This document shows, one piece after another, positions 1 through 64,000 of a stretch of 64,000 bases of DNA (positions are counted from its first letter, which is position 1; every line of letters starts with the position of its first letter). The notes below the pieces were generated by a model that was not told the DNA's origin, ran no database searches, and was given only the letters and a program-made list of their open reading frames with translations. A program made the translations under genes and the position numbers. This DNA is from Prolixibacteraceae bacterium. Lineage in GTDB: Bacteria > Bacteroidota > Bacteroidia > Bacteroidales > Prolixibacteraceae. The stretch lies in NCBI GenBank assembly GCA_019459525.1, contig JAIBEY010000077.1:1-64000 (forward strand). The letters are read 5' to 3'.

Positions 1-535
1 TTATTTGTGTTGTTTACTTGCAAATTTTTAATTGGTACAGCATGATTTGCTCCATGTATTCAATTTACGCATGTCCTCGAAATGTCGTGACCGTACGGAG
101 GCGATCTGGATTAGCAACACTGCGGTTGCCGTAGATGAAGCATGGTCACGATACAACTTGACCAATAAACCACTACCCCCGCCACCTGTTTGAAGCAAAG
201 CTTTATATCTAATTTGTGTGGTTTCCTTGCAAATTTTTAATGGTGAGAGCATGTTTGGCGTCAGGGATTCAATTTAAGCATGGTCACGACATGTCGTGAC
301 CGTACGGAGGCGATCTGGATTAGCAACGCTGCGGTTGCCGTAGATGAAGTATGGTCACGATACATCGTGACCAACAAGCCACTAACCCATCCACCAGCTT
401 GAAGCAAAGCTTTATGTCTAATTTGTATGGTTTCCTTGCAAATTTTTCATGGTGAGAACATGTTTGGTGCTAGGGATTCAATTAAGCATGGTCACGACAT
501 GTCGTGACCGTAGGGATTGTGATCATGAAAGCATA
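1..535. repeat. Left REP-like palindrome array next to the transposase gene
   Basis: Direct repeats of about 208 bp run in from the window edge. Each unit holds two palindromes 71 bp apart. Type A is GGTCACGACATGTCGTGACC, a perfect 20-bp palindrome, at 282-301 and 490-509, with a degenerate copy at 73-92. Type B is GGTCACGATACATCGTGACC, with 9-bp arms and a 2-nt centre, at 353-372, with a degenerate copy at 144-163. The stretches between palindromes are also conserved, for example CCGTACGGAGGCGATCTGGA at 91 and 300. The B expected near 561 is eroded. Short reading frames here are repeat-encoded and are not genes. The array resembles the REP/BIME clusters that Y1 transposases act on. Confidence 0.85.
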
Positions 536-592
536 TTGCGGCAGATGAATATATCGGATAATGTTTAACTTTAAAGTTGAATTTTTGAATGT

Positions 593-1237
593 ATGGATTT
601 TCATAACCGAAAAAATATAAGACAAGTCAATCACGATTACAGTAAATCGGCAAGCTATTTTATTACAATAAATATTAAGCTGGGTCAGTGCTTGTTTGGA
701 AAAGCTATCTCTCCAACTGAAATTCAACTCACCGAACTTGGTAAAACAGCACAAAAATTCTGGATTGAAATTCCTGAACATTTTAGTCATGTGCACCTGG
801 ATGAGTTTATCATTATGCCCAATCATCTGCATGGAATTATTCATGTTAATGATATGCAGGAACACAATAAGTTACAGCCATTCCCTTCTTTTATAGATAT
901 CGATGTAGGGTCACGATACATCGTGACCGATGAACTTATATTTACCGATTCCGCCACTGAGAATGCGATTGGATCACGAAACTCTGCTACCGATGAACCA
1001 ACCCGAGTCAATCAATTTGGACCTTTACCTAAGGGCTCTTTAGCTGTAATTATCGGTCAATATAAATCTTCAGTCAGTCGCTGGGCAAATCTAAATAAAT
1101 ATGGAGGTTTGTTTTCATGGCACTCCCGTTTCTATGATAGGATTATTAATGATCAAAAATCGCTGATAGCAGCACAAACCTATATTCGACAAAATCCAGA
1201 GAAATGGTGGAAAAAATATCGGGATCAGGAATGGTGA
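593..1237 (+). CDS. REP-associated tyrosine transposase (RAYT, Y1/HUH family)
   Basis: This 214-residue protein belongs to the IS200-like Y1 superfamily, single-strand DNA endonucleases that cut and join at hairpins. The HUH motif is in IMPNHLHGII (His78 and His80). The likely catalytic tyrosine is Tyr197 in AQTYIRQNPEKW, and the family motif SWHSRFYDRII lies at about 176-186. The gene sits between two arrays of palindromic repeats, which is the usual RAYT setting, and no IS ends or second ORF are seen, so it looks like a domesticated single-copy enzyme. Residues 106-114 (GSRYIVTDE) are encoded by a type B palindrome, and 127-135 (GSRNSATDE) look like a decayed in-frame copy. The start follows a short degenerate spacer after the type A palindrome at 490-509. 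The family is clear; activity is not known. Confidence 0.85.
   Translation: MDFHNRKNIRQVNHDYSKSASYFITINIKLGQCLFGKAISPTEIQLTELGKTAQKFWIEIPEHFSHVHLDEFIIMPNHLHGIIHVNDMQEHNKLQPFPSFIDIDVGSRYIVTDELIFTDSATENAIGSRNSATDEPTRVNQFGPLPKGSLAVIIGQYKSSVSRWANLNKYGGLFSWHSRFYDRIINDQKSLIAAQTYIRQNPEKWWKKYRDQEW
909..928 (+). repeat. Type B palindrome inside the transposase coding sequence
   Basis: GGTCACGATACATCGTGACC occurs here in frame, identical to the intergenic copies at 353-372 and 1534-1553. It lies between the HUH region and the catalytic-Tyr region of the protein, in a linker. A decayed version follows at about 970-999 and preserves the reading frame. Confidence 0.9.
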
Positions 1238-1254
1238 ACAAGAACTAATAGCAC

Positions 1255-1690
1255 GATCACGACATGTCGTGACCGTACGGAGGTGATCGGAATCCGGAAC
1301 ACTGCGGTTGCCGTAGATGAAGTATGGTCACGATCCATCGTGACCACAACCCCCCAACCCCGCCACCTGTTTGAAGCAAAGCTTTATATTCAAATTTGTA
1401 TGGTTTTCTTGCAAATTTTTCGTGATGAGAACATGTTTGGTGCCAGGGATTCAATTAAGCATGGTCACGACATGTCGTAACCTTACGGAGGCCGTCTGAA
1501 TCCGGAACATTGCGGTTGCCGGGGATGAAGTATGGTCACGATACATCGTGACCAACAAACTACCAACCCCGCCACCTGTTTGAAGCAAAGTTTTATATCT
1601 AATTTGTATGGTTTTTTTGTAAATTTTTAATGGTGAGAATATGTTTGATATCAGGGATTCAATTAAGTACGGTCACGACATGTCGTGACC
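1255..1690. repeat. Right REP-like palindrome array after the transposase gene
   Basis: The array resumes 17 bp after the transposase stop with the same spacing as on the left. Type A copies are at 1255-1274 (first GG is GA), 1463-1482 (one mismatch) and 1671-1690 (perfect). Type B copies are at 1326-1345 (one change in the centre) and 1534-1553. A-to-B spacing is 71 bp and B-to-A spacing is 137 bp throughout, in the same orientation as the left array. The array ends sharply after the last type A palindrome. Confidence 0.85.
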
Positions 1691-1901
1691 GTACATGACC
1701 CCCTAACCCCGCCTGATTTTAATTTGTGCAACTGCCTGTACCTGTTAGTTTTCACCAACTTGTGTAACCGGAAATCTATGTTTTGCACTTTTTCAATAAC
1801 ACGCGTTATCGTTTTTTTTCGTTTCCTTTGCGGAGGTAAACAGATTAAATACAGATTCGATTTCCTTATTTCGTGAGGTTTTCGGGATTAAAAATTATAA
1901 A
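1691..1901. other. Intergenic leader, no gene seen
   Basis: This stretch between the repeat array and the hybrid kinase gene has no supported gene. A 63-codon frame across it starts inside the palindrome and has no recognisable content. I found no exact TAnnTTTG box close to the next start. Confidence 0.5.
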
Positions 1902-3065
1902 ATGAGTGATCAGGGAACGGATGGACTTCAGATACTTGCGGTAGATGATAATCAGATGAATTTGATGGTGATGCGAAGTATGTTTAAGTACCAGAATTAT
2001 CGGGTGCACTATGCCGATTGTGGGGAAAAAGCCATTGAAATGGCCCGTAGCCTTAAACCCGATATGATTTTACTGGATGTGGTAATGCCCGACCTGAGCG
2101 GGTTTGAGGTATGCCGCATTTTAAAGAAAGAAGAGTATTTCAAGGATATTCCGGTTATTTTCATTACCGCTGCCGACGAAATTGAATTCATTATCAATGG
2201 TTTCGAGTCCGGTGGGGCCGATTACATCACCAAGCCTTTTCGCCGCGAAGAAATTATGCTGCGTATCAAAACGCATTTTGAGCTCAAACTAACCCGCGAC
2301 CAATTGGTTGAAACGACCCGTACGCTGATGGACCTGAATAAGGTGAAAGACCGGATGTTTTCCATCATTGGACACGATTTGCGCAGCCCTATCGGCAATG
2401 TAAAAATGGTGCTTGAATACATGTCGAGAGGCATTATTGATCCCAATAAGGGCGACCAGTATAAAAAAACGATTTCTGATTTGTTACGCACTACTGATGA
2501 GGTGTTTATCTTGCTCGAAAATCTGTTGGCATGGGCTACCAGCGAAAGCGGAAACCTGTCGAATATTCCTGAAAACATCAAGTTGAAAGAAGCCGTTGTG
2601 AGTATGCTTAATTTGTATCAGGCCGGAGTAAACAATAAAAATATTGCATTGGAAGTAAACATCGATCCGGATCATGTGGTGGTTGCTGATTTGAATTTGA
2701 TTAAAACGGTAATCAGGAACCTGTTCTCGAATGCCATTAAATTCACTCCGCACGGAGGAACGATCCGATTTTCGTCATCGCTGGAGCCGGGATTCGTTAA
2801 CGTCTCAGTGTCGGATACCGGCAAAGGTATGACTCCCGATGTGGTAGGTAAAATTCTGGATCCGCATACTTTTTATACCTCTGTAGGGCTAAATGATGAA
2901 ACGGGCAATGGCCTGGGATTAAAACTATGTAAAGATTTTGTTGAGAAAAGCGGTGGCAAAATCCGGATAGAAAGTACACCTGACGTGGGAACCACTGTTT
3001 TCTTTTCACTGCCTTCGCCCAAAGACGACTGGTTAAACGATGATTCGAAAACGCTGATCTGGTAA
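1902..3065 (+). CDS. Response regulator/histidine kinase hybrid
   Basis: This 387-residue soluble signalling protein has an N-terminal receiver domain (about 9-125) with acidic residues Asp15/Asp16, phosphoacceptor Asp59 in LLDVVMPD and Lys111. A HisKA segment follows with His158 in SIIGHDLRSP, then a HATPase domain with the N box at 273-277, the G1 box DTGKGM (305-310) and the G2 box GNGLGL (335-340). No membrane segment or sensor domain is present, so input probably reaches the receiver from another kinase, and the kinase output passes to an unlinked regulator. All catalytic residues look intact. The gene stands alone and ends before a strong bidirectional terminator. Confidence 0.88.
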   Translation: MSDQGTDGLQILAVDDNQMNLMVMRSMFKYQNYRVHYADCGEKAIEMARSLKPDMILLDVVMPDLSGFEVCRILKKEEYFKDIPVIFITAADEIEFIINGFESGGADYITKPFRREEIMLRIKTHFELKLTRDQLVETTRTLMDLNKVKDRMFSIIGHDLRSPIGNVKMVLEYMSRGIIDPNKGDQYKKTISDLLRTTDEVFILLENLLAWATSESGNLSNIPENIKLKEAVVSMLNLYQAGVNNKNIALEVNIDPDHVVVADLNLIKTVIRNLFSNAIKFTPHGGTIRFSSSLEPGFVNVSVSDTGKGMTPDVVGKILDPHTFYTSVGLNDETGNGLGLKLCKDFVEKSGGKIRIESTPDVGTTVFFSLPSPKDDWLNDDSKTLIW

Positions 3066-3262
3066 AATAAAATGGAATTATCGGATATATGGTTGATTTG
3101 AATAGCAACGTCATTTATGCCGTTGAAAGATGAATAATCCGTATTTAGGCTAAAGCCGGGATTGGTCTGTTTCTCATTTTCCCCAGACCTAAAGGTCGGG
3201 GCTATTCATAACCTATAAACCGATAATTCCGAAATAAAATCAGCGTTTCTCCTGAAACCAAC

Positions 3263-3294
3263 AAAGCCCGTTTCTGATTTAGGAACGGGCTTTT
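3263..3294. terminator. Bidirectional intrinsic terminator
   Basis: The stem AAAGCCCGTT/AACGGGCTTT encloses an 11-nt loop, with A and T tracts on both sides. It lies between convergent genes (hybrid kinase and holin-like gene) and can serve both. Confidence 0.8.
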
Positions 3295-3313
3295 ACTATT
3301 TCAAATGCCAGCT

Positions 3314-3799
3314 TTATTTTTCTTTTAAAGCGGCAAGAGTTTGTGATTTGGCAGCGCTACCAGCCGATGATCCGAAGTAGTAACTGTAAATTTGAGTAAG
3401 TATGGCGCTAAGCACTCCAAGAATGTAAAGGACTATTTCTTTACTGTCTTCCGAAATACTGTTTGGTTTAAAAACCAGGATATAGAAAAACAGCATCGTC
3501 AGAAAAGTGGTGGCAAAGGCCAGAATTGGCGAGACATTTTTAGCCAGCTTGGTGGCATGTTCGCTGGTTTGTACCTGAATTTCACGGTTGCGGGCGCTGC
3601 TGATGTCGCCAATAATTAATTGCTGCTCTTCGAGTGAAAGTTTTTTCAGATCAAGCTGAAACTGCATTTCCGATTTACGGATTTCATTTTCGAGCTGCAT
3701 TTTCTCTTCTTTCGTTGTAACCACGTTATCGAGCACTTTGCCTACCGAATCGACAAGCGTATTGGCTCCTCCTGAAAATAGATCTTGTAGAAATCCCAT
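3314..3799 (-). CDS. Holin-like membrane protein (3TM GTA-type holin family)
   Basis: The protein has 161 residues. An amphipathic N-terminus (GFLQDLFSGGANTLVDSVGK) is followed by a charged helical region (about 28-85) and then hydrophobic segments at about 90-112 and 122-145. This layout fits the holin family described for gene-transfer-agent release. It lies directly downstream of a GH108-type endolysin on the same strand, the usual holin/lysin pairing. No capsid, tail or terminase gene is nearby, so the pair could be a phage remnant or a lysis module acting in trans. The family call rests on layout and context. Confidence 0.65.
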   Translation of the reverse strand: MGFLQDLFSGGANTLVDSVGKVLDNVVTTKEEKMQLENEIRKSEMQFQLDLKKLSLEEQQLIIGDISSARNREIQVQTSEHATKLAKNVSPILAFATTFLTMLFFYILVFKPNSISEDSKEIVLYILGVLSAILTQIYSYYFGSSAGSAAKSQTLAALKEK

Positions 3800-3830
3800 A
3801 ATGTTTTGATTTAATTATATACTATTTATG

Positions 3831-3896
3831 CGTCATTGCGAGGCACGAAGCAATCTGTTGTTAACGGCAGATTGCTTCCCTATGGTCGCAATGACG
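3831..3896. repeat. REP-like inverted repeat between holin and endolysin genes
   Basis: CGTCATTGCG and CGCAATGACG form the outer arms, with inner arms CAATCTG/CAGATTG. The element resembles the one at 14440-14504. It sits inside the presumed holin/endolysin operon and may form an mRNA hairpin between the two reading frames. Confidence 0.75.
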
Positions 3897-3905
3897 GTCT
3901 AGTCG

Positions 3906-4439
3906 TTAATTTTCGCCTAAAGCGCGTAATACCCAGCCGTAGAAGTATTTTCGGCTGGTTGGCCTTTTCTTTACAATACTTACATAACGGGCAATTTTGG
4001 CAACTGTAAATGCCGCAAGAAAGTGCTCGGGGTCAAATGCGTTGATTGATGCAACGGATTGCGGGCCAATTACGCCATCCGTTTTAGCTTTAATAACCAA
4101 TTGGGCGAGCGTGGCACTGGTGGCCACTCCGGCATTTACGCCAAAATCGAAGATTGATTCGGCTATTTCCTGGTTCTGGATCTCATCGCCTTTAATTTTA
4201 TCCCAAAAGGTAATCCGGTAGAAATCGGTAATGGCTTCCTGAAGCTGAGCATCTTTGTCGAGATTGGCCGGAAAACCAGGTTCGCGTTTTCGCATATCAA
4301 CATTTTGCCAGCCATCCCATTTGCTGTGAATTTTTCGGGCTACTCCTTTGTACGTTTCGCCTCCCGGATCATCCGGATCGTTGACATAGCCACCTTCATG
4401 GGCTATCATCAACTGGAATGCTTTAGTAAAATCAGCCAT
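3906..4439 (-). CDS. GH108-type peptidoglycan hydrolase (endolysin)
   Basis: This 177-residue protein matches the glycoside hydrolase 108/secretion activator family, lysozyme-like enzymes with a C-terminal peptidoglycan-binding region. The N-terminal signature EGGYVNDPDDPGGETYKGV places the catalytic Glu at residue 15. The C-terminal part (about 95-170) with DGVIGPQSVASIN looks like the family's binding domain. There is no signal peptide, which fits export through the holin encoded just downstream. The ATG at 4439 lies about 67 nt after the predicted transcription start. Confidence 0.85.
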   Translation of the reverse strand: MADFTKAFQLMIAHEGGYVNDPDDPGGETYKGVARKIHSKWDGWQNVDMRKREPGFPANLDKDAQLQEAITDFYRITFWDKIKGDEIQNQEIAESIFDFGVNAGVATSATLAQLVIKAKTDGVIGPQSVASINAFDPEHFLAAFTVAKIARYVSIVKKRPTSRKYFYGWVLRALGEN

Positions 4440-4512
4440 AAGAATTGTAGTTTAAGTGAAGAAAGAGTTGTGAAATAGGAGATTTGAATAAAAGACAATT
4501 TTATCTTTTATT

Positions 4513-4544
4513 CAAATATACAATTAATTGTATAAAAGTTACAA
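4513..4544 (-). promoter_or_regulatory. Endolysin/holin promoter with overlapping 18-bp palindrome
   Basis: Read on the minus strand, TTG (4544-4542) is followed after 21 nt by TATATTTG (4520-4513), a good match to the Bacteroidota consensus TTG-N(17-23)-TAnnTTTG. A perfect palindrome TATACAATTAATTGTATA (4517-4534) fills the spacer and overlaps the -7 box, so a bound dimer would block the polymerase. Confidence 0.6.
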
Positions 4545-4591
4545 CTTTTTTTTCGAACTGACTATATTCCTCAATATAAAATGAATAACAA

Positions 4592-4630
4592 AAAAAAGAC
4601 CTGTTCCGCAGTACGAAACAGGTCTTTTTT
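4592..4630. terminator. Intrinsic terminator of the second M3 peptidase gene
   Basis: A long stem (AAAAAAGACCTGTT against AACAGGTCTTTTTT) with a loop of about 10 nt lies just downstream of the minus-strand peptidase stop. A/T tracts on both sides could also stop plus-strand readthrough. Confidence 0.85.
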
Positions 4631-4662
4631 CAGGAGCTGAAAATTGACTTCTAATGTTCAGT

Positions 4663-6774
4663 TTATTTGAGCCCGCGACGAACGAGCAGGGGTTCGATAG
4701 ATGGCTCCTGTCCACGGAAGTTTTTATAAATCACCATTCCTTCGTCTGATCCGGATTTGGTCAGCAGGGTGCGGAACTTGGCCGCATATTCCGGATTAAA
4801 AAGATTACCGCTTTGTTTGAAAGCATCGAACGCATCGGCATCGAGCACGGCAGCCCAGATATACACGTAGTATCCGGCCGAATATCCTCCGGCGAAAATA
4901 TGCGAGAAATACGTGCTGCGGTAGCGTGGCGCAATTTCACTGATCAGCCCGATTTTATCCATCGAAGCTTTTTCAAAGGCTTCCACATCGCCGGTAAAAT
5001 CGGTGATGTGCCAGTCCATATCGAGCAACGAAGCGGCCAGGTATTCCACCGTTTCGAAACCTTGGTTAAACTGGGCGCTTTTTTCCAGTTTGTCGATCAG
5101 CATTTCAGGAATCACCTCTCCGGTTTGGTAATGTTTGGCGTACATGCGCATTACTTCGGGTTCTTTCGCCCAGTTTTCCATAATTTGCGAAGGAAGTTCA
5201 ACAAAATCCTGCGGAACAACCCCGGCAATGCGGCGGTACGGGCCATCGGTAAATAAGGCATGAAGGGCGTGCCCGGCTTCGTGAAACAGCGTGGTTACCT
5301 CTTCGAAACTGAGCAACGCGGGAGTATCGCCTGATGGGCGTGTAAAGTTGCAAACCACCGATACCACCGGTGTAACCATTTGGCCATCGTTATTGTACAT
5401 CTGGTCGCGGAAAGTGGTACACCAGGCGCCGTTGCTTTTGCTGTCGCGCGGGTGATAATCCATGTACAAAACCCCAATGTGTTTGCCATCAGCTTCCTGA
5501 ACTTCGTAAGCGGTTACTTCTTCGTTGTAAACCGGAATGTCGGTACGTTTAATAAATTTTATTCCATAGAGTTTGTTGGCGGTATAGAATAAACCTTCAA
5601 TCACGTTATCCAGTTTGAAATAGGGTTTAATCTGAGCTTCGTCCAGGTCGTATTTGGCCTTGCGCACTTTTTCGGCATAGTACCACCAGTCCCACGATTC
5701 GAGTTTAAATTTTCCGCCTTCTTTACCAATCATGGCCTGCATGTCGTCGCGTTCTGTTTTTGCTCTTTCCAGCGCTGGTGCCCAGAGTTTCATCAGGAAT
5801 TCGTTGATGTTTTCCGGAGTTTTAGCCATGTTTACATCCACAGCGTAGGCGGCAAAATTGCTGAAACCCAAAAGTTTGGCTTTCTGGTCGCGCAGTTTAA
5901 CCAGTTTCCCGATGATTTCTTTGTTGTCGTTGGCATTTCCGTTATTGCCCCGGTTCAGATACCCTTTGTACAGTTTTTCGCGCAGGTCGCGGTTTTCGGC
6001 AAACTGAAGGAAGGGGATCATGCTTGGTTTTTGCAATGTGAAAACCCATTTTCCTTCCATGCTGTCTTGTTTGGCCTGATCGGCTGCGGCTGCAATTACT
6101 TCTGCAGGCAGACCTTTTAAATCAGCTTCACTGTCAACAACAAGCTTGAAGTTCTTATTGGTTTCGGCCAGGTTGTTTTCGCCAAACTGGAGTTCGAGCA
6201 TCGACAATTCGTCGTTCAATTTGCGGAGTTCTGCTTGTTTGTCGTCGGGCAAATTGGCGCCGCTGCGTTCAAAATCAAGGTAATATTTTTCAACTACCCG
6301 TAACTGATCGGGATTGAGGTTTAGCTCCTGACGTCGGTCATAAACCGATTTTACCCGTTTAAACAGTTCTTTGTTCAGGGCAATGTTGTCGCGGTGAGCC
6401 GAAATCTTGGGTGTGATTTCACGGGCCAGAGCCTGCATTTGTTCGTTGGTATTGGCCGAGTTCAGGTTGAAGAAGGTCAGTGCGGTGCGGCCAACCAGAA
6501 TGCCCGACTGATCGAAAGCCTGAATGGTATTTTCAAAAGTTGGTTCCTCTTTATTGTCGGTAATGGCTTTTATTTCGTCAAGTTGGTCGGCAATTCCGGC
6601 ATCAATGGCGGGCAGGTAGTGCTCCAGCTTAATTTCGTTGAAAGGCGGAACCTGAAAGGGGGTTTTAAATTCGGTAAAGAATGGATTATTCATGTCTCTT
6701 TTTACTTCTTTTTTTGGATTGCACGAACTCAATAGCAGGGCAAGGGCAATAACTGTTGTTCCGATTTTTATCAT
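4663..6774 (-). CDS. M3 family metallopeptidase lipoprotein (Dcp-like), copy 2
   Basis: The protein is a 703-residue zinc peptidase related to peptidyl-dipeptidase Dcp/oligopeptidase A. HEAGH at about 498-502 supplies two His ligands and the catalytic Glu; the third ligand should be in the ELPSQIMENW segment that follows. The N-terminus MIKIGTTVIALALLLSSC is a lipoprotein signal peptide with Cys18 as the lipidated residue, so the enzyme works in the periplasm or on a membrane. I chose the ATG at 6774: the frame extends up to a GTG at 6831, but that lies inside a hairpin and would bury the lipobox. The upstream neighbour is a close paralog of the same length. Confidence 0.9.
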   Translation of the reverse strand: MIKIGTTVIALALLLSSCNPKKEVKRDMNNPFFTEFKTPFQVPPFNEIKLEHYLPAIDAGIADQLDEIKAITDNKEEPTFENTIQAFDQSGILVGRTALTFFNLNSANTNEQMQALAREITPKISAHRDNIALNKELFKRVKSVYDRRQELNLNPDQLRVVEKYYLDFERSGANLPDDKQAELRKLNDELSMLELQFGENNLAETNKNFKLVVDSEADLKGLPAEVIAAAADQAKQDSMEGKWVFTLQKPSMIPFLQFAENRDLREKLYKGYLNRGNNGNANDNKEIIGKLVKLRDQKAKLLGFSNFAAYAVDVNMAKTPENINEFLMKLWAPALERAKTERDDMQAMIGKEGGKFKLESWDWWYYAEKVRKAKYDLDEAQIKPYFKLDNVIEGLFYTANKLYGIKFIKRTDIPVYNEEVTAYEVQEADGKHIGVLYMDYHPRDSKSNGAWCTTFRDQMYNNDGQMVTPVVSVVCNFTRPSGDTPALLSFEEVTTLFHEAGHALHALFTDGPYRRIAGVVPQDFVELPSQIMENWAKEPEVMRMYAKHYQTGEVIPEMLIDKLEKSAQFNQGFETVEYLAASLLDMDWHITDFTGDVEAFEKASMDKIGLISEIAPRYRSTYFSHIFAGGYSAGYYVYIWAAVLDADAFDAFKQSGNLFNPEYAAKFRTLLTKSGSDEGMVIYKNFRGQEPSIEPLLVRRGLK

Positions 6775-6820
6775 TTTATAAGGGTTTAAAGTCGTTTTTG
6801 TTCGATAATTTGCTTTTAGA

Positions 6821-6848
6821 AGAGGTTTCACCTGTGGGCGAAACCTCT
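6821..6848 (-). terminator. Hairpin between the tandem M3 peptidase genes
   Basis: AGAGGTTTC and GAAACCTCT form a 9-bp stem with a 10-nt loop right after the first peptidase stop. The T tract is weak, so it may attenuate rather than end transcription into the second copy. Confidence 0.5.
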
Positions 6849-6857
6849 AAAATGTAT

Positions 6858-8963
6858 TTATTTCAATCCTCTTTTTTTCAATAGTGGCTCGATAGATGGT
6901 TCCTGTCCACGGAAATTTTTATAAATCACCATTCCTTCGTCTGATCCGCATTGGGTTAGCAAGGTTCGGAATTTGGCTGCATATTCCGGGTTAAAAAGAT
7001 CGCCGCTTTGCTTAAAGGCATCGAACGCATCGGCATCGAGTACGGCAGCCCAGATATAGACATAGTATCCGGCCGAATAACCTCCGGAGAAAATATGCGA
7101 AAAATAAGTGCTGCGGTAGCGTGGAACAATCTCGTCAATTAACCCGATTTTATCCATGGAGGCTTTTTCGAAAGCTTCCACATCGCCTGTAAATGTTTTG
7201 GTGTGCCAGTCCATATCGAGCAACGAAGCGGCCAGGTATTCAACGGTTTCAAATCCCTGGTTGAACTGGGCGCTTTTCGTTATTTTGGCAATCAATTCTT
7301 CCGGAATTACTGCTCCGGTATCGTAATGTTTGGCATAAACGCGCAGTACTTCGGGTTCTTTGGCCCAGTTCTCCATGATCTGCGAAGGCAATTCAACAAA
7401 ATCGCGGGCTACATTTCCGGCAGTACGGCGGTATGGGCCATCGGAGAATAAGGCATGGAAAGCATGTCCGGATTCATGAAATAAAGTCGTTACTTCTTCG
7501 AGGCTTAACAGGGCGGGAACGTTGCCAGCGGGACGGGTGAAATTACAAACGATGGAAACTACCGGTGTAATCCGTTGCCCGTCTTTGTACGATGGCCTGC
7601 GGTAGCTTGTGCACCATGCCCCGTTGTTTTTTCCGGCACGGGGATGAAAATCCATGTAAAAGATCCCGATGTGTTTGCCGTCGGCTTCCTGAACTTCGTA
7701 GGCCATAGCCTCTTCGTGGTAAACGGGTATGTCGGCGCGTTTGATGAATTTAACTCCGTATAGTTTGTTGGCCACATAAATCATTCCGTCAATCACGTTT
7801 TCGAGCTTGAAGTAAGGTTTCAACTGGGCTTCGTCGAGGTCGTATTTGGCTTTGCGCACTTTTTCGGCATAATACCACCAATCCCACATTTCCAGCTTAA
7901 ATTTTCCACCCTCTTTGTCGATCATGGCCTGCATATCGGCACGTTCTGTTTTGGCACGTTCCAGTGCGGGTGTCCATAGTTTCATCAGGAAATCGTTGAT
8001 GTTTTCAGGCGTTTTGGCCATATTGACATCAACAATGTAGGCCGCATGGTTGGCGTAACCCAATAATTTGGCACGCTGGTCGCGCAGGGTTACAATTTTG
8101 CCAATAATTTCCTTGTTGTCGTTGGCATTGTTGTTATTGCCGCGACTGGTATATCCTTTATACAATTTTTCGCGCAATTCGCGATTTTCTGCGTATTGCA
8201 GAAAGGGTAGCATACTTGGTTTCTGAAGGGTGAAAATCCATTTGCCCTCCATGCTGTCTTTTTTTGCCAGCTCGGCAGCTGCAGCAACAACATCCGCCGG
8301 AAGTCCTTTCAAATCGGCCTCGTTATCGACTACCAGTTTGAAGTTTTTGTTGGTTTCGGCCAGGGTGTTTTCGTTGAACTTAAGCCCAATCATCGAAAGT
8401 TCGTTGTTCAGCTTGCGCAATTCGGCTTGTTTGTCGTCAGGAAGGTTGGCGCCATTGCGTTCAAAGTCATGATAGTATTTTTCTACAACACGCAGTTGTT
8501 CGGCATTCAGATTGAGCTCACTGCGTTTTTCGTAAATGGCTTTTACACGGGTAAACAACTCTTTGTTCAGATTGATGTTGTCGCGGTGTGCCGATAATTT
8601 GGGTGTTATTTCACGGGCAAGGGCCTGCATTTGCTCGCTGGTATTGGCCGAGTTCAGGGTAAAAAAGATGCTTGCCTTGCTGAGCAGTTCGCCCGATTGG
8701 TCAAAAGCCAGAATGGTGTTGTCGAATGTCGCTTCATCCTTGTTGTCGGTAATGGCTTTTACTTCGGCCACCTGTTCCTCGATTCCGGCTTCAATGGCCG
8801 GTAAAAAATGTTCCAGTTTAATTTCATTGAAAGGTGGAACCTGGTGCGGAGTTTTGTACTCGCTGAAGAATGGATTACTCATGTCTTTTGTTGGTGCTTT
8901 ACCGGTGTTGCACGCAGTCGCGATCAACGCCAGGGCGATCAGGGATAAACTAATTTTTTTCAT
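6858..8963 (-). CDS. M3 family metallopeptidase lipoprotein (Dcp-like), copy 1
   Basis: This 701-residue paralog of the next gene is collinear along its whole length and very similar, consistent with tandem duplication. The zinc motif is HESGH in LFHESGHAFHALF, with Ser in place of the Ala of copy 2. The lipoprotein signal ends LIATAC with Cys18. Downstream of the lipobox both copies share the DMxNPFFxEyKTP start of the mature domain. Expected role: removing dipeptides or degrading short peptides outside the cytoplasm. It is probably the promoter-proximal gene of the pair. Confidence 0.9.
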   Translation of the reverse strand: MKKISLSLIALALIATACNTGKAPTKDMSNPFFSEYKTPHQVPPFNEIKLEHFLPAIEAGIEEQVAEVKAITDNKDEATFDNTILAFDQSGELLSKASIFFTLNSANTSEQMQALAREITPKLSAHRDNINLNKELFTRVKAIYEKRSELNLNAEQLRVVEKYYHDFERNGANLPDDKQAELRKLNNELSMIGLKFNENTLAETNKNFKLVVDNEADLKGLPADVVAAAAELAKKDSMEGKWIFTLQKPSMLPFLQYAENRELREKLYKGYTSRGNNNNANDNKEIIGKIVTLRDQRAKLLGYANHAAYIVDVNMAKTPENINDFLMKLWTPALERAKTERADMQAMIDKEGGKFKLEMWDWWYYAEKVRKAKYDLDEAQLKPYFKLENVIDGMIYVANKLYGVKFIKRADIPVYHEEAMAYEVQEADGKHIGIFYMDFHPRAGKNNGAWCTSYRRPSYKDGQRITPVVSIVCNFTRPAGNVPALLSLEEVTTLFHESGHAFHALFSDGPYRRTAGNVARDFVELPSQIMENWAKEPEVLRVYAKHYDTGAVIPEELIAKITKSAQFNQGFETVEYLAASLLDMDWHTKTFTGDVEAFEKASMDKIGLIDEIVPRYRSTYFSHIFSGGYSAGYYVYIWAAVLDADAFDAFKQSGDLFNPEYAAKFRTLLTQCGSDEGMVIYKNFRGQEPSIEPLLKKRGLK

Positions 8964-9159
8964 GCTTCTCTATTGTTTTGATTATTAATATTTTTCGGGT
9001 TTGAGTGAATTGGGCCGTGAATATAAAGATTCGGACTTAGTACAAAGCTGATAAAAGTCTGTAAAATAACAGAAACATGATTTATTTCAGGAATCAGGGA
9101 AAATGCAAATGGACAGTGGAAACCATCAGATTTTTCTTCCCATCCCCTAAAATTTTATT

Positions 9160-9167
9160 TACTTTTG
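9160..9167 (+). promoter_or_regulatory. Predicted -7 box of pheT
   Basis: TACTTTTG matches TAnnTTTG 38 nt before the pheT ATG. A T-rich stretch (9131-9136) sits at the -33 position but is not an exact TTTG. Confidence 0.45.
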
Positions 9168-9204
9168 CCGTTCATTGAATTTCAGACGTTAAAGACCATT
9201 TATT

Positions 9205-11655
9205 ATGAATATATCTTACCGCTGGTTAAAAGAATACATTAATCTTGATTATACACCGGATGAAGTAGCTGTTTTCCTGACCCAGATTGGGCTGGAAGTG
9301 GGAAGCATGGAAGAAATGGAAACCATTAAAGGTGGGCTGAAAGGCCTGGTGATTGGCGAAGTGCTGACTTGTGAAAAGCATCCGGATTCGGATCACCTGA
9401 GCAAAACTACCGTAAATGTAGGAAATGGTGAGGTTTTGCCCATTGTTTGCGGCGCTCAGAATGTAGCTGCCGGTCAGAAAGTGGTGGTGGCAACTGTTGG
9501 CACTACCTTGTATGACGGCGACAATGAGTTTAAAATTAAAAAATCGAAAATCCGCGGTGAAGCTTCGGAAGGTATGATTTGCGCCGAAGACGAAATTGGT
9601 TTGGGTGCAAGTCACGATGGAATTATGGTTCTCGACCCAACTTCTGTTCCGGGAACTCCGGCCAGCGAATATTTTAAAATTGAGTCTGACTATGTTTTGG
9701 AGGTTGATCTCACTCCCAACCGCATCGACAGCGCTTCGCACATTGGCATTGCCCGCGATTTGGCTGCCTACATCAAACAAAAACATCCGATCAGCTATCA
9801 CCGGCCTTCGGTTGATGCTTTTAAAGTTGATAACCATTCGCTAGAAATTCCGGTTGTGGTGCTGAATACAGAAGCTTGCCCGCGTTATTCAGGAATTACG
9901 GTGTCGAATGTAACCGTAAAAGAATCGCCGGAATGGCTGAAAAATAAGTTGAAATTAATTGGGCTGAAACCCATTAACAATATTGTTGACGTTACCAATT
10001 TTGTGCTTTTCGAAACCGGGCAGCCGCTCCATGCGTTCGATGCTGCCGAAATTAAAGGTGGAAAAGTGGTGGTTCGCACGGCCGATTCAGGTTCAAAATT
10101 TGTAACGCTGGATGGAACCGAACGTGAAATGCATCCGGATGATTTGTTGATTTGCAACGAAACGGAAGGTATGTGTATCGCCGGTGTTTTTGGCGGATTG
10201 CATTCAGGCGTAAAAGATTCAACCACCAGCATTTTTATCGAAAGTGCCTGGTTCGATTCGGTTTACATTCGGAAAACTGCCCGACGCCACACGTTGAGCA
10301 CCGATGCTTCGTTCCGTTTCGAGCGGGGGACCGACCCGAACGGTACCATTTACGCGCTGAAACGTGCTGCTTTGCTCATTAAAGAAGTAGCCGGTGGCGA
10401 AATTTCTTCGGAAATTGTGGATGTTTACCCGAATCCGGTTGCCGATTTTAAGGTGGATGTGACTTATGCCAACATCAAACGACTGATTGGCGTTGATTTG
10501 GGCAAAGAGAAAATCAAACAAATTCTGGATGCGCTGGAAATCCGTATCGAAGCTGAAACTGAAACCGGACTTTCGTTGCTGGTTCCGCCATACCGCGTTG
10601 ATGTAAAACGCGAATGCGATGTGATTGAAGAAATTCTGCGCATCTATGGATACAACAACATCGAATTGCCAACCAATGTCAATTCGTCGCTGCAATATTC
10701 GGTAAAACCCAATCCGACCAAACTGCGCAACCTGGTTGCCGAAATGCTCACCGCACAAGGCTTTAACGAAATCTGGTCGAATTCGCTCACCAAAACTTCG
10801 TATTACGAAAATAATTCGGTGCACACCATTGAAAGCACCGTGAAACTCTTTAACCCCTTGAGTAACGATTTGGGCAGTATGCGCCAGACTTTGCTATACG
10901 GTGGGTTGGAGTCGGTTGCGCACAACGCTAACCGCAAAAATCCGGATTTGCGTTTATACGAATTCGGAAACTGCTATTTCTTTAACGGCAGCAGCCTGAA
11001 AGAAAACCCGATCAGGAATTACCGTGAAGAAGAGCATTTGGCTTTGTTTGTGACCGGCGATAAAGAGGCCGCTAACTGGTCGAACCCTGCTGCTAAAACT
11101 TCGTTCTTCCTGCTGAAATCATACACCGAGAATGTATTGAAACGATTGGGCTTTTCGGCGCTGAACCTGAAAACAGAAGGTTTTTCGAATGAACTGATCA
11201 GCGAGGGAATCCAGTATTTCATCAACGGGAAAAAACTGGTTGAGTTTGGTGTGGTTTCAGGAAAAACACTGAAAACTTTCGGTATTGAAAACCCGGTTTA
11301 TTTTGCCGATTTCAGTATGGACGTTTTGTTTGTTGAGCTGAAAAATAACAAGGTTGTGTTTGCCGAATTACCTAAATATCCGGAAGTGCGCCGCGATCTG
11401 GCTTTGCTGCTCGACAAACCCGTTCAGTTTAACCAGTTGCGCGATCTGGCTTTCCGCTCCGAACGTAAATTGTTGCAATCGGTTGATTTGTTTGATGTTT
11501 ACGAAGGGAAAGGCGTTCCGGAAGGCAAAAAATCGTATGCCGTCAGTTACATTTTACGCGACGACGAAAAAACGCTGAACGACAAGCAGATTGAAAAAAT
11601 TATGCAGAAACTGGTTTCGACCTACGAACGCGAATTGGGCGCTCAGTTGAGGTAG
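9205..11655 (+). CDS. pheT: Phenylalanine--tRNA ligase beta subunit
   Basis: The 816-residue beta chain of the (alpha-beta)2 enzyme that charges tRNA-Phe. The order is as in the family: an N-terminal EMAP-II-like tRNA-binding domain (about 40-150, with LTCEKHPDSDHLSKTTVNVG), the B3/B4 editing domain (about 210-385), B5 (about 410-475, with PPYRVDVKRECDVIEEI), the catalytic-like core, and a C-terminal anticodon-binding FDX-ACB domain (about 720-815, YPEVRRDLALLLD). The length is normal for Bacteroidota. pheS is not adjacent. The gene is monocistronic, with its own promoter and terminator. Confidence 0.97.
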   Translation: MNISYRWLKEYINLDYTPDEVAVFLTQIGLEVGSMEEMETIKGGLKGLVIGEVLTCEKHPDSDHLSKTTVNVGNGEVLPIVCGAQNVAAGQKVVVATVGTTLYDGDNEFKIKKSKIRGEASEGMICAEDEIGLGASHDGIMVLDPTSVPGTPASEYFKIESDYVLEVDLTPNRIDSASHIGIARDLAAYIKQKHPISYHRPSVDAFKVDNHSLEIPVVVLNTEACPRYSGITVSNVTVKESPEWLKNKLKLIGLKPINNIVDVTNFVLFETGQPLHAFDAAEIKGGKVVVRTADSGSKFVTLDGTEREMHPDDLLICNETEGMCIAGVFGGLHSGVKDSTTSIFIESAWFDSVYIRKTARRHTLSTDASFRFERGTDPNGTIYALKRAALLIKEVAGGEISSEIVDVYPNPVADFKVDVTYANIKRLIGVDLGKEKIKQILDALEIRIEAETETGLSLLVPPYRVDVKRECDVIEEILRIYGYNNIELPTNVNSSLQYSVKPNPTKLRNLVAEMLTAQGFNEIWSNSLTKTSYYENNSVHTIESTVKLFNPLSNDLGSMRQTLLYGGLESVAHNANRKNPDLRLYEFGNCYFFNGSSLKENPIRNYREEEHLALFVTGDKEAANWSNPAAKTSFFLLKSYTENVLKRLGFSALNLKTEGFSNELISEGIQYFINGKKLVEFGVVSGKTLKTFGIENPVYFADFSMDVLFVELKNNKVVFAELPKYPEVRRDLALLLDKPVQFNQLRDLAFRSERKLLQSVDLFDVYEGKGVPEGKKSYAVSYILRDDEKTLNDKQIEKIMQKLVSTYERELGAQLR

Positions 11656-11681
11656 TTTTCTGCAATCAGATAAAAACTTTT

Positions 11682-11718
11682 AAAAGGTGTTGCTGTTCAG
11701 TTCGGTGGCACCTTTTTT
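11682..11718 (+). terminator. Intrinsic terminator after pheT
   Basis: AAAAGGTG pairs with CACCTTTT across a loop of about 19 nt, followed by a T run, 27 nt after the pheT stop. Confidence 0.75.
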
Positions 11719-11752
11719 AATCGGTAATTTGTATTAATGAAATTGCCGTCAG

Positions 11753-11793
11753 CAGGTTCAAGAATGAAACCTGGAACTTGAAACTTTGAACTT
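11753..11793. repeat. Intergenic GTTCAAG/CTGGAACTTGAAAC repeat tract
   Basis: A short degenerate tract built from AAACCTGGAACTTGAAACTTTG-like words lies just before the first EamA gene. Related tracts occur at 13877-13903 and 20341-20365, always intergenic. Confidence 0.5.
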
Positions 11794-11798
11794 CTTCG

Positions 11799-12701
11799 AT
11801 GACCAACCAGACAAAAGGGATACTTTATACATTAATCACCGTACTGATGTGGGGCGTTTTGGCTATTGCGCTAAAAGTAGCGTCAAAAGTTATTGATTCG
11901 CCAACCATTGTGTGGTTTCGCTTTTCACTGGCTTTTTCAGGAATGGCGCTCTGGGCGGTTTTTACCGAGCCCAAAGCCCTGAAAATATTGTACAAACCCT
12001 CGCTGATCCTGGTCGTTTCAACCTTAATGCTGGCCTGGAACTATATTGGTTTTATGTGGGGTGTTCAATATACCACTCCCGGAAATGCGCAGGTTGCGGT
12101 TCAAACCGGACCGGTTGTGCTGGCAATCTTTGGCGTTATTTTTTTTAAGGAGAAGTTGTCGTTAATGCAGGGATTTGGTTTCTTATTAGCGCTTGTGGGA
12201 TTCTGGATTTTTTATCAGCAGCATGTGCAAGCGTTGTCGGGCCAAACCGGAGAATACACCAAAGGGATACTTTTAACGGTTTCGGCAGCCCTGACATGGG
12301 CGGTGTACGCGGCCATGCAAAAAAAGCTGATCCTTCAGCATCCGGTAACTACCTTAAATTTATTTATTTTCGGATTGCCAATCCTGCTTTATTTTCCGTT
12401 TGCCAATTTCGAAAGCTTGGCGCATTTAAGCCTGGGCTATTGGTTGCTGCTCATTTTTCTGGGGGCCAACACGCTTATTTCTTATGTCTGTTTATCGCTT
12501 GCCCTGAAATACATGGAAGCCGGGAAGGTTAGTGTTTTGCTGATTTTGAACCCGATCATCACGTTTGTAATTATGGGCGTTTTAACCTGGCTCCAAGTGA
12601 GTTGGATTGCCCCCGAGCATTTTTCGGTACTGTCGGTCCTGGGTGCGTTAATTGCGCTGGGTGGCGCGATGCTGGTGGTTTGGAAAAAAACCAAATCCTG
12701 A
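11799..12701 (+). CDS. EamA/DMT-family transporter
   Basis: This 300-residue integral membrane protein of the drug/metabolite transporter superfamily has about ten hydrophobic helices arranged as two EamA repeats (about 8-138 and 153-292). Typical features are the charged pair FFKEKLS at the end of the first repeat and the G/A-rich helix LGALIALGGAMLVVW at the C-terminus. The substrate cannot be read from the sequence. A second EamA protein of the same length follows about 270 bp downstream but is only distantly similar. Confidence 0.85.
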   Translation: MTNQTKGILYTLITVLMWGVLAIALKVASKVIDSPTIVWFRFSLAFSGMALWAVFTEPKALKILYKPSLILVVSTLMLAWNYIGFMWGVQYTTPGNAQVAVQTGPVVLAIFGVIFFKEKLSLMQGFGFLLALVGFWIFYQQHVQALSGQTGEYTKGILLTVSAALTWAVYAAMQKKLILQHPVTTLNLFIFGLPILLYFPFANFESLAHLSLGYWLLLIFLGANTLISYVCLSLALKYMEAGKVSVLLILNPIITFVIMGVLTWLQVSWIAPEHFSVLSVLGALIALGGAMLVVWKKTKS

Positions 12702-12971
12702 ATGTTTACTTGTAATGAGGCTTAATAGTGAGGGCTTCACTTTAAGTGATTCACTATGAGATATGTTTATTTGTAGATAGAAACCCGGAACTTTTTGGTG
12801 CAAAGTTGAAGTAAAAAGGTTCAGCAACGAAGCATTCAGGTATAGCGAAAATAATTTTGGGGTGGGTACAGGTTATTTTTTAGTCAATTAACGACTTTCC
12901 GAAATTTGCTTTCATCAAAGTATCAGTTTTACAGCCTAGTTTTGCTGCTGAAATAAATTTAGAGCATTTTT

Positions 12972-13874
12972 ATGTGGGTTGCTTTAGCATTGATGTCGGC
13001 AGTTTTGTTGGGAATTTACGAAGTTTTTAAAAAGCTGTCGGTGCATAAAAATGCTGTAATTCCGGTACTTTTTATCTCTACCTTAACCAGTTCGGCCATC
13101 TTTCTGCCCATTACCTTAGGGTCCCATTTTTATCCTGATTTTTTCAAAACGATTCAGCTTTTTGTTCCTGAAATTACCTTAGAACATCATGGACTCATTT
13201 TCCTGAAATCGATGTTGGTGGTTTCGAGCTGGATACTGGCTTTTTACGCGGTCAAAAATCTCCCGATTACCATTGTGGCGCCCATACGGGCAACTGGCCC
13301 AATCTGGACTTTGCTGGGTGCTATCCTTATTTTTAGCGAACACCTGAATTCCTATCAGTGGATGGGTGTTAGTGTTACGTTGCTGTTTTTTTACATGCTT
13401 TCCACCACCGGAAAGTCGGAAGGCATTCATTTTACAACCAATAAATGGGTGTTTTTTATTGTTGCCGGAACATTTCTCGGTGCGGCCAGCGGATTGTACG
13501 ATAAATTCCTGATGCGCCGTATCGACCGGATGGCGGTTCAGGCCTGGTTCTCGTTTTACCAGGTTGCCATTTTATTACCCGTGCTGGCTGTCAACAGGTG
13601 GCGTTTGCCCAAAGGGGAACGCACTCCGTTTTACTGGCGGTGGTCAATCCCGCTTATTGGTGTGTTTTTGGTGCTTGCCGACTACCTCTATTTTAACTCG
13701 CTGAGTTACGAAGATTCCATGATTTCGATTGTATCGGCGTTGCGGCGTGGGGGAGTAGTTATTTCGTTTGTGGTGGGTGCGTTGGTATTCCACGAAAAGA
13801 ATATTCGCAAAAAGGCCATTTATCTGGCGGGTATTTTAATCGGTATTTTATTAATTTCGCTGGGATCACATTGA
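12972..13874 (+). CDS. EamA/DMT-family transporter, second copy
   Basis: This 300-residue, roughly ten-helix membrane protein starts directly with a helix (MWVALALMSAVLLGIYEVFKK). The second EamA repeat begins at about 158 after a loop (TGKSEGIHFTTN). FSEHLNSYQWMGV and FHEKNIRKKAIYLAG are the typical ends of the repeats. TAGTTTTG at 12937-12944 matches a -7 box 27 nt before the ATG but lacks a good -33 partner. The 270 bp upstream contains only a small TCACTTTAAGTGA palindrome (12737-12749). Substrate unknown. Confidence 0.85.
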   Translation: MWVALALMSAVLLGIYEVFKKLSVHKNAVIPVLFISTLTSSAIFLPITLGSHFYPDFFKTIQLFVPEITLEHHGLIFLKSMLVVSSWILAFYAVKNLPITIVAPIRATGPIWTLLGAILIFSEHLNSYQWMGVSVTLLFFYMLSTTGKSEGIHFTTNKWVFFIVAGTFLGAASGLYDKFLMRRIDRMAVQAWFSFYQVAILLPVLAVNRWRLPKGERTPFYWRWSIPLIGVFLVLADYLYFNSLSYEDSMISIVSALRRGGVVISFVVGALVFHEKNIRKKAIYLAGILIGILLISLGSH

Positions 13875-13979
13875 GTTCCATGTTTCAGGTTCAAAGTTCC
13901 AGGTCGGCGTTTAATACTATTGCCTGAGTTCGAACTTTCTTATTTCTTATTCCTTGTTCGATATTCAATATTTAAGATT

Positions 13980-14423
13980 ATGAAAAAGCTATTCCACTTT
14001 GTCTTTGTTGTTTTGTTCTTATTTTCCTGTGCCGAAAAGAAGCCTGTGCCCAATCCTCAGGTCCTGATTGATGCCGATATGGCTTTCTCTGATTATTCGG
14101 TACAACACGGAATCCAGAAGGCGTTTATCGAGTTTGCCGATGATAGTTTGGTGCTTCTGCACGACAACGAAATGCCGATTGTTGGCAAACAAAACTTAAT
14201 CCGGAGTTATGAAGGGAAAAGTGACAGCGGGGTTGTTCTAATCTGGAATCCAGCCAAAGCAATTATTGCTGAAAGTGGTGAATTGGGTTACACCTATGGT
14301 TTCTGGAAGCTTATTGCTAAGCAGGATACTACTCAGGGAACCTATTTGACGGTTTGGAAATTAAACGAAAAGGGGCAATGGAAATATATTGCAGATACCG
14401 GAAACGAAGGGCTTGGCAAGTAG
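13980..14423 (+). CDS. DUF4440/SnoaL-like lipoprotein
   Basis: A 147-residue protein with lipoprotein signal MKKLFHFVFVVLFLFSC (Cys17). The mature part looks like an NTF2-like/DUF4440 fold: an N-terminal helix with DADMAFSDYSVQHGIQKAF, then strands ending in TYGFWKL and TYLTVWKLNEKGQWKYIADTG. Such proteins bind small ligands or have weak enzymatic activity; no catalytic residue can be named. I start at the ATG at 13980, because the frame's upstream extension to a TTG at 13920 would hide the lipobox. Confidence 0.75.
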   Translation: MKKLFHFVFVVLFLFSCAEKKPVPNPQVLIDADMAFSDYSVQHGIQKAFIEFADDSLVLLHDNEMPIVGKQNLIRSYEGKSDSGVVLIWNPAKAIIAESGELGYTYGFWKLIAKQDTTQGTYLTVWKLNEKGQWKYIADTGNEGLGK

Positions 14424-14439
14424 GATTGTTAGTTTGTCA

Positions 14440-14504
14440 CGTCATTGCGAACGAAGTGAAGCAATCTGCTGATTAAAGATTGCTTTACTGAGTTCGCAAT
14501 GACG
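14440..14504. repeat. REP-like inverted repeat, second copy
   Basis: CGTCATTGCGAAC and GTTCGCAATGACG form 13-bp perfect outer arms, with inner GCAATCT/AGATTGC. It is the same family as 3831-3896 and lies between convergent genes. Confidence 0.8.
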
Positions 14505-14531
14505 GTTCTTATTGTACTATTTTAGCGGATA

Positions 14532-14918
14532 CTAAGGCTCGAACAATTCATTCAATCCATTGAAATAGTCTTCTTCCCAGCCTTCAGAAATGTTTCGGTA
14601 AGCTTCGTCAGGAATATTGGTTTGTACGACTTCCATGCTGGTGCCGCCCTTGTCGGGATGTAATTTAATGGTTACAATCGATTTTTTATCTTCGTCTTCT
14701 TCGCCAAAATACCACTCCTGAACTATTTTCTGATCCTTTTCAAATTCAAGGTTCATGCCGCAGATACTTTCTTCCCACATCGAAAATTCAGTCCCCGGAG
14801 TGTCTTCCATTACGGCATCTTCCCCTGTCCAGATTTCAATCATCGTTTTGTTCGTCAGTGCGTTATATACATCAGCGGGAGAAGCCGTTATTTTGAAGTA
14901 TTTTTTGTATGTCTTCAT
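14532..14918 (-). CDS. SRPBCC/AHSA1-domain protein
   Basis: This 128-residue cytosolic protein has the Bet v1-like fold of the Hsp90-ATPase-activator homologue family. The start TYKKYFKITASPADVYNALTNKTMIEIWTG is typical of the family, as are the acidic middle WEESICGMNLEFEKDQKIVQEW and the C-terminal helix EGWEEDYFNGLNELF. These proteins carry hydrophobic ligands or serve as small chaperone-like modules. No partner is evident from neighbours. Confidence 0.85.
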   Translation of the reverse strand: MKTYKKYFKITASPADVYNALTNKTMIEIWTGEDAVMEDTPGTEFSMWEESICGMNLEFEKDQKIVQEWYFGEEDEDKKSIVTIKLHPDKGGTSMEVVQTNIPDEAYRNISEGWEEDYFNGLNELFEP

Positions 14919-15048
14919 TGTCTTTGGTTTTAGATGAGGTTACTATGCAGCACTTTCGATTCGGATCCGATCAGGAGCCAAATATAAGCTAATTCCGGTA
15001 CGAAATGCTTAGTCGCTGCAATTCCGGCAAAAAATCGAACGTATTGTG

Positions 15049-17040
15049 TTAATTCATTTTCTTTTGCTTATAGATACGCTTGTTTATTTTGTACGAGAAT
15101 CCGACCGTCATCAATTCCCTGGTTTGCCATTTGGGTTTGAAGATGGCCTTGCCTTCCAGGTCAGTTTTTCCGGTATCGAAAGTTACATTGTCATCGTAAA
15201 GCAAATAAAGCATAAACGACATGTTAATCCGGTCAGTCAATTGGGCGACTACCGTATTTTCCCAGTTAATATCCACTTTTTTAAATGGCTGCTGGTAATT
15301 CATGAACATCTTATACTTGGTTTCGTAGCTGATACGCGGTGTGATGTCCATTTTATACTTCAGGTCGGTGTTGAGACCGGGCTCCCAAAAGCTGCGGCTG
15401 GTTTCCGGAACTCCATAGCGGGTTTGGTCGATAAGAGCTGTATCGCGCACAAAAACATATTTGGCCGTAATTGGTGAAATGAACAACGAGAAATTCTTGT
15501 TCGGTTTATAATCGAGACCAAGTTTAAACAACGTTTTGGCTGGCGATAAATAGCTCGAAATAGGTGTTGTTTTGTCAGGATAATTGTAGCCTTTAAAAAA
15601 CTGTGTCACAAAGTCAATCTCACTACTGTAGTACCATTTTTTGAAAGCACTGATACCGAGACGGGAAATTAATTCGATCTTGTCGTCGTTCTTTTGGGTC
15701 TGATTAATGTCACCGCCCTGCCTTATCCAGCCGTTGCGCAGCTCGCCGCTGTTTTCCCATTTCAGTTTATCGTCCGAATAGTTGGCATATCCTTTCAGCA
15801 CGCTAAGAAAAGAAAACGCGCTTTTCCCCCCGGCTTTCCAGTTGTTCAGGTAGGTTTGTGTAAACCCGAAGGTGCCCGTTCCTCCTAAATCCCACGGTGT
15901 CAGTATCTGGTATTTCTTTTGGATCTTAGTCAGGTTCTGTTTCGGGGTCATGGTTTCGAACACATAATCGCGGCGCTGTTTCTGGGCGATCCGGTTGAAT
16001 GTCACGTCGTCGTCAATAGCAATCCCCAGGGTATATTTGTCCAGGTTCATCATCCTGATGGCCAGCGAATCGTTTTGCTCGTTCTTGATGTACAAGCGGT
16101 TGATCGACCGTTGATTGTTGCGTAACCATACTTGAGCCGGCTTGCCGGTTAAGCTCTGAATCCAAACAGAAACGGAATCGTTTTGAGCGTAGCGTTGCAG
16201 CTTCTGCACAAATTGGTTTATCGAATCGTTTACCGAGCGTACAACCGAGTCGTTGTAGTGAGCCAATACCTGTTGGTTTTGCAGTTTCAGGGAATCGCGC
16301 AACTGGCTTTGAAGCGAATCGGAGAATACGCGGACGGCATACTTCCGGTAAGCTGTAATTGCCGAGTCGAGGTTGATTTTTGCAATCCGGTTATTGAACC
16401 GCTGACGGGCATTTTCGAGTATAAAACTTCTGGCTTCCTGCCGCTTTTTAATCCGGTTAAAATCGTTTGCCGATTGAGACAGTGAATCCGGAACTGCATG
16501 CACATTTTTCAGGCTGTCGGGTAAAATGATTCGGGTTCTCCGGATTATCGCAGCTTCATCGCCTTCAGCAATGGGCTGAACTTTACCATCGGGACCGGCA
16601 ATCAGGTTTTCTGTTAACGGAATCGCTTTCATATCCACGCCATTCCAGATGGCACGGTCGAGCTGCTTCATCTTCTCCAGAATAGTCGGATAATTTTGAT
16701 ATCCCTTCACTTTAAGCGAATCGCTGACATGGGCAGGCGAACGGTTGATGTACCTGAAATTTTCGCTTTTCTGAAATCTTTCGAGTTTAACCAGGATTGA
16801 GTCAATCCGTTCATGTTCGGCAAAACTAATCAGGCCGCTTACGGCATTCAGGATTTCAGGGTTTTCCGGTTTCCAGAAGTTGGTTGGATGAAGGTACTTT
16901 TTCAGGAAGTCGATACTCAGCGAAACGGAGTCTTTAGAACTGGTATTGTTTTCTTTTTTACGGTCAATGGGGTTGGTTTCGGCAAATATGGAAACACTAA
17001 TCAGGATTAAAAATCCTGTCAAAAGTTTTTTAAGCTGCAT
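15049..17040 (-). CDS. DUF3078 outer-membrane-type protein
   Basis: This 663-residue exported protein has signal peptide MQLKKLLTGFLILISVSIFAE. A long N-terminal part (about 40-370) is rich in short Ser-Asp-Ser/Leu-Lys segments (SDSLQSQLRDSLKLQ) and predicted helical. The C-terminal part (from about 385) is the DUF3078 region beginning LGGTGTFGFTQTYLNNWKAGG, with alternating aromatic strands consistent with a beta-barrel. The family is Bacteroidota-specific and its function is unknown. It lies 70 nt after the CYTH gene on the same strand and may be cotranscribed. Confidence 0.8.
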   Translation of the reverse strand: MQLKKLLTGFLILISVSIFAETNPIDRKKENNTSSKDSVSLSIDFLKKYLHPTNFWKPENPEILNAVSGLISFAEHERIDSILVKLERFQKSENFRYINRSPAHVSDSLKVKGYQNYPTILEKMKQLDRAIWNGVDMKAIPLTENLIAGPDGKVQPIAEGDEAAIIRRTRIILPDSLKNVHAVPDSLSQSANDFNRIKKRQEARSFILENARQRFNNRIAKINLDSAITAYRKYAVRVFSDSLQSQLRDSLKLQNQQVLAHYNDSVVRSVNDSINQFVQKLQRYAQNDSVSVWIQSLTGKPAQVWLRNNQRSINRLYIKNEQNDSLAIRMMNLDKYTLGIAIDDDVTFNRIAQKQRRDYVFETMTPKQNLTKIQKKYQILTPWDLGGTGTFGFTQTYLNNWKAGGKSAFSFLSVLKGYANYSDDKLKWENSGELRNGWIRQGGDINQTQKNDDKIELISRLGISAFKKWYYSSEIDFVTQFFKGYNYPDKTTPISSYLSPAKTLFKLGLDYKPNKNFSLFISPITAKYVFVRDTALIDQTRYGVPETSRSFWEPGLNTDLKYKMDITPRISYETKYKMFMNYQQPFKKVDINWENTVVAQLTDRINMSFMLYLLYDDNVTFDTGKTDLEGKAIFKPKWQTRELMTVGFSYKINKRIYKQKKMN

Positions 17041-17110
17041 AATTATTTGGTTAATTGGCTATCTAAAAACGATTATCTCTTTTGAATTGTTGTGTACCGC
17101 CTTTCAAAAA

Positions 17111-17587
17111 TCAGGCCATGTCGTCGTCCCATTCCTGAAACGGACAGCCCGAAAGATACGAATTATAATATCTTCCGTCGTGCGAAACTTCTTCCAGAAG
17201 CCAGTCGGGGCGCGGAAAATTCTGAAATTCAGATTCCAATTCTATTTCGGCCATCACTAATCCTGAATTTTTTCCTGAGAATACATCTACCTCCCAGGTA
17301 AAACCGCCAACCTGAATTTCGTACCGTATTTTTTCTACCGGATGGGAAATGGCCATTTTCATCATTTCCTGCGCATCTTCCACTGGAATTTCGTATTCAA
17401 ATTCCGGCCTCGAAATCGACTCAGAGCGTCCTTTTATGGTTAGGAATGCTTTTTCTCCGGCAATCCTGACCCGTACTGTCGGGTTGGGCGCTAATCCCAG
17501 GTAGGCTTGCACCAATCTGGTTCCCCTATTATTTGGCGACCATTTGCTGGTATCTACTAAAAATTTACGTTCAATCTCGAGCGACAT
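17111..17587 (-). CDS. CYTH-domain protein (triphosphate tunnel family)
   Basis: A 158-residue protein starting MSLEIERKFLVD, the CYTH signature with the ExExK motif at Glu4, Glu6 and Lys8. Further tunnel residues follow in TVRVRIAGEKAFLTIKGR and WEVDVFSGKNSGLVMAEIELE. Bacterial single-domain members act as inorganic tripolyphosphatases or bind nucleotide and organic phosphates. I start at 17587; the frame extends 12 codons further, but the family begins at this Met. Confidence 0.88.
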   Translation of the reverse strand: MSLEIERKFLVDTSKWSPNNRGTRLVQAYLGLAPNPTVRVRIAGEKAFLTIKGRSESISRPEFEYEIPVEDAQEMMKMAISHPVEKIRYEIQVGGFTWEVDVFSGKNSGLVMAEIELESEFQNFPRPDWLLEEVSHDGRYYNSYLSGCPFQEWDDDMA

Positions 17588-17744
17588 AATTTTCTGATGT
17601 TTGTTTAATACTCCAAAAATCAAAGGATAAAAATAATATACCTTTGAAAATTGGAATGATGCAATTGAAGCGAATGATTGGTATTTTTTAACTCAATAAC
17701 GCTTGTTTTTGCTAATTTGCAGCAACAAAAATAGAACTACTGTA

Positions 17745-18299
17745 ATGATTTCACGCGAGAATGCTTATAAACTTTTGAATCAGCATATTCAAAATGCCCA
17801 AATGATCAGGCATAGTGTGGCCAGCGAGGTCGTTTTACGAGTCCTGGCCACTAAACTTGGTCACGATCCGGATGAATGGGGGCTGGCCGGTTTGCTGCAT
17901 GATATTGATGTGGAGATTACCCAGGGCGATCCTTACCGGCATGGCCCGTTTGCAGCCGGAATGCTCGATGGTTTGCTCTCCGCTGAAGCTATTGATGCCA
18001 TTGTGATGCACAACGAGATGGCGACCGGTAAAGAACGAACCACCGTTTTTCAACATGCGCTGGCCGCCGGTGAAACCATTACCGGGCTGATCATGGCTAC
18101 AGCTATGGTTTATCCGGATAAAAAATTGGCTTCGGTAAAAACCAAATCGATTACCAAACGCATGAAAGAGAAGGCGTTCGCGGCTTCGGTAAAACGCGAA
18201 AATATTCTGGAATGCGAACGAATTGGAATTCCGATTGATGAATTTGCCGAAATGGCTTTGGTGGCCATGCAAGGGATTAGTGATGAGTTGGGGTTTTAA
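17745..18299 (+). CDS. HD-domain phosphohydrolase
   Basis: This 184-residue protein has the HD metal-binding pattern: His23 in IRHSVASE, His52-Asp53 in LLHDIDVE, and His66 and His89 downstream. It resembles the small HDIG-type hydrolases often annotated as hydrolase or HAD-adjacent. The substrate is unknown; nucleotides or phosphate esters are typical. The ATG at 17745 is preferred over the upstream frame extension to 17703, which lacks family similarity. Confidence 0.82.
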   Translation: MISRENAYKLLNQHIQNAQMIRHSVASEVVLRVLATKLGHDPDEWGLAGLLHDIDVEITQGDPYRHGPFAAGMLDGLLSAEAIDAIVMHNEMATGKERTTVFQHALAAGETITGLIMATAMVYPDKKLASVKTKSITKRMKEKAFAASVKRENILECERIGIPIDEFAEMALVAMQGISDELGF

Positions 18300-18309
18300 A
18301 CTAATGTTT

Positions 18310-19323
18310 TTACAATGAATTCCTCCGTATAAACCGGAAGGGACTTTTAATTCGTTCGAATTTTCGGGTAAGGATCATTTGGGCAGCCAGTTGCCCGATT
18401 TCTTCGTGGTTGGTGGAGATGGTTGTAATCCCGTCGCACAAAATTTCTTTCACCTGGTTTTCGTTGTAGGCCACCACGCCGCAATCTTTTCCCAATGTCC
18501 AGTTTTTCTGCTTGATTTTCCGGATAAAAGCGTATAAATCGTCGTCAGAAACAATGATGTAAGCTTCGCCCTGATGAATTTCAGTGTCTTCCATACGGTC
18601 GATAACGGCATGATTAAACCCGTTTACCTGGCAAAATATTTTAAACCCGCGGACGATGTAGGGCGGATAGTATTCGGCCTGCGGAAAAACCAGGTTTAAG
18701 CGGTTGTATTTCCGGAGTAAATCGAGCCCACACGTTAATGCCGACTGAATATCTTTGTCGTATTCCTGGTAAACCACCGGGTAGTCTTTCAATTCATCCA
18801 GAAAACGATCCACAATCAGCACTTTTTCGCGCGGAATCTTTTTAATGACTTTACTGATGTTGGCATTTTCGTTTCTGACATGTGGCAGGATTACGAAATA
18901 GTCGTAGTTGTTGAGGTTGTTGTTTACAATAGCTTCAAATTCATCCAGTTCGTAGTTGTAAATGAACACGTCAACACTGGCTTTCACGCCCATTTCCTTC
19001 ACAAACGAATAATAAATACTTCTTTTGTAGTTGCTTAATTTATTGAATATCAGGCATATTTTTAGCTTTTTGCTCACATTTACCTGATTGATGTAGTACC
19101 CTTTTCCGCGAACAGCCAATACAATACCTTTTTTCTTCATATATACATAGGCCTTCTCCACGGTATCGCGCGATAAAAGCAGTTCTTCGCTGGTTTCGTT
19201 GATGGACGGAATGCGTTGGCCCTGTTTGAAAATACCTGCCTCGATGTCGGAAATAAACAGATCGACCACCTGTTTGTATTTGGGGATTTCCGACTCTGAG
19301 TCAATTTTAAGGTTTTGAAGCAT
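18310..19323 (-). CDS. GntR-type regulator with periplasmic-binding-like sensor domain
   Basis: The 337-residue protein has an N-terminal winged helix (about 12-80, with IPKYKQVVDLFISDIEAGIF and LLLSRDTVEKAYVYMKKKG), then a LacI-like ligand-binding domain (about 87-330, CLIFNKLSNYKRS to ISTNHEEIGQLAAQMIL). This GntR/LacI fusion is common in Bacteroidota as a sensor of sugars such as fucose or rhamnose. No target operon is adjacent, since it is convergent with the HD gene and followed upstream by sucD, so its ligand is open. Confidence 0.87.
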   Translation of the reverse strand: MLQNLKIDSESEIPKYKQVVDLFISDIEAGIFKQGQRIPSINETSEELLLSRDTVEKAYVYMKKKGIVLAVRGKGYYINQVNVSKKLKICLIFNKLSNYKRSIYYSFVKEMGVKASVDVFIYNYELDEFEAIVNNNLNNYDYFVILPHVRNENANISKVIKKIPREKVLIVDRFLDELKDYPVVYQEYDKDIQSALTCGLDLLRKYNRLNLVFPQAEYYPPYIVRGFKIFCQVNGFNHAVIDRMEDTEIHQGEAYIIVSDDDLYAFIRKIKQKNWTLGKDCGVVAYNENQVKEILCDGITTISTNHEEIGQLAAQMILTRKFERIKSPFRFIRRNSL

Positions 19324-19408
19324 ACGATTCCGATTGAATGCCCGAAATTACGAAAAAAAGGCAAACCAAACGGCTGCCTTTTTGCTTGAATGTATTCGTG
19401 TATGGACT

Positions 19409-19436
19409 GTAAGGACACGGTATGCCGTGTCCTTAC
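19409..19436. repeat. Perfect 12-bp-arm palindrome downstream of sucD
   Basis: GTAAGGACACGG and CCGTGTCCTTAC pair across TATG. It lies 7 nt after the sucD stop and may terminate or protect that transcript. It looks like a mobile REP-type element, compare 23209-23238 and 50999-51030. Confidence 0.75.
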
Positions 19437-19443
19437 GAAAATA

Positions 19444-20322
19444 TTATTTCAATCCCTCCAATTTCTGTCTCAGCAACACGGGAATTTCTGCAGGTTCTTT
19501 GGCCACCGGAACTCCGGCTTTATTGAAAGCTGCAATTTTTTCTTCGGCGGTACCCGATCCGCTTGAGATGATGGCTCCGGCATGACCCATCCGTTTTCCG
19601 GGAGGAGCTGTTTGTCCGGCGATGAAGGCCACTACCGGTTTGGTCATTTTTTCGGCAATGTATTGGGCAGCCTGCTCCTCAGCATCACCACCAATTTCAC
19701 CAATCAGAACAACAGCCTTGGTGTCGGGGTCGTTTTCGAAGCGCTCCAGCAAATCGATAAAATACAATCCGGCAACAGGGTCGCCGCCAATACCCACGCA
19801 GGTGGTCTGCCCAAAATCATTCAGGGTTAACAGATTTACAACTTCGTAGGTTAAGGTTCCGCTGCGTGAAATGAATCCGATATTTCCTTCTTTAAAAATC
19901 ATGGCAGGTAAAATCCCGATCAGTGCTTGCCCAGGGGTAATTAATCCGGGGCAGTTGGGGCCAATTAAAAGTGTTCCATTCTGTTTCAGGATGGGAGTTA
20001 CACGGATCATATCCTGAATGGGAACTCCTTCGCTGATGGCTATAACCAATGCTACGCCTGCTTCTGAAGCTTCCAAGATGGCATCGGCAGCAAATGGTGC
20101 CGGAACAAAAATAATGGATGTATTTGCTCCCGTAGCTTTTACCGCAGCAGCTACCGTGTTAAAAACCGGTATTCCATCAACTGTTTCGCCAGCTTTTCCC
20201 GGAGAAACGCCTGCAACGATGTTGGTTCCGTATTCTTTCATACGTCCGGTATGGAATTTTCCGTCGCGTCCGGTTATTCCCTGAACAACCAGCTTGGTAT
20301 CTTTATTGACTAAAATGCTCAT
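19444..20322 (-). CDS. sucD: Succinate--CoA ligase, alpha subunit
   Basis: The 292-residue alpha chain of succinyl-CoA synthetase (TCA cycle substrate-level phosphorylation). The CoA-binding domain occupies about 1-125, with [19 protein letters not shown] at 14-32. The active-site phosphohistidine is His247 in MGHAGAI, and [10 protein letters not shown] (121-130) is typical. It follows sucC on the same strand after 97 bp, so the pair is probably one operon. Confidence 0.96.
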
Positions 20323-20340
20323 TGGATGTGTTATTAAAAA

Positions 20341-20365
20341 GTTTCAAGTTCCAGGTTTCAAGTTG
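20341..20365. repeat. GTTTCAAGTTCCAGGTTTCA repeat tract between sucC and sucD
   Basis: Two overlapping GTTTCAAGTT words separated by CCAG lie within the sucC-sucD spacer. Same family as the tracts at 11753-11793 and 13877-13903. Confidence 0.5.
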
Positions 20366-20419
20366 CCCCTTTTGGAAATTGTTTATTAAATGTTCAGTAT
20401 TGGATATTATTAAAAGAAG

Positions 20420-21553
20420 TTACCGTTTGCTCAGTTCAATTGCTTTTTTGGCTGCTTCACTCATCGAACTCACGGTTGGCAGTCCGGTTTGTTTTAACAA
20501 TTCCAGCCCTTCTTCAGCATTTGTTCCTGAGAGCCTGACAACAATAGGAATGTCGGTCATGATAATTTCGAGCGCTTTGATTAAACCCTTCGCCACGTCG
20601 TCGCAACGGGTAATTCCGCCAAAAATGTTGATCATCACGGCCTTTACATTTTTGTCGCCCAAAAGGATGTTCATGGCGTCAATAACTTTTTGTGGGTTCG
20701 AACTTCCACCGATGTCCAGAAAGTTAGCCGGAGAACCGCCATATAATTTGATCATGTCCATGGTAGCCATGGCCAAACCGGCGCCATTCACCATGCAGCC
20801 AATGTTTCCATCCAGTTTAATGTACGATAAGCCTTTTTCGTGCGCGGCAATTTCCTGCAATTCGGCTTCGTCGGGTTCGCGCATGGCCAGTATTTTGGGT
20901 TGGCGGAAAAGAGCATTGTCGTCAAAATTCATTTTCCCGTCGATGGCCAGCACTTCATTATCGGGAGTCAATACCAGCGGATTGATTTCAGCCAGTGTCG
21001 CATCGGTTTCCACATACAGTTTGTAGAGTTTGGTGAAAATGGATGCTGCTTTATTGGCCAGCCTGATGTCACCAAACAGTTCCAGAGCCACATTCCTGGC
21101 CTGGTAGTCTAATAATCCGGTGAGCGGATTGATATGAAATTTGATGATTTTTTCGGGCGTTTCCTTGGCTACTTCTTCAATTTCAACACCACCTTCGGCA
21201 CTCACCATCAGGGTAACGCTTTTGGAATTCCGGTCGCTGATGAGCCCCACGTAAAACTCTTTGGCAATGTTAACAGCATCGGCAACCAGTACTTTTTCAA
21301 CCGTATAACCTTTGATGTCCATTCCCAGGATTTGTTTTCCGGCAGCAACAGCGTCTTCTATGGTACGCGCTAATTTTACACCACCAGCTTTGCCCCGCCC
21401 TCCGGCTAAAACCTGGGCTTTTACAACTACCATACGGTTCATTTCGCGGGCAGCTTTTTCAACTTCGCTTACGGTGTAACACAAAACACTGTCGGGTACA
21501 GGAATGCCATAATCCCTGAAAATTTGTCTGGCTTGATATTCGTGAATCTTCAT
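20420..21553 (-). CDS. sucC: Succinate--CoA ligase, beta subunit
   Basis: The 377-residue beta chain with an ATP-grasp domain (about 1-230) starting MKIHEYQARQIFRDYGIPVP, and a C-terminal CoA-ligase domain (about 240-377) with GCMVNGAGLAMATMDMIKLYG and INIFGGITRCDDVAKG. It binds nucleotide and succinate and partners with SucD encoded just downstream. It lies head-to-head with the SIS gene across 334 bp that hold no other gene. Confidence 0.96.
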   Translation of the reverse strand: MKIHEYQARQIFRDYGIPVPDSVLCYTVSEVEKAAREMNRMVVVKAQVLAGGRGKAGGVKLARTIEDAVAAGKQILGMDIKGYTVEKVLVADAVNIAKEFYVGLISDRNSKSVTLMVSAEGGVEIEEVAKETPEKIIKFHINPLTGLLDYQARNVALELFGDIRLANKAASIFTKLYKLYVETDATLAEINPLVLTPDNEVLAIDGKMNFDDNALFRQPKILAMREPDEAELQEIAAHEKGLSYIKLDGNIGCMVNGAGLAMATMDMIKLYGGSPANFLDIGGSSNPQKVIDAMNILLGDKNVKAVMINIFGGITRCDDVAKGLIKALEIIMTDIPIVVRLSGTNAEEGLELLKQTGLPTVSSMSEAAKKAIELSKR

Positions 21554-21834
21554 TTCAAATAAAAATAATTGGTTAGTATGCTTTTATTTTTCGTTCTTTT
21601 TTATCTTTTTCCCGCATGTCAGGTCTTTCAGAAACAAAATAGGAAAGCCGCTTTATTGCCATCTAAATATCTGCATAAATAGATAAATCATAATCACGGT
21701 TTTTACATTTTTAAAACATATGAACACATTAATATCCGTTTAGTTTTCAAAAACGCCGGGAGAATAAGAGAAAAAAGCGTCGAAAGAATAAATCTGATTA
21801 CAATCGCGTTCTAAATACTAAAAAGGAAGCGGGG

Positions 21835-21869
21835 TTTGCTTCCTGAAACATATTTTTAGCCTATTTTTG
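21835..21869 (+). promoter_or_regulatory. Promoter of the SIS-domain gene
   Basis: TTTG (21835-21838) and TATTTTTG (21862-21869) are 23 nt apart, and the ATG lies 18 nt further on. A small hairpin (AGGAAGC/GCTTCCT, 21824-21844) overlaps the -33 element. The rest of the 334-bp sucC-SIS gap shows nothing else I can support. Confidence 0.55.
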
Positions 21870-21887
21870 CGACGAAAAAATTACATT

Positions 21888-22496
21888 ATGCTTGAAGATA
21901 TTAAACAGGTTTTGCGTCAGGAAGCTGAAGCTATCCAGAATATTCCGGTGACCGGGGCTTTTGAAAAGGCCATTGATATTATTGAAGAACGTGTTCACCG
22001 CCTAAAAGGTAAATTGGTGGCTTCCGGAATGGGAAAAGCCGGACAAATTGCCCTGAATATCGCAACCACTTTTAGTTCGACCGGAACCCCGGCAGTATTT
22101 TTGCATCCGAGCGATGCCCAGCATGGAGATTTGGGTGTAGTTCAGCCGAACGATGTGCTGCTGCTGATTTCCAATTCGGGGAAAACACGTGAAATACTGG
22201 AACTTGTTGAGCTGGCAGAAAACCTGCATCCCAACCTGCCGCTGATTGTGATTACAAGCAATAAAGATTCGCAATTGGCACAAATGGCCGATGTTTGCCT
22301 GGAGACCGGAAATCCGAAGGAGGTTTGTATTCTGGGATTGACACCTAGTACATCGACAACCGTGATGACGGTTATCGGCGACGTGTTGGTGGTGATGATG
22401 ATGAAACGAATCGGTTTCAACAACGAAGAATACGCCAAACGCCACCACGGCGGTTACCTGGGACATAAATCGAGGTTGCAGGCAGGATTGAAATAG
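21888..22496 (+). CDS. SIS-domain sugar phosphate isomerase (KpsF/KdsD-like, no CBS domains)
   Basis: This 202-residue protein covers only the SIS domain of arabinose-5-phosphate isomerase-type enzymes: VASGMGKAGQIALNIATTFSS, then HPSDAQHGDLGVV, ISNSGKTREILELV, and the C-terminal HHGGYLGHKSR. The usual pair of C-terminal CBS domains (full length about 320) is absent, with a clean stop and no frameshift. It may make arabinose 5-phosphate for Kdo, but this role is inferred from the family. The ATG at 21888 is supported by the promoter box just upstream. Confidence 0.85.
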   Translation: MLEDIKQVLRQEAEAIQNIPVTGAFEKAIDIIEERVHRLKGKLVASGMGKAGQIALNIATTFSSTGTPAVFLHPSDAQHGDLGVVQPNDVLLLISNSGKTREILELVELAENLHPNLPLIVITSNKDSQLAQMADVCLETGNPKEVCILGLTPSTSTTVMTVIGDVLVVMMMKRIGFNNEEYAKRHHGGYLGHKSRLQAGLK

Positions 22497-22652
22497 CGAT
22501 CAGTGCACAGTCTCAGTTCCCAGTAAATTAGTCATTTTATATTCAGTTAATTCGTGTCATTCATAGTAGAGACGAATCTAAATTTACGATCAATGACAAT
22601 TGAATGACCTAATGACAATAAATTAAGATTTGAAACTTTTAACTTTTATAGA

Positions 22653-23195
22653 ATGCGCATTTTAAGAGAAAACACCATTGGATTGGTGATCGATATTCAG
22701 GAACGGCTGGTTCCGGTGATGGAAGAAAATGAACTGTTTGTTGAAAATTGCAGCAAACTGATTCAGGGATTGCAAATACTCGGGTTGCCCTTGCTGGTAA
22801 CTCAGCAATATACCAAAGGACTGGGCGAAACCATCGAAGAAATTAAATCTGTAATCAGTGATTTTCAGTACATCGAAAAGAAAGATTTTAGCTGTTACGA
22901 TGAGCCCGCTTTTGCTGAAAAATTGGATCAGTCGGGAGCAAAAAATGTGATTATTTGCGGAATTGAGTCGCATGTGTGTGTACTCCAAACCGCTATCGAC
23001 CTGAAAGAAGCCGGTTATACGCCGGTTGTGGTTTTTGATTGTGTGTCGTCGCGTTCGTTCGATAATGTCGATTTGGCAGCCGAACGTTTCCGCTACGAAG
23101 GGATCATGATGACCTCCCTGGAATCCATTCTTTTTGAACTAACCCGCAGTGCCGGAGCTCCTGGATTTAAAGAGATTTCGAAGTTGGTGAAATGA
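22653..23195 (+). CDS. Isochorismatase-family hydrolase
   Basis: A 180-residue cysteine hydrolase with the family triad Asp14 (LVIDIQERL), Lys76 (YIEKKDFS) and Cys109 (GIESHVCV). The Gly-Ile-Glu-Ser-His-Val-Cys context is of the YcaC/nicotinamidase-related type. The natural substrate is not predictable. It follows the SIS gene by 156 bp of AT-rich, partly repetitive sequence and converges with the PUL esterase gene. Confidence 0.87.
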   Translation: MRILRENTIGLVIDIQERLVPVMEENELFVENCSKLIQGLQILGLPLLVTQQYTKGLGETIEEIKSVISDFQYIEKKDFSCYDEPAFAEKLDQSGAKNVIICGIESHVCVLQTAIDLKEAGYTPVVVFDCVSSRSFDNVDLAAERFRYEGIMMTSLESILFELTRSAGAPGFKEISKLVK

Positions 23196-23208
23196 AATTT
23201 TGGTTGAT

Positions 23209-23238
23209 CGTAGAGACGCGATTAATCGCGTCTCTACG
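23209..23238. repeat. 30-bp perfect palindrome between convergent genes
   Basis: CGTAGAGACGCGATT followed by its exact reverse complement. It sits 13 nt after the isochorismatase stop and 7 nt from the esterase stop and can form a terminator-like hairpin on both strands. A near copy with one mismatch lies at 50999-51030. Confidence 0.8.
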
Positions 23239-23245
23239 GCGCCAT

Positions 23246-25822
23246 CTATTTATTCACGTAAAAATACCTGATCCGGCAGGCTGTTCCTTTGCTTTGAATA
23301 TTTTTTTCAGGCAAAACCCGGATTTCCAACCGGTGTTTCCCTTGCTTTAATCCGTAGGCAAAGGTGTGAAAGCAAGGTAAATGCAGTTGCAAACTCCAGG
23401 GATTAAACAAGTCAAATTTTTGCCACTTTGTTTTATCAATTCGGTATTCAATCGTTCCGGCATCCAGCCCTGCTGCTACCGCAATACCAACCGCATTCCC
23501 TTCAAAGTCAAATTTTAGCGTTTCTCCCGGCCCTTCGGCAATCATCATGGGTACTTTCACAAAATCGGCACGTGTTCCTGTTTGGTCAGCAGGAATCCAG
23601 TTTGGATCAATTTTCCAGCCTTTTACCGGTTTGGTTTCAACTGCCGGAATTAAAACTCCGCGATTGTAGCAAGCGTCAGCCAGTTTCTCCGGAAGCGGAT
23701 AGGCTGCTAGCTTATCATCTTCTGCCACAAAACCGCTCCAGCATTCATCCAGAAACGATTTCATTGACTGGTAATAAATGTGCTGGCCAAATGGGGAAGG
23801 GTGGAGGTTTTTAAAATCGTTTTCCCAGGTAAACTCGCCGTTGTCAATCCGGTCTGTTACTTCTTTGGCCAGGTTGATGGTTGAAACTCCATAATGCGCG
23901 GCTACCTTTTCATGATTTTGTATCTCCGGAGGTGTGATTCCTTTTCGGTATTCGGCCATTTTATCCGGATCGACAAAGTGCATGACTACTACATCCATTG
24001 CCGGGTTCGATTCGCGGGCATGACGAACAATGCCTTCCATACCCAGGATTTGCGTTTCGGGACCAAACCCGTTCACCCGATCGTTTACGGCGGCTTCTTC
24101 AAAAAGCAGATCAACTTTCCCGCTTTTAAGCACATCACGTTCGAAACGGAAAGCTCCGGGAGTACTGCCAAAGGAGGGAATTCCGGCGGCAATAAATTCG
24201 AATTGCGTCTCGGGAAATCGGTTTTGTAAATAAGCACAAATGCTATCGCGCCACCCGCCATTAGCTGTAATAGAGCCACCCAGAAAGGCTACCCTCCCCT
24301 TCTTTTCGCGCTCGAAAACCATTTGTGCATTGTGCAATTTACTCCGGAGGGTATGGTAATTCCGGCTATCCAGCCTGGGGTTTACTTCCGGATAACTGTT
24401 CAGGATAAAATCAACTCCGGCTTTCAGGTTTTCAATCGGGAAATGATGGCCTTTTAGGGTTTGTTTGCCCAGCGTATTGGGATAAACAGTTGCCGGTCCG
24501 CCCAAACGAATGTATTTGTTGGCCAGGATGTAGGTGTTTTCTTCCGGAGGAACAATGCTGTCGTGCAGCCCGATGGAAAAGAACAGCGGGACTTTGGCTG
24601 TGGCCAGTTTTTCCAGGTTGTCGATCGGGTTGTCGGCATACCTCAGCGCTTCTGTTTCGCTGGCAAAACCGTACACCTCCTGAAGTTGTTTCCACGAAGC
24701 GGCATCACCATCGCCCGAACCTTTCCCGCCCGGCCAGCTTTTAAAATCGCAAACCGGCGCTTCGGAATAAATGCAGCTTACCCGTTCGGGCCAGCGTTTG
24801 GCAAAATTAAATACGAACAATCCGCCCCGGCTCACGCCTTCCAGTGCTACTTTTTTGTTGAGTCCGTATTGTTCGGTCAGGTAATTGTAAAAACTGTTCC
24901 AGACATCCATCGCTTTGGGTGAGCCAAACATGCCGTCGGTATTGACATAAACCACATGAAATCCTTTGCGGATAAGCATACTGTCCATTTGGTAATGCCA
25001 TTCGGGGAAACGTGCCCGCCAAACCCAGGGTTTCCCAGGTGCAGCTTTCTCCGGAACAATAATGCGACAATTGCGCCGGTCGAGCTGAAAATCATATCGT
25101 GTAAATCCGTGCCACTCCGACTTTTTACCCGGATATTGGGCTGAAACCAATTCTCCGTCTTTTCCGGTCAGTGTTTTGGATATAGTTTTGGCCATCAGTC
25201 CGGCACCTTCTGCATTGGGGTGAATCTGGTCGGGAAAAAGTGAAGGTTTTCCTGAAAGTGCTGTATATAAATCGATAGCCTGAAGATCTTCTTCTTTGGC
25301 CAGTTTTTCTACTGCCGGAATTACACCATGAATTACAATGGAATCATTGATTCCCCAACGGCTGGCATAAACCGGAACCGGCTTGCACAAGTAAATTTTG
25401 GGGTACGACGAAAGCGCTTTTAGTTCCTTGACCATCGTACGATAATCGGACAAAAACTCTCCGGAATATTTCCAGTTTTGTGGCTTGGTGTCGTTGGTCC
25501 CGAGTTTAATAATGACCACATCAGGTAAAAATGCTTTAGCCTGAGCGTAGGCTTCTTCTTTCCAAAACGGGTAATCACCTTTTTTCAGCAAGGTGCGGCT
25601 ACCCACTCCAAAGTTGCGGACTTCCCACTTGTCGCCTAACATGCGCCCCAATTGCGATGGATACGAATCGCGCGGACGGTCAGCAATTCCGGAGCCATAC
25701 GTGATACTGTTCCCAATGCAGGCCACTTTAACCGGGGCTGAATATTGGGCAGGGTCAATGGGTTGGGCAAAACCTATCGATATCAGAAATGAAAATGACA
25801 GGAGAAATAAAATGTGTTTCAT
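23246..25822 (-). CDS. Triple-domain esterase: SGNH / alpha-beta hydrolase / SGNH
   Basis: An exported 858-residue protein with signal MKHILFLLSFSFLISIGFA. Domain 1 (about 30-218) is an SGNH hydrolase: GNSITYG with Ser39, GTND at 108-111, and Asp198/His201 in DQIHPNAEG. Domain 2 (about 232-475) is an alpha/beta hydrolase: GVSRGG with Ser331, Asp421 in GLHDSIVPPEEN, and His459/460. Domain 3 (about 495-695) is a second SGNH domain: GGSITANGG with Ser517, Asn580 in EEAAVND, and His674 in LHPSPFGQ. A C-terminal beta-rich region follows. All three sites look complete. Expected role: removing acetyl or other ester groups from glycans before GH29 acts; the fucosidase gene is 27 bp upstream. Confidence 0.85.
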   Translation of the reverse strand: MKHILFLLSFSFLISIGFAQPIDPAQYSAPVKVACIGNSITYGSGIADRPRDSYPSQLGRMLGDKWEVRNFGVGSRTLLKKGDYPFWKEEAYAQAKAFLPDVVIIKLGTNDTKPQNWKYSGEFLSDYRTMVKELKALSSYPKIYLCKPVPVYASRWGINDSIVIHGVIPAVEKLAKEEDLQAIDLYTALSGKPSLFPDQIHPNAEGAGLMAKTISKTLTGKDGELVSAQYPGKKSEWHGFTRYDFQLDRRNCRIIVPEKAAPGKPWVWRARFPEWHYQMDSMLIRKGFHVVYVNTDGMFGSPKAMDVWNSFYNYLTEQYGLNKKVALEGVSRGGLFVFNFAKRWPERVSCIYSEAPVCDFKSWPGGKGSGDGDAASWKQLQEVYGFASETEALRYADNPIDNLEKLATAKVPLFFSIGLHDSIVPPEENTYILANKYIRLGGPATVYPNTLGKQTLKGHHFPIENLKAGVDFILNSYPEVNPRLDSRNYHTLRSKLHNAQMVFEREKKGRVAFLGGSITANGGWRDSICAYLQNRFPETQFEFIAAGIPSFGSTPGAFRFERDVLKSGKVDLLFEEAAVNDRVNGFGPETQILGMEGIVRHARESNPAMDVVVMHFVDPDKMAEYRKGITPPEIQNHEKVAAHYGVSTINLAKEVTDRIDNGEFTWENDFKNLHPSPFGQHIYYQSMKSFLDECWSGFVAEDDKLAAYPLPEKLADACYNRGVLIPAVETKPVKGWKIDPNWIPADQTGTRADFVKVPMMIAEGPGETLKFDFEGNAVGIAVAAGLDAGTIEYRIDKTKWQKFDLFNPWSLQLHLPCFHTFAYGLKQGKHRLEIRVLPEKNIQSKGTACRIRYFYVNK

Positions 25823-25849
25823 CGAGTCTATCGGCTAATCGGGTTAAGA

Positions 25850-27250
25850 CTACTTTGCTCCATCCTTTACCCGAAACACCCAGGCATACGAACAGGGATT
25901 ATTTGCCGGGGTAATGGCTGGTGGCGTAATGGTGAGTTTATTGCCCGATACCGAATATTTTACTTTCCCGTTAAAACCCAACATTGTCACTTCTCCGGAT
26001 TTGCTTACTCCATTGATTACAATGGGTTTTTCAGGCCATTTGGTGACGATGGCATACAAATCGTTTCCTTTGGTAGTATAGAAAACGGTGGTTTCTTTTC
26101 CAATGGCGGGAGCTTTAGTCCAGTCGTGTGTGCCGTAAATAGCGTCACCGTTCACAGTTAGCCAGTCGCCCATATCTTTCAGGCGTTGCTGCATAATTAC
26201 CGGGATACGCCCATCGGCGGTAGGCCCAATGTTGAGCAGCAGATTGCCGCCACGCGCTACTTTGTCTATCAGGATATGAACCAGTGATTCGGAAGTTTCA
26301 TAATCTTTCAGGTTTTCGTTACGGTTGTAGCCGAACGAACCTCCAATGCCACGGCATTCTTCCCACGGATGTGCGATCTTTTGTCCGGCAGCATTCTGAT
26401 CGTGAATCAGATCGTATTCGGTAGTATAAATTCCACCATGTTTTCCTCGGGTTTCTTTGCCCCAGCGGTCGTTTACCACCACCGTTTCTTTTACCGGCGA
26501 TTCGTTGTATAGCCAGGCCAAGAATTCGGTACTTTTCCATTTTTCGCTCGGCATATCCCATTCGCCATCGGTCCATACCACATCGGGTTGGTAGCGGGTA
26601 ACAAGGTCTTTCATTTGCGGGATCATGTGCTCATCGACATAACGGGCTGGGTCTTCCTTGTAAAGTGGGTTGAACCATTCGTAAAGTGAATAATAGAATC
26701 CCATGTGCAGGCCTTTGGCTTTTGCGGCTTTGGTCAGGTCACCGGCTAAATCGCGGTGCGGCCCAACATCAACCGAGTTCCAGTTCCACGAATGTTTTGA
26801 GGGCCACATGGTAAATCCTTCGTGATGCTTGGACGTTAACACAATGTATTTTGCTCCGGATTGTTTAAAAACTTCGGCCCACTGATCGGGATTAAACATT
26901 TCGGCCTTAAAATCTTTTACAAAATCCTGATATCGTACCTTTTCTCCGTACATTTTGTTGTGAAAATCGGTAAAGGCTTGCGATGGTTTTCCCTGCGGGT
27001 TTTGGCGCGACCAATACCATTCGGCATATTTCTCATATACGTTTCCTTCGGTTGGTCCCCATGCCGGAACGGCATACAGTCCCCAGTGGATAAAAATTCC
27101 GAACTTGGCATCTGTAAACCAGGTTGGGATTGGGCGACTATCAATGGATTGCCAGTTGGGTTGATAGGGTTGGGCGGCAGAAAAAAATGAAAAAAAGCAA
27201 AGAAAGATTGCTGGAAATAGCTTTGCAATAGATCGAAGTTTTAGGTTCAT
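25850..27250 (-). CDS. Alpha-L-fucosidase, GH29
   Basis: This exported 466-residue glycosidase releases alpha-linked fucose with retention. The GH29 landmarks are WFTDAKFGIFIHWGLYAVPAW (44-64), LTSKHHEGFTMWPSKHS (138-154) and the nucleophile Asp228 in DVVWTDGEWD. A hydrophobic stretch at about 8-26 is the signal peptide. GGNLLLNIGPTADG, typical of the domain end, and a small C-terminal beta domain follow. It is the gene after susD in the PUL, and it has its own predicted promoter. Confidence 0.93.
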   Translation of the reverse strand: MNLKLRSIAKLFPAIFLCFFSFFSAAQPYQPNWQSIDSRPIPTWFTDAKFGIFIHWGLYAVPAWGPTEGNVYEKYAEWYWSRQNPQGKPSQAFTDFHNKMYGEKVRYQDFVKDFKAEMFNPDQWAEVFKQSGAKYIVLTSKHHEGFTMWPSKHSWNWNSVDVGPHRDLAGDLTKAAKAKGLHMGFYYSLYEWFNPLYKEDPARYVDEHMIPQMKDLVTRYQPDVVWTDGEWDMPSEKWKSTEFLAWLYNESPVKETVVVNDRWGKETRGKHGGIYTTEYDLIHDQNAAGQKIAHPWEECRGIGGSFGYNRNENLKDYETSESLVHILIDKVARGGNLLLNIGPTADGRIPVIMQQRLKDMGDWLTVNGDAIYGTHDWTKAPAIGKETTVFYTTKGNDLYAIVTKWPEKPIVINGVSKSGEVTMLGFNGKVKYSVSGNKLTITPPAITPANNPCSYAWVFRVKDGAK

Positions 27251-27292
27251 CAGAGTTTAATTTAGTTGTTACTATAATTAGGTTTAATTTTC

Positions 27293-27332
27293 CAAAGATA
27301 GCAACTTTCTTGTGTGCTGATATGTGCTGATG
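27293..27332 (-). promoter_or_regulatory. Promoter of the fucosidase gene with direct-repeat operator candidate
   Basis: On the minus strand TATCTTTG (27300-27293) is a perfect -7 box 43 nt before the ATG. Two direct copies of TGTGCTGATR (27313-27322 and 27323-27332, plus-strand reading) cover the -33 region at a spacing of one helical turn, suggesting a regulator site in place of a consensus -33. Confidence 0.5.
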
Positions 27333-27549
27333 GTGTTTTTAGGCATCTTATGCTTCTGGAACAAAACTTAAAAGTTTATATGCCAGAATGGGTTCAGTCT
27401 GCTTATTACCAGAGTTTTTTCGATGGGTTCCATTTTCTCTGAGAGGGTTGTTGACCTGAATTTTTCACTCCCATTATCGAAACAAGTACAGGTTTGTGTT
27501 TGGGATTTCCGGGGGATATAAGAATTACATCGGTTAGGCGATTAACAAA

Positions 27550-27610
27550 CAACCCCTCGTTTCGCCGTAGCGATAACGAGGGGTTGAGAACCGGACAAAC
27601 GTTTGTCCGG
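27550..27610. terminator. Two hairpins downstream of susD
   Basis: A strong stem CAACCCCTCGTT/AACGAGGGGTTG (27550-27586) and a perfect palindrome CCGGACAAACGTTTGTCCGG (27591-27610) follow the susD stop. They can end or attenuate the susCD transcript before the fucosidase gene. The remaining part of this 385-bp gap (27333-27549) has no gene. Confidence 0.6.
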
Positions 27611-27635
27611 GCTAGTTCACCGGATTGGTTATTTG

Positions 27636-29381
27636 TTAATAGCCGGGATTTTGTTCAATTAACTGATTGCTGGCCATCGCCTGCTCGGGTATCGGAAAGC
27701 GGTTTTGATGTGCTTTGTTTGGTCCGTCAGCCGGGTGATCCCACCACGATTGGGTCGTGTATTTATTCCAGCGGACCAGATCGGTACGACGGCGACCTTC
27801 GCCGATAAATTCAATCATCCAATCGTCCAACATTCTCCACTCATCGAGATTAGCTACTGAAACAGGATCGGGATCGGCACCTGTAAAGTAGCGCTTACGC
27901 ACATCGTTGATAAGTTTAGCTGCGCCAGCTTTATCGTTTGCACGCAGTTTACATTCAGCCAACATGTAGTATGCTTCGGCGAGGCGGAAAACAGGGATGT
28001 CGGGGTTGCCTCTTAGTGTTTGATTGGTAGCCCATGGGACAGGTGAAAACTTGGCTAAACGAACGCCCGAATTTTCTTCTCCCCAACGTGCTCCTTCTTT
28101 TCCATGATCGGCTTCGGAGCCCTGCATCGGAATAATGCGGGCTATCTGGTCAACAATCACCAATGTATCGGTTGGCTTAAACTGACGGTTACCTCCATGG
28201 CACACTTTCCCGTTAACAGGATTGACCATTTTGCCAAAATAGAACATACCGCGAAACTTGCCGTTGCCTTCATACGCATTTAACTGTTTGCGCACATCCT
28301 GATTGTGGAATTTGGCAAAGGGGCTGCCCAGACGATAGGTTTCCCCTTCTCTGGCGTTTGCGCTGCCTGTCAAATACGATTTCCCATTTTTATCAAGCGA
28401 AGGAACAAGGCTATAGCCATTGTTGCGGTTGCCGATTGTTCCGTTGTCAAAGTATTCTCCCATTCCGTAGTGATTTGAATGAGGTCCTACACTACGTTCG
28501 CTTACAGCATACTGACTAGGTACCGACCAAATGATTTCGGTAGAACGGTCGTTGTTGAAACCATAAATAGTTGTCCAGTCATTTTCCAGTTTATAAGCGC
28601 CGTATTTTCCGTCGATAACGTCCTGGCAGATGGCAGCACACTGGGCAAACATGTCTTTCTTGATGTACGACTGTGCGTTAAAGTAAAGCCGTGCTTGCAG
28701 CAGGGCGGCTGTAGCCTGATTAATAGCTCCGGTTTCCTGTGCTCCCAGTGTCATTTTCTTCGGCAGTTTAGGAATGGCCTGGGTAAGCAGGCTATCGATG
28801 AAGTTGAATGTTTCCACATCGGTAGCGCGGGGCTGAATATCACCCTGTGTAGAGGTGTAGAGCGGTACGCCGCCGAACATATCGAGTCCAAACCAGTAAA
28901 AGAAGGCCGACAACGTTTGTAGCTGCATCAGCACAGCATCGCGGCTTCCTTCAGGGAACCCAAGTTTATTAAAGTCAACATACTGGTCAATGTCATCTTT
29001 CGCACTCCATGTCTGGGCAACACCCATCGAAAAGGCGCGCCATGCGTCATATACACCGGGAGTAGTAGGTGTGAAATCATGATTGTAGCCCCGCAGGTAA
29101 GCGCCGCCATCATACCAGTCGTTATAACGTGAGGGTACCAGCATCTCATCGGTTGTGAACTCCTGAAGCCGTATGAAATTGGAATGGGCCTGTCCATCGG
29201 CCATACACCATGCCCAGTGGGTAAAGGCACGCCCCATGCGCTGATGTACCTTCTGCTGGGTATCGAAAAATAATTCGGGTACCGATTGCGAGTAGTACTC
29301 CGGTTCCACCGAGCATGACTGGAAAGCTACGGATAATGTCATAACAACAACAGTGGCTGTTAAAAACTTATATATTTTCAT
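27636..29381 (-). CDS. SusD/RagB-family glycan-binding lipoprotein
   Basis: A 581-residue surface lipoprotein with lipobox ending FQSC (Cys23). The helical SusD fold shows in FFDTQQKVHQRMGRAFTHWAW, LSAFFYWFGLDMFGG, and the C-terminal half with VFRLAEAYYMLAECKLRANDKAGAAKLINDVRKR and WMIEFIGEGRRRTDLVRW. It covers the SusC channel and captures glycan oligomers at the cell surface. It begins 26 bp after susC on the same strand, the standard pair order. Confidence 0.95.
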   Translation of the reverse strand: MKIYKFLTATVVVMTLSVAFQSCSVEPEYYSQSVPELFFDTQQKVHQRMGRAFTHWAWCMADGQAHSNFIRLQEFTTDEMLVPSRYNDWYDGGAYLRGYNHDFTPTTPGVYDAWRAFSMGVAQTWSAKDDIDQYVDFNKLGFPEGSRDAVLMQLQTLSAFFYWFGLDMFGGVPLYTSTQGDIQPRATDVETFNFIDSLLTQAIPKLPKKMTLGAQETGAINQATAALLQARLYFNAQSYIKKDMFAQCAAICQDVIDGKYGAYKLENDWTTIYGFNNDRSTEIIWSVPSQYAVSERSVGPHSNHYGMGEYFDNGTIGNRNNGYSLVPSLDKNGKSYLTGSANAREGETYRLGSPFAKFHNQDVRKQLNAYEGNGKFRGMFYFGKMVNPVNGKVCHGGNRQFKPTDTLVIVDQIARIIPMQGSEADHGKEGARWGEENSGVRLAKFSPVPWATNQTLRGNPDIPVFRLAEAYYMLAECKLRANDKAGAAKLINDVRKRYFTGADPDPVSVANLDEWRMLDDWMIEFIGEGRRRTDLVRWNKYTTQSWWDHPADGPNKAHQNRFPIPEQAMASNQLIEQNPGY

Positions 29382-29407
29382 ATTCGTACTTTTTAATTGA
29401 TTTGTGG

Positions 29408-32400
29408 TTAAAAATTAAACTGAACACCGAACGTAAAAGTACGGGTCTGAGGATAGATGTCACCTTTCTTCTCAATACCAGCATCCCAACCAGTAATATC
29501 CACTTCTGGGTTCAGCCCGGGATACTTGGTGAAAGTATAGAGGTTATTGCCGGTAAAATAGAACCTGATATTTTCCATTAGGCTTGTATGTTTCTTCATT
29601 GGCAATGTATATCCCAGCGAGAGGTTTTGAATTTTGAGGAAAGTGGCATCGTGTAGGAAATAGTCGCTGGGCGAAGGGCGTCCGGTGATGTGTGAGTTTT
29701 TGTTGATAGCGTCGTAGAGCATGTTACCCTGAACCACGTTTCTCAATCCATATTCCAGTTCTATGGCATTGTAGATATCATAATCAATCCAACTGGTAAG
29801 GGTCATGCTAAAGTCCAATTTTTTATAGCTGAGGTTATGCGACCAGCCGGCAATAAGTGTAGGTATATAACTTTTTTGATAAACGCGGTCATCTACTGAT
29901 CCCTCGTCGGAGAAAATCACATTATTGTCTTTGTCGTATATCTGGAACTTTCCTTCGCTGACACCGGCATAGCGGTACATGAAGTAGCTGCCCACTTCCA
30001 CATTTTCCTCAATGCGGTGTGCATATTCAACCCAGTTGTTGACGGAGCTGCCGTTGATATAGGTTTGGTCGCCCCAAAGCGAACCAATGAAGGTTTTGTT
30101 GTGACTCAGGTTTAACGATGTAGTGTAGTGCCAGTTGTTTGAATGTATGATGTCGCCGCCAATTTCAAACTCCCATCCTTTGTTTTCCATAGTACCGATG
30201 TTCTTGTACATGCTCGATTGAGTGTAAGGTGGTTGCGGTACTTCTACGCTGTAAATCAGTCCTTTGATGGCGCGGCGGTATAGGTCGAATTTACCATACA
30301 GGCGATTTTTGAATAGCGAGTAGTCGAGGCCAATATTCCATTCGTGTTTTTCTTCCCACCCCAGTTCTTTATTCAGGTTTGTGGTGGCGCCATAGCTCAT
30401 GGCCCAGTTCCCATCAGGCAGTAGCCAACGGGTATCGGAGCCATATTTTCTGGCGGCATAGTCTGCAGAGAAACCCTCATTACCCGTGACACCATAAGCA
30501 ACACGGAGCTTGAGATCGTTCACCCAATTGATATTCTTCATAAAGTTTTCGTTTGAGATACGCCATCCTGCTGACGCAGCCCAGAAGGTGCCCCAACGGT
30601 TATTGACTGCAAATTTGCTTGAACCTTCCCGCCTTATAGATGCAGTAGCCATATAGGTATCTTTATACGAATAGTTGGCGCGGGCAAAATAGGCCATCAG
30701 GCGTTGGGTGATCCCTTTGCCCGAGCTCATGCTGGCAAGGCCCTCCGTCAGACGGGTTCCTTCGCCGAGGTTCCAGAATTTGACCAGATCGTTCGTGAAA
30801 TTGCCGTTAGCAGCCGAGAAGTTGTCACTGTTTTGCTCAAAATAGCTGTACCCTGCCACTGCATTGAAGGAATGGTTGCCGAACCCATTGATGTATGACA
30901 AATACCCATCGGTATTTATCAGTTCAGTCTTGCTGAAATCCATCTGTGCCCAACCCTTACGTCCAGCCTTTATCTCTTCGCGCGAAAACATAGAGCGATA
31001 GAAATGCCGTTCCCATTGGCGATTTTCATATGCGCCAGATTGACGATATGACAATCCTTTTATAGGCTTGATGTTCACTTTTAATTCGATATCGGGGCGG
31101 AACCATTTGTCCATGCCTTCGTCGGTAGTGAGCGCTGCTTCGGCAATATTGTTCATTTCAGTACCATCGCCTTGTGTTATTACATTCCAGCCGGTTGTGT
31201 TGGCAGGGTCATAAACCGATTGCGTAGGGTTGGCGCGCATAACGCCTTCGATAGATGGTTTGTTCTGGTTACGCAGCGCCTGCCGGTAGCTAAGGTGGCT
31301 GCTGATGTCCAACCATCCGTCGAGTACTTTAAAGTCGCCGTTAATACGTCCCGAGTAATCTTTCCGGGTGTCGCCACGCAACACACCGCGGTTGTCGTCG
31401 TACATAACTGTGGCGTAGATACGCGCAGCTTCGGAGCCGCCTTGCAAAGAGAACACGTGGCGGTTCGATGTGGGATTGTCGCTCATTGCTTCATCCCACC
31501 AGTCGGTATCGTACCCGTCGTTGTTTTTTGCTGCTCCGTAAGTGGCCATATAGTCGGCGGCACTGAGCATGTCGGGTTTGCCAAACGATTTTTTAAACAA
31601 TACTTCGCTGGTCAGACTCATTTTGAGAGCTCCGGATTTGGCTTGCTTGGTGGTGATAAGAATTACGCCACCGGTAGCCCTGGTACCATAAATTGCACCG
31701 GCAGAAGCATCTTTCAGCACATCGATCGACTGAATGTCTTCCTGTACAAGCGTGCGGATATCTCCGCCTGGCATACCGTCAATAACAATCAATGGGGCAC
31801 GCGAGGTATTGATTGATGCCATTCCCCTCAACTGGAAGGTATTGCCCGAGTTGGGGCTTGCGGTTCCAGACATTACCAGGCCACCTACTTTACCTTGCAG
31901 TGCTGTAGCAATGGAAGATCCACCGACACCCAAAGGCAAATCTTTGATTTTCAAGGAAGAGATAGAACTCGTCACCTGCTTTTTTTCCATACTACCATAT
32001 CCAATGGCCACAACCTCATCAATGCCAAATGTTTCCTCTAACATTGTTACATTGATAGTGGTTTTTTCGAAAACAGCTATATCCTGTATTTGCATCCCAA
32101 CAAATGAGAAGGTCAGTATGCCGTCATTGGGAACTCTTGATAGTGTATAATTCCCATCCATATCGGTAATTACCCCATTTGTTGTTCCTTTTATAACTAC
32201 CGAAACTCCTGGAAGTGGTGCTCCTGTGGAATCGGTTACTTTACCTGAAACCGATTTCTGTTGCTGGACAAATCCAATAGTATTTTCGGTATCGGAAAAT
32301 AAAACGTAATTGTTGTTGAACGACCGGTATTTGACATCGGTTCCTTCAAAAAGCATTTCGAGGACTTCAGTAATGCTTTTTGAATTGCAGTTAATATTTA

Positions 32401-32656
32401 CTTTGCGATCGACATTGATGTTGTTGGCGTTGTACATGAACCGGAATTCGGTTTGTTCCTCGATCAATCTCAGAATGCTATTCACTGATTCTTTTTCAGC
32501 TTTCAAACTGAGCCGGCCATTATTCTGCGAGAATACGCCTGCCGAAACCTGAAAAAAGAATGCAAATACAAGGAAGGTGGTTAGTTTCATAATTCTACAC
32601 AATTGTTTTGCGCAGGGTATTCTCCTGCAACGGAAATTCCATCGTTTTTTTTTCAT
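29408..32656 (-). CDS. SusC/RagA TonB-linked outer-membrane transporter with STN domain
   Basis: A 1082-residue protein that imports glycan oligosaccharides. A signal segment (about 23-44) is followed by an STN domain (about 48-120, LEMLFEGTDVKYRSF), a carboxypeptidase-D-like domain (133-206), the TonB-box-like DEVVAIGYG (213-221), plug and beta-barrel, ending in Phe (TFGVQFNF). The STN domain is the part that contacts FecR-type anti-sigma factors, whose gene is directly upstream. The protein has a long basic N-terminus before the signal, common in this subclass; a start at the internal Met23 is possible. Confidence 0.95.
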   Translation of the reverse strand: MKKKRWNFRCRRIPCAKQLCRIMKLTTFLVFAFFFQVSAGVFSQNNGRLSLKAEKESVNSILRLIEEQTEFRFMYNANNINVDRKVNINCNSKSITEVLEMLFEGTDVKYRSFNNNYVLFSDTENTIGFVQQQKSVSGKVTDSTGAPLPGVSVVIKGTTNGVITDMDGNYTLSRVPNDGILTFSFVGMQIQDIAVFEKTTINVTMLEETFGIDEVVAIGYGSMEKKQVTSSISSLKIKDLPLGVGGSSIATALQGKVGGLVMSGTASPNSGNTFQLRGMASINTSRAPLIVIDGMPGGDIRTLVQEDIQSIDVLKDASAGAIYGTRATGGVILITTKQAKSGALKMSLTSEVLFKKSFGKPDMLSAADYMATYGAAKNNDGYDTDWWDEAMSDNPTSNRHVFSLQGGSEAARIYATVMYDDNRGVLRGDTRKDYSGRINGDFKVLDGWLDISSHLSYRQALRNQNKPSIEGVMRANPTQSVYDPANTTGWNVITQGDGTEMNNIAEAALTTDEGMDKWFRPDIELKVNIKPIKGLSYRQSGAYENRQWERHFYRSMFSREEIKAGRKGWAQMDFSKTELINTDGYLSYINGFGNHSFNAVAGYSYFEQNSDNFSAANGNFTNDLVKFWNLGEGTRLTEGLASMSSGKGITQRLMAYFARANYSYKDTYMATASIRREGSSKFAVNNRWGTFWAASAGWRISNENFMKNINWVNDLKLRVAYGVTGNEGFSADYAARKYGSDTRWLLPDGNWAMSYGATTNLNKELGWEEKHEWNIGLDYSLFKNRLYGKFDLYRRAIKGLIYSVEVPQPPYTQSSMYKNIGTMENKGWEFEIGGDIIHSNNWHYTTSLNLSHNKTFIGSLWGDQTYINGSSVNNWVEYAHRIEENVEVGSYFMYRYAGVSEGKFQIYDKDNNVIFSDEGSVDDRVYQKSYIPTLIAGWSHNLSYKKLDFSMTLTSWIDYDIYNAIELEYGLRNVVQGNMLYDAINKNSHITGRPSPSDYFLHDATFLKIQNLSLGYTLPMKKHTSLMENIRFYFTGNNLYTFTKYPGLNPEVDITGWDAGIEKKGDIYPQTRTFTFGVQFNF

Positions 32657-32743
32657 AAATTTGTAGTGTTAATGATTAAAAATTAATACAATCACCTGGT
32701 GATTGTTAGAAGGAAAGTCTGGTACACTTTCCTTCTTCTATTT

Positions 32744-33730
32744 TTAGAAATTTATTTTTACTTGTTCCCCGTTTATCTCATAGGTGAATTTAGAAGTTAA
32801 TTGCATCATATTCAGTAGTTCACGAAGACTTTCTGTTTTTATTGTCATGGTAAACCGGTCGTTGTTTTTCCCGATGTTACCTAAAGTAATGGTTACTCCA
32901 AACCAGCGTTCAATTCGCGGAACCAACTCACCAAATGAAATGTCGGTAAACCGCAATTCGTTGTTTTTCCATAACGAATAAAGTTCAGGAGAAACATTCC
33001 TGACCCTGGTACTATTGTCTCTAATCGTATATTGGGCTTGCTGTCCGGCTTCCAATTGAGCCTGTAGTTTGTTGTCGGATCCTTCTATCAGCACTTCGCC
33101 TTCTTCGAGGGTGGTCTCCACGAAGGGTTCGCCCGCAAAACTACGCAGGTTAAATTTGGTGCCTGTTACAATTACTTTCATTCCCGAGGCAGTAATTACC
33201 TCAAAAGGATGGTTGCTGTCTTTTTCAACTTCGAAAAAAGCTTCGCCATCGAGGGTTATTTGCCGTGGATTGAGCGCATCGTATTTTAGTGTTGTTTGTG
33301 AGTTTAGCCATACGAGGCTTCCATCGGCCAGTATGGCCTGCGATTTTTCACCTTTTGATGCCTTAAGCTGGATCATCGCCGATTGGTCTCGTCCCGAAAA
33401 ATAACCACTCATCCATAAACTACCCAGGCCCCCGGCTACAACTAGCAAAACTGATGCAGCCACTTTCCATAAAATATCGGGCAGAATCAATTGGTGTTGT
33501 TTTTTCACCGTTGGCAGTAACCCGTTTAACTTGTTCCAGGCTTCGTCAACGTCTATTTTAGCTTTAAAATAGTGGAGCTTGCTGAGATGATGTGCTTGAT
33601 GGAGTTTTCGGAATTCAGACCTGTTTTTTTCAGAATCAGAAACCCACCGAAGAACGGCATCGTTTTCCTCCCTTGTGGTTTCTTTATCCAGAAACCGGAG
33701 CAATAAGGTTTCGTTTATCGATTCTTCCAT
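32744..33730 (-). CDS. FecR-type anti-sigma factor
   Basis: A 328-residue inner-membrane regulator. The cytoplasmic N-terminal part (about 1-80), which binds the sigma factor, is followed by one transmembrane helix (about 86-110, VAASVLLVVAGGLGSLWMSG), the periplasmic FecR domain (about 120-215, LADGSLVWLNSQTTLKYD and TLEEGEVLIEG) and a C-terminal DUF4974/STN-like domain (about 255-328). It should pass the signal from substrate-loaded SusC to the ECF sigma factor encoded upstream. Confidence 0.93.
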   Translation of the reverse strand: MEESINETLLLRFLDKETTREENDAVLRWVSDSEKNRSEFRKLHQAHHLSKLHYFKAKIDVDEAWNKLNGLLPTVKKQHQLILPDILWKVAASVLLVVAGGLGSLWMSGYFSGRDQSAMIQLKASKGEKSQAILADGSLVWLNSQTTLKYDALNPRQITLDGEAFFEVEKDSNHPFEVITASGMKVIVTGTKFNLRSFAGEPFVETTLEEGEVLIEGSDNKLQAQLEAGQQAQYTIRDNSTRVRNVSPELYSLWKNNELRFTDISFGELVPRIERWFGVTITLGNIGKNNDRFTMTIKTESLRELLNMMQLTSKFTYEINGEQVKINF

Positions 33731-33828
33731 TTTTGTGTTTTTTCGTTAGGCTTATACAGGGAACTGTGATTTTACCCCTACAACAAGTCTGAAAAACTAT
33801 TTAAATTTCATTCATTTTGATTTTTCGG

Positions 33829-33890
33829 ATTACCCCAAGCCCTGAAGGGAGCCCGAAAAATCAAAAAATCACCCTTTAGGGTCGGGGTAA
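33829..33890 (-). terminator. Nested hairpins between sigma factor and anti-sigma genes
   Basis: ATTACCCC pairs with GGGGTAAT over a long arm that contains CCCTGAAGGG and CCCTTTAGGG mini-palindromes; GATTTTTCGG (33820-33829) can alternatively pair with CCCGAAAAATC. A T run lies at 33890-33898. The structure could attenuate transcription from the sigma gene into fecR. Confidence 0.45.
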
Positions 33891-33942
33891 TTTTTTTGAT
33901 TTTGGGCATACTTTCAAATTTTAAACAGTTTTTAAGAAAAAA

Positions 33943-34509
33943 TCAATTATTCAGAAAAATGCCGATAAGCAGGATGCAGAGGTAATCCTTTAGTTCGGTT
34001 TTTAATTTTGAAAGGGCGCGGCTCATCTGGGTTTCGACCGTTTTTACAGATAATCCGAGTTTACTGGCAATTTCGGCATATTTTAATCCTTCCTCGCGGC
34101 TCATTTTGAAAATCTTCCGGCATTCTTCGGGCAACGAACCAATGGCTTCGTCAACTTTTGCCTGAAACTCGGTGAAAAGAACGGATTCGTAAGTGTCGAA
34201 GTCTTCTTTTTGATTCTTGTAAACCACTTCGATGACCGAATAATAATGGTCGATTACCTTTTGGTGTTCGATAAAATTAAAGCAAAGATTTTGTACGGAT
34301 TTAAACAGGTATGGCTTGATTTCGTTGTCAAGTTTTAACCGGTCTCTCTTCGACCAGATATTTAAAAAGACCTCCTGTACTATTTCTTCTGCCTCGGACT
34401 GATTAGCGATGAATTTGTTGGCAAAACCACATAAACGAACGTAGTATTTCCTGAATATCAATTCGAAAGCCTGTTCTTCATTCCATTGCCGATTGCCATC
34501 ACGTCTCAT
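33943..34509 (-). CDS. ECF RNA polymerase sigma factor (PUL-type)
   Basis: A 188-residue sigma-70 family protein with region 2 (about 14-60, FANKFIANQSEAEEIVQEVFLNIW) and region 4 (about 125-175, REEGLKYAEIASKLGLSVKTVETQMSRALSKL). With FecR and STN-bearing SusC next to it, this is the standard Bacteroidota trans-envelope switch. The first residues and length fit the family. Confidence 0.94.
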   Translation of the reverse strand: MRRDGNRQWNEEQAFELIFRKYYVRLCGFANKFIANQSEAEEIVQEVFLNIWSKRDRLKLDNEIKPYLFKSVQNLCFNFIEHQKVIDHYYSVIEVVYKNQKEDFDTYESVLFTEFQAKVDEAIGSLPEECRKIFKMSREEGLKYAEIASKLGLSVKTVETQMSRALSKLKTELKDYLCILLIGIFLNN

Positions 34510-34531
34510 CCGGGAATAATATTTTGGGGAG

Positions 34532-34539
34532 CAAATATA
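34532..34539 (-). promoter_or_regulatory. Predicted -7 box of the ECF sigma gene
   Basis: TATATTTG on the minus strand lies 23 nt before the ATG. The -33 region (around 34559) has only a partial TTG. Confidence 0.4.
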
Positions 34540-34576
34540 AGATTTCCGAAATAGAATTCAGAAAAGTATATCTGCG

Positions 34577-36712
34577 TTAGGGCAAATCAATTTTTTTCTT
34601 CAGCTCATCAGCCCATATCTGGTATCCTTTTTCAGTCGGGTGGCAAAAGTCGCTGGCTATGTCTTTGGGTAAAGTCCCATCAGGGGCAAGCATTTTGGGG
34701 CCAATATCAATTCGCTTGATGTGGTTTGCTTTTGCAAAAAACTCCAGTTTTTGATTGATTTGATTGATCAGTATCCGGCGGGGATGGTCGGGATTTTGCT
34801 CGCGGGGCATGATTGCCATCAGGATAATTTCAGCTCCCGGAACTTTTGACCGAACCCTGCCGCAAATGGCACGTATTCCTTCTACAATCTCATCGGCTGT
34901 ATTCATCCGTGCGTTTGATGTTTCGCTGGTGTTGTTGGTCCCGATATGAATAATCACCTTTTGAGGGTGAAGCCCGTCGAGTTCGCCATGATCTAATCGC
35001 CAAAGTACATTCTGGGTGCGGTCCCAGCCAAATCCAAGGTTTAGCACACGGGCACTGCCAAATGCTGAGGCCCAGGCTTTGGGTCCATTCGGAGTCCTGA
35101 GTTTTCCGTCGGCATATTTTAAGGATGGCAGTCCTCCCCAGAAATGAGTAATTGAGTTGCCAATCAATACGATCTGCGGGTTGATAGAATCTTTTATCCG
35201 CAGCACTTCGGCATGGCGTTCCCACCAGTTGTAGCTGTCGTTTTCTAATTTTGACACCGGAACAATGGCTGCATTTTTTCGAATTTCAGTGTCTAACGAT
35301 TGATCCTCAATCAGTTTCGAAAGCAGGGGTTCCATCGCTTGAGCCCATGCTTTGGCCCCGGCCGGACTCGGATGAAGCCAGTCGGGCATCATTTTGTGAT
35401 TGATCGAACCATCCAGATTCAGGAAGACATGGTTGACATCGCAATAGAAAATGTGCTTATTGTCGGCAATTTTCGAAACCAAATCCGAAGCGCGTTCCAA
35501 AATAGCACGGTGCGATGTTGGATTTGGGCCGCCATAACACCCCGGAAAACAACGAAGGACAATGATCTTCGAATCGGGACATTTTTTGCGTAATATTTTT
35601 ACGATGGCTGTGATTCCTCCGGCAAGCTGGCCTGCCGTATGGCGGGTTGGATAATTCTTTTCGTCGATGTTGTTGGTGCCAATTTCCAGGACGATCACTT
35701 TGGGTGATTGCCCGTCGAGTTCCCCATTCTGAATGTTCCAGATAATGTTTTCAGTCCGGTATCCCGAATAACCCAGGTTAATAGCTTGACGTGGTGCAAA
35801 AAACTGATTCCACACGGGCTGATATTCGGGCTTTTCAAAATTGTTGGTAATGGAATTTCCGATCATAATCAGGTCGTATTTTTCTTTTGCAACAAGTGTC
35901 AGTTTTGCCGCATGCCGCTGTGGCGAATATCCCTGAACCGCTACTGCGGCCGGATTGTTTTCAGCGATATCCGATATCGTTTTTTCGATTAAGAATGATT
36001 TTAATACACCGGCAAGCTGACCGTTGAAAGTTCCGCCTGGTTTTTGGGTTTCAGTATCCGTGATCAGATGAAAAAATGCCTGTCCATCATATCCTTTCCA
36101 TGTTTTGGTATATTCTTCGGCGCTTTTGACCCAATTGTTATTTCCGCTAGAGTCAAACGAACAGAATAGCCGCGTTGCAGGATGGAATGGGGGCATTACC
36201 AAAGGGAATACCGTTCCAGTTCGTGTTTCGTTTAAATCGGAAGGGTTGATCAGAATCAGGTTGTCGGGTTGCTCGTTTGTGTCGAGATATTGCACCAGGT
36301 TGGCTGCCAGTTTTCCACCCGAGAGGATGCCCATGATGCTGATGCGGTTGTTCCTCAAACCTATTTCAGAACGGTTGCTTTTTAAACGTTTAAACGCGTG
36401 CAGCGCATCTGGTAACGATTTTTTCTGAGCCTGATGTTCGAAAACAACCACATCGAAATTGTTTGAATTAAGGAAATCGGTCGTTTCCCTGGTTTGACCG
36501 CTACTTTGTAAATTATCAGGAAACAGCAGGATCGTACCCTCGGGCAATTCAGCCTTTGATTTCAGCAAACGCAAAACAGGAGATGAACTATTTTTCCCTT
36601 GAACTCCTTGACTATCGGGTGAAAAAACAGCCGATTCGGGTTTGGGTTGAGATTGCCCGATTGCTGCCGAAACAAAGCTGATTAGTACGAAAAATGGTAT
36701 CAAAAATTTCAT
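34577..36712 (-). CDS. Triple-domain esterase: alpha-beta hydrolase-like / SGNH / SGNH
   Basis: An exported 711-residue protein with signal MKFLIPFFVLISFVSAAIG. Domain 1 (about 40-240) is an alpha/beta-hydrolase-like region with MGILSGGKLAAN (Ser131); I see no clear catalytic His at its end (ITDTETQKPGGTFN), so it may be degenerate. Domain 2 (about 270-465) is SGNH: GNSITN with Ser287, GTNN 345-348, Asp444/His447 in DWLHPSP. Domain 3 (about 505-705) is SGNH: GNSITHFWGG with Ser520, GTNN 591-594, Asp688/His691 in DFCHPTEKG. The SGNH domains are the platelet-activating-factor acetylhydrolase-like type. Its role in the PUL is probably glycan deacylation. Confidence 0.82.
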   Translation of the reverse strand: MKFLIPFFVLISFVSAAIGQSQPKPESAVFSPDSQGVQGKNSSSPVLRLLKSKAELPEGTILLFPDNLQSSGQTRETTDFLNSNNFDVVVFEHQAQKKSLPDALHAFKRLKSNRSEIGLRNNRISIMGILSGGKLAANLVQYLDTNEQPDNLILINPSDLNETRTGTVFPLVMPPFHPATRLFCSFDSSGNNNWVKSAEEYTKTWKGYDGQAFFHLITDTETQKPGGTFNGQLAGVLKSFLIEKTISDIAENNPAAVAVQGYSPQRHAAKLTLVAKEKYDLIMIGNSITNNFEKPEYQPVWNQFFAPRQAINLGYSGYRTENIIWNIQNGELDGQSPKVIVLEIGTNNIDEKNYPTRHTAGQLAGGITAIVKILRKKCPDSKIIVLRCFPGCYGGPNPTSHRAILERASDLVSKIADNKHIFYCDVNHVFLNLDGSINHKMMPDWLHPSPAGAKAWAQAMEPLLSKLIEDQSLDTEIRKNAAIVPVSKLENDSYNWWERHAEVLRIKDSINPQIVLIGNSITHFWGGLPSLKYADGKLRTPNGPKAWASAFGSARVLNLGFGWDRTQNVLWRLDHGELDGLHPQKVIIHIGTNNTSETSNARMNTADEIVEGIRAICGRVRSKVPGAEIILMAIMPREQNPDHPRRILINQINQKLEFFAKANHIKRIDIGPKMLAPDGTLPKDIASDFCHPTEKGYQIWADELKKKIDLP

Positions 36713-36864
36713 GAGTATATAGTTTGTTTTTTATTGCTGAATGGAATTCATTTTATGGATTTCACTTCGTTCAATTCGCATGATTGGAAAATATTCATTT
36801 CGATTGGTGTTTCCATGAATCATGCTCATTTCATGACTAAAGAATTTATTTGACTGTTATCCAA

Positions 36865-38748
36865 TTATTTCACCGGTTTTATCAAAATCGCCTGTCCGCC
36901 AGATGTCTGAAGATTGATATTCAGTATTGTTTTCGAATCGACTTTTTGTTTCGAAATGCCCACATGGGTTCGCGTCGCAACATTTGGATCGTCGAAATAC
37001 AGGGTGGCTTCATACTTTTTGCCCGATTCCAGAAAATCCAGTGGGACTTTTAGCTCACGGGCTTCGGTGTTAGTAATGCACCCCACAAACCAATTTTCCT
37101 GATTCTGTCGGGCAATTGTAATGTATTTCCCGATTTCGCCGTTGATGATTTTGGTGTCGTCCCAGGTGGTTGGAAGCACATCCCAGAAAGCCAGTTCAGG
37201 CTCATTTTGGTAGTCCTCTGGTTTATCGTACCAATACATCCATTGCAGCGGACTATAATAAATAACCGGCAAAGCCAGTTGGTGTGCCGGGGTGTTTTGA
37301 ATGTGCCGGGTTGCATGTCCCAGTTCTTTCCGGTAGAAATAGCAGAAGGTATAATCGGCAGCACCGGCAACAAAGCGGGTGAATGGCAAAATGGTGTTGT
37401 TCACCGCATCGGGCATTTCCTCGTTTCCGCGGATGCCTTCCTGCGTCATCAGGTTGGGATAAGTACGGCTAAAACCGGTTGGGCGGTATTCATCGTGAAT
37501 GTCAACCAACAGGTGGTATTTGGCGCATTTTTTTACCGCTTCGTGCAGCCAGGTGGTCCAGCGATGCGAGCCCACCTGCACAAATCCGAATTTGATTCCG
37601 GCTACTCCCCATTTCTGGTAAAGCGGCAAAATGGTGTCCAACTGAGCTGCCAAAGCCCGCTGATTGACGTACAAAAACACTCCGATTCCTTTTGATTTAG
37701 CGTATCGGATAGCTTCCTGAAGATCGAGGTCGCCTTTGGGATTCCGGCGTGGATCTACAGTTACGGTAGTGGCATCGGCTAAATAATCATTTTCAAAACC
37801 ATACCATCCGGCATCGAAATGAATGTATTTGATGTTTCGGGCCACGGCAAAATCAACCAGTTTTTTTGCTCCGGAAGTCGAGAGCGTCACTTCCCTCATC
37901 ACCTGTCCGGGTTTAATCCACGACGGGTCAGCAATAGCGCAAGGAGGATTCAGGTTCAGGATGAGGTCGTTGTTGGCCAGCAAGTCTCCGGCTTTTTCGG
38001 CCACCATTACCACCCGCCACGGCGAGGCGAAAGGTGCAATTTCGTCCACATCTCCGTAAATGGAAGTCTGAATCGAGTTTTCTTTTTCCGGATTCAGCTT
38101 GAATTTGGTACGCGAATAATTCACCATTTCGGCTTCGGCCAGGCAGGCAAACAATCCGTTGGGCAATTCCAGTGTAAGCGGGCGGTCCGACTCGTCGGGC
38201 CAGTTTTTTAGCGGAAGCAATTGGTGCAACGATTGTGCCCGGGCTGTAAACCACGCTTTGGTATTTTCCTGAAAATTAAATTCGGTTGATTCGTTGGTAA
38301 GGTGCAAATAAGGGCCGCCATTTTCGTTAGTGGCAAATTTGTAGCGGAAGGCAATGCCTGAGTTATAAGCCCTGACGATCAACTGAAGTGCCGGAAACTT
38401 GCGGTTTTCCCGCGTGATCGTAATAACAGATTCGTTATACTGATCGCGTATTTGGTTGCGTTCGCCGTAAACCGGAGTCCAGGTGGTGTCGTGCAATTGA
38501 ACCGCACCCGGATTAATCATCAATTGCTTGTTCCAGTTGTCGCCGTTGCAGGTAATGCCCAGTTTCGACCACTCCACAACCGACTGGTTTCCGTACCGAA
38601 TGGAATAAAAAAGCCCGTCTTCGGCACCCATTTTATTCTGAAGTGCAAAATTGATTTTTTTATCAGGAGACTTAATTTCAAAAGTGGATTGCGCTTGGGC
38701 AAGTGAAACAAACAGGACAAGAATAAACAGTACGCCTGAAATTTTCAT
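36865..38748 (-). CDS. GH97 family alpha-glycosidase
   Basis: This 627-residue exported enzyme (signal MKISGVLFILVLFVSLAQA) matches GH97: an N-terminal beta-sandwich (about 22-270), a TIM barrel with IKYIHFDAGWYGFENDYL (306-323), and a C-terminal beta domain. At the position where retaining members have an Asp nucleophile this protein reads GIKFGFVQ (Gly388), and candidate Glu residues lie in DIHDEYRP (Glu420) and TQEGIRGNEE. This pattern points to the inverting, SusB-like branch, hence alpha-glucosidase rather than alpha-galactosidase. It heads the minus-strand PUL run. Confidence 0.88.
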   Translation of the reverse strand: MKISGVLFILVLFVSLAQAQSTFEIKSPDKKINFALQNKMGAEDGLFYSIRYGNQSVVEWSKLGITCNGDNWNKQLMINPGAVQLHDTTWTPVYGERNQIRDQYNESVITITRENRKFPALQLIVRAYNSGIAFRYKFATNENGGPYLHLTNESTEFNFQENTKAWFTARAQSLHQLLPLKNWPDESDRPLTLELPNGLFACLAEAEMVNYSRTKFKLNPEKENSIQTSIYGDVDEIAPFASPWRVVMVAEKAGDLLANNDLILNLNPPCAIADPSWIKPGQVMREVTLSTSGAKKLVDFAVARNIKYIHFDAGWYGFENDYLADATTVTVDPRRNPKGDLDLQEAIRYAKSKGIGVFLYVNQRALAAQLDTILPLYQKWGVAGIKFGFVQVGSHRWTTWLHEAVKKCAKYHLLVDIHDEYRPTGFSRTYPNLMTQEGIRGNEEMPDAVNNTILPFTRFVAGAADYTFCYFYRKELGHATRHIQNTPAHQLALPVIYYSPLQWMYWYDKPEDYQNEPELAFWDVLPTTWDDTKIINGEIGKYITIARQNQENWFVGCITNTEARELKVPLDFLESGKKYEATLYFDDPNVATRTHVGISKQKVDSKTILNINLQTSGGQAILIKPVK

Positions 38749-38815
38749 GGTTGTTAGGTTTAGGATTGATTAGCACGACAATTTTACGAATAAATTCTGG
38801 TCAAAGTCACTATTC

Positions 38816-39724
38816 TTAAAATCCAAGTGTGGGCGAAGAATCACCTTTGGGTCCGAGCAGTTTGGGAATCTGAAGTGTCAGGCCAAATTGTTTGTTCAGC
38901 CTTTCAATGAAATAAGCCGAAAGAAATGGCGATTCCAACTCGATATTTTGATGGACAAAGAAATAAATGTCCCGGATTCCCTGATCGACCCAGATTTTCA
39001 ACCGCTCAACCCAGTCGTCCAGTCGTTCGCGGTCGCTTTGCGGATTATTGGCACCCACATACCTGACAAATACTTTGGGTGTTGTGAGACGCATGTGCAA
39101 CAGGTCGCGCCTTCCGGCGGTATCAACCACAATATTCGTTACCTGGTGTTTTTCAAACAACGAGTAAACTTCTTCGGAAACAGCTTTATCATTGAACCAT
39201 TCGGTATTGCGCAATTCTACTGCCAGCGGAATGGCTCTCGGAAAATTTTCGATGAAACTCACCAGCCGGTCGTAATTTTTGTACTTGAAATTATCGTGCA
39301 ACTGGAGGAACACCATTCCCAGCTTCTCCTCAAAGTTGCTGATGTTGTCGCAATATTCAGTCGTCAAAGCCTGCACATCGTTCAGTCGCCGCATGTGGCT
39401 GATGCTTTGTGTGATCTTCGGGAAGAACCGAAAATTATCCGGAGCCTTATCTTTCCAGGTAATTACCTGATCTCTACCCGGCATACTATAAAAGGTGGCA
39501 TTCAGCTCAATGGAATTAAACTGGCGGGAATAATAAGTCAACTCATCTTTGGTGCCGCGCGGATAAAAGTTCTTCAGGTCGGTTTTGTTCCATTTGGCAC
39601 ATCCCACATAAATAGTCAACGGCTTGCTGGTATCGTTTTGTTTCAGTATTTCTGCTGTACGCGGATCATCGGCTGGTAGCCGGAAATCAATAGACTCATG
39701 GTTTTCACTTTGTCCGAATTTCAT
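38816..39724 (-). CDS. DUF72-domain protein
   Basis: A 302-residue cytosolic protein of the YecE/DUF72 TIM-barrel family. Signature segments are YVGCAKWNKTDLKNFYP (near 40), YYSRQFNSIELNATFYSMP, FFPKITQSISH and VFVRYVGANNPQSDRERLDDW. Function is unknown across the family. The N-terminal 30 residues before the barrel are unusual (KFGQSENHESIDFRLPADD). It is on the same strand as the PUL but probably independent. Confidence 0.85.
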   Translation of the reverse strand: MKFGQSENHESIDFRLPADDPRTAEILKQNDTSKPLTIYVGCAKWNKTDLKNFYPRGTKDELTYYSRQFNSIELNATFYSMPGRDQVITWKDKAPDNFRFFPKITQSISHMRRLNDVQALTTEYCDNISNFEEKLGMVFLQLHDNFKYKNYDRLVSFIENFPRAIPLAVELRNTEWFNDKAVSEEVYSLFEKHQVTNIVVDTAGRRDLLHMRLTTPKVFVRYVGANNPQSDRERLDDWVERLKIWVDQGIRDIYFFVHQNIELESPFLSAYFIERLNKQFGLTLQIPKLLGPKGDSSPTLGF

Positions 39725-39879
39725 GGTAGATTGTTTAAAGTTGGAAGAATGAAGGTATAATCTTTTTCGGTTATAGAATATGAAATAGATGTCTAGATTT
39801 TATTGAATGATTTGAGTGCTTTTAAGAAGAAGTATTGTTAAATTAGCAGAAATCTCTTTTAAATAAACCTTTCGCTTAA

Positions 39880-42252
39880 ATGAAACAAGATCTTAAGCCG
39901 TTTTATGAAACAGCTCACAAAATCTATCAGGAGTTATTGACTGTTGATAATATTCCATATAAGAAGGTATTTAATCCGAGTTTACTTCACGAGAACCAAT
40001 TTCAGAATTTATTAAACGTTTTAGCGAAAATAGGTTTAATCATACAAAAAGTTGCATTTCCTGAAGAGAACGAACTCATAACAATAACCGGAATTAAAAA
40101 AGGAAAAGAACTTGCAAATTTTACGAATTGGTTACCTAGTGACACATCTGTCTTAAATCGGAATCGAAATGAGTATTATTTACTCTATTTGGAATATGAT
40201 AAGAAAATGCTAAAACCGTATTCTTTTCAACATAAAACAAAACTTAATTCCGAAACAATTTATATTTTATCACAAGTATATTCAAACTCAGAGATCTTCT
40301 CTATTCTTTTGGGAATTAATAAAGGAGGCAGAAATTTTATTCAAAAAGGAAATCAAAGCTTTCCTCCTTTTTTTCCCAATGATTTGTTAATCTATGACTT
40401 AACTAATCTTGATGGTTACACTACAAAGCATACAAGAGAAGGTTTCCAAGAGTTGTTGGATCAGATAAAGGAAAGGTATAGTGAAATTGATGAAAGCATC
40501 CTGTCTAGAATAGGTAAAAATGTTACATCTAAATTAGGTTATGATCTAGAGGATATAAAACTTCCATATTTTGAGACTTACTTTAGATTAAATCACTTTT
40601 TTCCTGAATTTGAAGAGATTCTATTAGATGAACTTTATTTTCCACAGAAGATAGAGAGTCAACCTCGGAGCGAACCTATGATTGAGAAATCTTCTGAAGT
40701 TGCTGTTGGTGAGGTAAAAAGTGAAATTAATACAAATAAATTATCAAATGAGAAGGTAGGGGATGAACTAGACGAACATAGAATTCTATTTAAATATGGT
40801 TTATATTTTCCTACCATAAAGGACGATCATATAGAACCATGTTTCAACGTAAAAAATGTTGCTTCAGTGTTTGCCGATCACATATCCAAATTGCAGGAAG
40901 AAACAGGACAAATGGTTGGAATATTTGGCAAATGGGGACGAGGGAAAACTTATTTTAAAAAAGAAGTAGAGGGAATATTCAAAAACGAAAATTCAAAATA
41001 CAATTTTACGATAATAGATTTTCATGCATGGAAATATCAGGATACGCCTGCTATTTGGGCTTATTTGTATGAATGTCTTTCTGATAAATATTTCGGTTCC
41101 GAGTGGTTTTGTAAATCTTGGAGAAAGCTTAAGCTTAATTTTCAAAGAGAGAAATCAAATATTGTTAAAGATCTTATATTTTTAGGCGTAGTTTGGTCTT
41201 TATTTACTGGCATTTTGAGCCTTTTCAAATCTGGTAATTCTAGTTTAATCGGTAATCTTATTGATATTATCCAGAACTATTGGTGGCAAACAATCTCAGG
41301 TGGAACTATTATTTCTTCTCTGTTGAAATTCTGGAGAAAAGAAGGAACAGATGCACGCGAACTTTTAAAGAAATACTCAAAAGGAATTTCATTTAATCAA
41401 CATTTGGGGGTTCAGGCTGAAATAGAGAAAGAACTCGTCATTTTATTGAAAACATGGATTGCTGAAAAAAATAAAGAGCGACTTATTTTATTTGTTGATG
41501 ATATTGACCGATGCTCCGAAAAAAAGATAATTGAGATTGTTGATTCTCTAAGAGTTATGCTCGAACATCCAGAGATTGTTAAACGGGTAATCGTTTTAGT
41601 TGCAATAGACGAAGAAAAGCTTGCAATGGCAATTCGATATAAATACCGTGAATTTTATCCACCAACAAGTGATAATTCAAAAATTCTCGATGATTTGACT
41701 AGAGAATATATGGACAAGTTGTTTATTTCAGGAATAAAACTTCAGGCTTTAAATAGCGATAACGTCAACGAGTTTATTTCAACACTTGTAGCGCAAGACT
41801 GGAAAGATATTACGCAAAATCGTTTATCCCCTGAAGAAAAAACACCAAAGGAACAAGTGCATTTAGGTAGAACAGAATTGACAATAGCTAATGAGAAAAA
41901 AGAAGAGGCATTGAGTGAAAGTGGGGAATCATCACTTACCATGAATGAAAATGCAAAGAATGAAACTTATTTAGAAGAGCTTGAGGCCAGTGATGTAAAA
42001 GATATGTTTAGAGAAGAATTTATGGAATTGAAAGAGGAATTAACTCCTCGGCAGATTCGTATTTTATATTATCGTTTTCAATTAGCAAAAAACCTATACA
42101 TAAAACTTTTAGATGCAGAGAACGACCAATTAATAACTGATGGATTAAAAGGTTTGTTAAAAGCCATTCATATAAAAACCGTTTCTAAAAAAGATCATTT
42201 TGTAGAAGATCCTATCATTGATCAAATTGCAGAAATGGTTGTAGGATATTAG
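39880..42252 (+). CDS. KAP-family P-loop NTPase, candidate defence or membrane-linked factor
   Basis: A 790-residue protein. The N-terminal 300 residues match no family I know. The KAP NTPase domain starts at about 320, with Walker A GKWGRGKT (350-357), FHAWKYQ (381-387), two hydrophobic segments (about 430-450 and 460-482) inserted between Walker A and B as typical for KAP proteins, and Walker B LILFVDDIDRC (535-545). A charged linker (about 650-700) and a helical C-terminus follow. KAP NTPases are sporadic and often linked with mobile elements or phage exclusion. The gene is alone, opposite to both neighbours, and AT-rich with AAA, TTA and AGA codons unlike the surroundings. Confidence 0.85.
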   Translation: MKQDLKPFYETAHKIYQELLTVDNIPYKKVFNPSLLHENQFQNLLNVLAKIGLIIQKVAFPEENELITITGIKKGKELANFTNWLPSDTSVLNRNRNEYYLLYLEYDKKMLKPYSFQHKTKLNSETIYILSQVYSNSEIFSILLGINKGGRNFIQKGNQSFPPFFPNDLLIYDLTNLDGYTTKHTREGFQELLDQIKERYSEIDESILSRIGKNVTSKLGYDLEDIKLPYFETYFRLNHFFPEFEEILLDELYFPQKIESQPRSEPMIEKSSEVAVGEVKSEINTNKLSNEKVGDELDEHRILFKYGLYFPTIKDDHIEPCFNVKNVASVFADHISKLQEETGQMVGIFGKWGRGKTYFKKEVEGIFKNENSKYNFTIIDFHAWKYQDTPAIWAYLYECLSDKYFGSEWFCKSWRKLKLNFQREKSNIVKDLIFLGVVWSLFTGILSLFKSGNSSLIGNLIDIIQNYWWQTISGGTIISSLLKFWRKEGTDARELLKKYSKGISFNQHLGVQAEIEKELVILLKTWIAEKNKERLILFVDDIDRCSEKKIIEIVDSLRVMLEHPEIVKRVIVLVAIDEEKLAMAIRYKYREFYPPTSDNSKILDDLTREYMDKLFISGIKLQALNSDNVNEFISTLVAQDWKDITQNRLSPEEKTPKEQVHLGRTELTIANEKKEEALSESGESSLTMNENAKNETYLEELEASDVKDMFREEFMELKEELTPRQIRILYYRFQLAKNLYIKLLDAENDQLITDGLKGLLKAIHIKTVSKKDHFVEDPIIDQIAEMVVGY

Positions 42253-42287
42253 CTGTAATTAAAGAGTTTTTTATTGTAAAAATCCTT

Positions 42288-43163
42288 TTAAACTCCTCTT
42301 TTCCGATACTCTCCCGGCGACATGCCCATCACTTTCCTGAAAACTCTGGAAAAGTAAAACTGGTCGTCGAAACCCATTTCGCGGGCAACATCGGCAATCA
42401 TCCAGCCCGAATTGTCGAGCAGGCGGCAGGCTCGCTGAATTTTAAGCTGGATAAAATAATCGATGGGCGAATGCCCGGTCCTATTCAGGAAAAGACGGGA
42501 ATAATGCGAGGCCGACAAGCCGGTTTCGGTAGCAATTTCGTCCAGCTTCAATTTTTTTGTGAGTTGTTCGAGCATAAAGTTGATGCTTTGTGCAACCGGA
42601 TCTTTTTCGCCCGATTCTTTAATCAGCCTGAACTGGCTCAAATGAGTAAATGATGCCAGCAAATGTGGTAAACACAGGTTCACATATTCGAGTGTTTCTA
42701 CGCTGAAACCGCGATCAAGATTGCGGAATATTTCTGAAAACAGATCAACACGATCGCTGATTCTCGATGTTTTTCCGCGCTCGATAGGCACTAGTTGACC
42801 GGCAAACCTGGCATAACTGCTTGATTTCAGCCCCGAAAAATGAATCCAGTAAATCGACCAGGGATTCTGTTCATCAGAATGGTAGGAGTGCCACATTCCG
42901 GCGGGGATAATAAAATAGTGATCAGCTGATACCAGGTGGGTTGTTTCTTTCAGCCGGATTTCCCCTTGTCCTTCCACGCAGTAAATCAGTATCAACTGGC
43001 GGCTTCCGGCGGGCCGTTCCCTGAAATGAAAACGTGCTTGAGGGTAGTATCCAATATCGGTAATGAATAAGTCTGCAATAAGTGGATTGTTCTTGACTAG
43101 TGACAAAATCCGGTCAGGAATAACAAAGCTGATTTGCCCAGGAAATCCATCTTCTTTTTTCAT
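42288..43163 (-). CDS. AraC-family transcriptional regulator
   Basis: A 291-residue regulator with an N-terminal cupin-like ligand-binding domain (about 25-170, LIYCVEGQGEIRLKETTHLVSADHYFIIPAGMWHSY) and a C-terminal double helix-turn-helix (about 190-290, LSASHYSRLFLNRTGHSPIDYFIQLK and FYFSRVFRKVMGMSPGEYRKR). It is divergent from the sugar porter gene and most likely activates the porter-GH2-DUF5107 operon in response to a sugar. Confidence 0.92.
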   Translation of the reverse strand: MKKEDGFPGQISFVIPDRILSLVKNNPLIADLFITDIGYYPQARFHFRERPAGSRQLILIYCVEGQGEIRLKETTHLVSADHYFIIPAGMWHSYHSDEQNPWSIYWIHFSGLKSSSYARFAGQLVPIERGKTSRISDRVDLFSEIFRNLDRGFSVETLEYVNLCLPHLLASFTHLSQFRLIKESGEKDPVAQSINFMLEQLTKKLKLDEIATETGLSASHYSRLFLNRTGHSPIDYFIQLKIQRACRLLDNSGWMIADVAREMGFDDQFYFSRVFRKVMGMSPGEYRKRGV

Positions 43164-43228
43164 GCGATAAAGATAAAATAATCCATAAATTCATCAAATC
43201 TTTCATTTCCGGAGAGGTGCACAACTGG

Positions 43229-43236
43229 TATTTTTG
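43229..43236 (+). promoter_or_regulatory. -7 box of the sugar porter operon
   Basis: TATTTTTG matches TAnnTTTG. It overlaps a possible TTG start at 43234, so translation should instead begin at the GTG at 43258, leaving a short leader. The -33 region lacks a TTG, as expected where an AraC activator is needed. Confidence 0.5.
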
Positions 43237-43257
43237 TTTCAACTAAATTCTGAACTT

Positions 43258-44640
43258 GTGAGCAAATCGAACTTCAACCGACAATTTCTTCTGGGTATCA
43301 CGCTGGTTTCGGCCATGGGCGGACTTTTATTTGGTTACGACTGGGTGGTAATCGGTGGCGCCAAACCATTTTACGAACGATTTTTTGACATTACCAATTC
43401 GCCTCACCTGCAAGGATGGGCGATGAGTAGTGCTTTGGTTGGCTGCTTGTTTGGAGCAATAATTTCAGGCTACCTCACTGACCGTTTTGGCCGTAAAATT
43501 CCATTAATTATTGCTGCGGCTTTATTTACCATTTCAGCCATTGGAACCGGAGCCGTCGATCTGTTTACTCCCTTTATCGTTTACCGGCTCATTGGAGGTT
43601 TGGGGATCGGATTGGCTTCGGCCATTTCGCCCATGTACATTGCCGAAATCTCACCTGCTCCAATGCGCGGAAGGCTTGTTTCCATCAATCAGCTGACAAT
43701 CGTGATCGGCATTTTGGCTGCGCAAATCATCAATTATCTGATTGCGGAAAAGGTTCCGGAAAGCGCTACCGATATAGAAATCGTTCAGTCGTGGAACGGC
43801 CGAGTGGGGTGGCGCTGGATGTTTTGGGCAGAAACTGCTCCGGCACTTGCATTTTTTGTGCTGGCCTTTTTTATTCCTGAAAGTCCCCGCTTCCTGGCTA
43901 AATCAGGCAAATCGGAAGCTGCTTTTTCAATTTTGAAACGAATTGGTGGGCGCGATTATGCCATTCAGGAACAGAAAGAAATTGCTGAAACGTTGCACGG
44001 TTCGGATTCGAAAATCGACTGGAAAGCACTGAAATCGAAAAAAGTACGGCCAGTTTTGGTTTTGGGAATTGTTTTGGCAGTTTTCCAGCAATGGTGCGGC
44101 ATCAATGTGATTTTCAATTACGCCGAAGAAATTTTCACTTCAGCCGGTTATTCAGTTGGCGACATGCTTTTCAATATTGTGATTACCGGAACCGTGAACC
44201 TGATTTTTACTTTGCTGGCTATGCGCATGGTGGATAGCTGGGGGCGTCGCAAACTGATGCTGTTCGGTTCAATTGGTCTGGCAGTAATTTATCTGCTGCT
44301 CGGAACCAGTTATTTTTTCGAACTAAAAGGTTTGGCTATTCTGATTTTGGTCATGCTTGCCATTGCCACTTATGCCATGACACTGGCACCGATAACCTGG
44401 GTGGTTCTTTCCGAAATATTTCCGAATAAAATACGTGGAGCTGCCATGGCTTTGGCAACTACAGCTTTATGGAGTGGCTGTTTTGTCCTTACTTACACCT
44501 TCCCAATCCTGAATAAACTGCTGGATGCCAGCGGAACATTCTGGTTATACGCTTTTATTTGTTTGTCAGGCTTCCTATTTATCCTGAAACGACTTCCGGA
44601 GACCAAAGGAAAAAGTCTGGAAGAAATTGAAAAAATGTAG
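43258..44640 (+). CDS. MFS sugar porter
   Basis: A 460-residue, twelve-helix transporter of the sugar porter family (XylE/GalP/GLUT type). Family signatures: GGLLFGYDWVVIGG in helix 1, GYLTDRFGRK between helices 2 and 3, YIAEISPAPMRGRLVS, PESPRFLAKSGK, QQWCGINVIFNYAE in helix 7, and LPETKGKSLEEIEK at the end. It imports a monosaccharide, probably by proton symport. The GTG at 43258 is chosen because the longer frame begins inside the promoter box. The GH2 gene follows after 91 bp on the same strand. Confidence 0.9.
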   Translation: MSKSNFNRQFLLGITLVSAMGGLLFGYDWVVIGGAKPFYERFFDITNSPHLQGWAMSSALVGCLFGAIISGYLTDRFGRKIPLIIAAALFTISAIGTGAVDLFTPFIVYRLIGGLGIGLASAISPMYIAEISPAPMRGRLVSINQLTIVIGILAAQIINYLIAEKVPESATDIEIVQSWNGRVGWRWMFWAETAPALAFFVLAFFIPESPRFLAKSGKSEAAFSILKRIGGRDYAIQEQKEIAETLHGSDSKIDWKALKSKKVRPVLVLGIVLAVFQQWCGINVIFNYAEEIFTSAGYSVGDMLFNIVITGTVNLIFTLLAMRMVDSWGRRKLMLFGSIGLAVIYLLLGTSYFFELKGLAILILVMLAIATYAMTLAPITWVVLSEIFPNKIRGAAMALATTALWSGCFVLTYTFPILNKLLDASGTFWLYAFICLSGFLFILKRLPETKGKSLEEIEKM

Positions 44641-44651
44641 AATTTTAAAAT

Positions 44652-44716
44652 AACCACATAGGGCACAATAGAATTTAGTCAGGAATAAACTATGTGTTTT
44701 ATGTGTCTATGTGGTT
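44652..44716. repeat. Inverted repeat between porter and GH2 genes
   Basis: AACCACATAG and CTATGTGGTT form outer arms, with further CTATGTG/ATGTGT words inside. It may shape the mRNA between the two genes or be a REP-like element. Confidence 0.5.
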
Positions 44717-44731
44717 CAAAAACAATAAAAT

Positions 44732-47557
44732 ATGAAAATAAAATTGTTCGTTATTTTAGCATTGGCAATACTAGTTGGTGCCTGCCAAAAACCTGCGCAA
44801 CAACAAAAAATCGATCTTTCCGGAACCTGGAAATTTGCGATGGATCCTTCAGATAAAGGTATTTCTGAAAGTTGGTTCAATCGGAGTTTAACTGATACAC
44901 TGACCTTACCCGGATCGCTCACTTCCAATGGCATAGGCGACGACATCACCTTAAAAACCCCGTGGATTGGTCAAATTGTTGACAGTTCGTTTTATAAAGA
45001 TCCGGAATACGCCAAATTTCGTGAGCCGGGTAACATCAAAATCCCTTTCTGGCTGCAGCCAGTGAAATATTACAAAGGTGCCGCGTGGTATCAGAAAGAA
45101 GTAACTATTCCTGAAGACTGGGATGGACAGTCTGTTGGTTTGTTCCTCGAACGCTGCCATTGGGAAAGCCGTTTGTGGGTTGACAATAAGGAGGTGGGTA
45201 TGCAAAATTCGCTCGGAACCCCACATCAATACGACCTGACCGATTTCCTGACTCCCGGCAAGCACCGACTGACTTTGTGTATCGACAATCGGGTGAAAGA
45301 CTTTGATCCTGGCGTAAACTCGCATAGTATTTCTGACCATACCCAAAGCAACTGGAATGGAGCAGTGGGGCAATTGTATCTCGAAGCACGGCCCATGGTG
45401 AAAATCCGGAATATTCAGGTTTATCCTGATGTTCAGAATAAAAAGATAGTCGTAAAAGTAAAGGTTCAGAACCTGGCAGGAAAAACGACTTCTGCCAAAC
45501 TGAATCTGGCGGTGACTGAAAATTCGCAGAAAGAATCAGCAGAGTTTAAGTTGAAGGAGGGTGAAAATGTATTGGAAATGAGCCTCGATATGGGTGCAGA
45601 TGTCAAACTTTGGAACGAGTTCCATCCGAACATTTATAAACTGGAAGCCAGTTTAAATGATAAAACTTCGGGGCAAACCGATGTTTTAAGCACCACTTTT
45701 GGAATGCGCGAGTTTAAAACCGCTGGCAAACAAATCCTGATTAACGATCAGCCAACTTTCCTGCGAGGAACTTTGGAATGCGCCATCTTCCCCAAAACGG
45801 GTTATCCGTCCACAGATGTGGAGGAGTGGCTGCGTATTTTCAATGTTTGCCGTGCTCACGGGCTCAACCATATGCGTTTTCATTCCTGGTGTCCACCAAA
45901 AGCCGCTTTCGATGCTGCCGACCAAACCGGTTTTTACCTGCATGTGGAAGCATCGTCATGGGCCAATCAATCGACCACTTTAGGCGATGGAAAACCGTTT
46001 GACAAGTATTTGTACGAAGAAAGTGAACGTATGATGGCAGAATATGGTAACCATCCGTCGTTTTGTATGTTTGTCTATGGCAACGAACCGGGGGGGCCAA
46101 ATCAGCATAAATTCCTTACTGAATTTGTCAACTTCTGGAAAAGCAAAGACAGCCGCCGCATTTACACTTCCGGAGCTGGCTGGCCCAATCTGCCGGTTAA
46201 CGATTTTCTTAGCGACTCCAATCCACGAATTCAAGGCTGGGGACAGGAATTGAAAAGCGTGATCAACGGCGAAGCTCCGCGATCGGATTACGACTGGTCG
46301 ACGTACAATGCCAAATTTCCGCAGCCGATTGTCAGTCACGAAATTGGCCAATGGTGTGTATATCCGAATTTCAGGGAAATTGCCAAATACGACGGGGTGC
46401 TGAAAGCCCGCAACTTCGAACTTTTTCAGGAAACACTGAAAGATCACGGCATGGCTCAACTGGCCGACAGCTTTTTACTGGCCTCCGGAAAATTACAAGC
46501 GCTTTGCTATAAGGCCGATATTGAAGCAGCTTTACGAACCAAGGATTTTGGCGGTTTCCAGTTGCTCGACTTGCACGATTTTCCTGGTCAGGGAACCGCT
46601 TTGGTGGGCGTGCTCGATCCGTTCTGGGGCGAAAAAGGATATGTTTCTCCGGCTGAATACAATCGTTTCTGTAATTCAACTGTTCCGCTGGCGCGAATGA
46701 AAAAACTCATTTTTACTAATAACGAAACTTTTGAAGCGGCTGTTGAGCTTGCTCACTATGGTGATGGCCCAATTGCAGCCAGCACTCCTGAATGGAAAAT
46801 AACCGACAGAACCGGAAAGCTGATTCAGTCGGGTAAATTTGCGCAAACCGATATTCCGTTGGGTAATGGCTTTAAATTGGGTGACGTTTTGTTTCCGCTG
46901 TCATCCATTACTTCTCCTGAAAAACTTGTTCTGGAAGTTTCTGTTAACGGGAAAAGCAACAGTTGGGATTTCTGGGTGTATCCGGCGAAAAAGGAAACGA
47001 TTCCAGGAGAAGAAAATATCCGGGTAGTTCAGAAACTGGACGCCCAAACGACTCAATTCCTGAAAAATGGTGGTACAGTTCTGTTGAATCTGAAAAAGGG
47101 AACGCTTTCAAAAGAAATGGGTGGCGACATCAAAATCGGGTTTTCAAGTATTTTCTGGAACACGGCCTGGACGAAAGGACAAGCACCACACACGCTGGGC
47201 GTTTTGGTTAATGCGAACCATCCGGCACTGGCAGCTTTCCCGACCGAATACCACAGCAATTACCAATGGTGGGACGCCATGAGTCATTCAGGAGCAATTA
47301 ACCTGACCAGTTTTCCGGCAGAGATTAAACCCGTTGTCCGTGTCATTGATGACTGGGTGACCAACCGTCCGCTGGCCTTGGTTTTCGAAGCCAAAGTTGG
47401 TAAAGGCAAAATCCTGATTTCGGGAATTGATCTGACTTCCGATCTGGGCAAACGACCTGAAGCACAGCAACTGCTTTTCAGCCTGAAAAAATACATGGTT
47501 GGCGGCAGTTTCGATCCTAAAGTTGAAGTGACTTCTGAACAGATCAAAAAACTTTAG
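44732..47557 (+). CDS. GH2-family glycoside hydrolase lipoprotein
   Basis: A 941-residue lipoprotein (lipobox LVGAC, Cys18) with the GH2 layout: sugar-binding beta-sandwich (about 25-210, DLSGTWKFAMDPSD and WYQKEVTIPEDW), immunoglobulin-like domain (about 215-320), TIM barrel (about 325-620) and a C-terminal extension. The acid/base Glu is in FVYGNEPGGPN and the nucleophile is likely the Glu of VSHEIGQWC. Substrate specificity (galactoside, glucuronide, mannoside or other) cannot be read. The context with a sugar porter and AraC regulator suggests it releases the monosaccharide that the porter imports. Confidence 0.88.
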   Translation: MKIKLFVILALAILVGACQKPAQQQKIDLSGTWKFAMDPSDKGISESWFNRSLTDTLTLPGSLTSNGIGDDITLKTPWIGQIVDSSFYKDPEYAKFREPGNIKIPFWLQPVKYYKGAAWYQKEVTIPEDWDGQSVGLFLERCHWESRLWVDNKEVGMQNSLGTPHQYDLTDFLTPGKHRLTLCIDNRVKDFDPGVNSHSISDHTQSNWNGAVGQLYLEARPMVKIRNIQVYPDVQNKKIVVKVKVQNLAGKTTSAKLNLAVTENSQKESAEFKLKEGENVLEMSLDMGADVKLWNEFHPNIYKLEASLNDKTSGQTDVLSTTFGMREFKTAGKQILINDQPTFLRGTLECAIFPKTGYPSTDVEEWLRIFNVCRAHGLNHMRFHSWCPPKAAFDAADQTGFYLHVEASSWANQSTTLGDGKPFDKYLYEESERMMAEYGNHPSFCMFVYGNEPGGPNQHKFLTEFVNFWKSKDSRRIYTSGAGWPNLPVNDFLSDSNPRIQGWGQELKSVINGEAPRSDYDWSTYNAKFPQPIVSHEIGQWCVYPNFREIAKYDGVLKARNFELFQETLKDHGMAQLADSFLLASGKLQALCYKADIEAALRTKDFGGFQLLDLHDFPGQGTALVGVLDPFWGEKGYVSPAEYNRFCNSTVPLARMKKLIFTNNETFEAAVELAHYGDGPIAASTPEWKITDRTGKLIQSGKFAQTDIPLGNGFKLGDVLFPLSSITSPEKLVLEVSVNGKSNSWDFWVYPAKKETIPGEENIRVVQKLDAQTTQFLKNGGTVLLNLKKGTLSKEMGGDIKIGFSSIFWNTAWTKGQAPHTLGVLVNANHPALAAFPTEYHSNYQWWDAMSHSGAINLTSFPAEIKPVVRVIDDWVTNRPLALVFEAKVGKGKILISGIDLTSDLGKRPEAQQLLFSLKKYMVGGSFDPKVEVTSEQIKKL

Positions 47558-47658
47558 CCCCATCCCCAACCCTTCCCCGAGAGGGACGGGAGCAGAGTGG
47601 AGGATGTTCATGAGGTAAATAGATATAACGAAAAAATTAACAAATTCCTTTTTCTGCA

Positions 47659-47693
47659 CCCCGTTTTCGGAGGGTTGGAGGGAGGCTTTTAAG
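47659..47693. repeat. G/C-rich REP-like element, intergenic copy
   Basis: A CCCC..TTCGGAGGG..TTGG.GGGAGGCTTTT-type element, 9 nt before the next start codon. The same element recurs in frame inside the following gene at 47731-47761 and 48993-49032. A related sequence in the opposite orientation lies at about 47557-47600. Confidence 0.7.
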
Positions 47694-47701
47694 AAAAATC
47701 A

Positions 47702-50700
47702 ATGACCAAATTAATAAGTGATTTCCTAAACTCCCCTCCCTCGGAGGGGTTGGGGGAGGCTCGCGCCTGGAATGAGAAAGTAATTATCCCCACTTACGGA
47801 ATCGGAAAACCGGAGAAAAATCCCATGTTTCTGGAAAAACGGGTTTATCAGGGAAGCAGCGGGGTTGTTTACCCGCATCCGGTGATTGAAAAAATTCTCG
47901 ACGAGAAAGTGGACAAAGAATGGAATGCCGTTTACCTCGAAAATCAATATTTGAAAATCATGATTTTGCCGGAATTAGGCGGACGTGTTCAGATGGCTTA
48001 CGACAAAACCAAACAGCGCCATTTCATCTATTACAATCAGGTGATTAAACCGGCTTTGGTTGGTTTGACCGGTCCATGGATTTCAGGAGGATTGGAATTT
48101 AACTGGCCGCAACATCATCGTCCGTCAACTTACGATGCAGTCGATTATTGCATTGAAGAAAATGCCGATGGTAGCGTGACTGTTTGGTGCAGCGAAGTGG
48201 AGCGTATGTTCCGCACCCGTGGTATGGCTGGTTTTACGCTGCATCCGGATAAAGCGTACCTCGAAATAAAAGTAAAACTGTATAACCGCACCAATCATTC
48301 GCAGACTTTCCTTTGGTGGGCTAATCCGGCAGTGAAAGTGAACGACCACTATCAATCGGTTTTTCCGCCCGATGTGAATGCCGTTTTTGATCATGGCAAA
48401 CGCGATGTTTCCGAATTCCCGATAGCCAAAGGAACGTACTACAAGATTGATTATTCGCCCGGAACTGATATTTCTCGCTACAAAAATATTCCAGTGCCCA
48501 CTTCGTACATGGCTGTTAACTCGAAATACAATTTCGTGGGCGGTTACGAAAACGACAGCAAAGGCGGACTGTTGCACGTGGCCAACCGCCATGTTTCGCC
48601 CGGAAAGAAGCAGTGGACCTGGGGTCATGGAGATTTTGGCCGTGCCTGGGACCGTAACCTGACCGATGAAGATGGTCCGTACATTGAGTTGATGTGTGGC
48701 GTTTATACCGACAATCAGCCCGATTTTTCGTGGCTGATGCCCGGTGAAGAAAAAGCTTTCAGCCAGTATTTTATGCCTTACCGCGATTTGGGTGTGGTGA
48801 AGAACGCCACCAAAGAAGCGATGGTTAATTTGGATGTTGAAGGCGATAGAGTGATTGTAAAAGCATATACCACAGGAACTTATTCCAATTCAAAAGTTAT
48901 CCTGAAATGTGATGATAAAGTAGTTTTTGAAGATACATTCGATTTCCATCCGGCAACTTCTTATGAGAAAACTACAACGTATGGTGTGGCCCAAAAGCCC
49001 CCTCTTTCGGAGGAGGTTGGAGGAGGCTTTTCTGTTTCGATTGTTTCCGCTGAAGGCAAAATTCTGGTTGACTGGAAATCCGAATCCGATACCAACCGCG
49101 AGATTCCCGAAGCTGCCAAACCAGCATTGCTTCCGGCAGAAATTGACAGTAACGAGCAATTGTACCTTACCGGATTGCATCTGGAACAATATCGGCACGC
49201 GACTTACGATCCGCGCGATTATTATTTGGAAGCTTTGTGTCGTGATCCAAAGGACAGTCGCTGCAACAATGCGATGGGTTTGTGGCTATTGCGCCGCGGA
49301 CAATTTGCTAAAGCCGAAACTTATTTCAGAAAGGCCATTGAAACCTTGACTCAGCGAAATCCGAACCCGATTGATGGAGAATCCTATTTCAATTTGGGAT
49401 TGACTTTGGGATTTTTGGGCAGAGATGATGAAGCTTTCGATGCCTTTTATAAATCGGTATGGAACGCTGCCTGGATGGACAGTGGCTATTTTCAGCTTGC
49501 CCGCATTGCCGCGAAAAAGCAAAACTGGGACGAAGCTTTGGAACTCATCGACCGTTCGCTCATTCGCAACTGGCATAACCATAAAGCTCGTCAACTCAAA
49601 GTGAGCATCCTCCGGAAATTGGGACAAACCGCTACCGCAGAAAAACTAATTGAAGAGTCTCTGGCTCTGGATAAATTCAACTTCGGAGTTTTATTCGAGA
49701 AATGCCTTATGAAACCTGTCAGGTTTGAAGAGTTAACAACTCTCATCCGCGCAAACATTCACACCTACATCGAGTTTGCCCTCGATTTTGCTTTTGCCGG
49801 ATTGTTTGATGAAGCAATAGAACTGATCAATATTGGTATCGAAGAACAGAAAGACCTGTCGGTTTACCCAATGGCGCTTTATTGCAAGGCGTGGTTTGAG
49901 GCTCAAAACGGTGATCAAATAGCTTCAGAAATAACACTTAAGCAAGCAGCCAAAGCTTGCTCCGACTATTGTTTTCCAAATCAGGCTGAAGCTGTTGTGG
50001 TTCTGGAATGGGCAAAAAAACAAAATCCGACCGATTCGAAAGCGCCTTATTATTTGGGTAATTTCTGGTACCATGCACGTCAGTATGATGAAGCCGTTGC
50101 GAACTGGGAATTGTCAGCAAAACTGGATGACAGTTTTCCAACCGTTCACCGAAATCTGGCTTTGTCCTATTTTAATAAGCAAAACGAAACTCAAAAAGCT
50201 TTGTCCGAACTCGAAAAAGCATTTAGCTTGGATGAAACAGATTCGCGCATTTTGATGGAATTGGATCAGTTGTATAAACGCCTGAATTATCCGCCGGAAG
50301 TTCGCCTGCAAAAATTGGAGAAATATCCGGAATTGGTTGCCGATCGTGATGACTTGTACCTCGAACGTGCAACTTTCTACAATCAGCTTGGACAGTGTGA
50401 AAAAGCTTTTGAATTAATTATGACACGCAAATTCCATCCGTGGGAAGGTGGCGAAGGCAAGGTAACCGGGCAGTATGTTTTCAGCCTGACAGAAATGGCG
50501 AAGAAAGCGATTCAGGAGAAAGAATATGAAAATGCTGTTGATCTTTTAACCAAAGCACAAACTTATCCGGAGAATTTGGGTGAAGGAAAATTGTACGGGG
50601 CGCAGGAGAATGCCATTTTTTACTGGCTTGGGAATGCTTATTCGGGTTTGGGAGAAACCGAAAAAGCTTGCCAATGTTGGGAAATGGCTTCATCAGGAAT

Positions 50701-50983
50701 AAGCGAACCCGTACCCGCGATTTTTTACAACGATCAGCAACCCGACACGATCTATTTTCAGGGTTTGGCTTTGATCAAACTTGGACGGAAAAACGAAGCT
50801 GTGGCGCGTTTTAATAAACTGATCAGCTTCGGGAAAGAACATCTGAATGATGAATTTAAACTCGATTATTTCGCGGTTTCATTGCCTGATTTGCAGATTT
50901 GGGACGATGACCTGACCAAACGAAACCAGCAAAACTGTATGAATTTGATTGAATTGGGAGAAGAAGGATTGGCGAAGATTTGA
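47702..50983 (+). CDS. DUF5107 and tetratricopeptide-repeat protein
   Basis: A 1093-residue protein without a signal peptide, hence cytoplasmic. Residues about 25-345 are DUF5107, a galactose-mutarotase-like beta-sandwich (NPMFLEKRVYQGSSGVVYP, LPELGGRVQMAYD, GGLEFNWPQHHRPSTYD). The rest (about 500-1060) is TPR helices (AMGLWLLRRGQFAKAETYFRKAIE and later repeats). Such proteins accompany sugar clusters and may process or sense a sugar. Two stretches, PPSEGLGEA near residue 12 and KPPLSEEVGGGF near residue 432, are encoded by a G/C-rich repeat also present upstream. The 47702 ATG places the first repeat in the N-terminus; a later start is not obvious. Confidence 0.85.
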   Translation: MTKLISDFLNSPPSEGLGEARAWNEKVIIPTYGIGKPEKNPMFLEKRVYQGSSGVVYPHPVIEKILDEKVDKEWNAVYLENQYLKIMILPELGGRVQMAYDKTKQRHFIYYNQVIKPALVGLTGPWISGGLEFNWPQHHRPSTYDAVDYCIEENADGSVTVWCSEVERMFRTRGMAGFTLHPDKAYLEIKVKLYNRTNHSQTFLWWANPAVKVNDHYQSVFPPDVNAVFDHGKRDVSEFPIAKGTYYKIDYSPGTDISRYKNIPVPTSYMAVNSKYNFVGGYENDSKGGLLHVANRHVSPGKKQWTWGHGDFGRAWDRNLTDEDGPYIELMCGVYTDNQPDFSWLMPGEEKAFSQYFMPYRDLGVVKNATKEAMVNLDVEGDRVIVKAYTTGTYSNSKVILKCDDKVVFEDTFDFHPATSYEKTTTYGVAQKPPLSEEVGGGFSVSIVSAEGKILVDWKSESDTNREIPEAAKPALLPAEIDSNEQLYLTGLHLEQYRHATYDPRDYYLEALCRDPKDSRCNNAMGLWLLRRGQFAKAETYFRKAIETLTQRNPNPIDGESYFNLGLTLGFLGRDDEAFDAFYKSVWNAAWMDSGYFQLARIAAKKQNWDEALELIDRSLIRNWHNHKARQLKVSILRKLGQTATAEKLIEESLALDKFNFGVLFEKCLMKPVRFEELTTLIRANIHTYIEFALDFAFAGLFDEAIELINIGIEEQKDLSVYPMALYCKAWFEAQNGDQIASEITLKQAAKACSDYCFPNQAEAVVVLEWAKKQNPTDSKAPYYLGNFWYHARQYDEAVANWELSAKLDDSFPTVHRNLALSYFNKQNETQKALSELEKAFSLDETDSRILMELDQLYKRLNYPPEVRLQKLEKYPELVADRDDLYLERATFYNQLGQCEKAFELIMTRKFHPWEGGEGKVTGQYVFSLTEMAKKAIQEKEYENAVDLLTKAQTYPENLGEGKLYGAQENAIFYWLGNAYSGLGETEKACQCWEMASSGISEPVPAIFYNDQQPDTIYFQGLALIKLGRKNEAVARFNKLISFGKEHLNDEFKLDYFAVSLPDLQIWDDDLTKRNQQNCMNLIELGEEGLAKI
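47731..47761 (+). repeat. G/C-rich REP-like element in frame near the DUF5107 N-terminus
   Basis: CTCCCCTCC..GGAGGGGTTG arms, closely related to the intergenic copy 70 bp upstream. It encodes the SPPSEGLGEA stretch, not expected of the family N-terminus. Confidence 0.75.
48993..49032 (+). repeat. G/C-rich REP-like element in frame inside DUF5107-TPR gene
   Basis: Ends AAAAGCC and GGCTTTT are inverted; the inner part is CCCTC..TTTCGGAGGAGG. It encodes KPPLSEEVGGGF between the mutarotase-like and TPR parts and keeps the frame open. Confidence 0.8.
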
Positions 50984-50998
50984 AATTCTGAGGAATAG

Positions 50999-51030
50999 TT
51001 GCAGAGACGCGATGAATCTCGTCTCTGCAA
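50999..51030. repeat. Palindrome between DUF5107-TPR and map
   Basis: TTGCAGAGACG pairs with CGTCTCTGCAA around GCGATGAATCT-type centre with one mismatch. It sits between convergent stops and belongs to the same family as 23209-23238. Probably works as a bidirectional terminator. Confidence 0.75.
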
Positions 51031-51037
51031 AAAATAG

Positions 51038-51808
51038 TTAATATTCTCCGGTAACATCCGTCAGCACTTCGCATCCGGTTTCGGTAATCAGGATGGTGTG
51101 TTCGAACTGAGCGGAAAGTTTTTTGTCCACTGTACGGGCGGTCCATTTGTCTGTTTTGTCCACAATTGTTCCGGCACGTCCTTCATTAATCATGGGTTCA
51201 ATAGTGAAAGTCATTCCCGGTTTCATATACGGCCCGGTATTTCGGCGCGAGGTGTGGTCAATCTGCGGCTCTTCGTGGAAATGTACGCCAACTCCATGTC
51301 CGCAAAATTCGTAAACCACGCTAAAACCTTTGGCTTTGGCATATTTACTAATCGCAAAACCGATGTTTCCGAATTGATTTCCAGGCTTTACCTGTTGAAT
51401 GCCAAGTTCGAGGCAATGTTTGGTTACCTCAATCAGTTCGAGGGCAAGAGGTGAAACTTCACCAACAGTAAACATCTTGCTCGTGTCGCCATAATAACCA
51501 TCCAAAATAGTGGTCACATCAATATTCAGGATATCGCCGTTTTTCAGAATGGTATTTTCTGAAGGTATTCCGTGGCAAACCACTTCGTTAAGAGAAATAC
51601 AGCTCGATTTCGGATAACCGCCATAACCCAGAGTTGCCGGAATGGCACCGTTCTTGCGTATAAATGCTTCAATTTTCTGATCTAAAAATTCGGTTGATAC
51701 GCCTTCTTTCACGAATTCGGCAATATATTCCAATGTTTGTCCGGCCAGCTTGCTGCTTTTTCTGATTCCCTCAATCTGGTCTGGCGTTTTTATGATAATT
51801 TTTTCCAT
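51038..51808 (-). CDS. map: Type I methionine aminopeptidase
   Basis: A 256-residue pita-bread metallopeptidase that removes the initiator Met from new proteins. Metal ligands are Asp97, Asp108, His171, Glu204 and Glu236, and His79 is the substrate-binding residue (VVCHGIPS). Length and order match the bacterial enzyme. The gene is divergent from the acyl-ACP thioesterase gene over about 96 bp. Confidence 0.95.
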   Translation of the reverse strand: MEKIIIKTPDQIEGIRKSSKLAGQTLEYIAEFVKEGVSTEFLDQKIEAFIRKNGAIPATLGYGGYPKSSCISLNEVVCHGIPSENTILKNGDILNIDVTTILDGYYGDTSKMFTVGEVSPLALELIEVTKHCLELGIQQVKPGNQFGNIGFAISKYAKAKGFSVVYEFCGHGVGVHFHEEPQIDHTSRRNTGPYMKPGMTFTIEPMINEGRAGTIVDKTDKWTARTVDKKLSAQFEHTILITETGCEVLTDVTGEY

Positions 51809-51904
51809 TTAAATTCTAAATTTTGTGCAAAAGTCGTTAAATCGATTGATTAATCAAAACTGAACAATAGATTTGCACAAAGGTTTAAAACTTCTCTTGC
51901 GAAA

Positions 51905-52648
51905 ATGGAAAAATATCAGGAACAACTGGCCATTAAATCGTACCATACGAATCAATACGGTAAAGCATCTATTGCGTCGCTTTTTAATATTCTGATTGAA
52001 GCTGCATGGGCACATGCTCAGGTCATGGATTGGGGCTACGACAGCCTGAAAAGCAACAACCTGTTCTGGGTATTGTCGCGCATGTATTTTCAGGTCGAAA
52101 AATACCCGGCCTGGCAAGATCAGATTCGGCTCAATACCTGGTCGGCCGGAACTGACGGCATGTATGCTTACCGCGAATACATTCTTGAAAACGAAAAGGG
52201 CGAAATACTTTTGCGGGCCAGTTCTGCCTGGTTGATTCTGGATATGGAAACCCGTAAGATATTCAGGTTAAGCGACTATCGTACTACTTTCCCGAAACGG
52301 ATTGATGCCAATGCCTGCCGTAATCCCAAACGGATAAAACCCGATGCTCATTCTGAAAACCTGAATTATTATCCGGTGCTATTTAGCGAACTGGATATTA
52401 ATCAGCATTTTAACAGTGTGAAATATGTGGAGCGGGTGCTGGATGATTTCGGGATCGATTTTCTGAATGCTCATGAACCTGCCGAATTGGAAGTAAACTA
52501 CCTGAAAGAGGGTGTTGCTGGCGATCTGATTGCAGTTACCCGCACTGAATTATCCGAAAATGAATACCTGAATTGCCTGGTTCGCGAATCGGATGGCGCT
52601 GATTTGTGTGTGATGCGGATTGTGTGGAGGGAAAGAGTAAAAGGCTAA
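51905..52648 (+). CDS. Acyl-ACP thioesterase
   Basis: A 247-residue double-hotdog enzyme that releases fatty acids from acyl-carrier protein. The N-terminal hotdog (about 1-125) has SYHTNQYGKASIASLFN and FWVLSRMYFQVEKYP; the second hotdog (about 155-245) contains the catalytic-type motif DINQHFNSVKY with Asp164, Asn166 and His168. Bacteroidota members act on C14-C18 chains; specificity cannot be read here. Confidence 0.9.
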   Translation: MEKYQEQLAIKSYHTNQYGKASIASLFNILIEAAWAHAQVMDWGYDSLKSNNLFWVLSRMYFQVEKYPAWQDQIRLNTWSAGTDGMYAYREYILENEKGEILLRASSAWLILDMETRKIFRLSDYRTTFPKRIDANACRNPKRIKPDAHSENLNYYPVLFSELDINQHFNSVKYVERVLDDFGIDFLNAHEPAELEVNYLKEGVAGDLIAVTRTELSENEYLNCLVRESDGADLCVMRIVWRERVKG

Positions 52649-52658
52649 ATTGTTAAAT

Positions 52659-52718
52659 TGTTAAATGGTTTGATGGTTGCTTCGTTGCAACTTTCATAGC
52701 TATTAAACCATTAAACAA
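52659..52718. repeat. Inverted repeat after the thioesterase gene
   Basis: TTGTTAAATGGTTTGATGG (52659-52677) pairs imperfectly with TATTAAACCATTAAACAA (52701-52718), with an inner GTTGC/GCAAC stem. It may end the thioesterase transcript, or be a REP-like element. Confidence 0.45.
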
Positions 52719-52754
52719 TATAGCCATTAAAACCATTCACTAAGCAGCATTTCC

Positions 52755-53039
52755 TTATAATGGTTTAATTTCGTTCAACTCATTTTCTTTTTGAGTTCCC
52801 TCTTCCTCCAAATCATAGTCATTCTGTAACCCGAGCCAAAATCGAGGCGAATTACCGAAGAATTTGGATAGTCGGAGTGCTGTGTTAGCAGTAATTCTAC
52901 GGTTCCCTTTCAATATTTCGCTTACACGCGTTTGCGGAATAAAAGTTTCTTTGGCCAAACGATAGGCTGTAATGCCAAGTGGAATCAAAAATTCTTCATT
53001 TAAAATCTCTCCCGGATGTATGTTTTTTAGCTTTTCCAT
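52755..53039 (-). CDS. higA: HigA-family antitoxin
   Basis: A 94-residue helix-turn-helix antitoxin starting MEKLKNIHPGEILNEEFL, the HigA signature; the XRE fold continues with AYRLAKETFIPQTRVSEILKGNRRITANTALRLSKFFGNSPRFWLGLQ. It neutralises HigB and represses the operon. It follows higB by 12 bp on the same strand, the toxin-first order typical of higBA. The ATG at 53039 is preferred to the TTG two codons upstream. Confidence 0.93.
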   Translation of the reverse strand: MEKLKNIHPGEILNEEFLIPLGITAYRLAKETFIPQTRVSEILKGNRRITANTALRLSKFFGNSPRFWLGLQNDYDLEEEGTQKENELNEIKPL

Positions 53040-53051
53040 AATCAATTTAAT

Positions 53052-53333
53052 TTAATGATAATCAATTATTTTAACGTCAAACGCATCATTGTTTCTCCAA
53101 CTAAAAATGATTCTCCATTGAATGTTGATACGAATGCTGTAATAATCATTCGATTCACCTTTAAGTTTTTCCAGATGGTTTGCAGGAGGAATTCTCAAGT
53201 CATTAATGTCTTGCGAACTATTATTCATTCTCAGTTTTCTTCGTGCAACATCCTGAATTTCATTTGGCAATTTCCTTGATCGGATTCCATTCCAGATCAT
53301 TGCTGTTTCTTTATCGCCAAACTCTTTGATCAT
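53052..53333 (-). CDS. higB: HigB/RelE-family toxin
   Basis: A 93-residue ribosome-dependent mRNA interferase. It follows the HigB family nearly residue by residue: FGDKETAMIWNG, SRKLPNEIQDVARRKL, LRIPPANHLEKLKG, YSIRINIQWRIIFSW, and DVKIIDYH at the C-terminus. The frame extends 27 codons upstream to 53414, but the Met at 53333 is the family start and lies after the predicted promoter. The gene is directly downstream of miaA. Confidence 0.93.
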   Translation of the reverse strand: MIKEFGDKETAMIWNGIRSRKLPNEIQDVARRKLRMNNSSQDINDLRIPPANHLEKLKGESNDYYSIRINIQWRIIFSWRNNDAFDVKIIDYH

Positions 53334-53362
53334 ATATTCAGAATCTTTTGCGTTACTAACGT

Positions 53363-53393
53363 CAAAGGTAAGTAGTTGAAGCCAAATATCAAA
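53363..53393 (-). promoter_or_regulatory. Promoter of higBA
   Basis: On the minus strand TTTG (53393-53390) and TACCTTTG (53370-53363) are 19 nt apart, an exact match to the -33/-7 consensus. It lies just after the miaA stop, so the toxin pair is independent of miaA. Confidence 0.65.
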
Positions 53394-53395
53394 AT

Positions 53396-54343
53396 TTATT
53401 TTTCTGAATACCATTTTAATATATTTTCAACCTTCTCATCCAAAGGTATGTATCCATCGAGCCAGTGGATTACGGTTCCCTGGTTTTCCATCCGGCGGAA
53501 CCAGGTCATCTGGCGTTTGGCAAACTGGTGAATGGCCACATTTAAACCATCGAACATCTGCTGATAAGTGAGTTGGCCGGTCAGATGCTGAGTCATAAAT
53601 TTGTATTCCAGTCCGTAATAGGTCAGTTGTTCGGGAGTTAAGCCGCTATCAAGCAAACGCTGAACTTCGTCGAGCATTCCTTCTTTCAGCCGTTGTTTCA
53701 GCCGGCTGGTGATGCGTTTTCGGCGCGATTCCCGGTCGAATTTTACACCCACCACCAAACTCCGGATGTCGGGCATTCCGGTATCAATCTCCGGATGAGT
53801 AAGGTAATATTCTTCAATTTCGATTGCACGGATAGCCCGTTTCGAGCTTTCTGTATCGGTTTGATTGTGGAGGTAATTTTTGTAGCTTTTCAAAATCAGT
53901 TCCAGTTCCCACAACAATTTGTCGTCAAGTTCAGCTCTGAGCTTTTCGTTTACCGGAACCTGGATCAGCTTGTAGTTTTTTAGGATGGCTTCCAGGTATA
54001 AACCGCTGCCGCCACACATTACCGGCAGCTTATCCCGATTGGTAACATCGTCAAAAACCTTCAGAAAGTCTTTTTGGTATTCATATACATTGTACTCATA
54101 ACCGGCATCAACAATGTCGATGAGGTGATAAGGAACCTGCTTGCCATCAACCACATAATCCGCATAATCTTTGCCGGTTCCGAGATCCATTCCGCGATAC
54201 ACCTGCCGCGAATCGGCCGAAATTACTTCGCCATCGAGTACCGAAGCGATTTTGGCGGCTACACTTGTTTTTCCTGAAGCTGTTGGTCCAAGGAGGGTAA
54301 TGAGATTATATTTTTGGTCGATCATGTTTTCCGGAGTTTTCAT
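53396..54343 (-). CDS. miaA: tRNA dimethylallyltransferase
   Basis: An enzyme of about 315 residues that adds dimethylallyl to adenosine 37 of tRNAs reading UNN codons. The P-loop GPTASGKTS follows the N-terminus, then [41 protein letters not shown] and [11 protein letters not shown] at the C-terminus. Start at 54343 (MKTPENM) is chosen; MIDQK at 54325 is also possible. The upstream frame extension is not coding by family length. It is divergent from smpB with overlapping 5' regions. Confidence 0.94.
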
Positions 54344-54357
54344 TCTGCAAAATAATG

Positions 54358-54365
54358 TATTTTTG
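54358..54365 (+). promoter_or_regulatory. -7 box of smpB
   Basis: TATTTTTG matches TAnnTTTG 19 nt before the smpB ATG, within 15 bp of the miaA start on the other strand. Confidence 0.5.
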
Positions 54366-54383
54366 CAAGGCAAATACAGCAGT

Positions 54384-54842
54384 ATGGTACACAAACAACA
54401 AAATATAAGCATTAAGAACAAAAAAGCATTCTTCGATTACGAGATCATCGAAAACTTTTACGCTGGCATTCAACTCACCGGAACCGAGATTAAATCGATT
54501 CGTGGAGGTAAAGCCGGGTTGGTCGATTCGTATTGTTCGTTTTATGCCAACCAGTTGTATGTGAAAAATATGCACATTGCCGAATACGATTTTGGTACCT
54601 GCAACAACCACATTGCCAAGCGCGACCGCAAATTACTCCTGAACCGCAAAGAATTGGATAAACTCCAGAAGAAAACCAAAGAAGGCGGTATTACTATTGT
54701 CCCCCTCAAACTTTTCATTAACGACCGCGGACTGGCAAAACTGGAAATCTCTCTGGCCAAAGGGAAAAAGACCTACGACAAACGCGAAACCCTGAAACTG
54801 AAAGACGATGCCCGCGAGATGGACCGGGCAAGGAAGTTTTAG
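54384..54842 (+). CDS. smpB: SsrA-binding protein
   Basis: A 152-residue protein that works with tmRNA in trans-translation to rescue stalled ribosomes. Features: [31 protein letters not shown], the RNA-binding barrel, [25 protein letters not shown], and the basic C-terminal tail [27 protein letters not shown]. The frame reaches upstream to 54171 opposite miaA, but the family starts at 54384. No tmRNA gene was recognised in the window. Confidence 0.95.
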
Positions 54843-54890
54843 AGTGAAGTCAAAATTAGGCTTTTTGAGCCGCGAAGGTGGATATTTAAA

Positions 54891-55535
54891 AAAGAACCCG
54901 AAAAAATAATTTCGAAGGTTGAAAGCCAGACATAATTCGAATGGTGTTGCAAGGGCACGAGATCTCGTGGCCATACGATGAACTCAGCAAAACTTTCCGT
55001 GGAATAAAAGTCGGAAGATAGGAGAGTGGAGCGGCATTTTGAATCCTACAAGTCGAATGTGATCAACTTCGAAAAGAACCCAAAAAAATAATTTCGAAAG
55101 TTGAAATCCCGACTTAATTCGAATGGTGTTGCAAGGCCACGAGATCTCGTGGCTATACGATGAACTTAGCAAAACTTTCCGTGGAATAAAATCCGGAAGA
55201 TAGGAGAGTTGTACGGCTCTTTGATTTGTACAAGTCGATGCTTGTCACTTTGTAAAAAACCAAAAATAATTTCGAAAGTTGCAAGCCCAACTTAATTCGA
55301 ATAGTGCGGCAAAGCCACGAGATCTCGTGGCCATACAATAAACTCAGCAAAACTTTTCGTGGAATAAAATCCGGAAGATAAGAGAGTTGTACGGTTCTTT
55401 GATTCGTGCAAGTCGATGCTTGTCACTTTCTAAAGAACCAAAAATAATTTCGAAAGTTGAAATCCCGACTTAATTCGAATGGTGTTGCAAGGCACGAGAT
55501 CTCGTGGCCATACGATACGATGAACTTATCTTAGC
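54891..55535. repeat. Second tandem REP-like array, four units of about 180 bp
   Basis: Four direct units start near 54891, 55073, 55251 and 55433; the last is partial. Each holds one palindrome CACGAGATCTCGTG at 54956-54969, 55138-55151, 55316-55329 and 55493-55506, extended to GCCACGAGATCTCGTGGC in copies 2 and 3. Flanking words are conserved, for example AAAATAATTTCGAAAGTTG and AAACTTTCCGTGGAATAAAA. The CACGA...TCGTG arms are the same as in the RAYT arrays at 1-1690 while the 4-bp centre differs. No gene: two minus-strand frames here are copies of the repeat. Confidence 0.85.
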
Positions 55536-55641
55536 TTTTTCTTTGAATTAAGTATTTATTTTCTGCTTGATAATCATTGAATTTGCAATCACATCTTAAC
55601 TTTTGATCGGTTGCTCCATAATTGTTTCTTCAAACTCCCTT

Positions 55642-55718
55642 TATGCGGCGAAAAACTATTCTATTCACCGCAACTATGCGGCGAATGCAGCGTTTAATCT
55701 TCGCACATATGCGGCGAA
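55642..55718. repeat. TATGCGGCGAA words at 33-bp spacing
   Basis: TATGCGGCGAA occurs at 55642-55652, 55675-55685 and 55708-55718, exactly 33 bp apart, with diverged sequence between. The 55536-55641 stretch before it holds nothing I can support. Confidence 0.6.
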
Positions 55719-55722
55719 TAAC

Positions 55723-55757
55723 AAAAAGCCCGGTAGAACTTAATCCACCGGGCTTTT
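55723..55757. terminator. Terminator of the aminotransferase gene
   Basis: AAAAAGCCCGGT pairs with ACCGGGCTTTT over a 12-nt loop, 26 nt from the aminotransferase stop. Confidence 0.85.
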
Positions 55758-55782
55758 GTATGAAAGTTTAAAACGATAATTT

Positions 55783-56976
55783 TTACTTTAAAGTGGCCAG
55801 CGCGTCTTTGATGCGGGTCAGCGATTTGGTCAGGTCGGCTTCCGAAGCGGCATATGAAATACGGATACATTCGGGAGCGCCAAAAGCTTCGCCCGAAACC
55901 ACGCCGGTAAAGGCATTCGACAGGATAAATAAGCCCATATCGTTGGCATTGTTGATGGTTACGGTACCATCCGATTTTCCGAAGAACGACGAAATATCAG
56001 GAAATACATAAAAAGCGCCATCGGGTTTGCTGGTTTTTACACCGGGAATTTCAGCTAACATCGAAAGTACCAGGTTGCGGCGTTTTTCGAATTGAGTAAC
56101 CATTGCTTGTACAGTATCAAGCGGCGCGTTTAAAGCAGTTACTGAAGCAATTTGAGAAACAGAACATGGCCCGGAGGTGTATTGTCCCTGTAATTTGTTG
56201 CAGGCTTTGGCCAGCCAAAGTGGGGCAGCAATGTACCCAATGCGGTAACCGGTCATGGCAAATGCTTTCGAAACGCCATTCACAACTACCACACGGTCTT
56301 TAATTTCAGCGAATTGAGCAATGCTTTCGTGTTTAATTCCGTAAACAATGTGTTCGTAAATCTCGTCCGAAATGACGATGATGTTCGGGTGTTTGGCAAA
56401 AATATCGGCAAAAGCTTTCAGTTCGGCTTTTGTGTAAACGCTACCGGTTGGGTTGCTGGGGCTGCTGAACAGGAATGCACGGGTTTTTGGAGTAATGGCG
56501 GCTTCCAATTGGGCAGGAGTGATTTTGAAATCGCTGTCAACCGTGGTTGGAATAATCACATTTACTCCTTCGTTCAGTTTTACCAACTCGATGTAAGTCA
56601 CCCAGTAAGGAGCAGGAATGATCACTTCGTCGCCTTTGTTGATTAAAGCCTGCAACAGGTTGGCAATCGAATGTTTGGCGCCATTCGATACAATAATCTG
56701 GTTGGTCGTATAATCCAGGTTGTTGTCGCGTTTGAGTTTATCAACAATAGCTTTCAGCAACGAGGCATATCCGGGAACCGGAGAATAAGTTGAATAGTTA
56801 TCATCAATGGCTTTTTTGGCAGCTTCTTTGATGAAATCGGGGGTGTTAAAATCTGGTTCACCAACGCCAAGGCTGATCACGTCGATGCCTTTTTCTTTTA
56901 ATTCGCGGCTTTTCTGGGCCACAGCAAGGGTTGCCGACTCCGAAAGACACGCTACTCTGTCTGAAACTCTCTCCAT
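55783..56976 (-). CDS. PLP-dependent aminotransferase, aspartate aminotransferase type
   Basis: A 397-residue class I fold enzyme. Motifs: SLGVGEPDFNTP near residue 35, GAKHSI (99-104) for phosphate, Asn175 in SSPSNPTG, Asp204 and Tyr207 in VISDEIYEHI, PLP Lys237 in VNGVSKAFAMTGYRIGY. It is of the subgroup Ib type (AspC of Thermus-like enzymes). Substrate most likely aspartate or a related amino acid. Monocistronic with its own terminator. Confidence 0.9.
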   Translation of the reverse strand: MERVSDRVACLSESATLAVAQKSRELKEKGIDVISLGVGEPDFNTPDFIKEAAKKAIDDNYSTYSPVPGYASLLKAIVDKLKRDNNLDYTTNQIIVSNGAKHSIANLLQALINKGDEVIIPAPYWVTYIELVKLNEGVNVIIPTTVDSDFKITPAQLEAAITPKTRAFLFSSPSNPTGSVYTKAELKAFADIFAKHPNIIVISDEIYEHIVYGIKHESIAQFAEIKDRVVVVNGVSKAFAMTGYRIGYIAAPLWLAKACNKLQGQYTSGPCSVSQIASVTALNAPLDTVQAMVTQFEKRRNLVLSMLAEIPGVKTSKPDGAFYVFPDISSFFGKSDGTVTINNANDMGLFILSNAFTGVVSGEAFGAPECIRISYAASEADLTKSLTRIKDALATLK

Positions 56977-57088
56977 AACTGATATTTAGATGTGTTTTAA
57001 TGTTCAACTATTTTCGTGTGCAAGATAAGTAAAAAACTTATTGACTGTATATTCTTGTTTCAATTTGAAAATAAAAAGCCTAAAAAAA

Positions 57089-57871
57089 TTACGATTTGTT
57101 ATCAGATATAACTAACCTGACAAAATTACTTACTTTTTCCTGAAGATTCAGATATTCCGAATAATCTGAAACGGTAACCAATTCAGAGTTTTTCAGGAGT
57201 GAGTGGATTTGTTGGGCCATTTCGAACGGATGGTTTTCGTCGCTCAGTTGGGCTACGATTAACGTTGGCACCTTAATTTTAGCAATGAGCTGGCGGTCGG
57301 GCAGGTCGGAAGCTGCGCCGCCCCGATAAATCTGAGAATAATAACGCGGATCGAACGACAATCGGTGTTGCAGTAATTGCTGGCGGGTTCCGGGATGCTG
57401 CTGCTCAAAATACTCAGGTGGATCCTGATTTTGCCCAATCAATCTTTTCAGGAATTCAGGAATCGTATCCCGATCGGCCTTGGCTGCAATTTTGTTGTAG
57501 ATGGTTTTTATGTCGCCACGCATTTCCCAGGCTGGGGGAGGAGTGACCAGGATTAATGCTTTTACCCGCTCCGGAAACTGCACTGCCGCATGAATAGCAG
57601 TTCCCGAACCCATCGAGCAGCCCGCCAATATCATCGAATCGTAGTTTTGCGAATCAGCTACACTGAGCAACTCCCTGGTTGTGGCATCCCAACTGTAATT
57701 GCCGGTAGCCGATTTGTTGCAGTTATCGTACCTTACTACTGAAACCAATTTAGCCAACCGATTAAAATTGATCAGCGAATAAAGCGAATCCGATTCAACC
57801 GAGTTCAGCATTCCGTGCATCCAAACGAATGGCTGGCCGGTGCCGGTTATATATAAGGATGGTAATTTCAA
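57089..57871 (-). CDS. Alpha/beta hydrolase
   Basis: A 260-residue soluble hydrolase with an HGMLNS oxyanion-type segment near residue 19, nucleophile Ser86 in LAGCSMGSG, and a cap region about 125-195. The acid residue is likely Asp near AQLSDENHPF. The catalytic His at the usual end is not evident (C-terminal part reads VTVSDYSEYLNLQEKV), so activity is uncertain. Substrate unknown. Confidence 0.75.
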   Translation of the reverse strand: MKLPSLYITGTGQPFVWMHGMLNSVESDSLYSLINFNRLAKLVSVVRYDNCNKSATGNYSWDATTRELLSVADSQNYDSMILAGCSMGSGTAIHAAVQFPERVKALILVTPPPAWEMRGDIKTIYNKIAAKADRDTIPEFLKRLIGQNQDPPEYFEQQHPGTRQQLLQHRLSFDPRYYSQIYRGGAASDLPDRQLIAKIKVPTLIVAQLSDENHPFEMAQQIHSLLKNSELVTVSDYSEYLNLQEKVSNFVRLVISDNKS

Positions 57872-57985
57872 TGGGGAAGTTTTATGTTGTTGTTATTGTT
57901 GTCATTGTTATCGGGTTGTGGGGCTTGAACTATTTTTTAACAACGACAACCTGATACCAATGATAACTTTTTTTCAACCTGCTTT

Positions 57986-58369
57986 TTACTCAAACAATCC
58001 TTCGTCTCTAATCAGCATCAAAATGGAAGAGTGAGGCAGAATAATAAACTTCTCCTTGTTGAATTCTATTTCCCAGCCACTTTTGTTGAGGTAAACAGCC
58101 AAATCGCCTACTTTAGCCTGAAGCGGAACGTATTGCACGGCATCTTTTTTCTCTTTCCAGGGTTCGTCAGCATCCGTCATGGCCGGAATAGGGTAGCCCG
58201 GGCCCACATTAACTACATAACCGCTGTGTGTTTTCTCGTTTTCCTGAACGGTTGGTGGCAGGTACAATCCAGAAGCAGTTTTCCCTTGCTGGTTTTTTGG
58301 ACGTATCAAAACCCGGTCGCCTACCATAATGAATTTTTCCAGGTCTTGTTGTTCTATAATTAGTGACAT
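57986..58369 (-). CDS. GroES-like co-chaperone (Cpn10 fold)
   Basis: A 127-residue protein from MSLIIEQQDLEKFIMVGDRVLIRPK. The Cpn10 barrel shows in GDRVLIRPKNQQGKTASGLYLPP, then GYVVNVGPG and VGDLAVYLNKSGWEIEFNKEKFIILPHSSILMLI. It is longer than GroES (about 95) because of an insertion YPIPAMTDADEPWKEKKD. No groEL is adjacent; it may be a second GroES-type protein. I start at 58369; the frame's further extension to 58444 has no family similarity. Confidence 0.78.
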   Translation of the reverse strand: MSLIIEQQDLEKFIMVGDRVLIRPKNQQGKTASGLYLPPTVQENEKTHSGYVVNVGPGYPIPAMTDADEPWKEKKDAVQYVPLQAKVGDLAVYLNKSGWEIEFNKEKFIILPHSSILMLIRDEGLFE

Positions 58370-58393
58370 TCGGTTTTGTTTTCGTTTCAGTAA

Positions 58394-58401
58394 CAAAGAT
58401 A
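58394..58401 (-). promoter_or_regulatory. -7 box of the GroES-like gene
   Basis: TATCTTTG on the minus strand, 25 nt before the start at 58369. No convincing -33 element. It also rules against the upstream start at 58444. Confidence 0.45.
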
Positions 58402-58625
58402 AAACATTCGGATGGAATGATTCATCTTTCACAGAAATGACCATTTTTTATCTTTCCCTGAATTTTTTTATTCCATTTAAAAATGATTTTTCACTCGTTT
58501 TTTTGCTTAAAAGGCTAAACGATATTCCCTAAATTAAAAAATAATTTGATTTTTATTAAAAATATTTGCTTTTCATATGTCTGGAAATTAATTAGTTGTG
58601 AATAATTTGAAAAATATTTTAAAAA

Positions 58626-58673
58626 TAAATGGTACTATGTGTTGCATGATACCATTTAAAAGATATATATTTG
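58626..58673 (+). promoter_or_regulatory. Promoter and 33-bp inverted repeat of the PadR/PspC operon
   Basis: TTG (58642-58644) and TATATTTG (58666-58673) are 21 nt apart. A 33-bp inverted repeat with perfect 9-bp arms TAAATGGTA (58626-58634) and TACCATTTA (58650-58658) is centred on the -33 TTG. It is placed to block the polymerase and may be the binding site of the PadR protein encoded in the operon. The leader of about 140 nt is AT-rich with no gene. Confidence 0.6.
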
Positions 58674-58819
58674 CAGTACAAATAACAATGTAACGAAAGG
58701 TAGAATTTTAAAAAAAGAACTATACAAGTTGTAACGAAATCGAAAATAAAGCGTCATACGATTAGAAAACAAAAACGCAGAAACAGAAAAAACAAATAAA
58801 CAAATAGGAGAACAGAATC

Positions 58820-59464
58820 ATGAAAACAACAAACAATGCTCAGAAAACAGAAAACGGTCAGGTTAAAACAATGGTATTACGTGGTGTGGCAGTAATCTTT
58901 AGTTTAGTACTAATCAGTTGGACGGTGAGCGCCCAGGATTTCTGGAAAGAACTTTTGACGAACAACACTTATGGTAAAATGGCCATATTAATGATTGAAC
59001 AAACAAATGAAACAAAAAATGCTGATGCAGCTATCGATGCTATTCATGCTGAACTGGCCATTCAAGCCAATCATTCAACTGAAGCTTTGGTGCTGGTGAA
59101 TGAAACCGAAAGCAACCTGGAAATTGAAGCCTGGATGACCGATGAAACATACTTCGCCAGCCGTACAAGCGCCAATGCTATTGAGGCAGAAGATGCCCTG
59201 GAAATTGAAAGCTGGATGACAAACGATGCTTATTTCAGCAACAACACAGCCTCTTCGGTTGATACCGAACCTGCTTTGGACATTGAAAACTGGATGGTAC
59301 AGGACACTTTCTTTAACTCAGACAAAGTGCTTGCAGACCGGGAGTTTGAAATGGAAATTGAAGCCTGGATGATGAACGACACCTACTTCGAAAGCCTGAC
59401 AAGCCCCGAAGAATCACTGGAGTTGGAAGCCTGGATGACCGATACCAATATCTGGGGATTTTAA
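58820..59464 (+). CDS. Exported protein with five LEIEaWM repeats, function unknown
   Basis: A 214-residue protein with a hydrophobic signal or anchor at about 18-38 (VLRGVAVIFSLVLISWTVSA). Five acidic repeats of consensus LEIEaWMtndtyF start at residues 100, 127, 153, 178 and 200, 22-27 residues apart; the last ends the protein with LEAWMTDTNIWGF. I do not recognise the family. It is the first gene of a presumed operon with a PadR regulator (73 bp downstream) and two PspC proteins, suggesting a role in envelope stress sensing. Strand- or helix-pairing function of the repeats is unknown. Confidence 0.75.
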   Translation: MKTTNNAQKTENGQVKTMVLRGVAVIFSLVLISWTVSAQDFWKELLTNNTYGKMAILMIEQTNETKNADAAIDAIHAELAIQANHSTEALVLVNETESNLEIEAWMTDETYFASRTSANAIEAEDALEIESWMTNDAYFSNNTASSVDTEPALDIENWMVQDTFFNSDKVLADREFEMEIEAWMMNDTYFESLTSPEESLELEAWMTDTNIWGF

Positions 59465-59537
59465 TCTTCCCGATCCTGATCGCTTCAAGATCAACGAAAA
59501 AAACAGGCAACTAATCAATAAAAAGGGAGGCAAAGTA

Positions 59538-59867
59538 ATGAAAACAGAAAACACCAAAGCACAAATGCGTAAAGGGGTACTCGAATATTGCATCTTGCTG
59601 GTACTCGAAAATAAACCTCAGTACGTGAGCGACATCATTGAAAACCTGGAAGAATCGCAGATGATTGTGGTTGAAGGAACGCTTTACCCCATGCTGACCC
59701 GGCTTAAAAATGAAGGTTATCTGGGTTACCGCTGGGAAGAATCGGTTCAGGGGCCGCCGCGCAAGTACTACGAACTAACCGAAACAGGCCGGCTTTTTCT
59801 GAACGAACTCGGAGCGGCCTGGAACGAACTGGTTGATACCATTTTTAGGATCAACAAAAACAAATAG
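59538..59867 (+). CDS. PadR-family transcriptional repressor
   Basis: A 109-residue winged-helix protein. KGVLEYCILLVLENKPQYVSDIIENLEESQMIVVEGTLYPMLTRLKNEGYLGYRWEES and PPRKYYELTETG are the PadR signature, and the C-terminal helix makes the dimer (subfamily 1, short). It is the second gene of the operon and probably controls the promoter at 58626-58673 by binding the inverted repeat there. The inducer is unknown. Confidence 0.92.
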   Translation: MKTENTKAQMRKGVLEYCILLVLENKPQYVSDIIENLEESQMIVVEGTLYPMLTRLKNEGYLGYRWEESVQGPPRKYYELTETGRLFLNELGAAWNELVDTIFRINKNK

Positions 59868-59945
59868 TACGAAAACAAAGGCGGATAGAACCTACCAGAT
59901 CGGTTTAACAATCAGACAACAGAAACAATTTTAACAACAGAAATC

Positions 59946-61526
59946 ATGAAAAAGACATTCACCATAAACATTAGCGGCAGTGTTTTTCACATCGAAGAAG
60001 ACGCTTTTGAAAAACTACAGGCTTATTTACTGAAATTGAATCAGTATTTCGGAAATCAGGTTGGTGGTCAGGAAATTTTGCAGGACATCGAATCGCGCAT
60101 TGCAGAGCTGCTTCAGGAAAAACTGGATGCGGGGCAGGAAGCAGTAACCAACGAATGGGTGGACGAGGTGATGCACCGCATGGGCAACCCTGAAGATTTT
60201 ATGGATCAGGAAGAAGCAGCAGCAAAACCAACTGCCGCTACCGAAGCAAAAGGCGAAAAAGTAAATAAACGCTTATACCGCGATGGCGAAAACCGGGTTT
60301 TAGGCGGCGTTTGTTCTGGTTTAAGCGCTTACTTTAATTTCGATCCGGTATTTCTACGGATTCTTTTTGTACTGCTGGTTTTTGTAGGTGTTGGCATTTC
60401 TATTTTTGTTTACCTGATTTTGTGGGTGGTGGTTCCGAAAGCACGGACGACTACCCAACGCCTGGAAATGAAAGGTGAGGAAGCCACGATATCGAATATT
60501 CAAAAAACCATTCAGGAAGAAGTTAAGGACGTTAAGAACAGCTTCTCAAAAATGAATAATTCGGATACTTTTCAAAAAGGTAAAGAGGTTGCCGGTAAAG
60601 CCGGGCATGCTTCGGCCCAGGTATTGAAAGGTCTCGGGAAAGCTATCGCCGTAGTATTTGGTGGATTATTGATTTTGACCGGTTTTTTCGGACTTATCAC
60701 TTTTTTAATCTCATTAGCAGTTGGTAATTCTATTATTCACGGCAGTTCTGTAGGTATTTCTCCCGAAGTTGATTTATCGGGCTTATTAGGATTTGTGGTG
60801 AGCCCCGGATTGGTTAGTGTTTCCATTTTACTGTTGGTTCTGCTCGTCGGAATCCCGCTGTTGGCCATTCTTTTTATCGGTACCAAATTGGTTTTCAGGT
60901 ATAAAACAAACAATAAACTAATCGGGTTGGGAGCCTTTGGAATCTGGCTGGTTGCATTGGTCGCACTGGTTGCTTTAACTGCCGGTCAGGTCAGCAATTT
61001 TAGTCAGAAAAGTTCGGTTTCAGCAGGCAAATCACTTCATTGTCCGACATGCCAAACCTTGTATCTCGAACTGGGAAATGCTCCGGGAATGATGGTTGCT
61101 GAGCAGAATGTTCATTTTGAAGATCTCATTTTAACTACAATAGATAACGAAAAAGTGCTTGCCGGAAACCCACGCCTGCAAATGGAGGCTACTGATGCTA
61201 CCGACTTTTCGGTCATCATTAAACGGATGGCACGAGGTAAGAATTTAACCGAAGTTCAGCGTAACCTTGAAAATATTCAATACGATGTTGTTAGCAGCGA
61301 CTCAACGCTTACGATTAACCCATATTTTTTCCTCGGCAACCAGTCAAAATGGCGCAATCAGGATGTCCAAATTACTGTAAAAGTGCCTAAAGGAAAAATG
61401 GTTCATATGGGCGAGAACCTCGATCAACTGCGTTTCGATTTCGATAATATCAACAATATCTGGGATCAGGAAATGACTGGAAAAACATGGGTAATGACTC
61501 CGGAAGGACTTTCATTGAAAGAATAA
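59946..61526 (+). CDS. PspC-domain membrane protein with N-terminal helical domain
   Basis: A 526-residue protein. N-terminal helical region (about 1-90, MKKTFTINISGSVFHIEEDAFEKL and SRIAELLQEKLDAGQEAVTNEWVDEVMHRMG), then PspC (about 107-166: RLYRDGENRVLGGVCSGLSAYFN and a transmembrane helix), three further membrane segments (about 235-258, 281-312, 326-348), and an extracytoplasmic beta-rich C-terminus (about 365-526) with CPTC at its start. Its PadR and PspC neighbours suggest a phage-shock-like envelope stress response; no pspA is seen. Confidence 0.87.
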   Translation: MKKTFTINISGSVFHIEEDAFEKLQAYLLKLNQYFGNQVGGQEILQDIESRIAELLQEKLDAGQEAVTNEWVDEVMHRMGNPEDFMDQEEAAAKPTAATEAKGEKVNKRLYRDGENRVLGGVCSGLSAYFNFDPVFLRILFVLLVFVGVGISIFVYLILWVVVPKARTTTQRLEMKGEEATISNIQKTIQEEVKDVKNSFSKMNNSDTFQKGKEVAGKAGHASAQVLKGLGKAIAVVFGGLLILTGFFGLITFLISLAVGNSIIHGSSVGISPEVDLSGLLGFVVSPGLVSVSILLLVLLVGIPLLAILFIGTKLVFRYKTNNKLIGLGAFGIWLVALVALVALTAGQVSNFSQKSSVSAGKSLHCPTCQTLYLELGNAPGMMVAEQNVHFEDLILTTIDNEKVLAGNPRLQMEATDATDFSVIIKRMARGKNLTEVQRNLENIQYDVVSSDSTLTINPYFFLGNQSKWRNQDVQITVKVPKGKMVHMGENLDQLRFDFDNINNIWDQEMTGKTWVMTPEGLSLKE

Positions 61527-61640
61527 ATGGTTCGGGTTACAGATTTTTAATCAGCAACCTGAAACCTGCAACAAACCAGTATAAGAACAACAGAAACAAT
61601 AGAAAACAAACAATTACAGAAACAATTAAAACTTAAAGTC

Positions 61641-61841
61641 ATGAAACGCTTAACTCGCTCAAACGAAAAATTGGTAGCTGGTGTAATCAGCGGAATCTCC
61701 AATTATGTGAACCCCGAACTCGACCCCGTATTTTTCAGGCTGGCATTTGCCTGGATCACTTTTTTCAATCCGGCATTAATCCTGGTTTATTTAGGAATGG
61801 CAATCATTTTGCCTGTTGAAGAAGTCAGTTATTCAAAGTAA
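61641..61841 (+). CDS. Small PspC-domain protein
   Basis: A 66-residue stand-alone PspC domain: KRLTRSNEKLVAGVISGISNYVN, FFRLAFAWITFFNPALILVYLGMAIILP. One to two membrane helices. It is the last gene of the PadR/PspC operon, 114 bp after the larger PspC protein. It may compete with or bind the larger one. Confidence 0.88.
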   Translation: MKRLTRSNEKLVAGVISGISNYVNPELDPVFFRLAFAWITFFNPALILVYLGMAIILPVEEVSYSK

Positions 61842-61896
61842 TCCTTTTGTATATAAGTGGTTACCCTAAAATTTAGGTGACAAATTGTAAGCTCGG

Positions 61897-61920
61897 AGGC
61901 ACAAAAAGAACTTTGTGCCT
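61897..61920 (+). terminator. Terminator of the PadR/PspC operon
   Basis: AGGCACAAA pairs with TTTGTGCCT across a 6-nt loop, followed by a T-rich stretch. Arms may also serve the convergent asparaginase gene. Confidence 0.75.
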
Positions 61921-61965
61921 TCTTATTTAATTATCATTTTTATCATCCTCTTTTTCCGGAAACTT

Positions 61966-62940
61966 CTATTTGAAAATCGCCACTTCCTTTTCGCCGTCCG
62001 ATTTTATATACCCACGAAACATGCCTGAAGTATTAAATTCCATCGCGATATTTCCATTTTTGTCGATTCCGATTACGCCACCGGTTCCTCCCATTCGGGT
62101 TAATTTCTCCATTTCCAGCCGACAGGCTTCCCGGATGTCCTGTTTCTGATATTCCATCATGGCCGAAATATCTCTTGAAAAACCCAGCCTAATGTAATAT
62201 TCGCCATGGCCGGTACACGAAAATGCTCCGGTTTGATTGTTGGCATAGGTTCCGGCTCCAATAATGGGTGAGTCGCCCACACGACCATATTTTTTATTCG
62301 TCATGCCACCGGTTGAGGTTCCTGCGGCGATATTCCCATACGTGTCAAGAGCAACGCAGCCAACCGTTCCGTGTTTATCGTTAGTGTCAGATTCTCTTTC
62401 TTTTTTTAGCAATTCCTGAAGTGATTTCAATCGTTTTTCGGTGTGGAAATAACTGTTTTCAACCGGTTCAAACCCCTGCTCTTTGGCAAATTGAGAGGCC
62501 CCGGTTCCGGTTAACAGTACGTGCTCCGATTTTTCCATAACTGTTCGTGCTACCCGAATCGGATTTTTAATATCCCGGACTCCGGCAATAGCACCGGCTT
62601 TTAATGTCTGTCCTTCCATAACCGAAGCATCGAGTTCAACAATTCCGTCGTGCGTAAAAACGGCACCTTTTCCGGCGTTAAAAAGCGGCGAGTCTTCCAA
62701 AATAACAATGGTTTCTTCGATGGCATCCAAACAGGTTCCGCCACAAGCCAGAACCGAATCGCCAATGTGCAGCGCGCGATTCAGCACTTTAATATATTCA
62801 TTCTCCATTTCGGGAGACATGTTTTTTTTATCCATAACACCGGCTCCGCCATGAATTGCCATCGCATACTTTTTCTGTGGCTGCCCCACCGCAATTAATG
62901 TTGAAAGTAGGATTATTGAGCTGATTATTAGTTGTTTCAT
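61966..62940 (-). CDS. Isoaspartyl peptidase/L-asparaginase (Ntn-hydrolase)
   Basis: A 324-residue exported enzyme (signal MKQLIISSIILLSTLIAVG) of the T2 family. It cleaves itself before Thr192 in KHGTVGCVALD, which becomes the nucleophile. Other family motifs: AIHGGAGVMDKK, LFNAGKGAVFTHDG, GRVGDSPIIGAG, SCTGHGEYYIRL. It degrades isoaspartyl dipeptides and asparagine. The ATG at 62940 is chosen since the longer frame's start at 62973 lies inside the predicted -7 box. Confidence 0.92.
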   Translation of the reverse strand: MKQLIISSIILLSTLIAVGQPQKKYAMAIHGGAGVMDKKNMSPEMENEYIKVLNRALHIGDSVLACGGTCLDAIEETIVILEDSPLFNAGKGAVFTHDGIVELDASVMEGQTLKAGAIAGVRDIKNPIRVARTVMEKSEHVLLTGTGASQFAKEQGFEPVENSYFHTEKRLKSLQELLKKERESDTNDKHGTVGCVALDTYGNIAAGTSTGGMTNKKYGRVGDSPIIGAGTYANNQTGAFSCTGHGEYYIRLGFSRDISAMMEYQKQDIREACRLEMEKLTRMGGTGGVIGIDKNGNIAMEFNTSGMFRGYIKSDGEKEVAIFK

Positions 62941-62970
62941 GCGTGTGTTTATTTTATGAAGAATGCTTTT

Positions 62971-62978
62971 CAAAACTA
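62971..62978 (-). promoter_or_regulatory. -7 box of the asparaginase gene
   Basis: TAGTTTTG on the minus strand, 31 nt before the start at 62940. No clear -33. Confidence 0.4.
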
Positions 62979-63130
62979 AGAAATATTCATTGCCGAAGCG
63001 GATAAATTAAGTTGTGTATATGCTTTTGTTTATTTTTAGCCCGGAAACTTAAAACAAAATCAATCATGGCTTGTTTTTAAACCTAAAATTACAACTGAAA
63101 TTTAACGAATTATTCGAGATAACAAGAAAT

Positions 63131-64000
63131 ATGACTTTATACTCAATTAAAGATCTGGAATACTTATCGGGGATTAAGGCGCACACCATCCGCATTTGGG
63201 AAAAAAGATACCATTTGCTCGACCCCAACCGGACGGACACCAACATCAGGTCGTATTCGGATCATGATGTACGGCGAATCCTGAACGTGGCCTTGCTTAT
63301 TAAAAATGGGTATAAAATATCGAATGTTGCTGCGTTCGACGAACCAAAACTTCAGGCTGAGGTTCTTCGGATCAACCGAAATCTGACTGACCCGGAGAAG
63401 AATATCGATCAACTTTTATTTCATACCGTTAATCTTGATACGTTTGGATTTGAGCAGTTGCTGGATAAAATCATCGGGGAGTTCGGATTCTCGAAAACGA
63501 TACACCAGGTTATTTTCCCGTTTTTTGAGCGGATAGGCATTTTATGGCAGGCCGGATCAATTTTTACGGCTCACGAACATTTTGTTTCTAACCTGGTCAG
63601 GAACAGGCTGATTCGGGAAACGGGTAAATTTGAGCGTAACGAGTTGGCCCAAACTGTTTTATTTTTCCTGCGCGAAAATGAGTGGCACGAACTAAGCCTG
63701 CTTTATTTTAATTTTCTGGCGGCGCAGGCGGGGTTGCGCTGCGTTTACCTGGGGCAAAGTTTACCTTTCGAAGATTTGTCGAATTTGCTAATTAACAGCG
63801 AATTCGATTTTGTTTGCACTTCGTTTATCCAGGCTATTGAAAAAACAGAACTGGAACAATATTTAGCTAATTTGTCGTTGGTTTTTAACCGCAATAAAAT
63901 ACTGATAGCCGGGCGCCAGGTTACCATCCACAAACCTAAACTTCCGTCGAATGTGTTGCTGATAAAGAATAGCAGCGATTTTATCAAAAAAATCTCCAGC
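63131..64000 (+). CDS. MerR-family regulator with B12-binding domain, 3' end cut
   Basis: The open frame runs 290 codons from ATG 63131 to the window end without a stop, so the protein is partial. The N-terminus is a MerR winged helix (about 1-70, SIKDLEYLSGIKAHTIRIWEKRYHLL). A helical bundle follows with the motif W-x9-EH at Trp139, Glu149 and His150 (LWQAGSIFTAHEHF), the signature of CarH/LitR adenosylcobalamin photoreceptors. The cobalamin-binding Rossmann part begins near 175; ENEWHELS holds the expected ligand His186, but the usual Gly two residues on is Ser. It may be a light- or B12-responsive repressor. Confidence 0.85.
   Translation, partial: MTLYSIKDLEYLSGIKAHTIRIWEKRYHLLDPNRTDTNIRSYSDHDVRRILNVALLIKNGYKISNVAAFDEPKLQAEVLRINRNLTDPEKNIDQLLFHTVNLDTFGFEQLLDKIIGEFGFSKTIHQVIFPFFERIGILWQAGSIFTAHEHFVSNLVRNRLIRETGKFERNELAQTVLFFLRENEWHELSLLYFNFLAAQAGLRCVYLGQSLPFEDLSNLLINSEFDFVCTSFIQAIEKTELEQYLANLSLVFNRNKILIAGRQVTIHKPKLPSNVLLIKNSSDFIKKISS

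Follow-up and report, generated by a model that had tools for sequence, protein, structure and literature searches.

The window analysed here covers 64 kb at the start of contig C4, from a genome of 5.54 Mb in 116 contigs. At its very start, within positions 1–1694, an open reading frame (593–1237) that encodes a RAYT protein is flanked on each side by alternating hairpins of two kinds (A and B). The features of the locus are listed below, each REP with its foot.

1..489, plus strand: left part of the array, in units of 208–209 bp, starting at the contig end and resuming on contig C73 (32335–32689)
73..92, minus strand: REP A, eroded, three mismatches, foot GTAC
144..163, plus strand: REP B, two mismatches, foot GCAT
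282..301, minus strand: REP A, perfect, foot GTAC
353..372, plus strand: REP B, perfect arms, foot GTAT
490..509, minus strand: REP A, perfect, the last ahead of the RAYT gene, foot CTAC
593..1237, plus strand: RAYT (TnpA_REP) gene, 214 aa, identified by NCBIfam, profile and fold
909..928, plus strand: B-type REP inside the gene, in frame, encoding GSRYIVT, foot GTAG
965..999, plus strand: eroded REP-like copy in the reading frame, about 60 bp after the first and 66% identical to it
1255..1694, plus strand: right part of the array, two full units and a terminal A, from TRF and unit comparison
1255..1274, minus strand: REP A, one mismatch, starting 17 bp past the RAYT stop codon, foot GTAC
1326..1345, plus strand: REP B, perfect arms, loop TCCA, foot GTAT
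1463..1482, minus strand: REP A, one mismatch, foot GTAA
1534..1553, plus strand: REP B, perfect arms, foot GTAT
1671..1690, minus strand: REP A, the last of the array, with a double foot (GTAC on both strands)
1698..1713, plus strand: remnant of the post-B sequence, directly behind the last A, matching repeat family D4 at 94%

The A-to-B distance is 71 bp in all four cases in the window and in six out of six units when contig C73 is included; the B-to-A distances in the window are 138, 137, 137 and 137 bp, and TRF gives periods of 209 (3–516) and 208 (1250–1694). The A-B-A-B-A alternation around a Y1 gene noted in the preliminary description is real, with spacings of 71 bp and 137–138 bp. Where that description saw two palindromes, we find one palindrome with different loops: hairpin A is GGTCACGA-CATG-TCGTGACC and hairpin B is GGTCACGA-TACA-TCGTGACC, with common arms and a 4-nt loop that is CATG in A and TACA or TCCA in B. 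Nor does a division into perfect A and eroded B copies hold, as five of eight A copies are perfect and the arms are perfect in five of seven B copies (C73 and the in-gene copy counted). The hairpins form inverted REP pairs at a fixed spacing, alternating in clusters, as REPINs and BIMEs do. The remnant behind the last A fits a last unit that lost its A-B centre.

A genome-wide search with the pattern GGTCACGANNNNTCGTGACC, allowing up to two mismatches, found 19 sites (11 of them perfect), versus none for the reversed pattern used as control; about 0.001 perfect sites are expected under uniform composition. Nine of the perfect sites lie in the C4/C73 array, one is inside the gene and one is on contig C113, where it has a diverged partner at 58 bp within a stretch that reads as intergenic. 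A related palindrome, GGTCAGGACATGTCCTGACC, and a variant of it occur as single copies elsewhere in the genome (G000:C31:17530, C89:50418 and C112:6859; loci L027–L029), with GTAA- or GTAG-like feet; this is apparently another REP family. Folded as single-stranded DNA, each single hairpin reaches −7.5 kcal/mol, and the A-B stretch 274–380 folds better than 200 out of 200 shuffles on either strand. No RNA element of Rfam matches positions 1–2000 at E values up to 0.1.

The RAYT carries an HUH motif (N77-H78-L79-H80) and a tyrosine motif (Y197-IRQNP), in which Y197 is assigned as the probable catalytic residue by homology; the presumed guide-reading region is W176-H177...D182-R183..N186. The protein matches NCBIfam NF047646 with E=2e-8 at 34 bits, below the curated cut-off of 80, and matches no Pfam family at 0.001, Y1_Tnp included; among 26 aligned members of the family, NF047646 is matched by all 26 and Y1_Tnp by 11. 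A profile of the 26 relatives has a single PDB match, E. coli TnpA_REP (4er8, E=2e-6). The AlphaFold2 model (mean pLDDT 77.9, with 116 of 214 residues at 90 or above) has as its top Foldseek matches IS608 (2a6m) and 4er8 (E=1.4e-5), so that the predicted structure combines an HUH and single-tyrosine core with the RAYT fold. Distant matches only were found among plasmid records (two out of 72,556 at E≤1e-5, 25–29% identity) and phage records (one out of 50,697 at E≤1e-5, 28% identity), and plasmid and phage origins were both dropped.

Two close relatives of this RAYT were found, one in the same genus (G014, 71% identity) and one in another genus (G072, 61%). Other RAYTs reach at most 42% over most of the protein, with higher values for partial matches (52% over residues 2–90 in G250, and 57% over 35 residues). 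These figures come from a family search, with matches in 82 of 140 genomes (the best 29 new loci, the window and a gene on contig C6 make up 31 loci), and from an order search of 393 genomes at E 1e-24, which gave nothing above 42% over most of the protein. Within the clade of three, pN/pS is 0.21–0.29 (0.21 and 0.27 against the two closest), with synonymous sites saturated, and the intact gene looks constrained. It has no second copy in its genome. The gene on C6 (G000:C6:65643-66116, L023) is a second RAYT-like gene with 37% identity and an internal GTAGAGACGC... palindrome; it lacks the Y motif at the usual place and is possibly decayed.

The in-frame REP copy at 909–928 had been missed in the earlier description. 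It codes within a loop (residues 93–132) that is predicted to be disordered (pLDDT below 50), and the eroded copy at 965–999 is possibly what remains of the other half of an in-gene pair. As single-stranded DNA the stretch 895–1010 folds no better than shuffles (20 out of 200 were as good). Internal inverted repeats (arms of at least 8, loop of at most 8) are found in 26 of 27 RAYT genes of the family, the sole exception being G014, versus a mean of 3.1 after codon shuffling; the 27 loci leave out L034 (stop inside) and the truncated L049, L056 and L059. The 8 nt after the foot agree between in-gene and flanking REPs of the same locus at 0.98 and between loci at 0.64 (12 loci with feet inside and outside; 0 of 5000 permutations). 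Since internal REPs have already been published for RAYT subclass 2.4, the in-gene REP is a confirmation. An in-gene REP that matches the flanking REPs can serve as a marker of REPs inserted, or brought in by conversion, within coding sequence.

The array continues beyond the contig break. The end of contig C73 holds A-B-A-B in the same register as the C4 array, with two more units, the second of them cut off. The array starts on C73 upstream of a rhodanese-thioredoxin gene and ends on C4 before a response-regulator/kinase gene. Close homologues of both genes are present in three genomes of the genus; in two of them (G006 and G004) they are on different contigs, and only in G008 are they side by side, as divergent neighbours about 365 bp apart. 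The neighbouring array-flanking genes of G008 indicate that C73 adjoins C4. The intergenic site of G008 contains no REP-like site with up to three mismatches, and no RAYT match is found on that contig: G008 has the orthologous site without the array, which is compatible with gain here as well as with loss in G008. A RAYT is found near the same rhodanese-thioredoxin gene in G014 (L030:2555-3957) and here (L024:2490-3690), on opposite sides, by chance or through a local move.

Its position between two divergent genes would suit an array that acts mainly as a cis regulator or terminator and is kept for that role. There are three terminator-like sites in 480–1920 versus 0.9 in shuffles, one of them formed by an A copy and its tail (minus strand, 1278–1251), and the available part of PMC3733652 puts forward the hypothesis that REPs act in termination and mRNA stability. 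We consider this explanation unlikely, because G008 has the same intergenic place without the array, G014 and G072 have the RAYT and pairs at other places, and promoter-like sites are as frequent as in shuffles (5 versus 5.0).

The six array units are 83–90% identical. As they differ by 10–17%, fresh amplification or conversion is unlikely, and the ongoing gene conversion proposed earlier does not agree with whole units that differ this much. Mean identity between units is 88% for the A-to-B spacers and 84% for the B-to-A spacers. In all six units, 9 of 40 REP columns and 53 of 170 spacer columns are variable (p=0.34); leaving out the decayed unit at 73 gives 4 of 40 and 49 of 170 (p=0.014). 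Higher conservation of REPs than of spacers depends on excluding that unit, and ongoing conversion was dropped. A derivation of the 208-bp unit by deletion from A-RAYT-A was dropped as well: the leader after the A at 490 resembles the A-to-B spacer weakly, its local score being reached by 22 of 2000 shuffles and, in a second run, by 7 of 500 (one of eight comparisons).

Relatives share the A-B pair. G014 lacks an array and has a single A-B pair, spaced by 68 bp, upstream of its RAYT gene. In G072 an array flanks the RAYT gene on both sides, with a different second hairpin, a pair spacing of 69–70 bp, a B-to-A distance of 83 and a repeat of about 153 bp (versus a B-to-A distance of 137–138 bp here); its RAYT gene contains an internal pair 70 bp apart, the second hairpin imperfect. 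The G072 genome has 27 perfect REP sites. At four of six unlinked G072 loci examined we found pairs at 69–70 bp (five pairs), and at the other two no partner at that distance. The 208-bp unit, on the other hand, is found in the window genome on C4 and the adjoining C73 end only, and among the best five candidates per genome a 211-bp query unit gave pieces of 22–38 bases in 4 of the 139 other family genomes. What relatives have in common is thus the A-B pair, and the tandem unit is confined to this locus, where the array seems to have been amplified.

It is very improbable that the 208-bp unit itself transposes as an enzyme-driven amplification unit, as was first proposed. In its favour are the spacers conserved along the array (88% and 84%) and the presence of array units on either side of the gene; against it, no whole unit is present elsewhere in the genome or, among the best five candidates per genome, in 139 family genomes, G072 disperses A-B pairs or single REPs, and the B-to-A distance is 137–138 bp here and 83 in G072. 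What survives of the proposal is apparent local amplification and a RAYT within its own array, the piece that recurs in relatives being the A-B pair of about 91 bp. The many unlinked units that would have supported the proposal are not found in this genome, which has one unlinked pair (C113); dispersed pairs are found in G072.

Tandem REP arrays of other kinds were seen in the family. G113 has an array of 199–221-bp units (L091:2442-4627, G113:C1:2975441 onward), in which every unit contains a single REP, GGTCACGATGTATCGTGACC or something closely similar, with foot GTAG (11 copies); the two RAYT matches of G113 are not near it. At L095:1005-1967 (G113) and L096:352-2254 (G112), REPs are mostly 61–63 bp apart, some 125–126, in groups about 691 bp apart with small lipoprotein-like ORFs of 118–133 aa (our own reading), as if REP pairs bounded a duplicated gene.

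A passive satellite is another explanation: the 208-bp unit would have grown through slippage or unequal recombination alone, with the RAYT as a bystander and the REPs idle. Beyond pieces of 22–38 bases, the unit is confined to one locus in 1 of 140 genomes (best five candidates per genome), its copies carry scattered point changes, and the G113 array, with no RAYT match nearby, indicates that such arrays occur without the gene. Yet the gene is intact and seems to be under constraint (pN/pS 0.21–0.29, synonymous sites saturated), a RAYT array with nearly the same pair spacing and another B-to-A distance exists in another genus (G072), and REPs vary less than spacers once the decayed unit is set aside (p=0.014; p=0.34 for all six). 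We regard the satellite as possible but doubtful.

We consider it very likely that the locus is a REPtron, i.e. a RAYT (a Y1/HUH single-strand endonuclease) with its own REP family, in tail-to-tail A-B pairs (REPINs) that stand in tandem around the gene. The plan of the array is that of an ordinary REPtron with a tandem REPIN array. Cognate REPs flank the gene and occur elsewhere, although here as one other pair (C113); that the REPs have hardly left the locus in the window genome counts against a REPtron. Each pair would be laid out as hairpin, foot, about 43 nt, foot and hairpin, with a linker of 117 bp between tandem pairs. The RAYT would nick the foot/hairpin strand of REPs in single-stranded DNA, such as arises in replication, and nicking would copy or move the A-B pair. 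Pairs together with their linkers may have multiplied in tandem at a later stage, by repair started at a RAYT nick or by replication slippage between repeats. The tetranucleotide readout of the clade would have shifted (H177 and N186 versus Q95 and R104 of E. coli) and would tolerate feet other than GTAG. A and B may thereby have guides that differ, for which the published guide rule predicts cleavage at unlike dinucleotides.

In the available text of PMC8266576, Q95, residue 100 and R104 of E. coli TnpA_REP are among the contacts with GTAG, of which no change is tolerated, and a change of GTAG to GTAC, an engineered foot, shifted cleavage to GA and GT in Marinomonas. In the alignment with 4er8, E. 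coli Q95, H101 and R104 correspond to H177, R183 and N186 here; residue 186 is T in G072 and S in G014. The feet of the window genome are GTAC in six of eight A copies and GTAT in five of six flanking B copies, and GTAG is found in its own array in the in-gene copy only. The G072 array has GTAC in eight of eight A' and GTAG in five of five B' hairpins, and the G014 pair has GTAG with GTAA. At the dispersed G072 loci, 14 hairpins could be read, with GTAC, GTAT or GTAA and no GTAG; three of five pairs combine GTAC with GTAA. Our literature search, which covered its sources in part, found no report of natural GTAC or GTAT feet.

The W motif could be read in 48 of 50 loci (30 family loci, without L034, and 20 of 21 order loci, without L181, which has a stop inside; L049 and L056 were left out): 41 are WQ..R, four WH and three other. 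Feet were counted on both strands for palindrome arms of at least 8, a double-foot palindrome counting twice, by a rule fixed after the families had been seen. At WQ..R loci, 81 of 90 feet have G as their fourth base, and G prevails in 29 of the 32 such loci that have feet; at WH loci it is 6 of 22 feet, with G prevailing in none of four loci, and at loci with other motifs 8 of 11 feet. By locus, WQ..R and WH differ with a Fisher p of 0.0006, which overstates the difference because there are only two independent WH lineages, the three-member clade and G057. Three of 32 WQ..R loci have feet that are not mainly GTAG, so other feet occur with WQ..R too. The WH protein of G057 (L033) is a second RAYT of this kind, separate from the clade, with two readable feet, GTAC and GTAA. 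With the G057 RAYT as query, eight loci were found at E 1e-45, all WQ..R and one of them the already known L169; the fourth foot base is G in 16 of their 20 feet, which were kept out of the pooled counts. In a tree of 29 loci (without L034 and L049) the three-member clade has full support on a stem of 1.9 changes per column, and its attachment is unsure.

It is conceivable, though we hold it only tentatively, that the REP foot changed together with the residues that read the guide (Q95 to H, H101 to R, R104 to N, T or S), giving a REPIN with two different guides (GTAC in one hairpin and GTAT, GTAG or GTAA in the other) and hence two unlike ends. By the guide rule, as known from engineered substrates, two different guides would mean that the hairpins are cut at different dinucleotides, which would make left and right ends distinct. 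A mechanistic link between residues and foot is an inference from sequence comparison. In the available text of PMC8266576 the C-terminal tail of the E. coli enzyme also contacts the final two bases of GTAG, and enzymes of group 3 accept changes in GTAG while keeping Q95 and R104 relatively conserved, so H177 and N186 need not set base 4. A search by eye for cleavage dinucleotides (GT beside A, AT beside B) gave no consistent site. If the proposal is true, the A-B pair has unlike ends, as an IS200/IS605 element does, whereas an ordinary REPIN has two equal ends.

REPs are widespread bacterial repeats, and much of this locus has precedents. The array had been set apart from REP/BIME clusters and thought possibly new to the phylum; neither view agrees with the literature. 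The accessible part of PMC3733652 describes BIME/REPIN clusters of tail-to-tail heterodimers reiterated in tandem with flanking DNA, and that of Quentin et al. 2018 (PMC6006769) reports for Bacteroidetes a RAYT subclass 2.4 whose genes have REPs around them and, in frame, within them. The array shares with BIMEs and REPINs the opposed REPs with tails inside, the fixed spacing and the tandem repetition with flanking DNA (PMC3733652, as far as available), but its tag is GTAC or GTAT, not GTAG, and differs between partners.

Subclass 2.4 (group 4 of Bertels), as far as its available description goes, is alike in its Bacteroidota host, the variable beta3-alphaC insertion, the flanking and in-frame REPs and a double foot on some of them. 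In the model, the insertion lies between E78-85 and H150-167, with loop 93–132 and the REP at 909–928. The motifs differ, being NHLH, WH and YIRQNP here versus NH[IFV]H, WQ and YIxNNP in the part of PMC6006769 available, as does the foot (often GTAC, GTAT or GTAA here, GT[AG]G on one or both sides there), and a long stem (1.9 changes per column) joins the clade to the family RAYTs. As the 2.4 motifs are absent, we file the protein as a RAYT that is 2.4-like. It does not fit subclass 2.6 (RAYT group 5), which has a 21-aa alphaC-beta4 insertion and YIH[QN]NP; here 13 residues are modelled between H150-167 and E181-185, with YIRQNP. Nor does it fit subclass 2.7 ([ND]HVH, WQ, YI[LR][NQ]NP and no beta3-alphaC insertion): YIRQNP agrees, whereas the other two motifs (NHLH and WH) deviate and the protein does have that insertion.

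With the E. coli TnpA_REP REPtron (4er8) the locus shares the fold, the HUH/Y1 motifs and REP pairs around one gene; in the available account (PMC8266576) GTAG is strict and the REP has a bulge there, whereas the arms here are perfect. In the literature surveyed, REP recognition in vitro covers few REPtrons, none from Bacteroidota. What may be new is the clade, with H and N, T or S at Q95 and R104 and with feet that are mostly non-GTAG and unequal within a pair; its members are natural variants, in the tag and in residues aligned with tag contacts, for testing the guide rule. Compared with IS200/IS605 elements (IS608, ISDra2), we see here no sign of an insertion sequence whose left and right ends move with the gene; the Y1 HUH fold is shared. 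IS608 has different guide tetranucleotides at its two ends, and the difference between the A and B feet parallels these unlike end guides.
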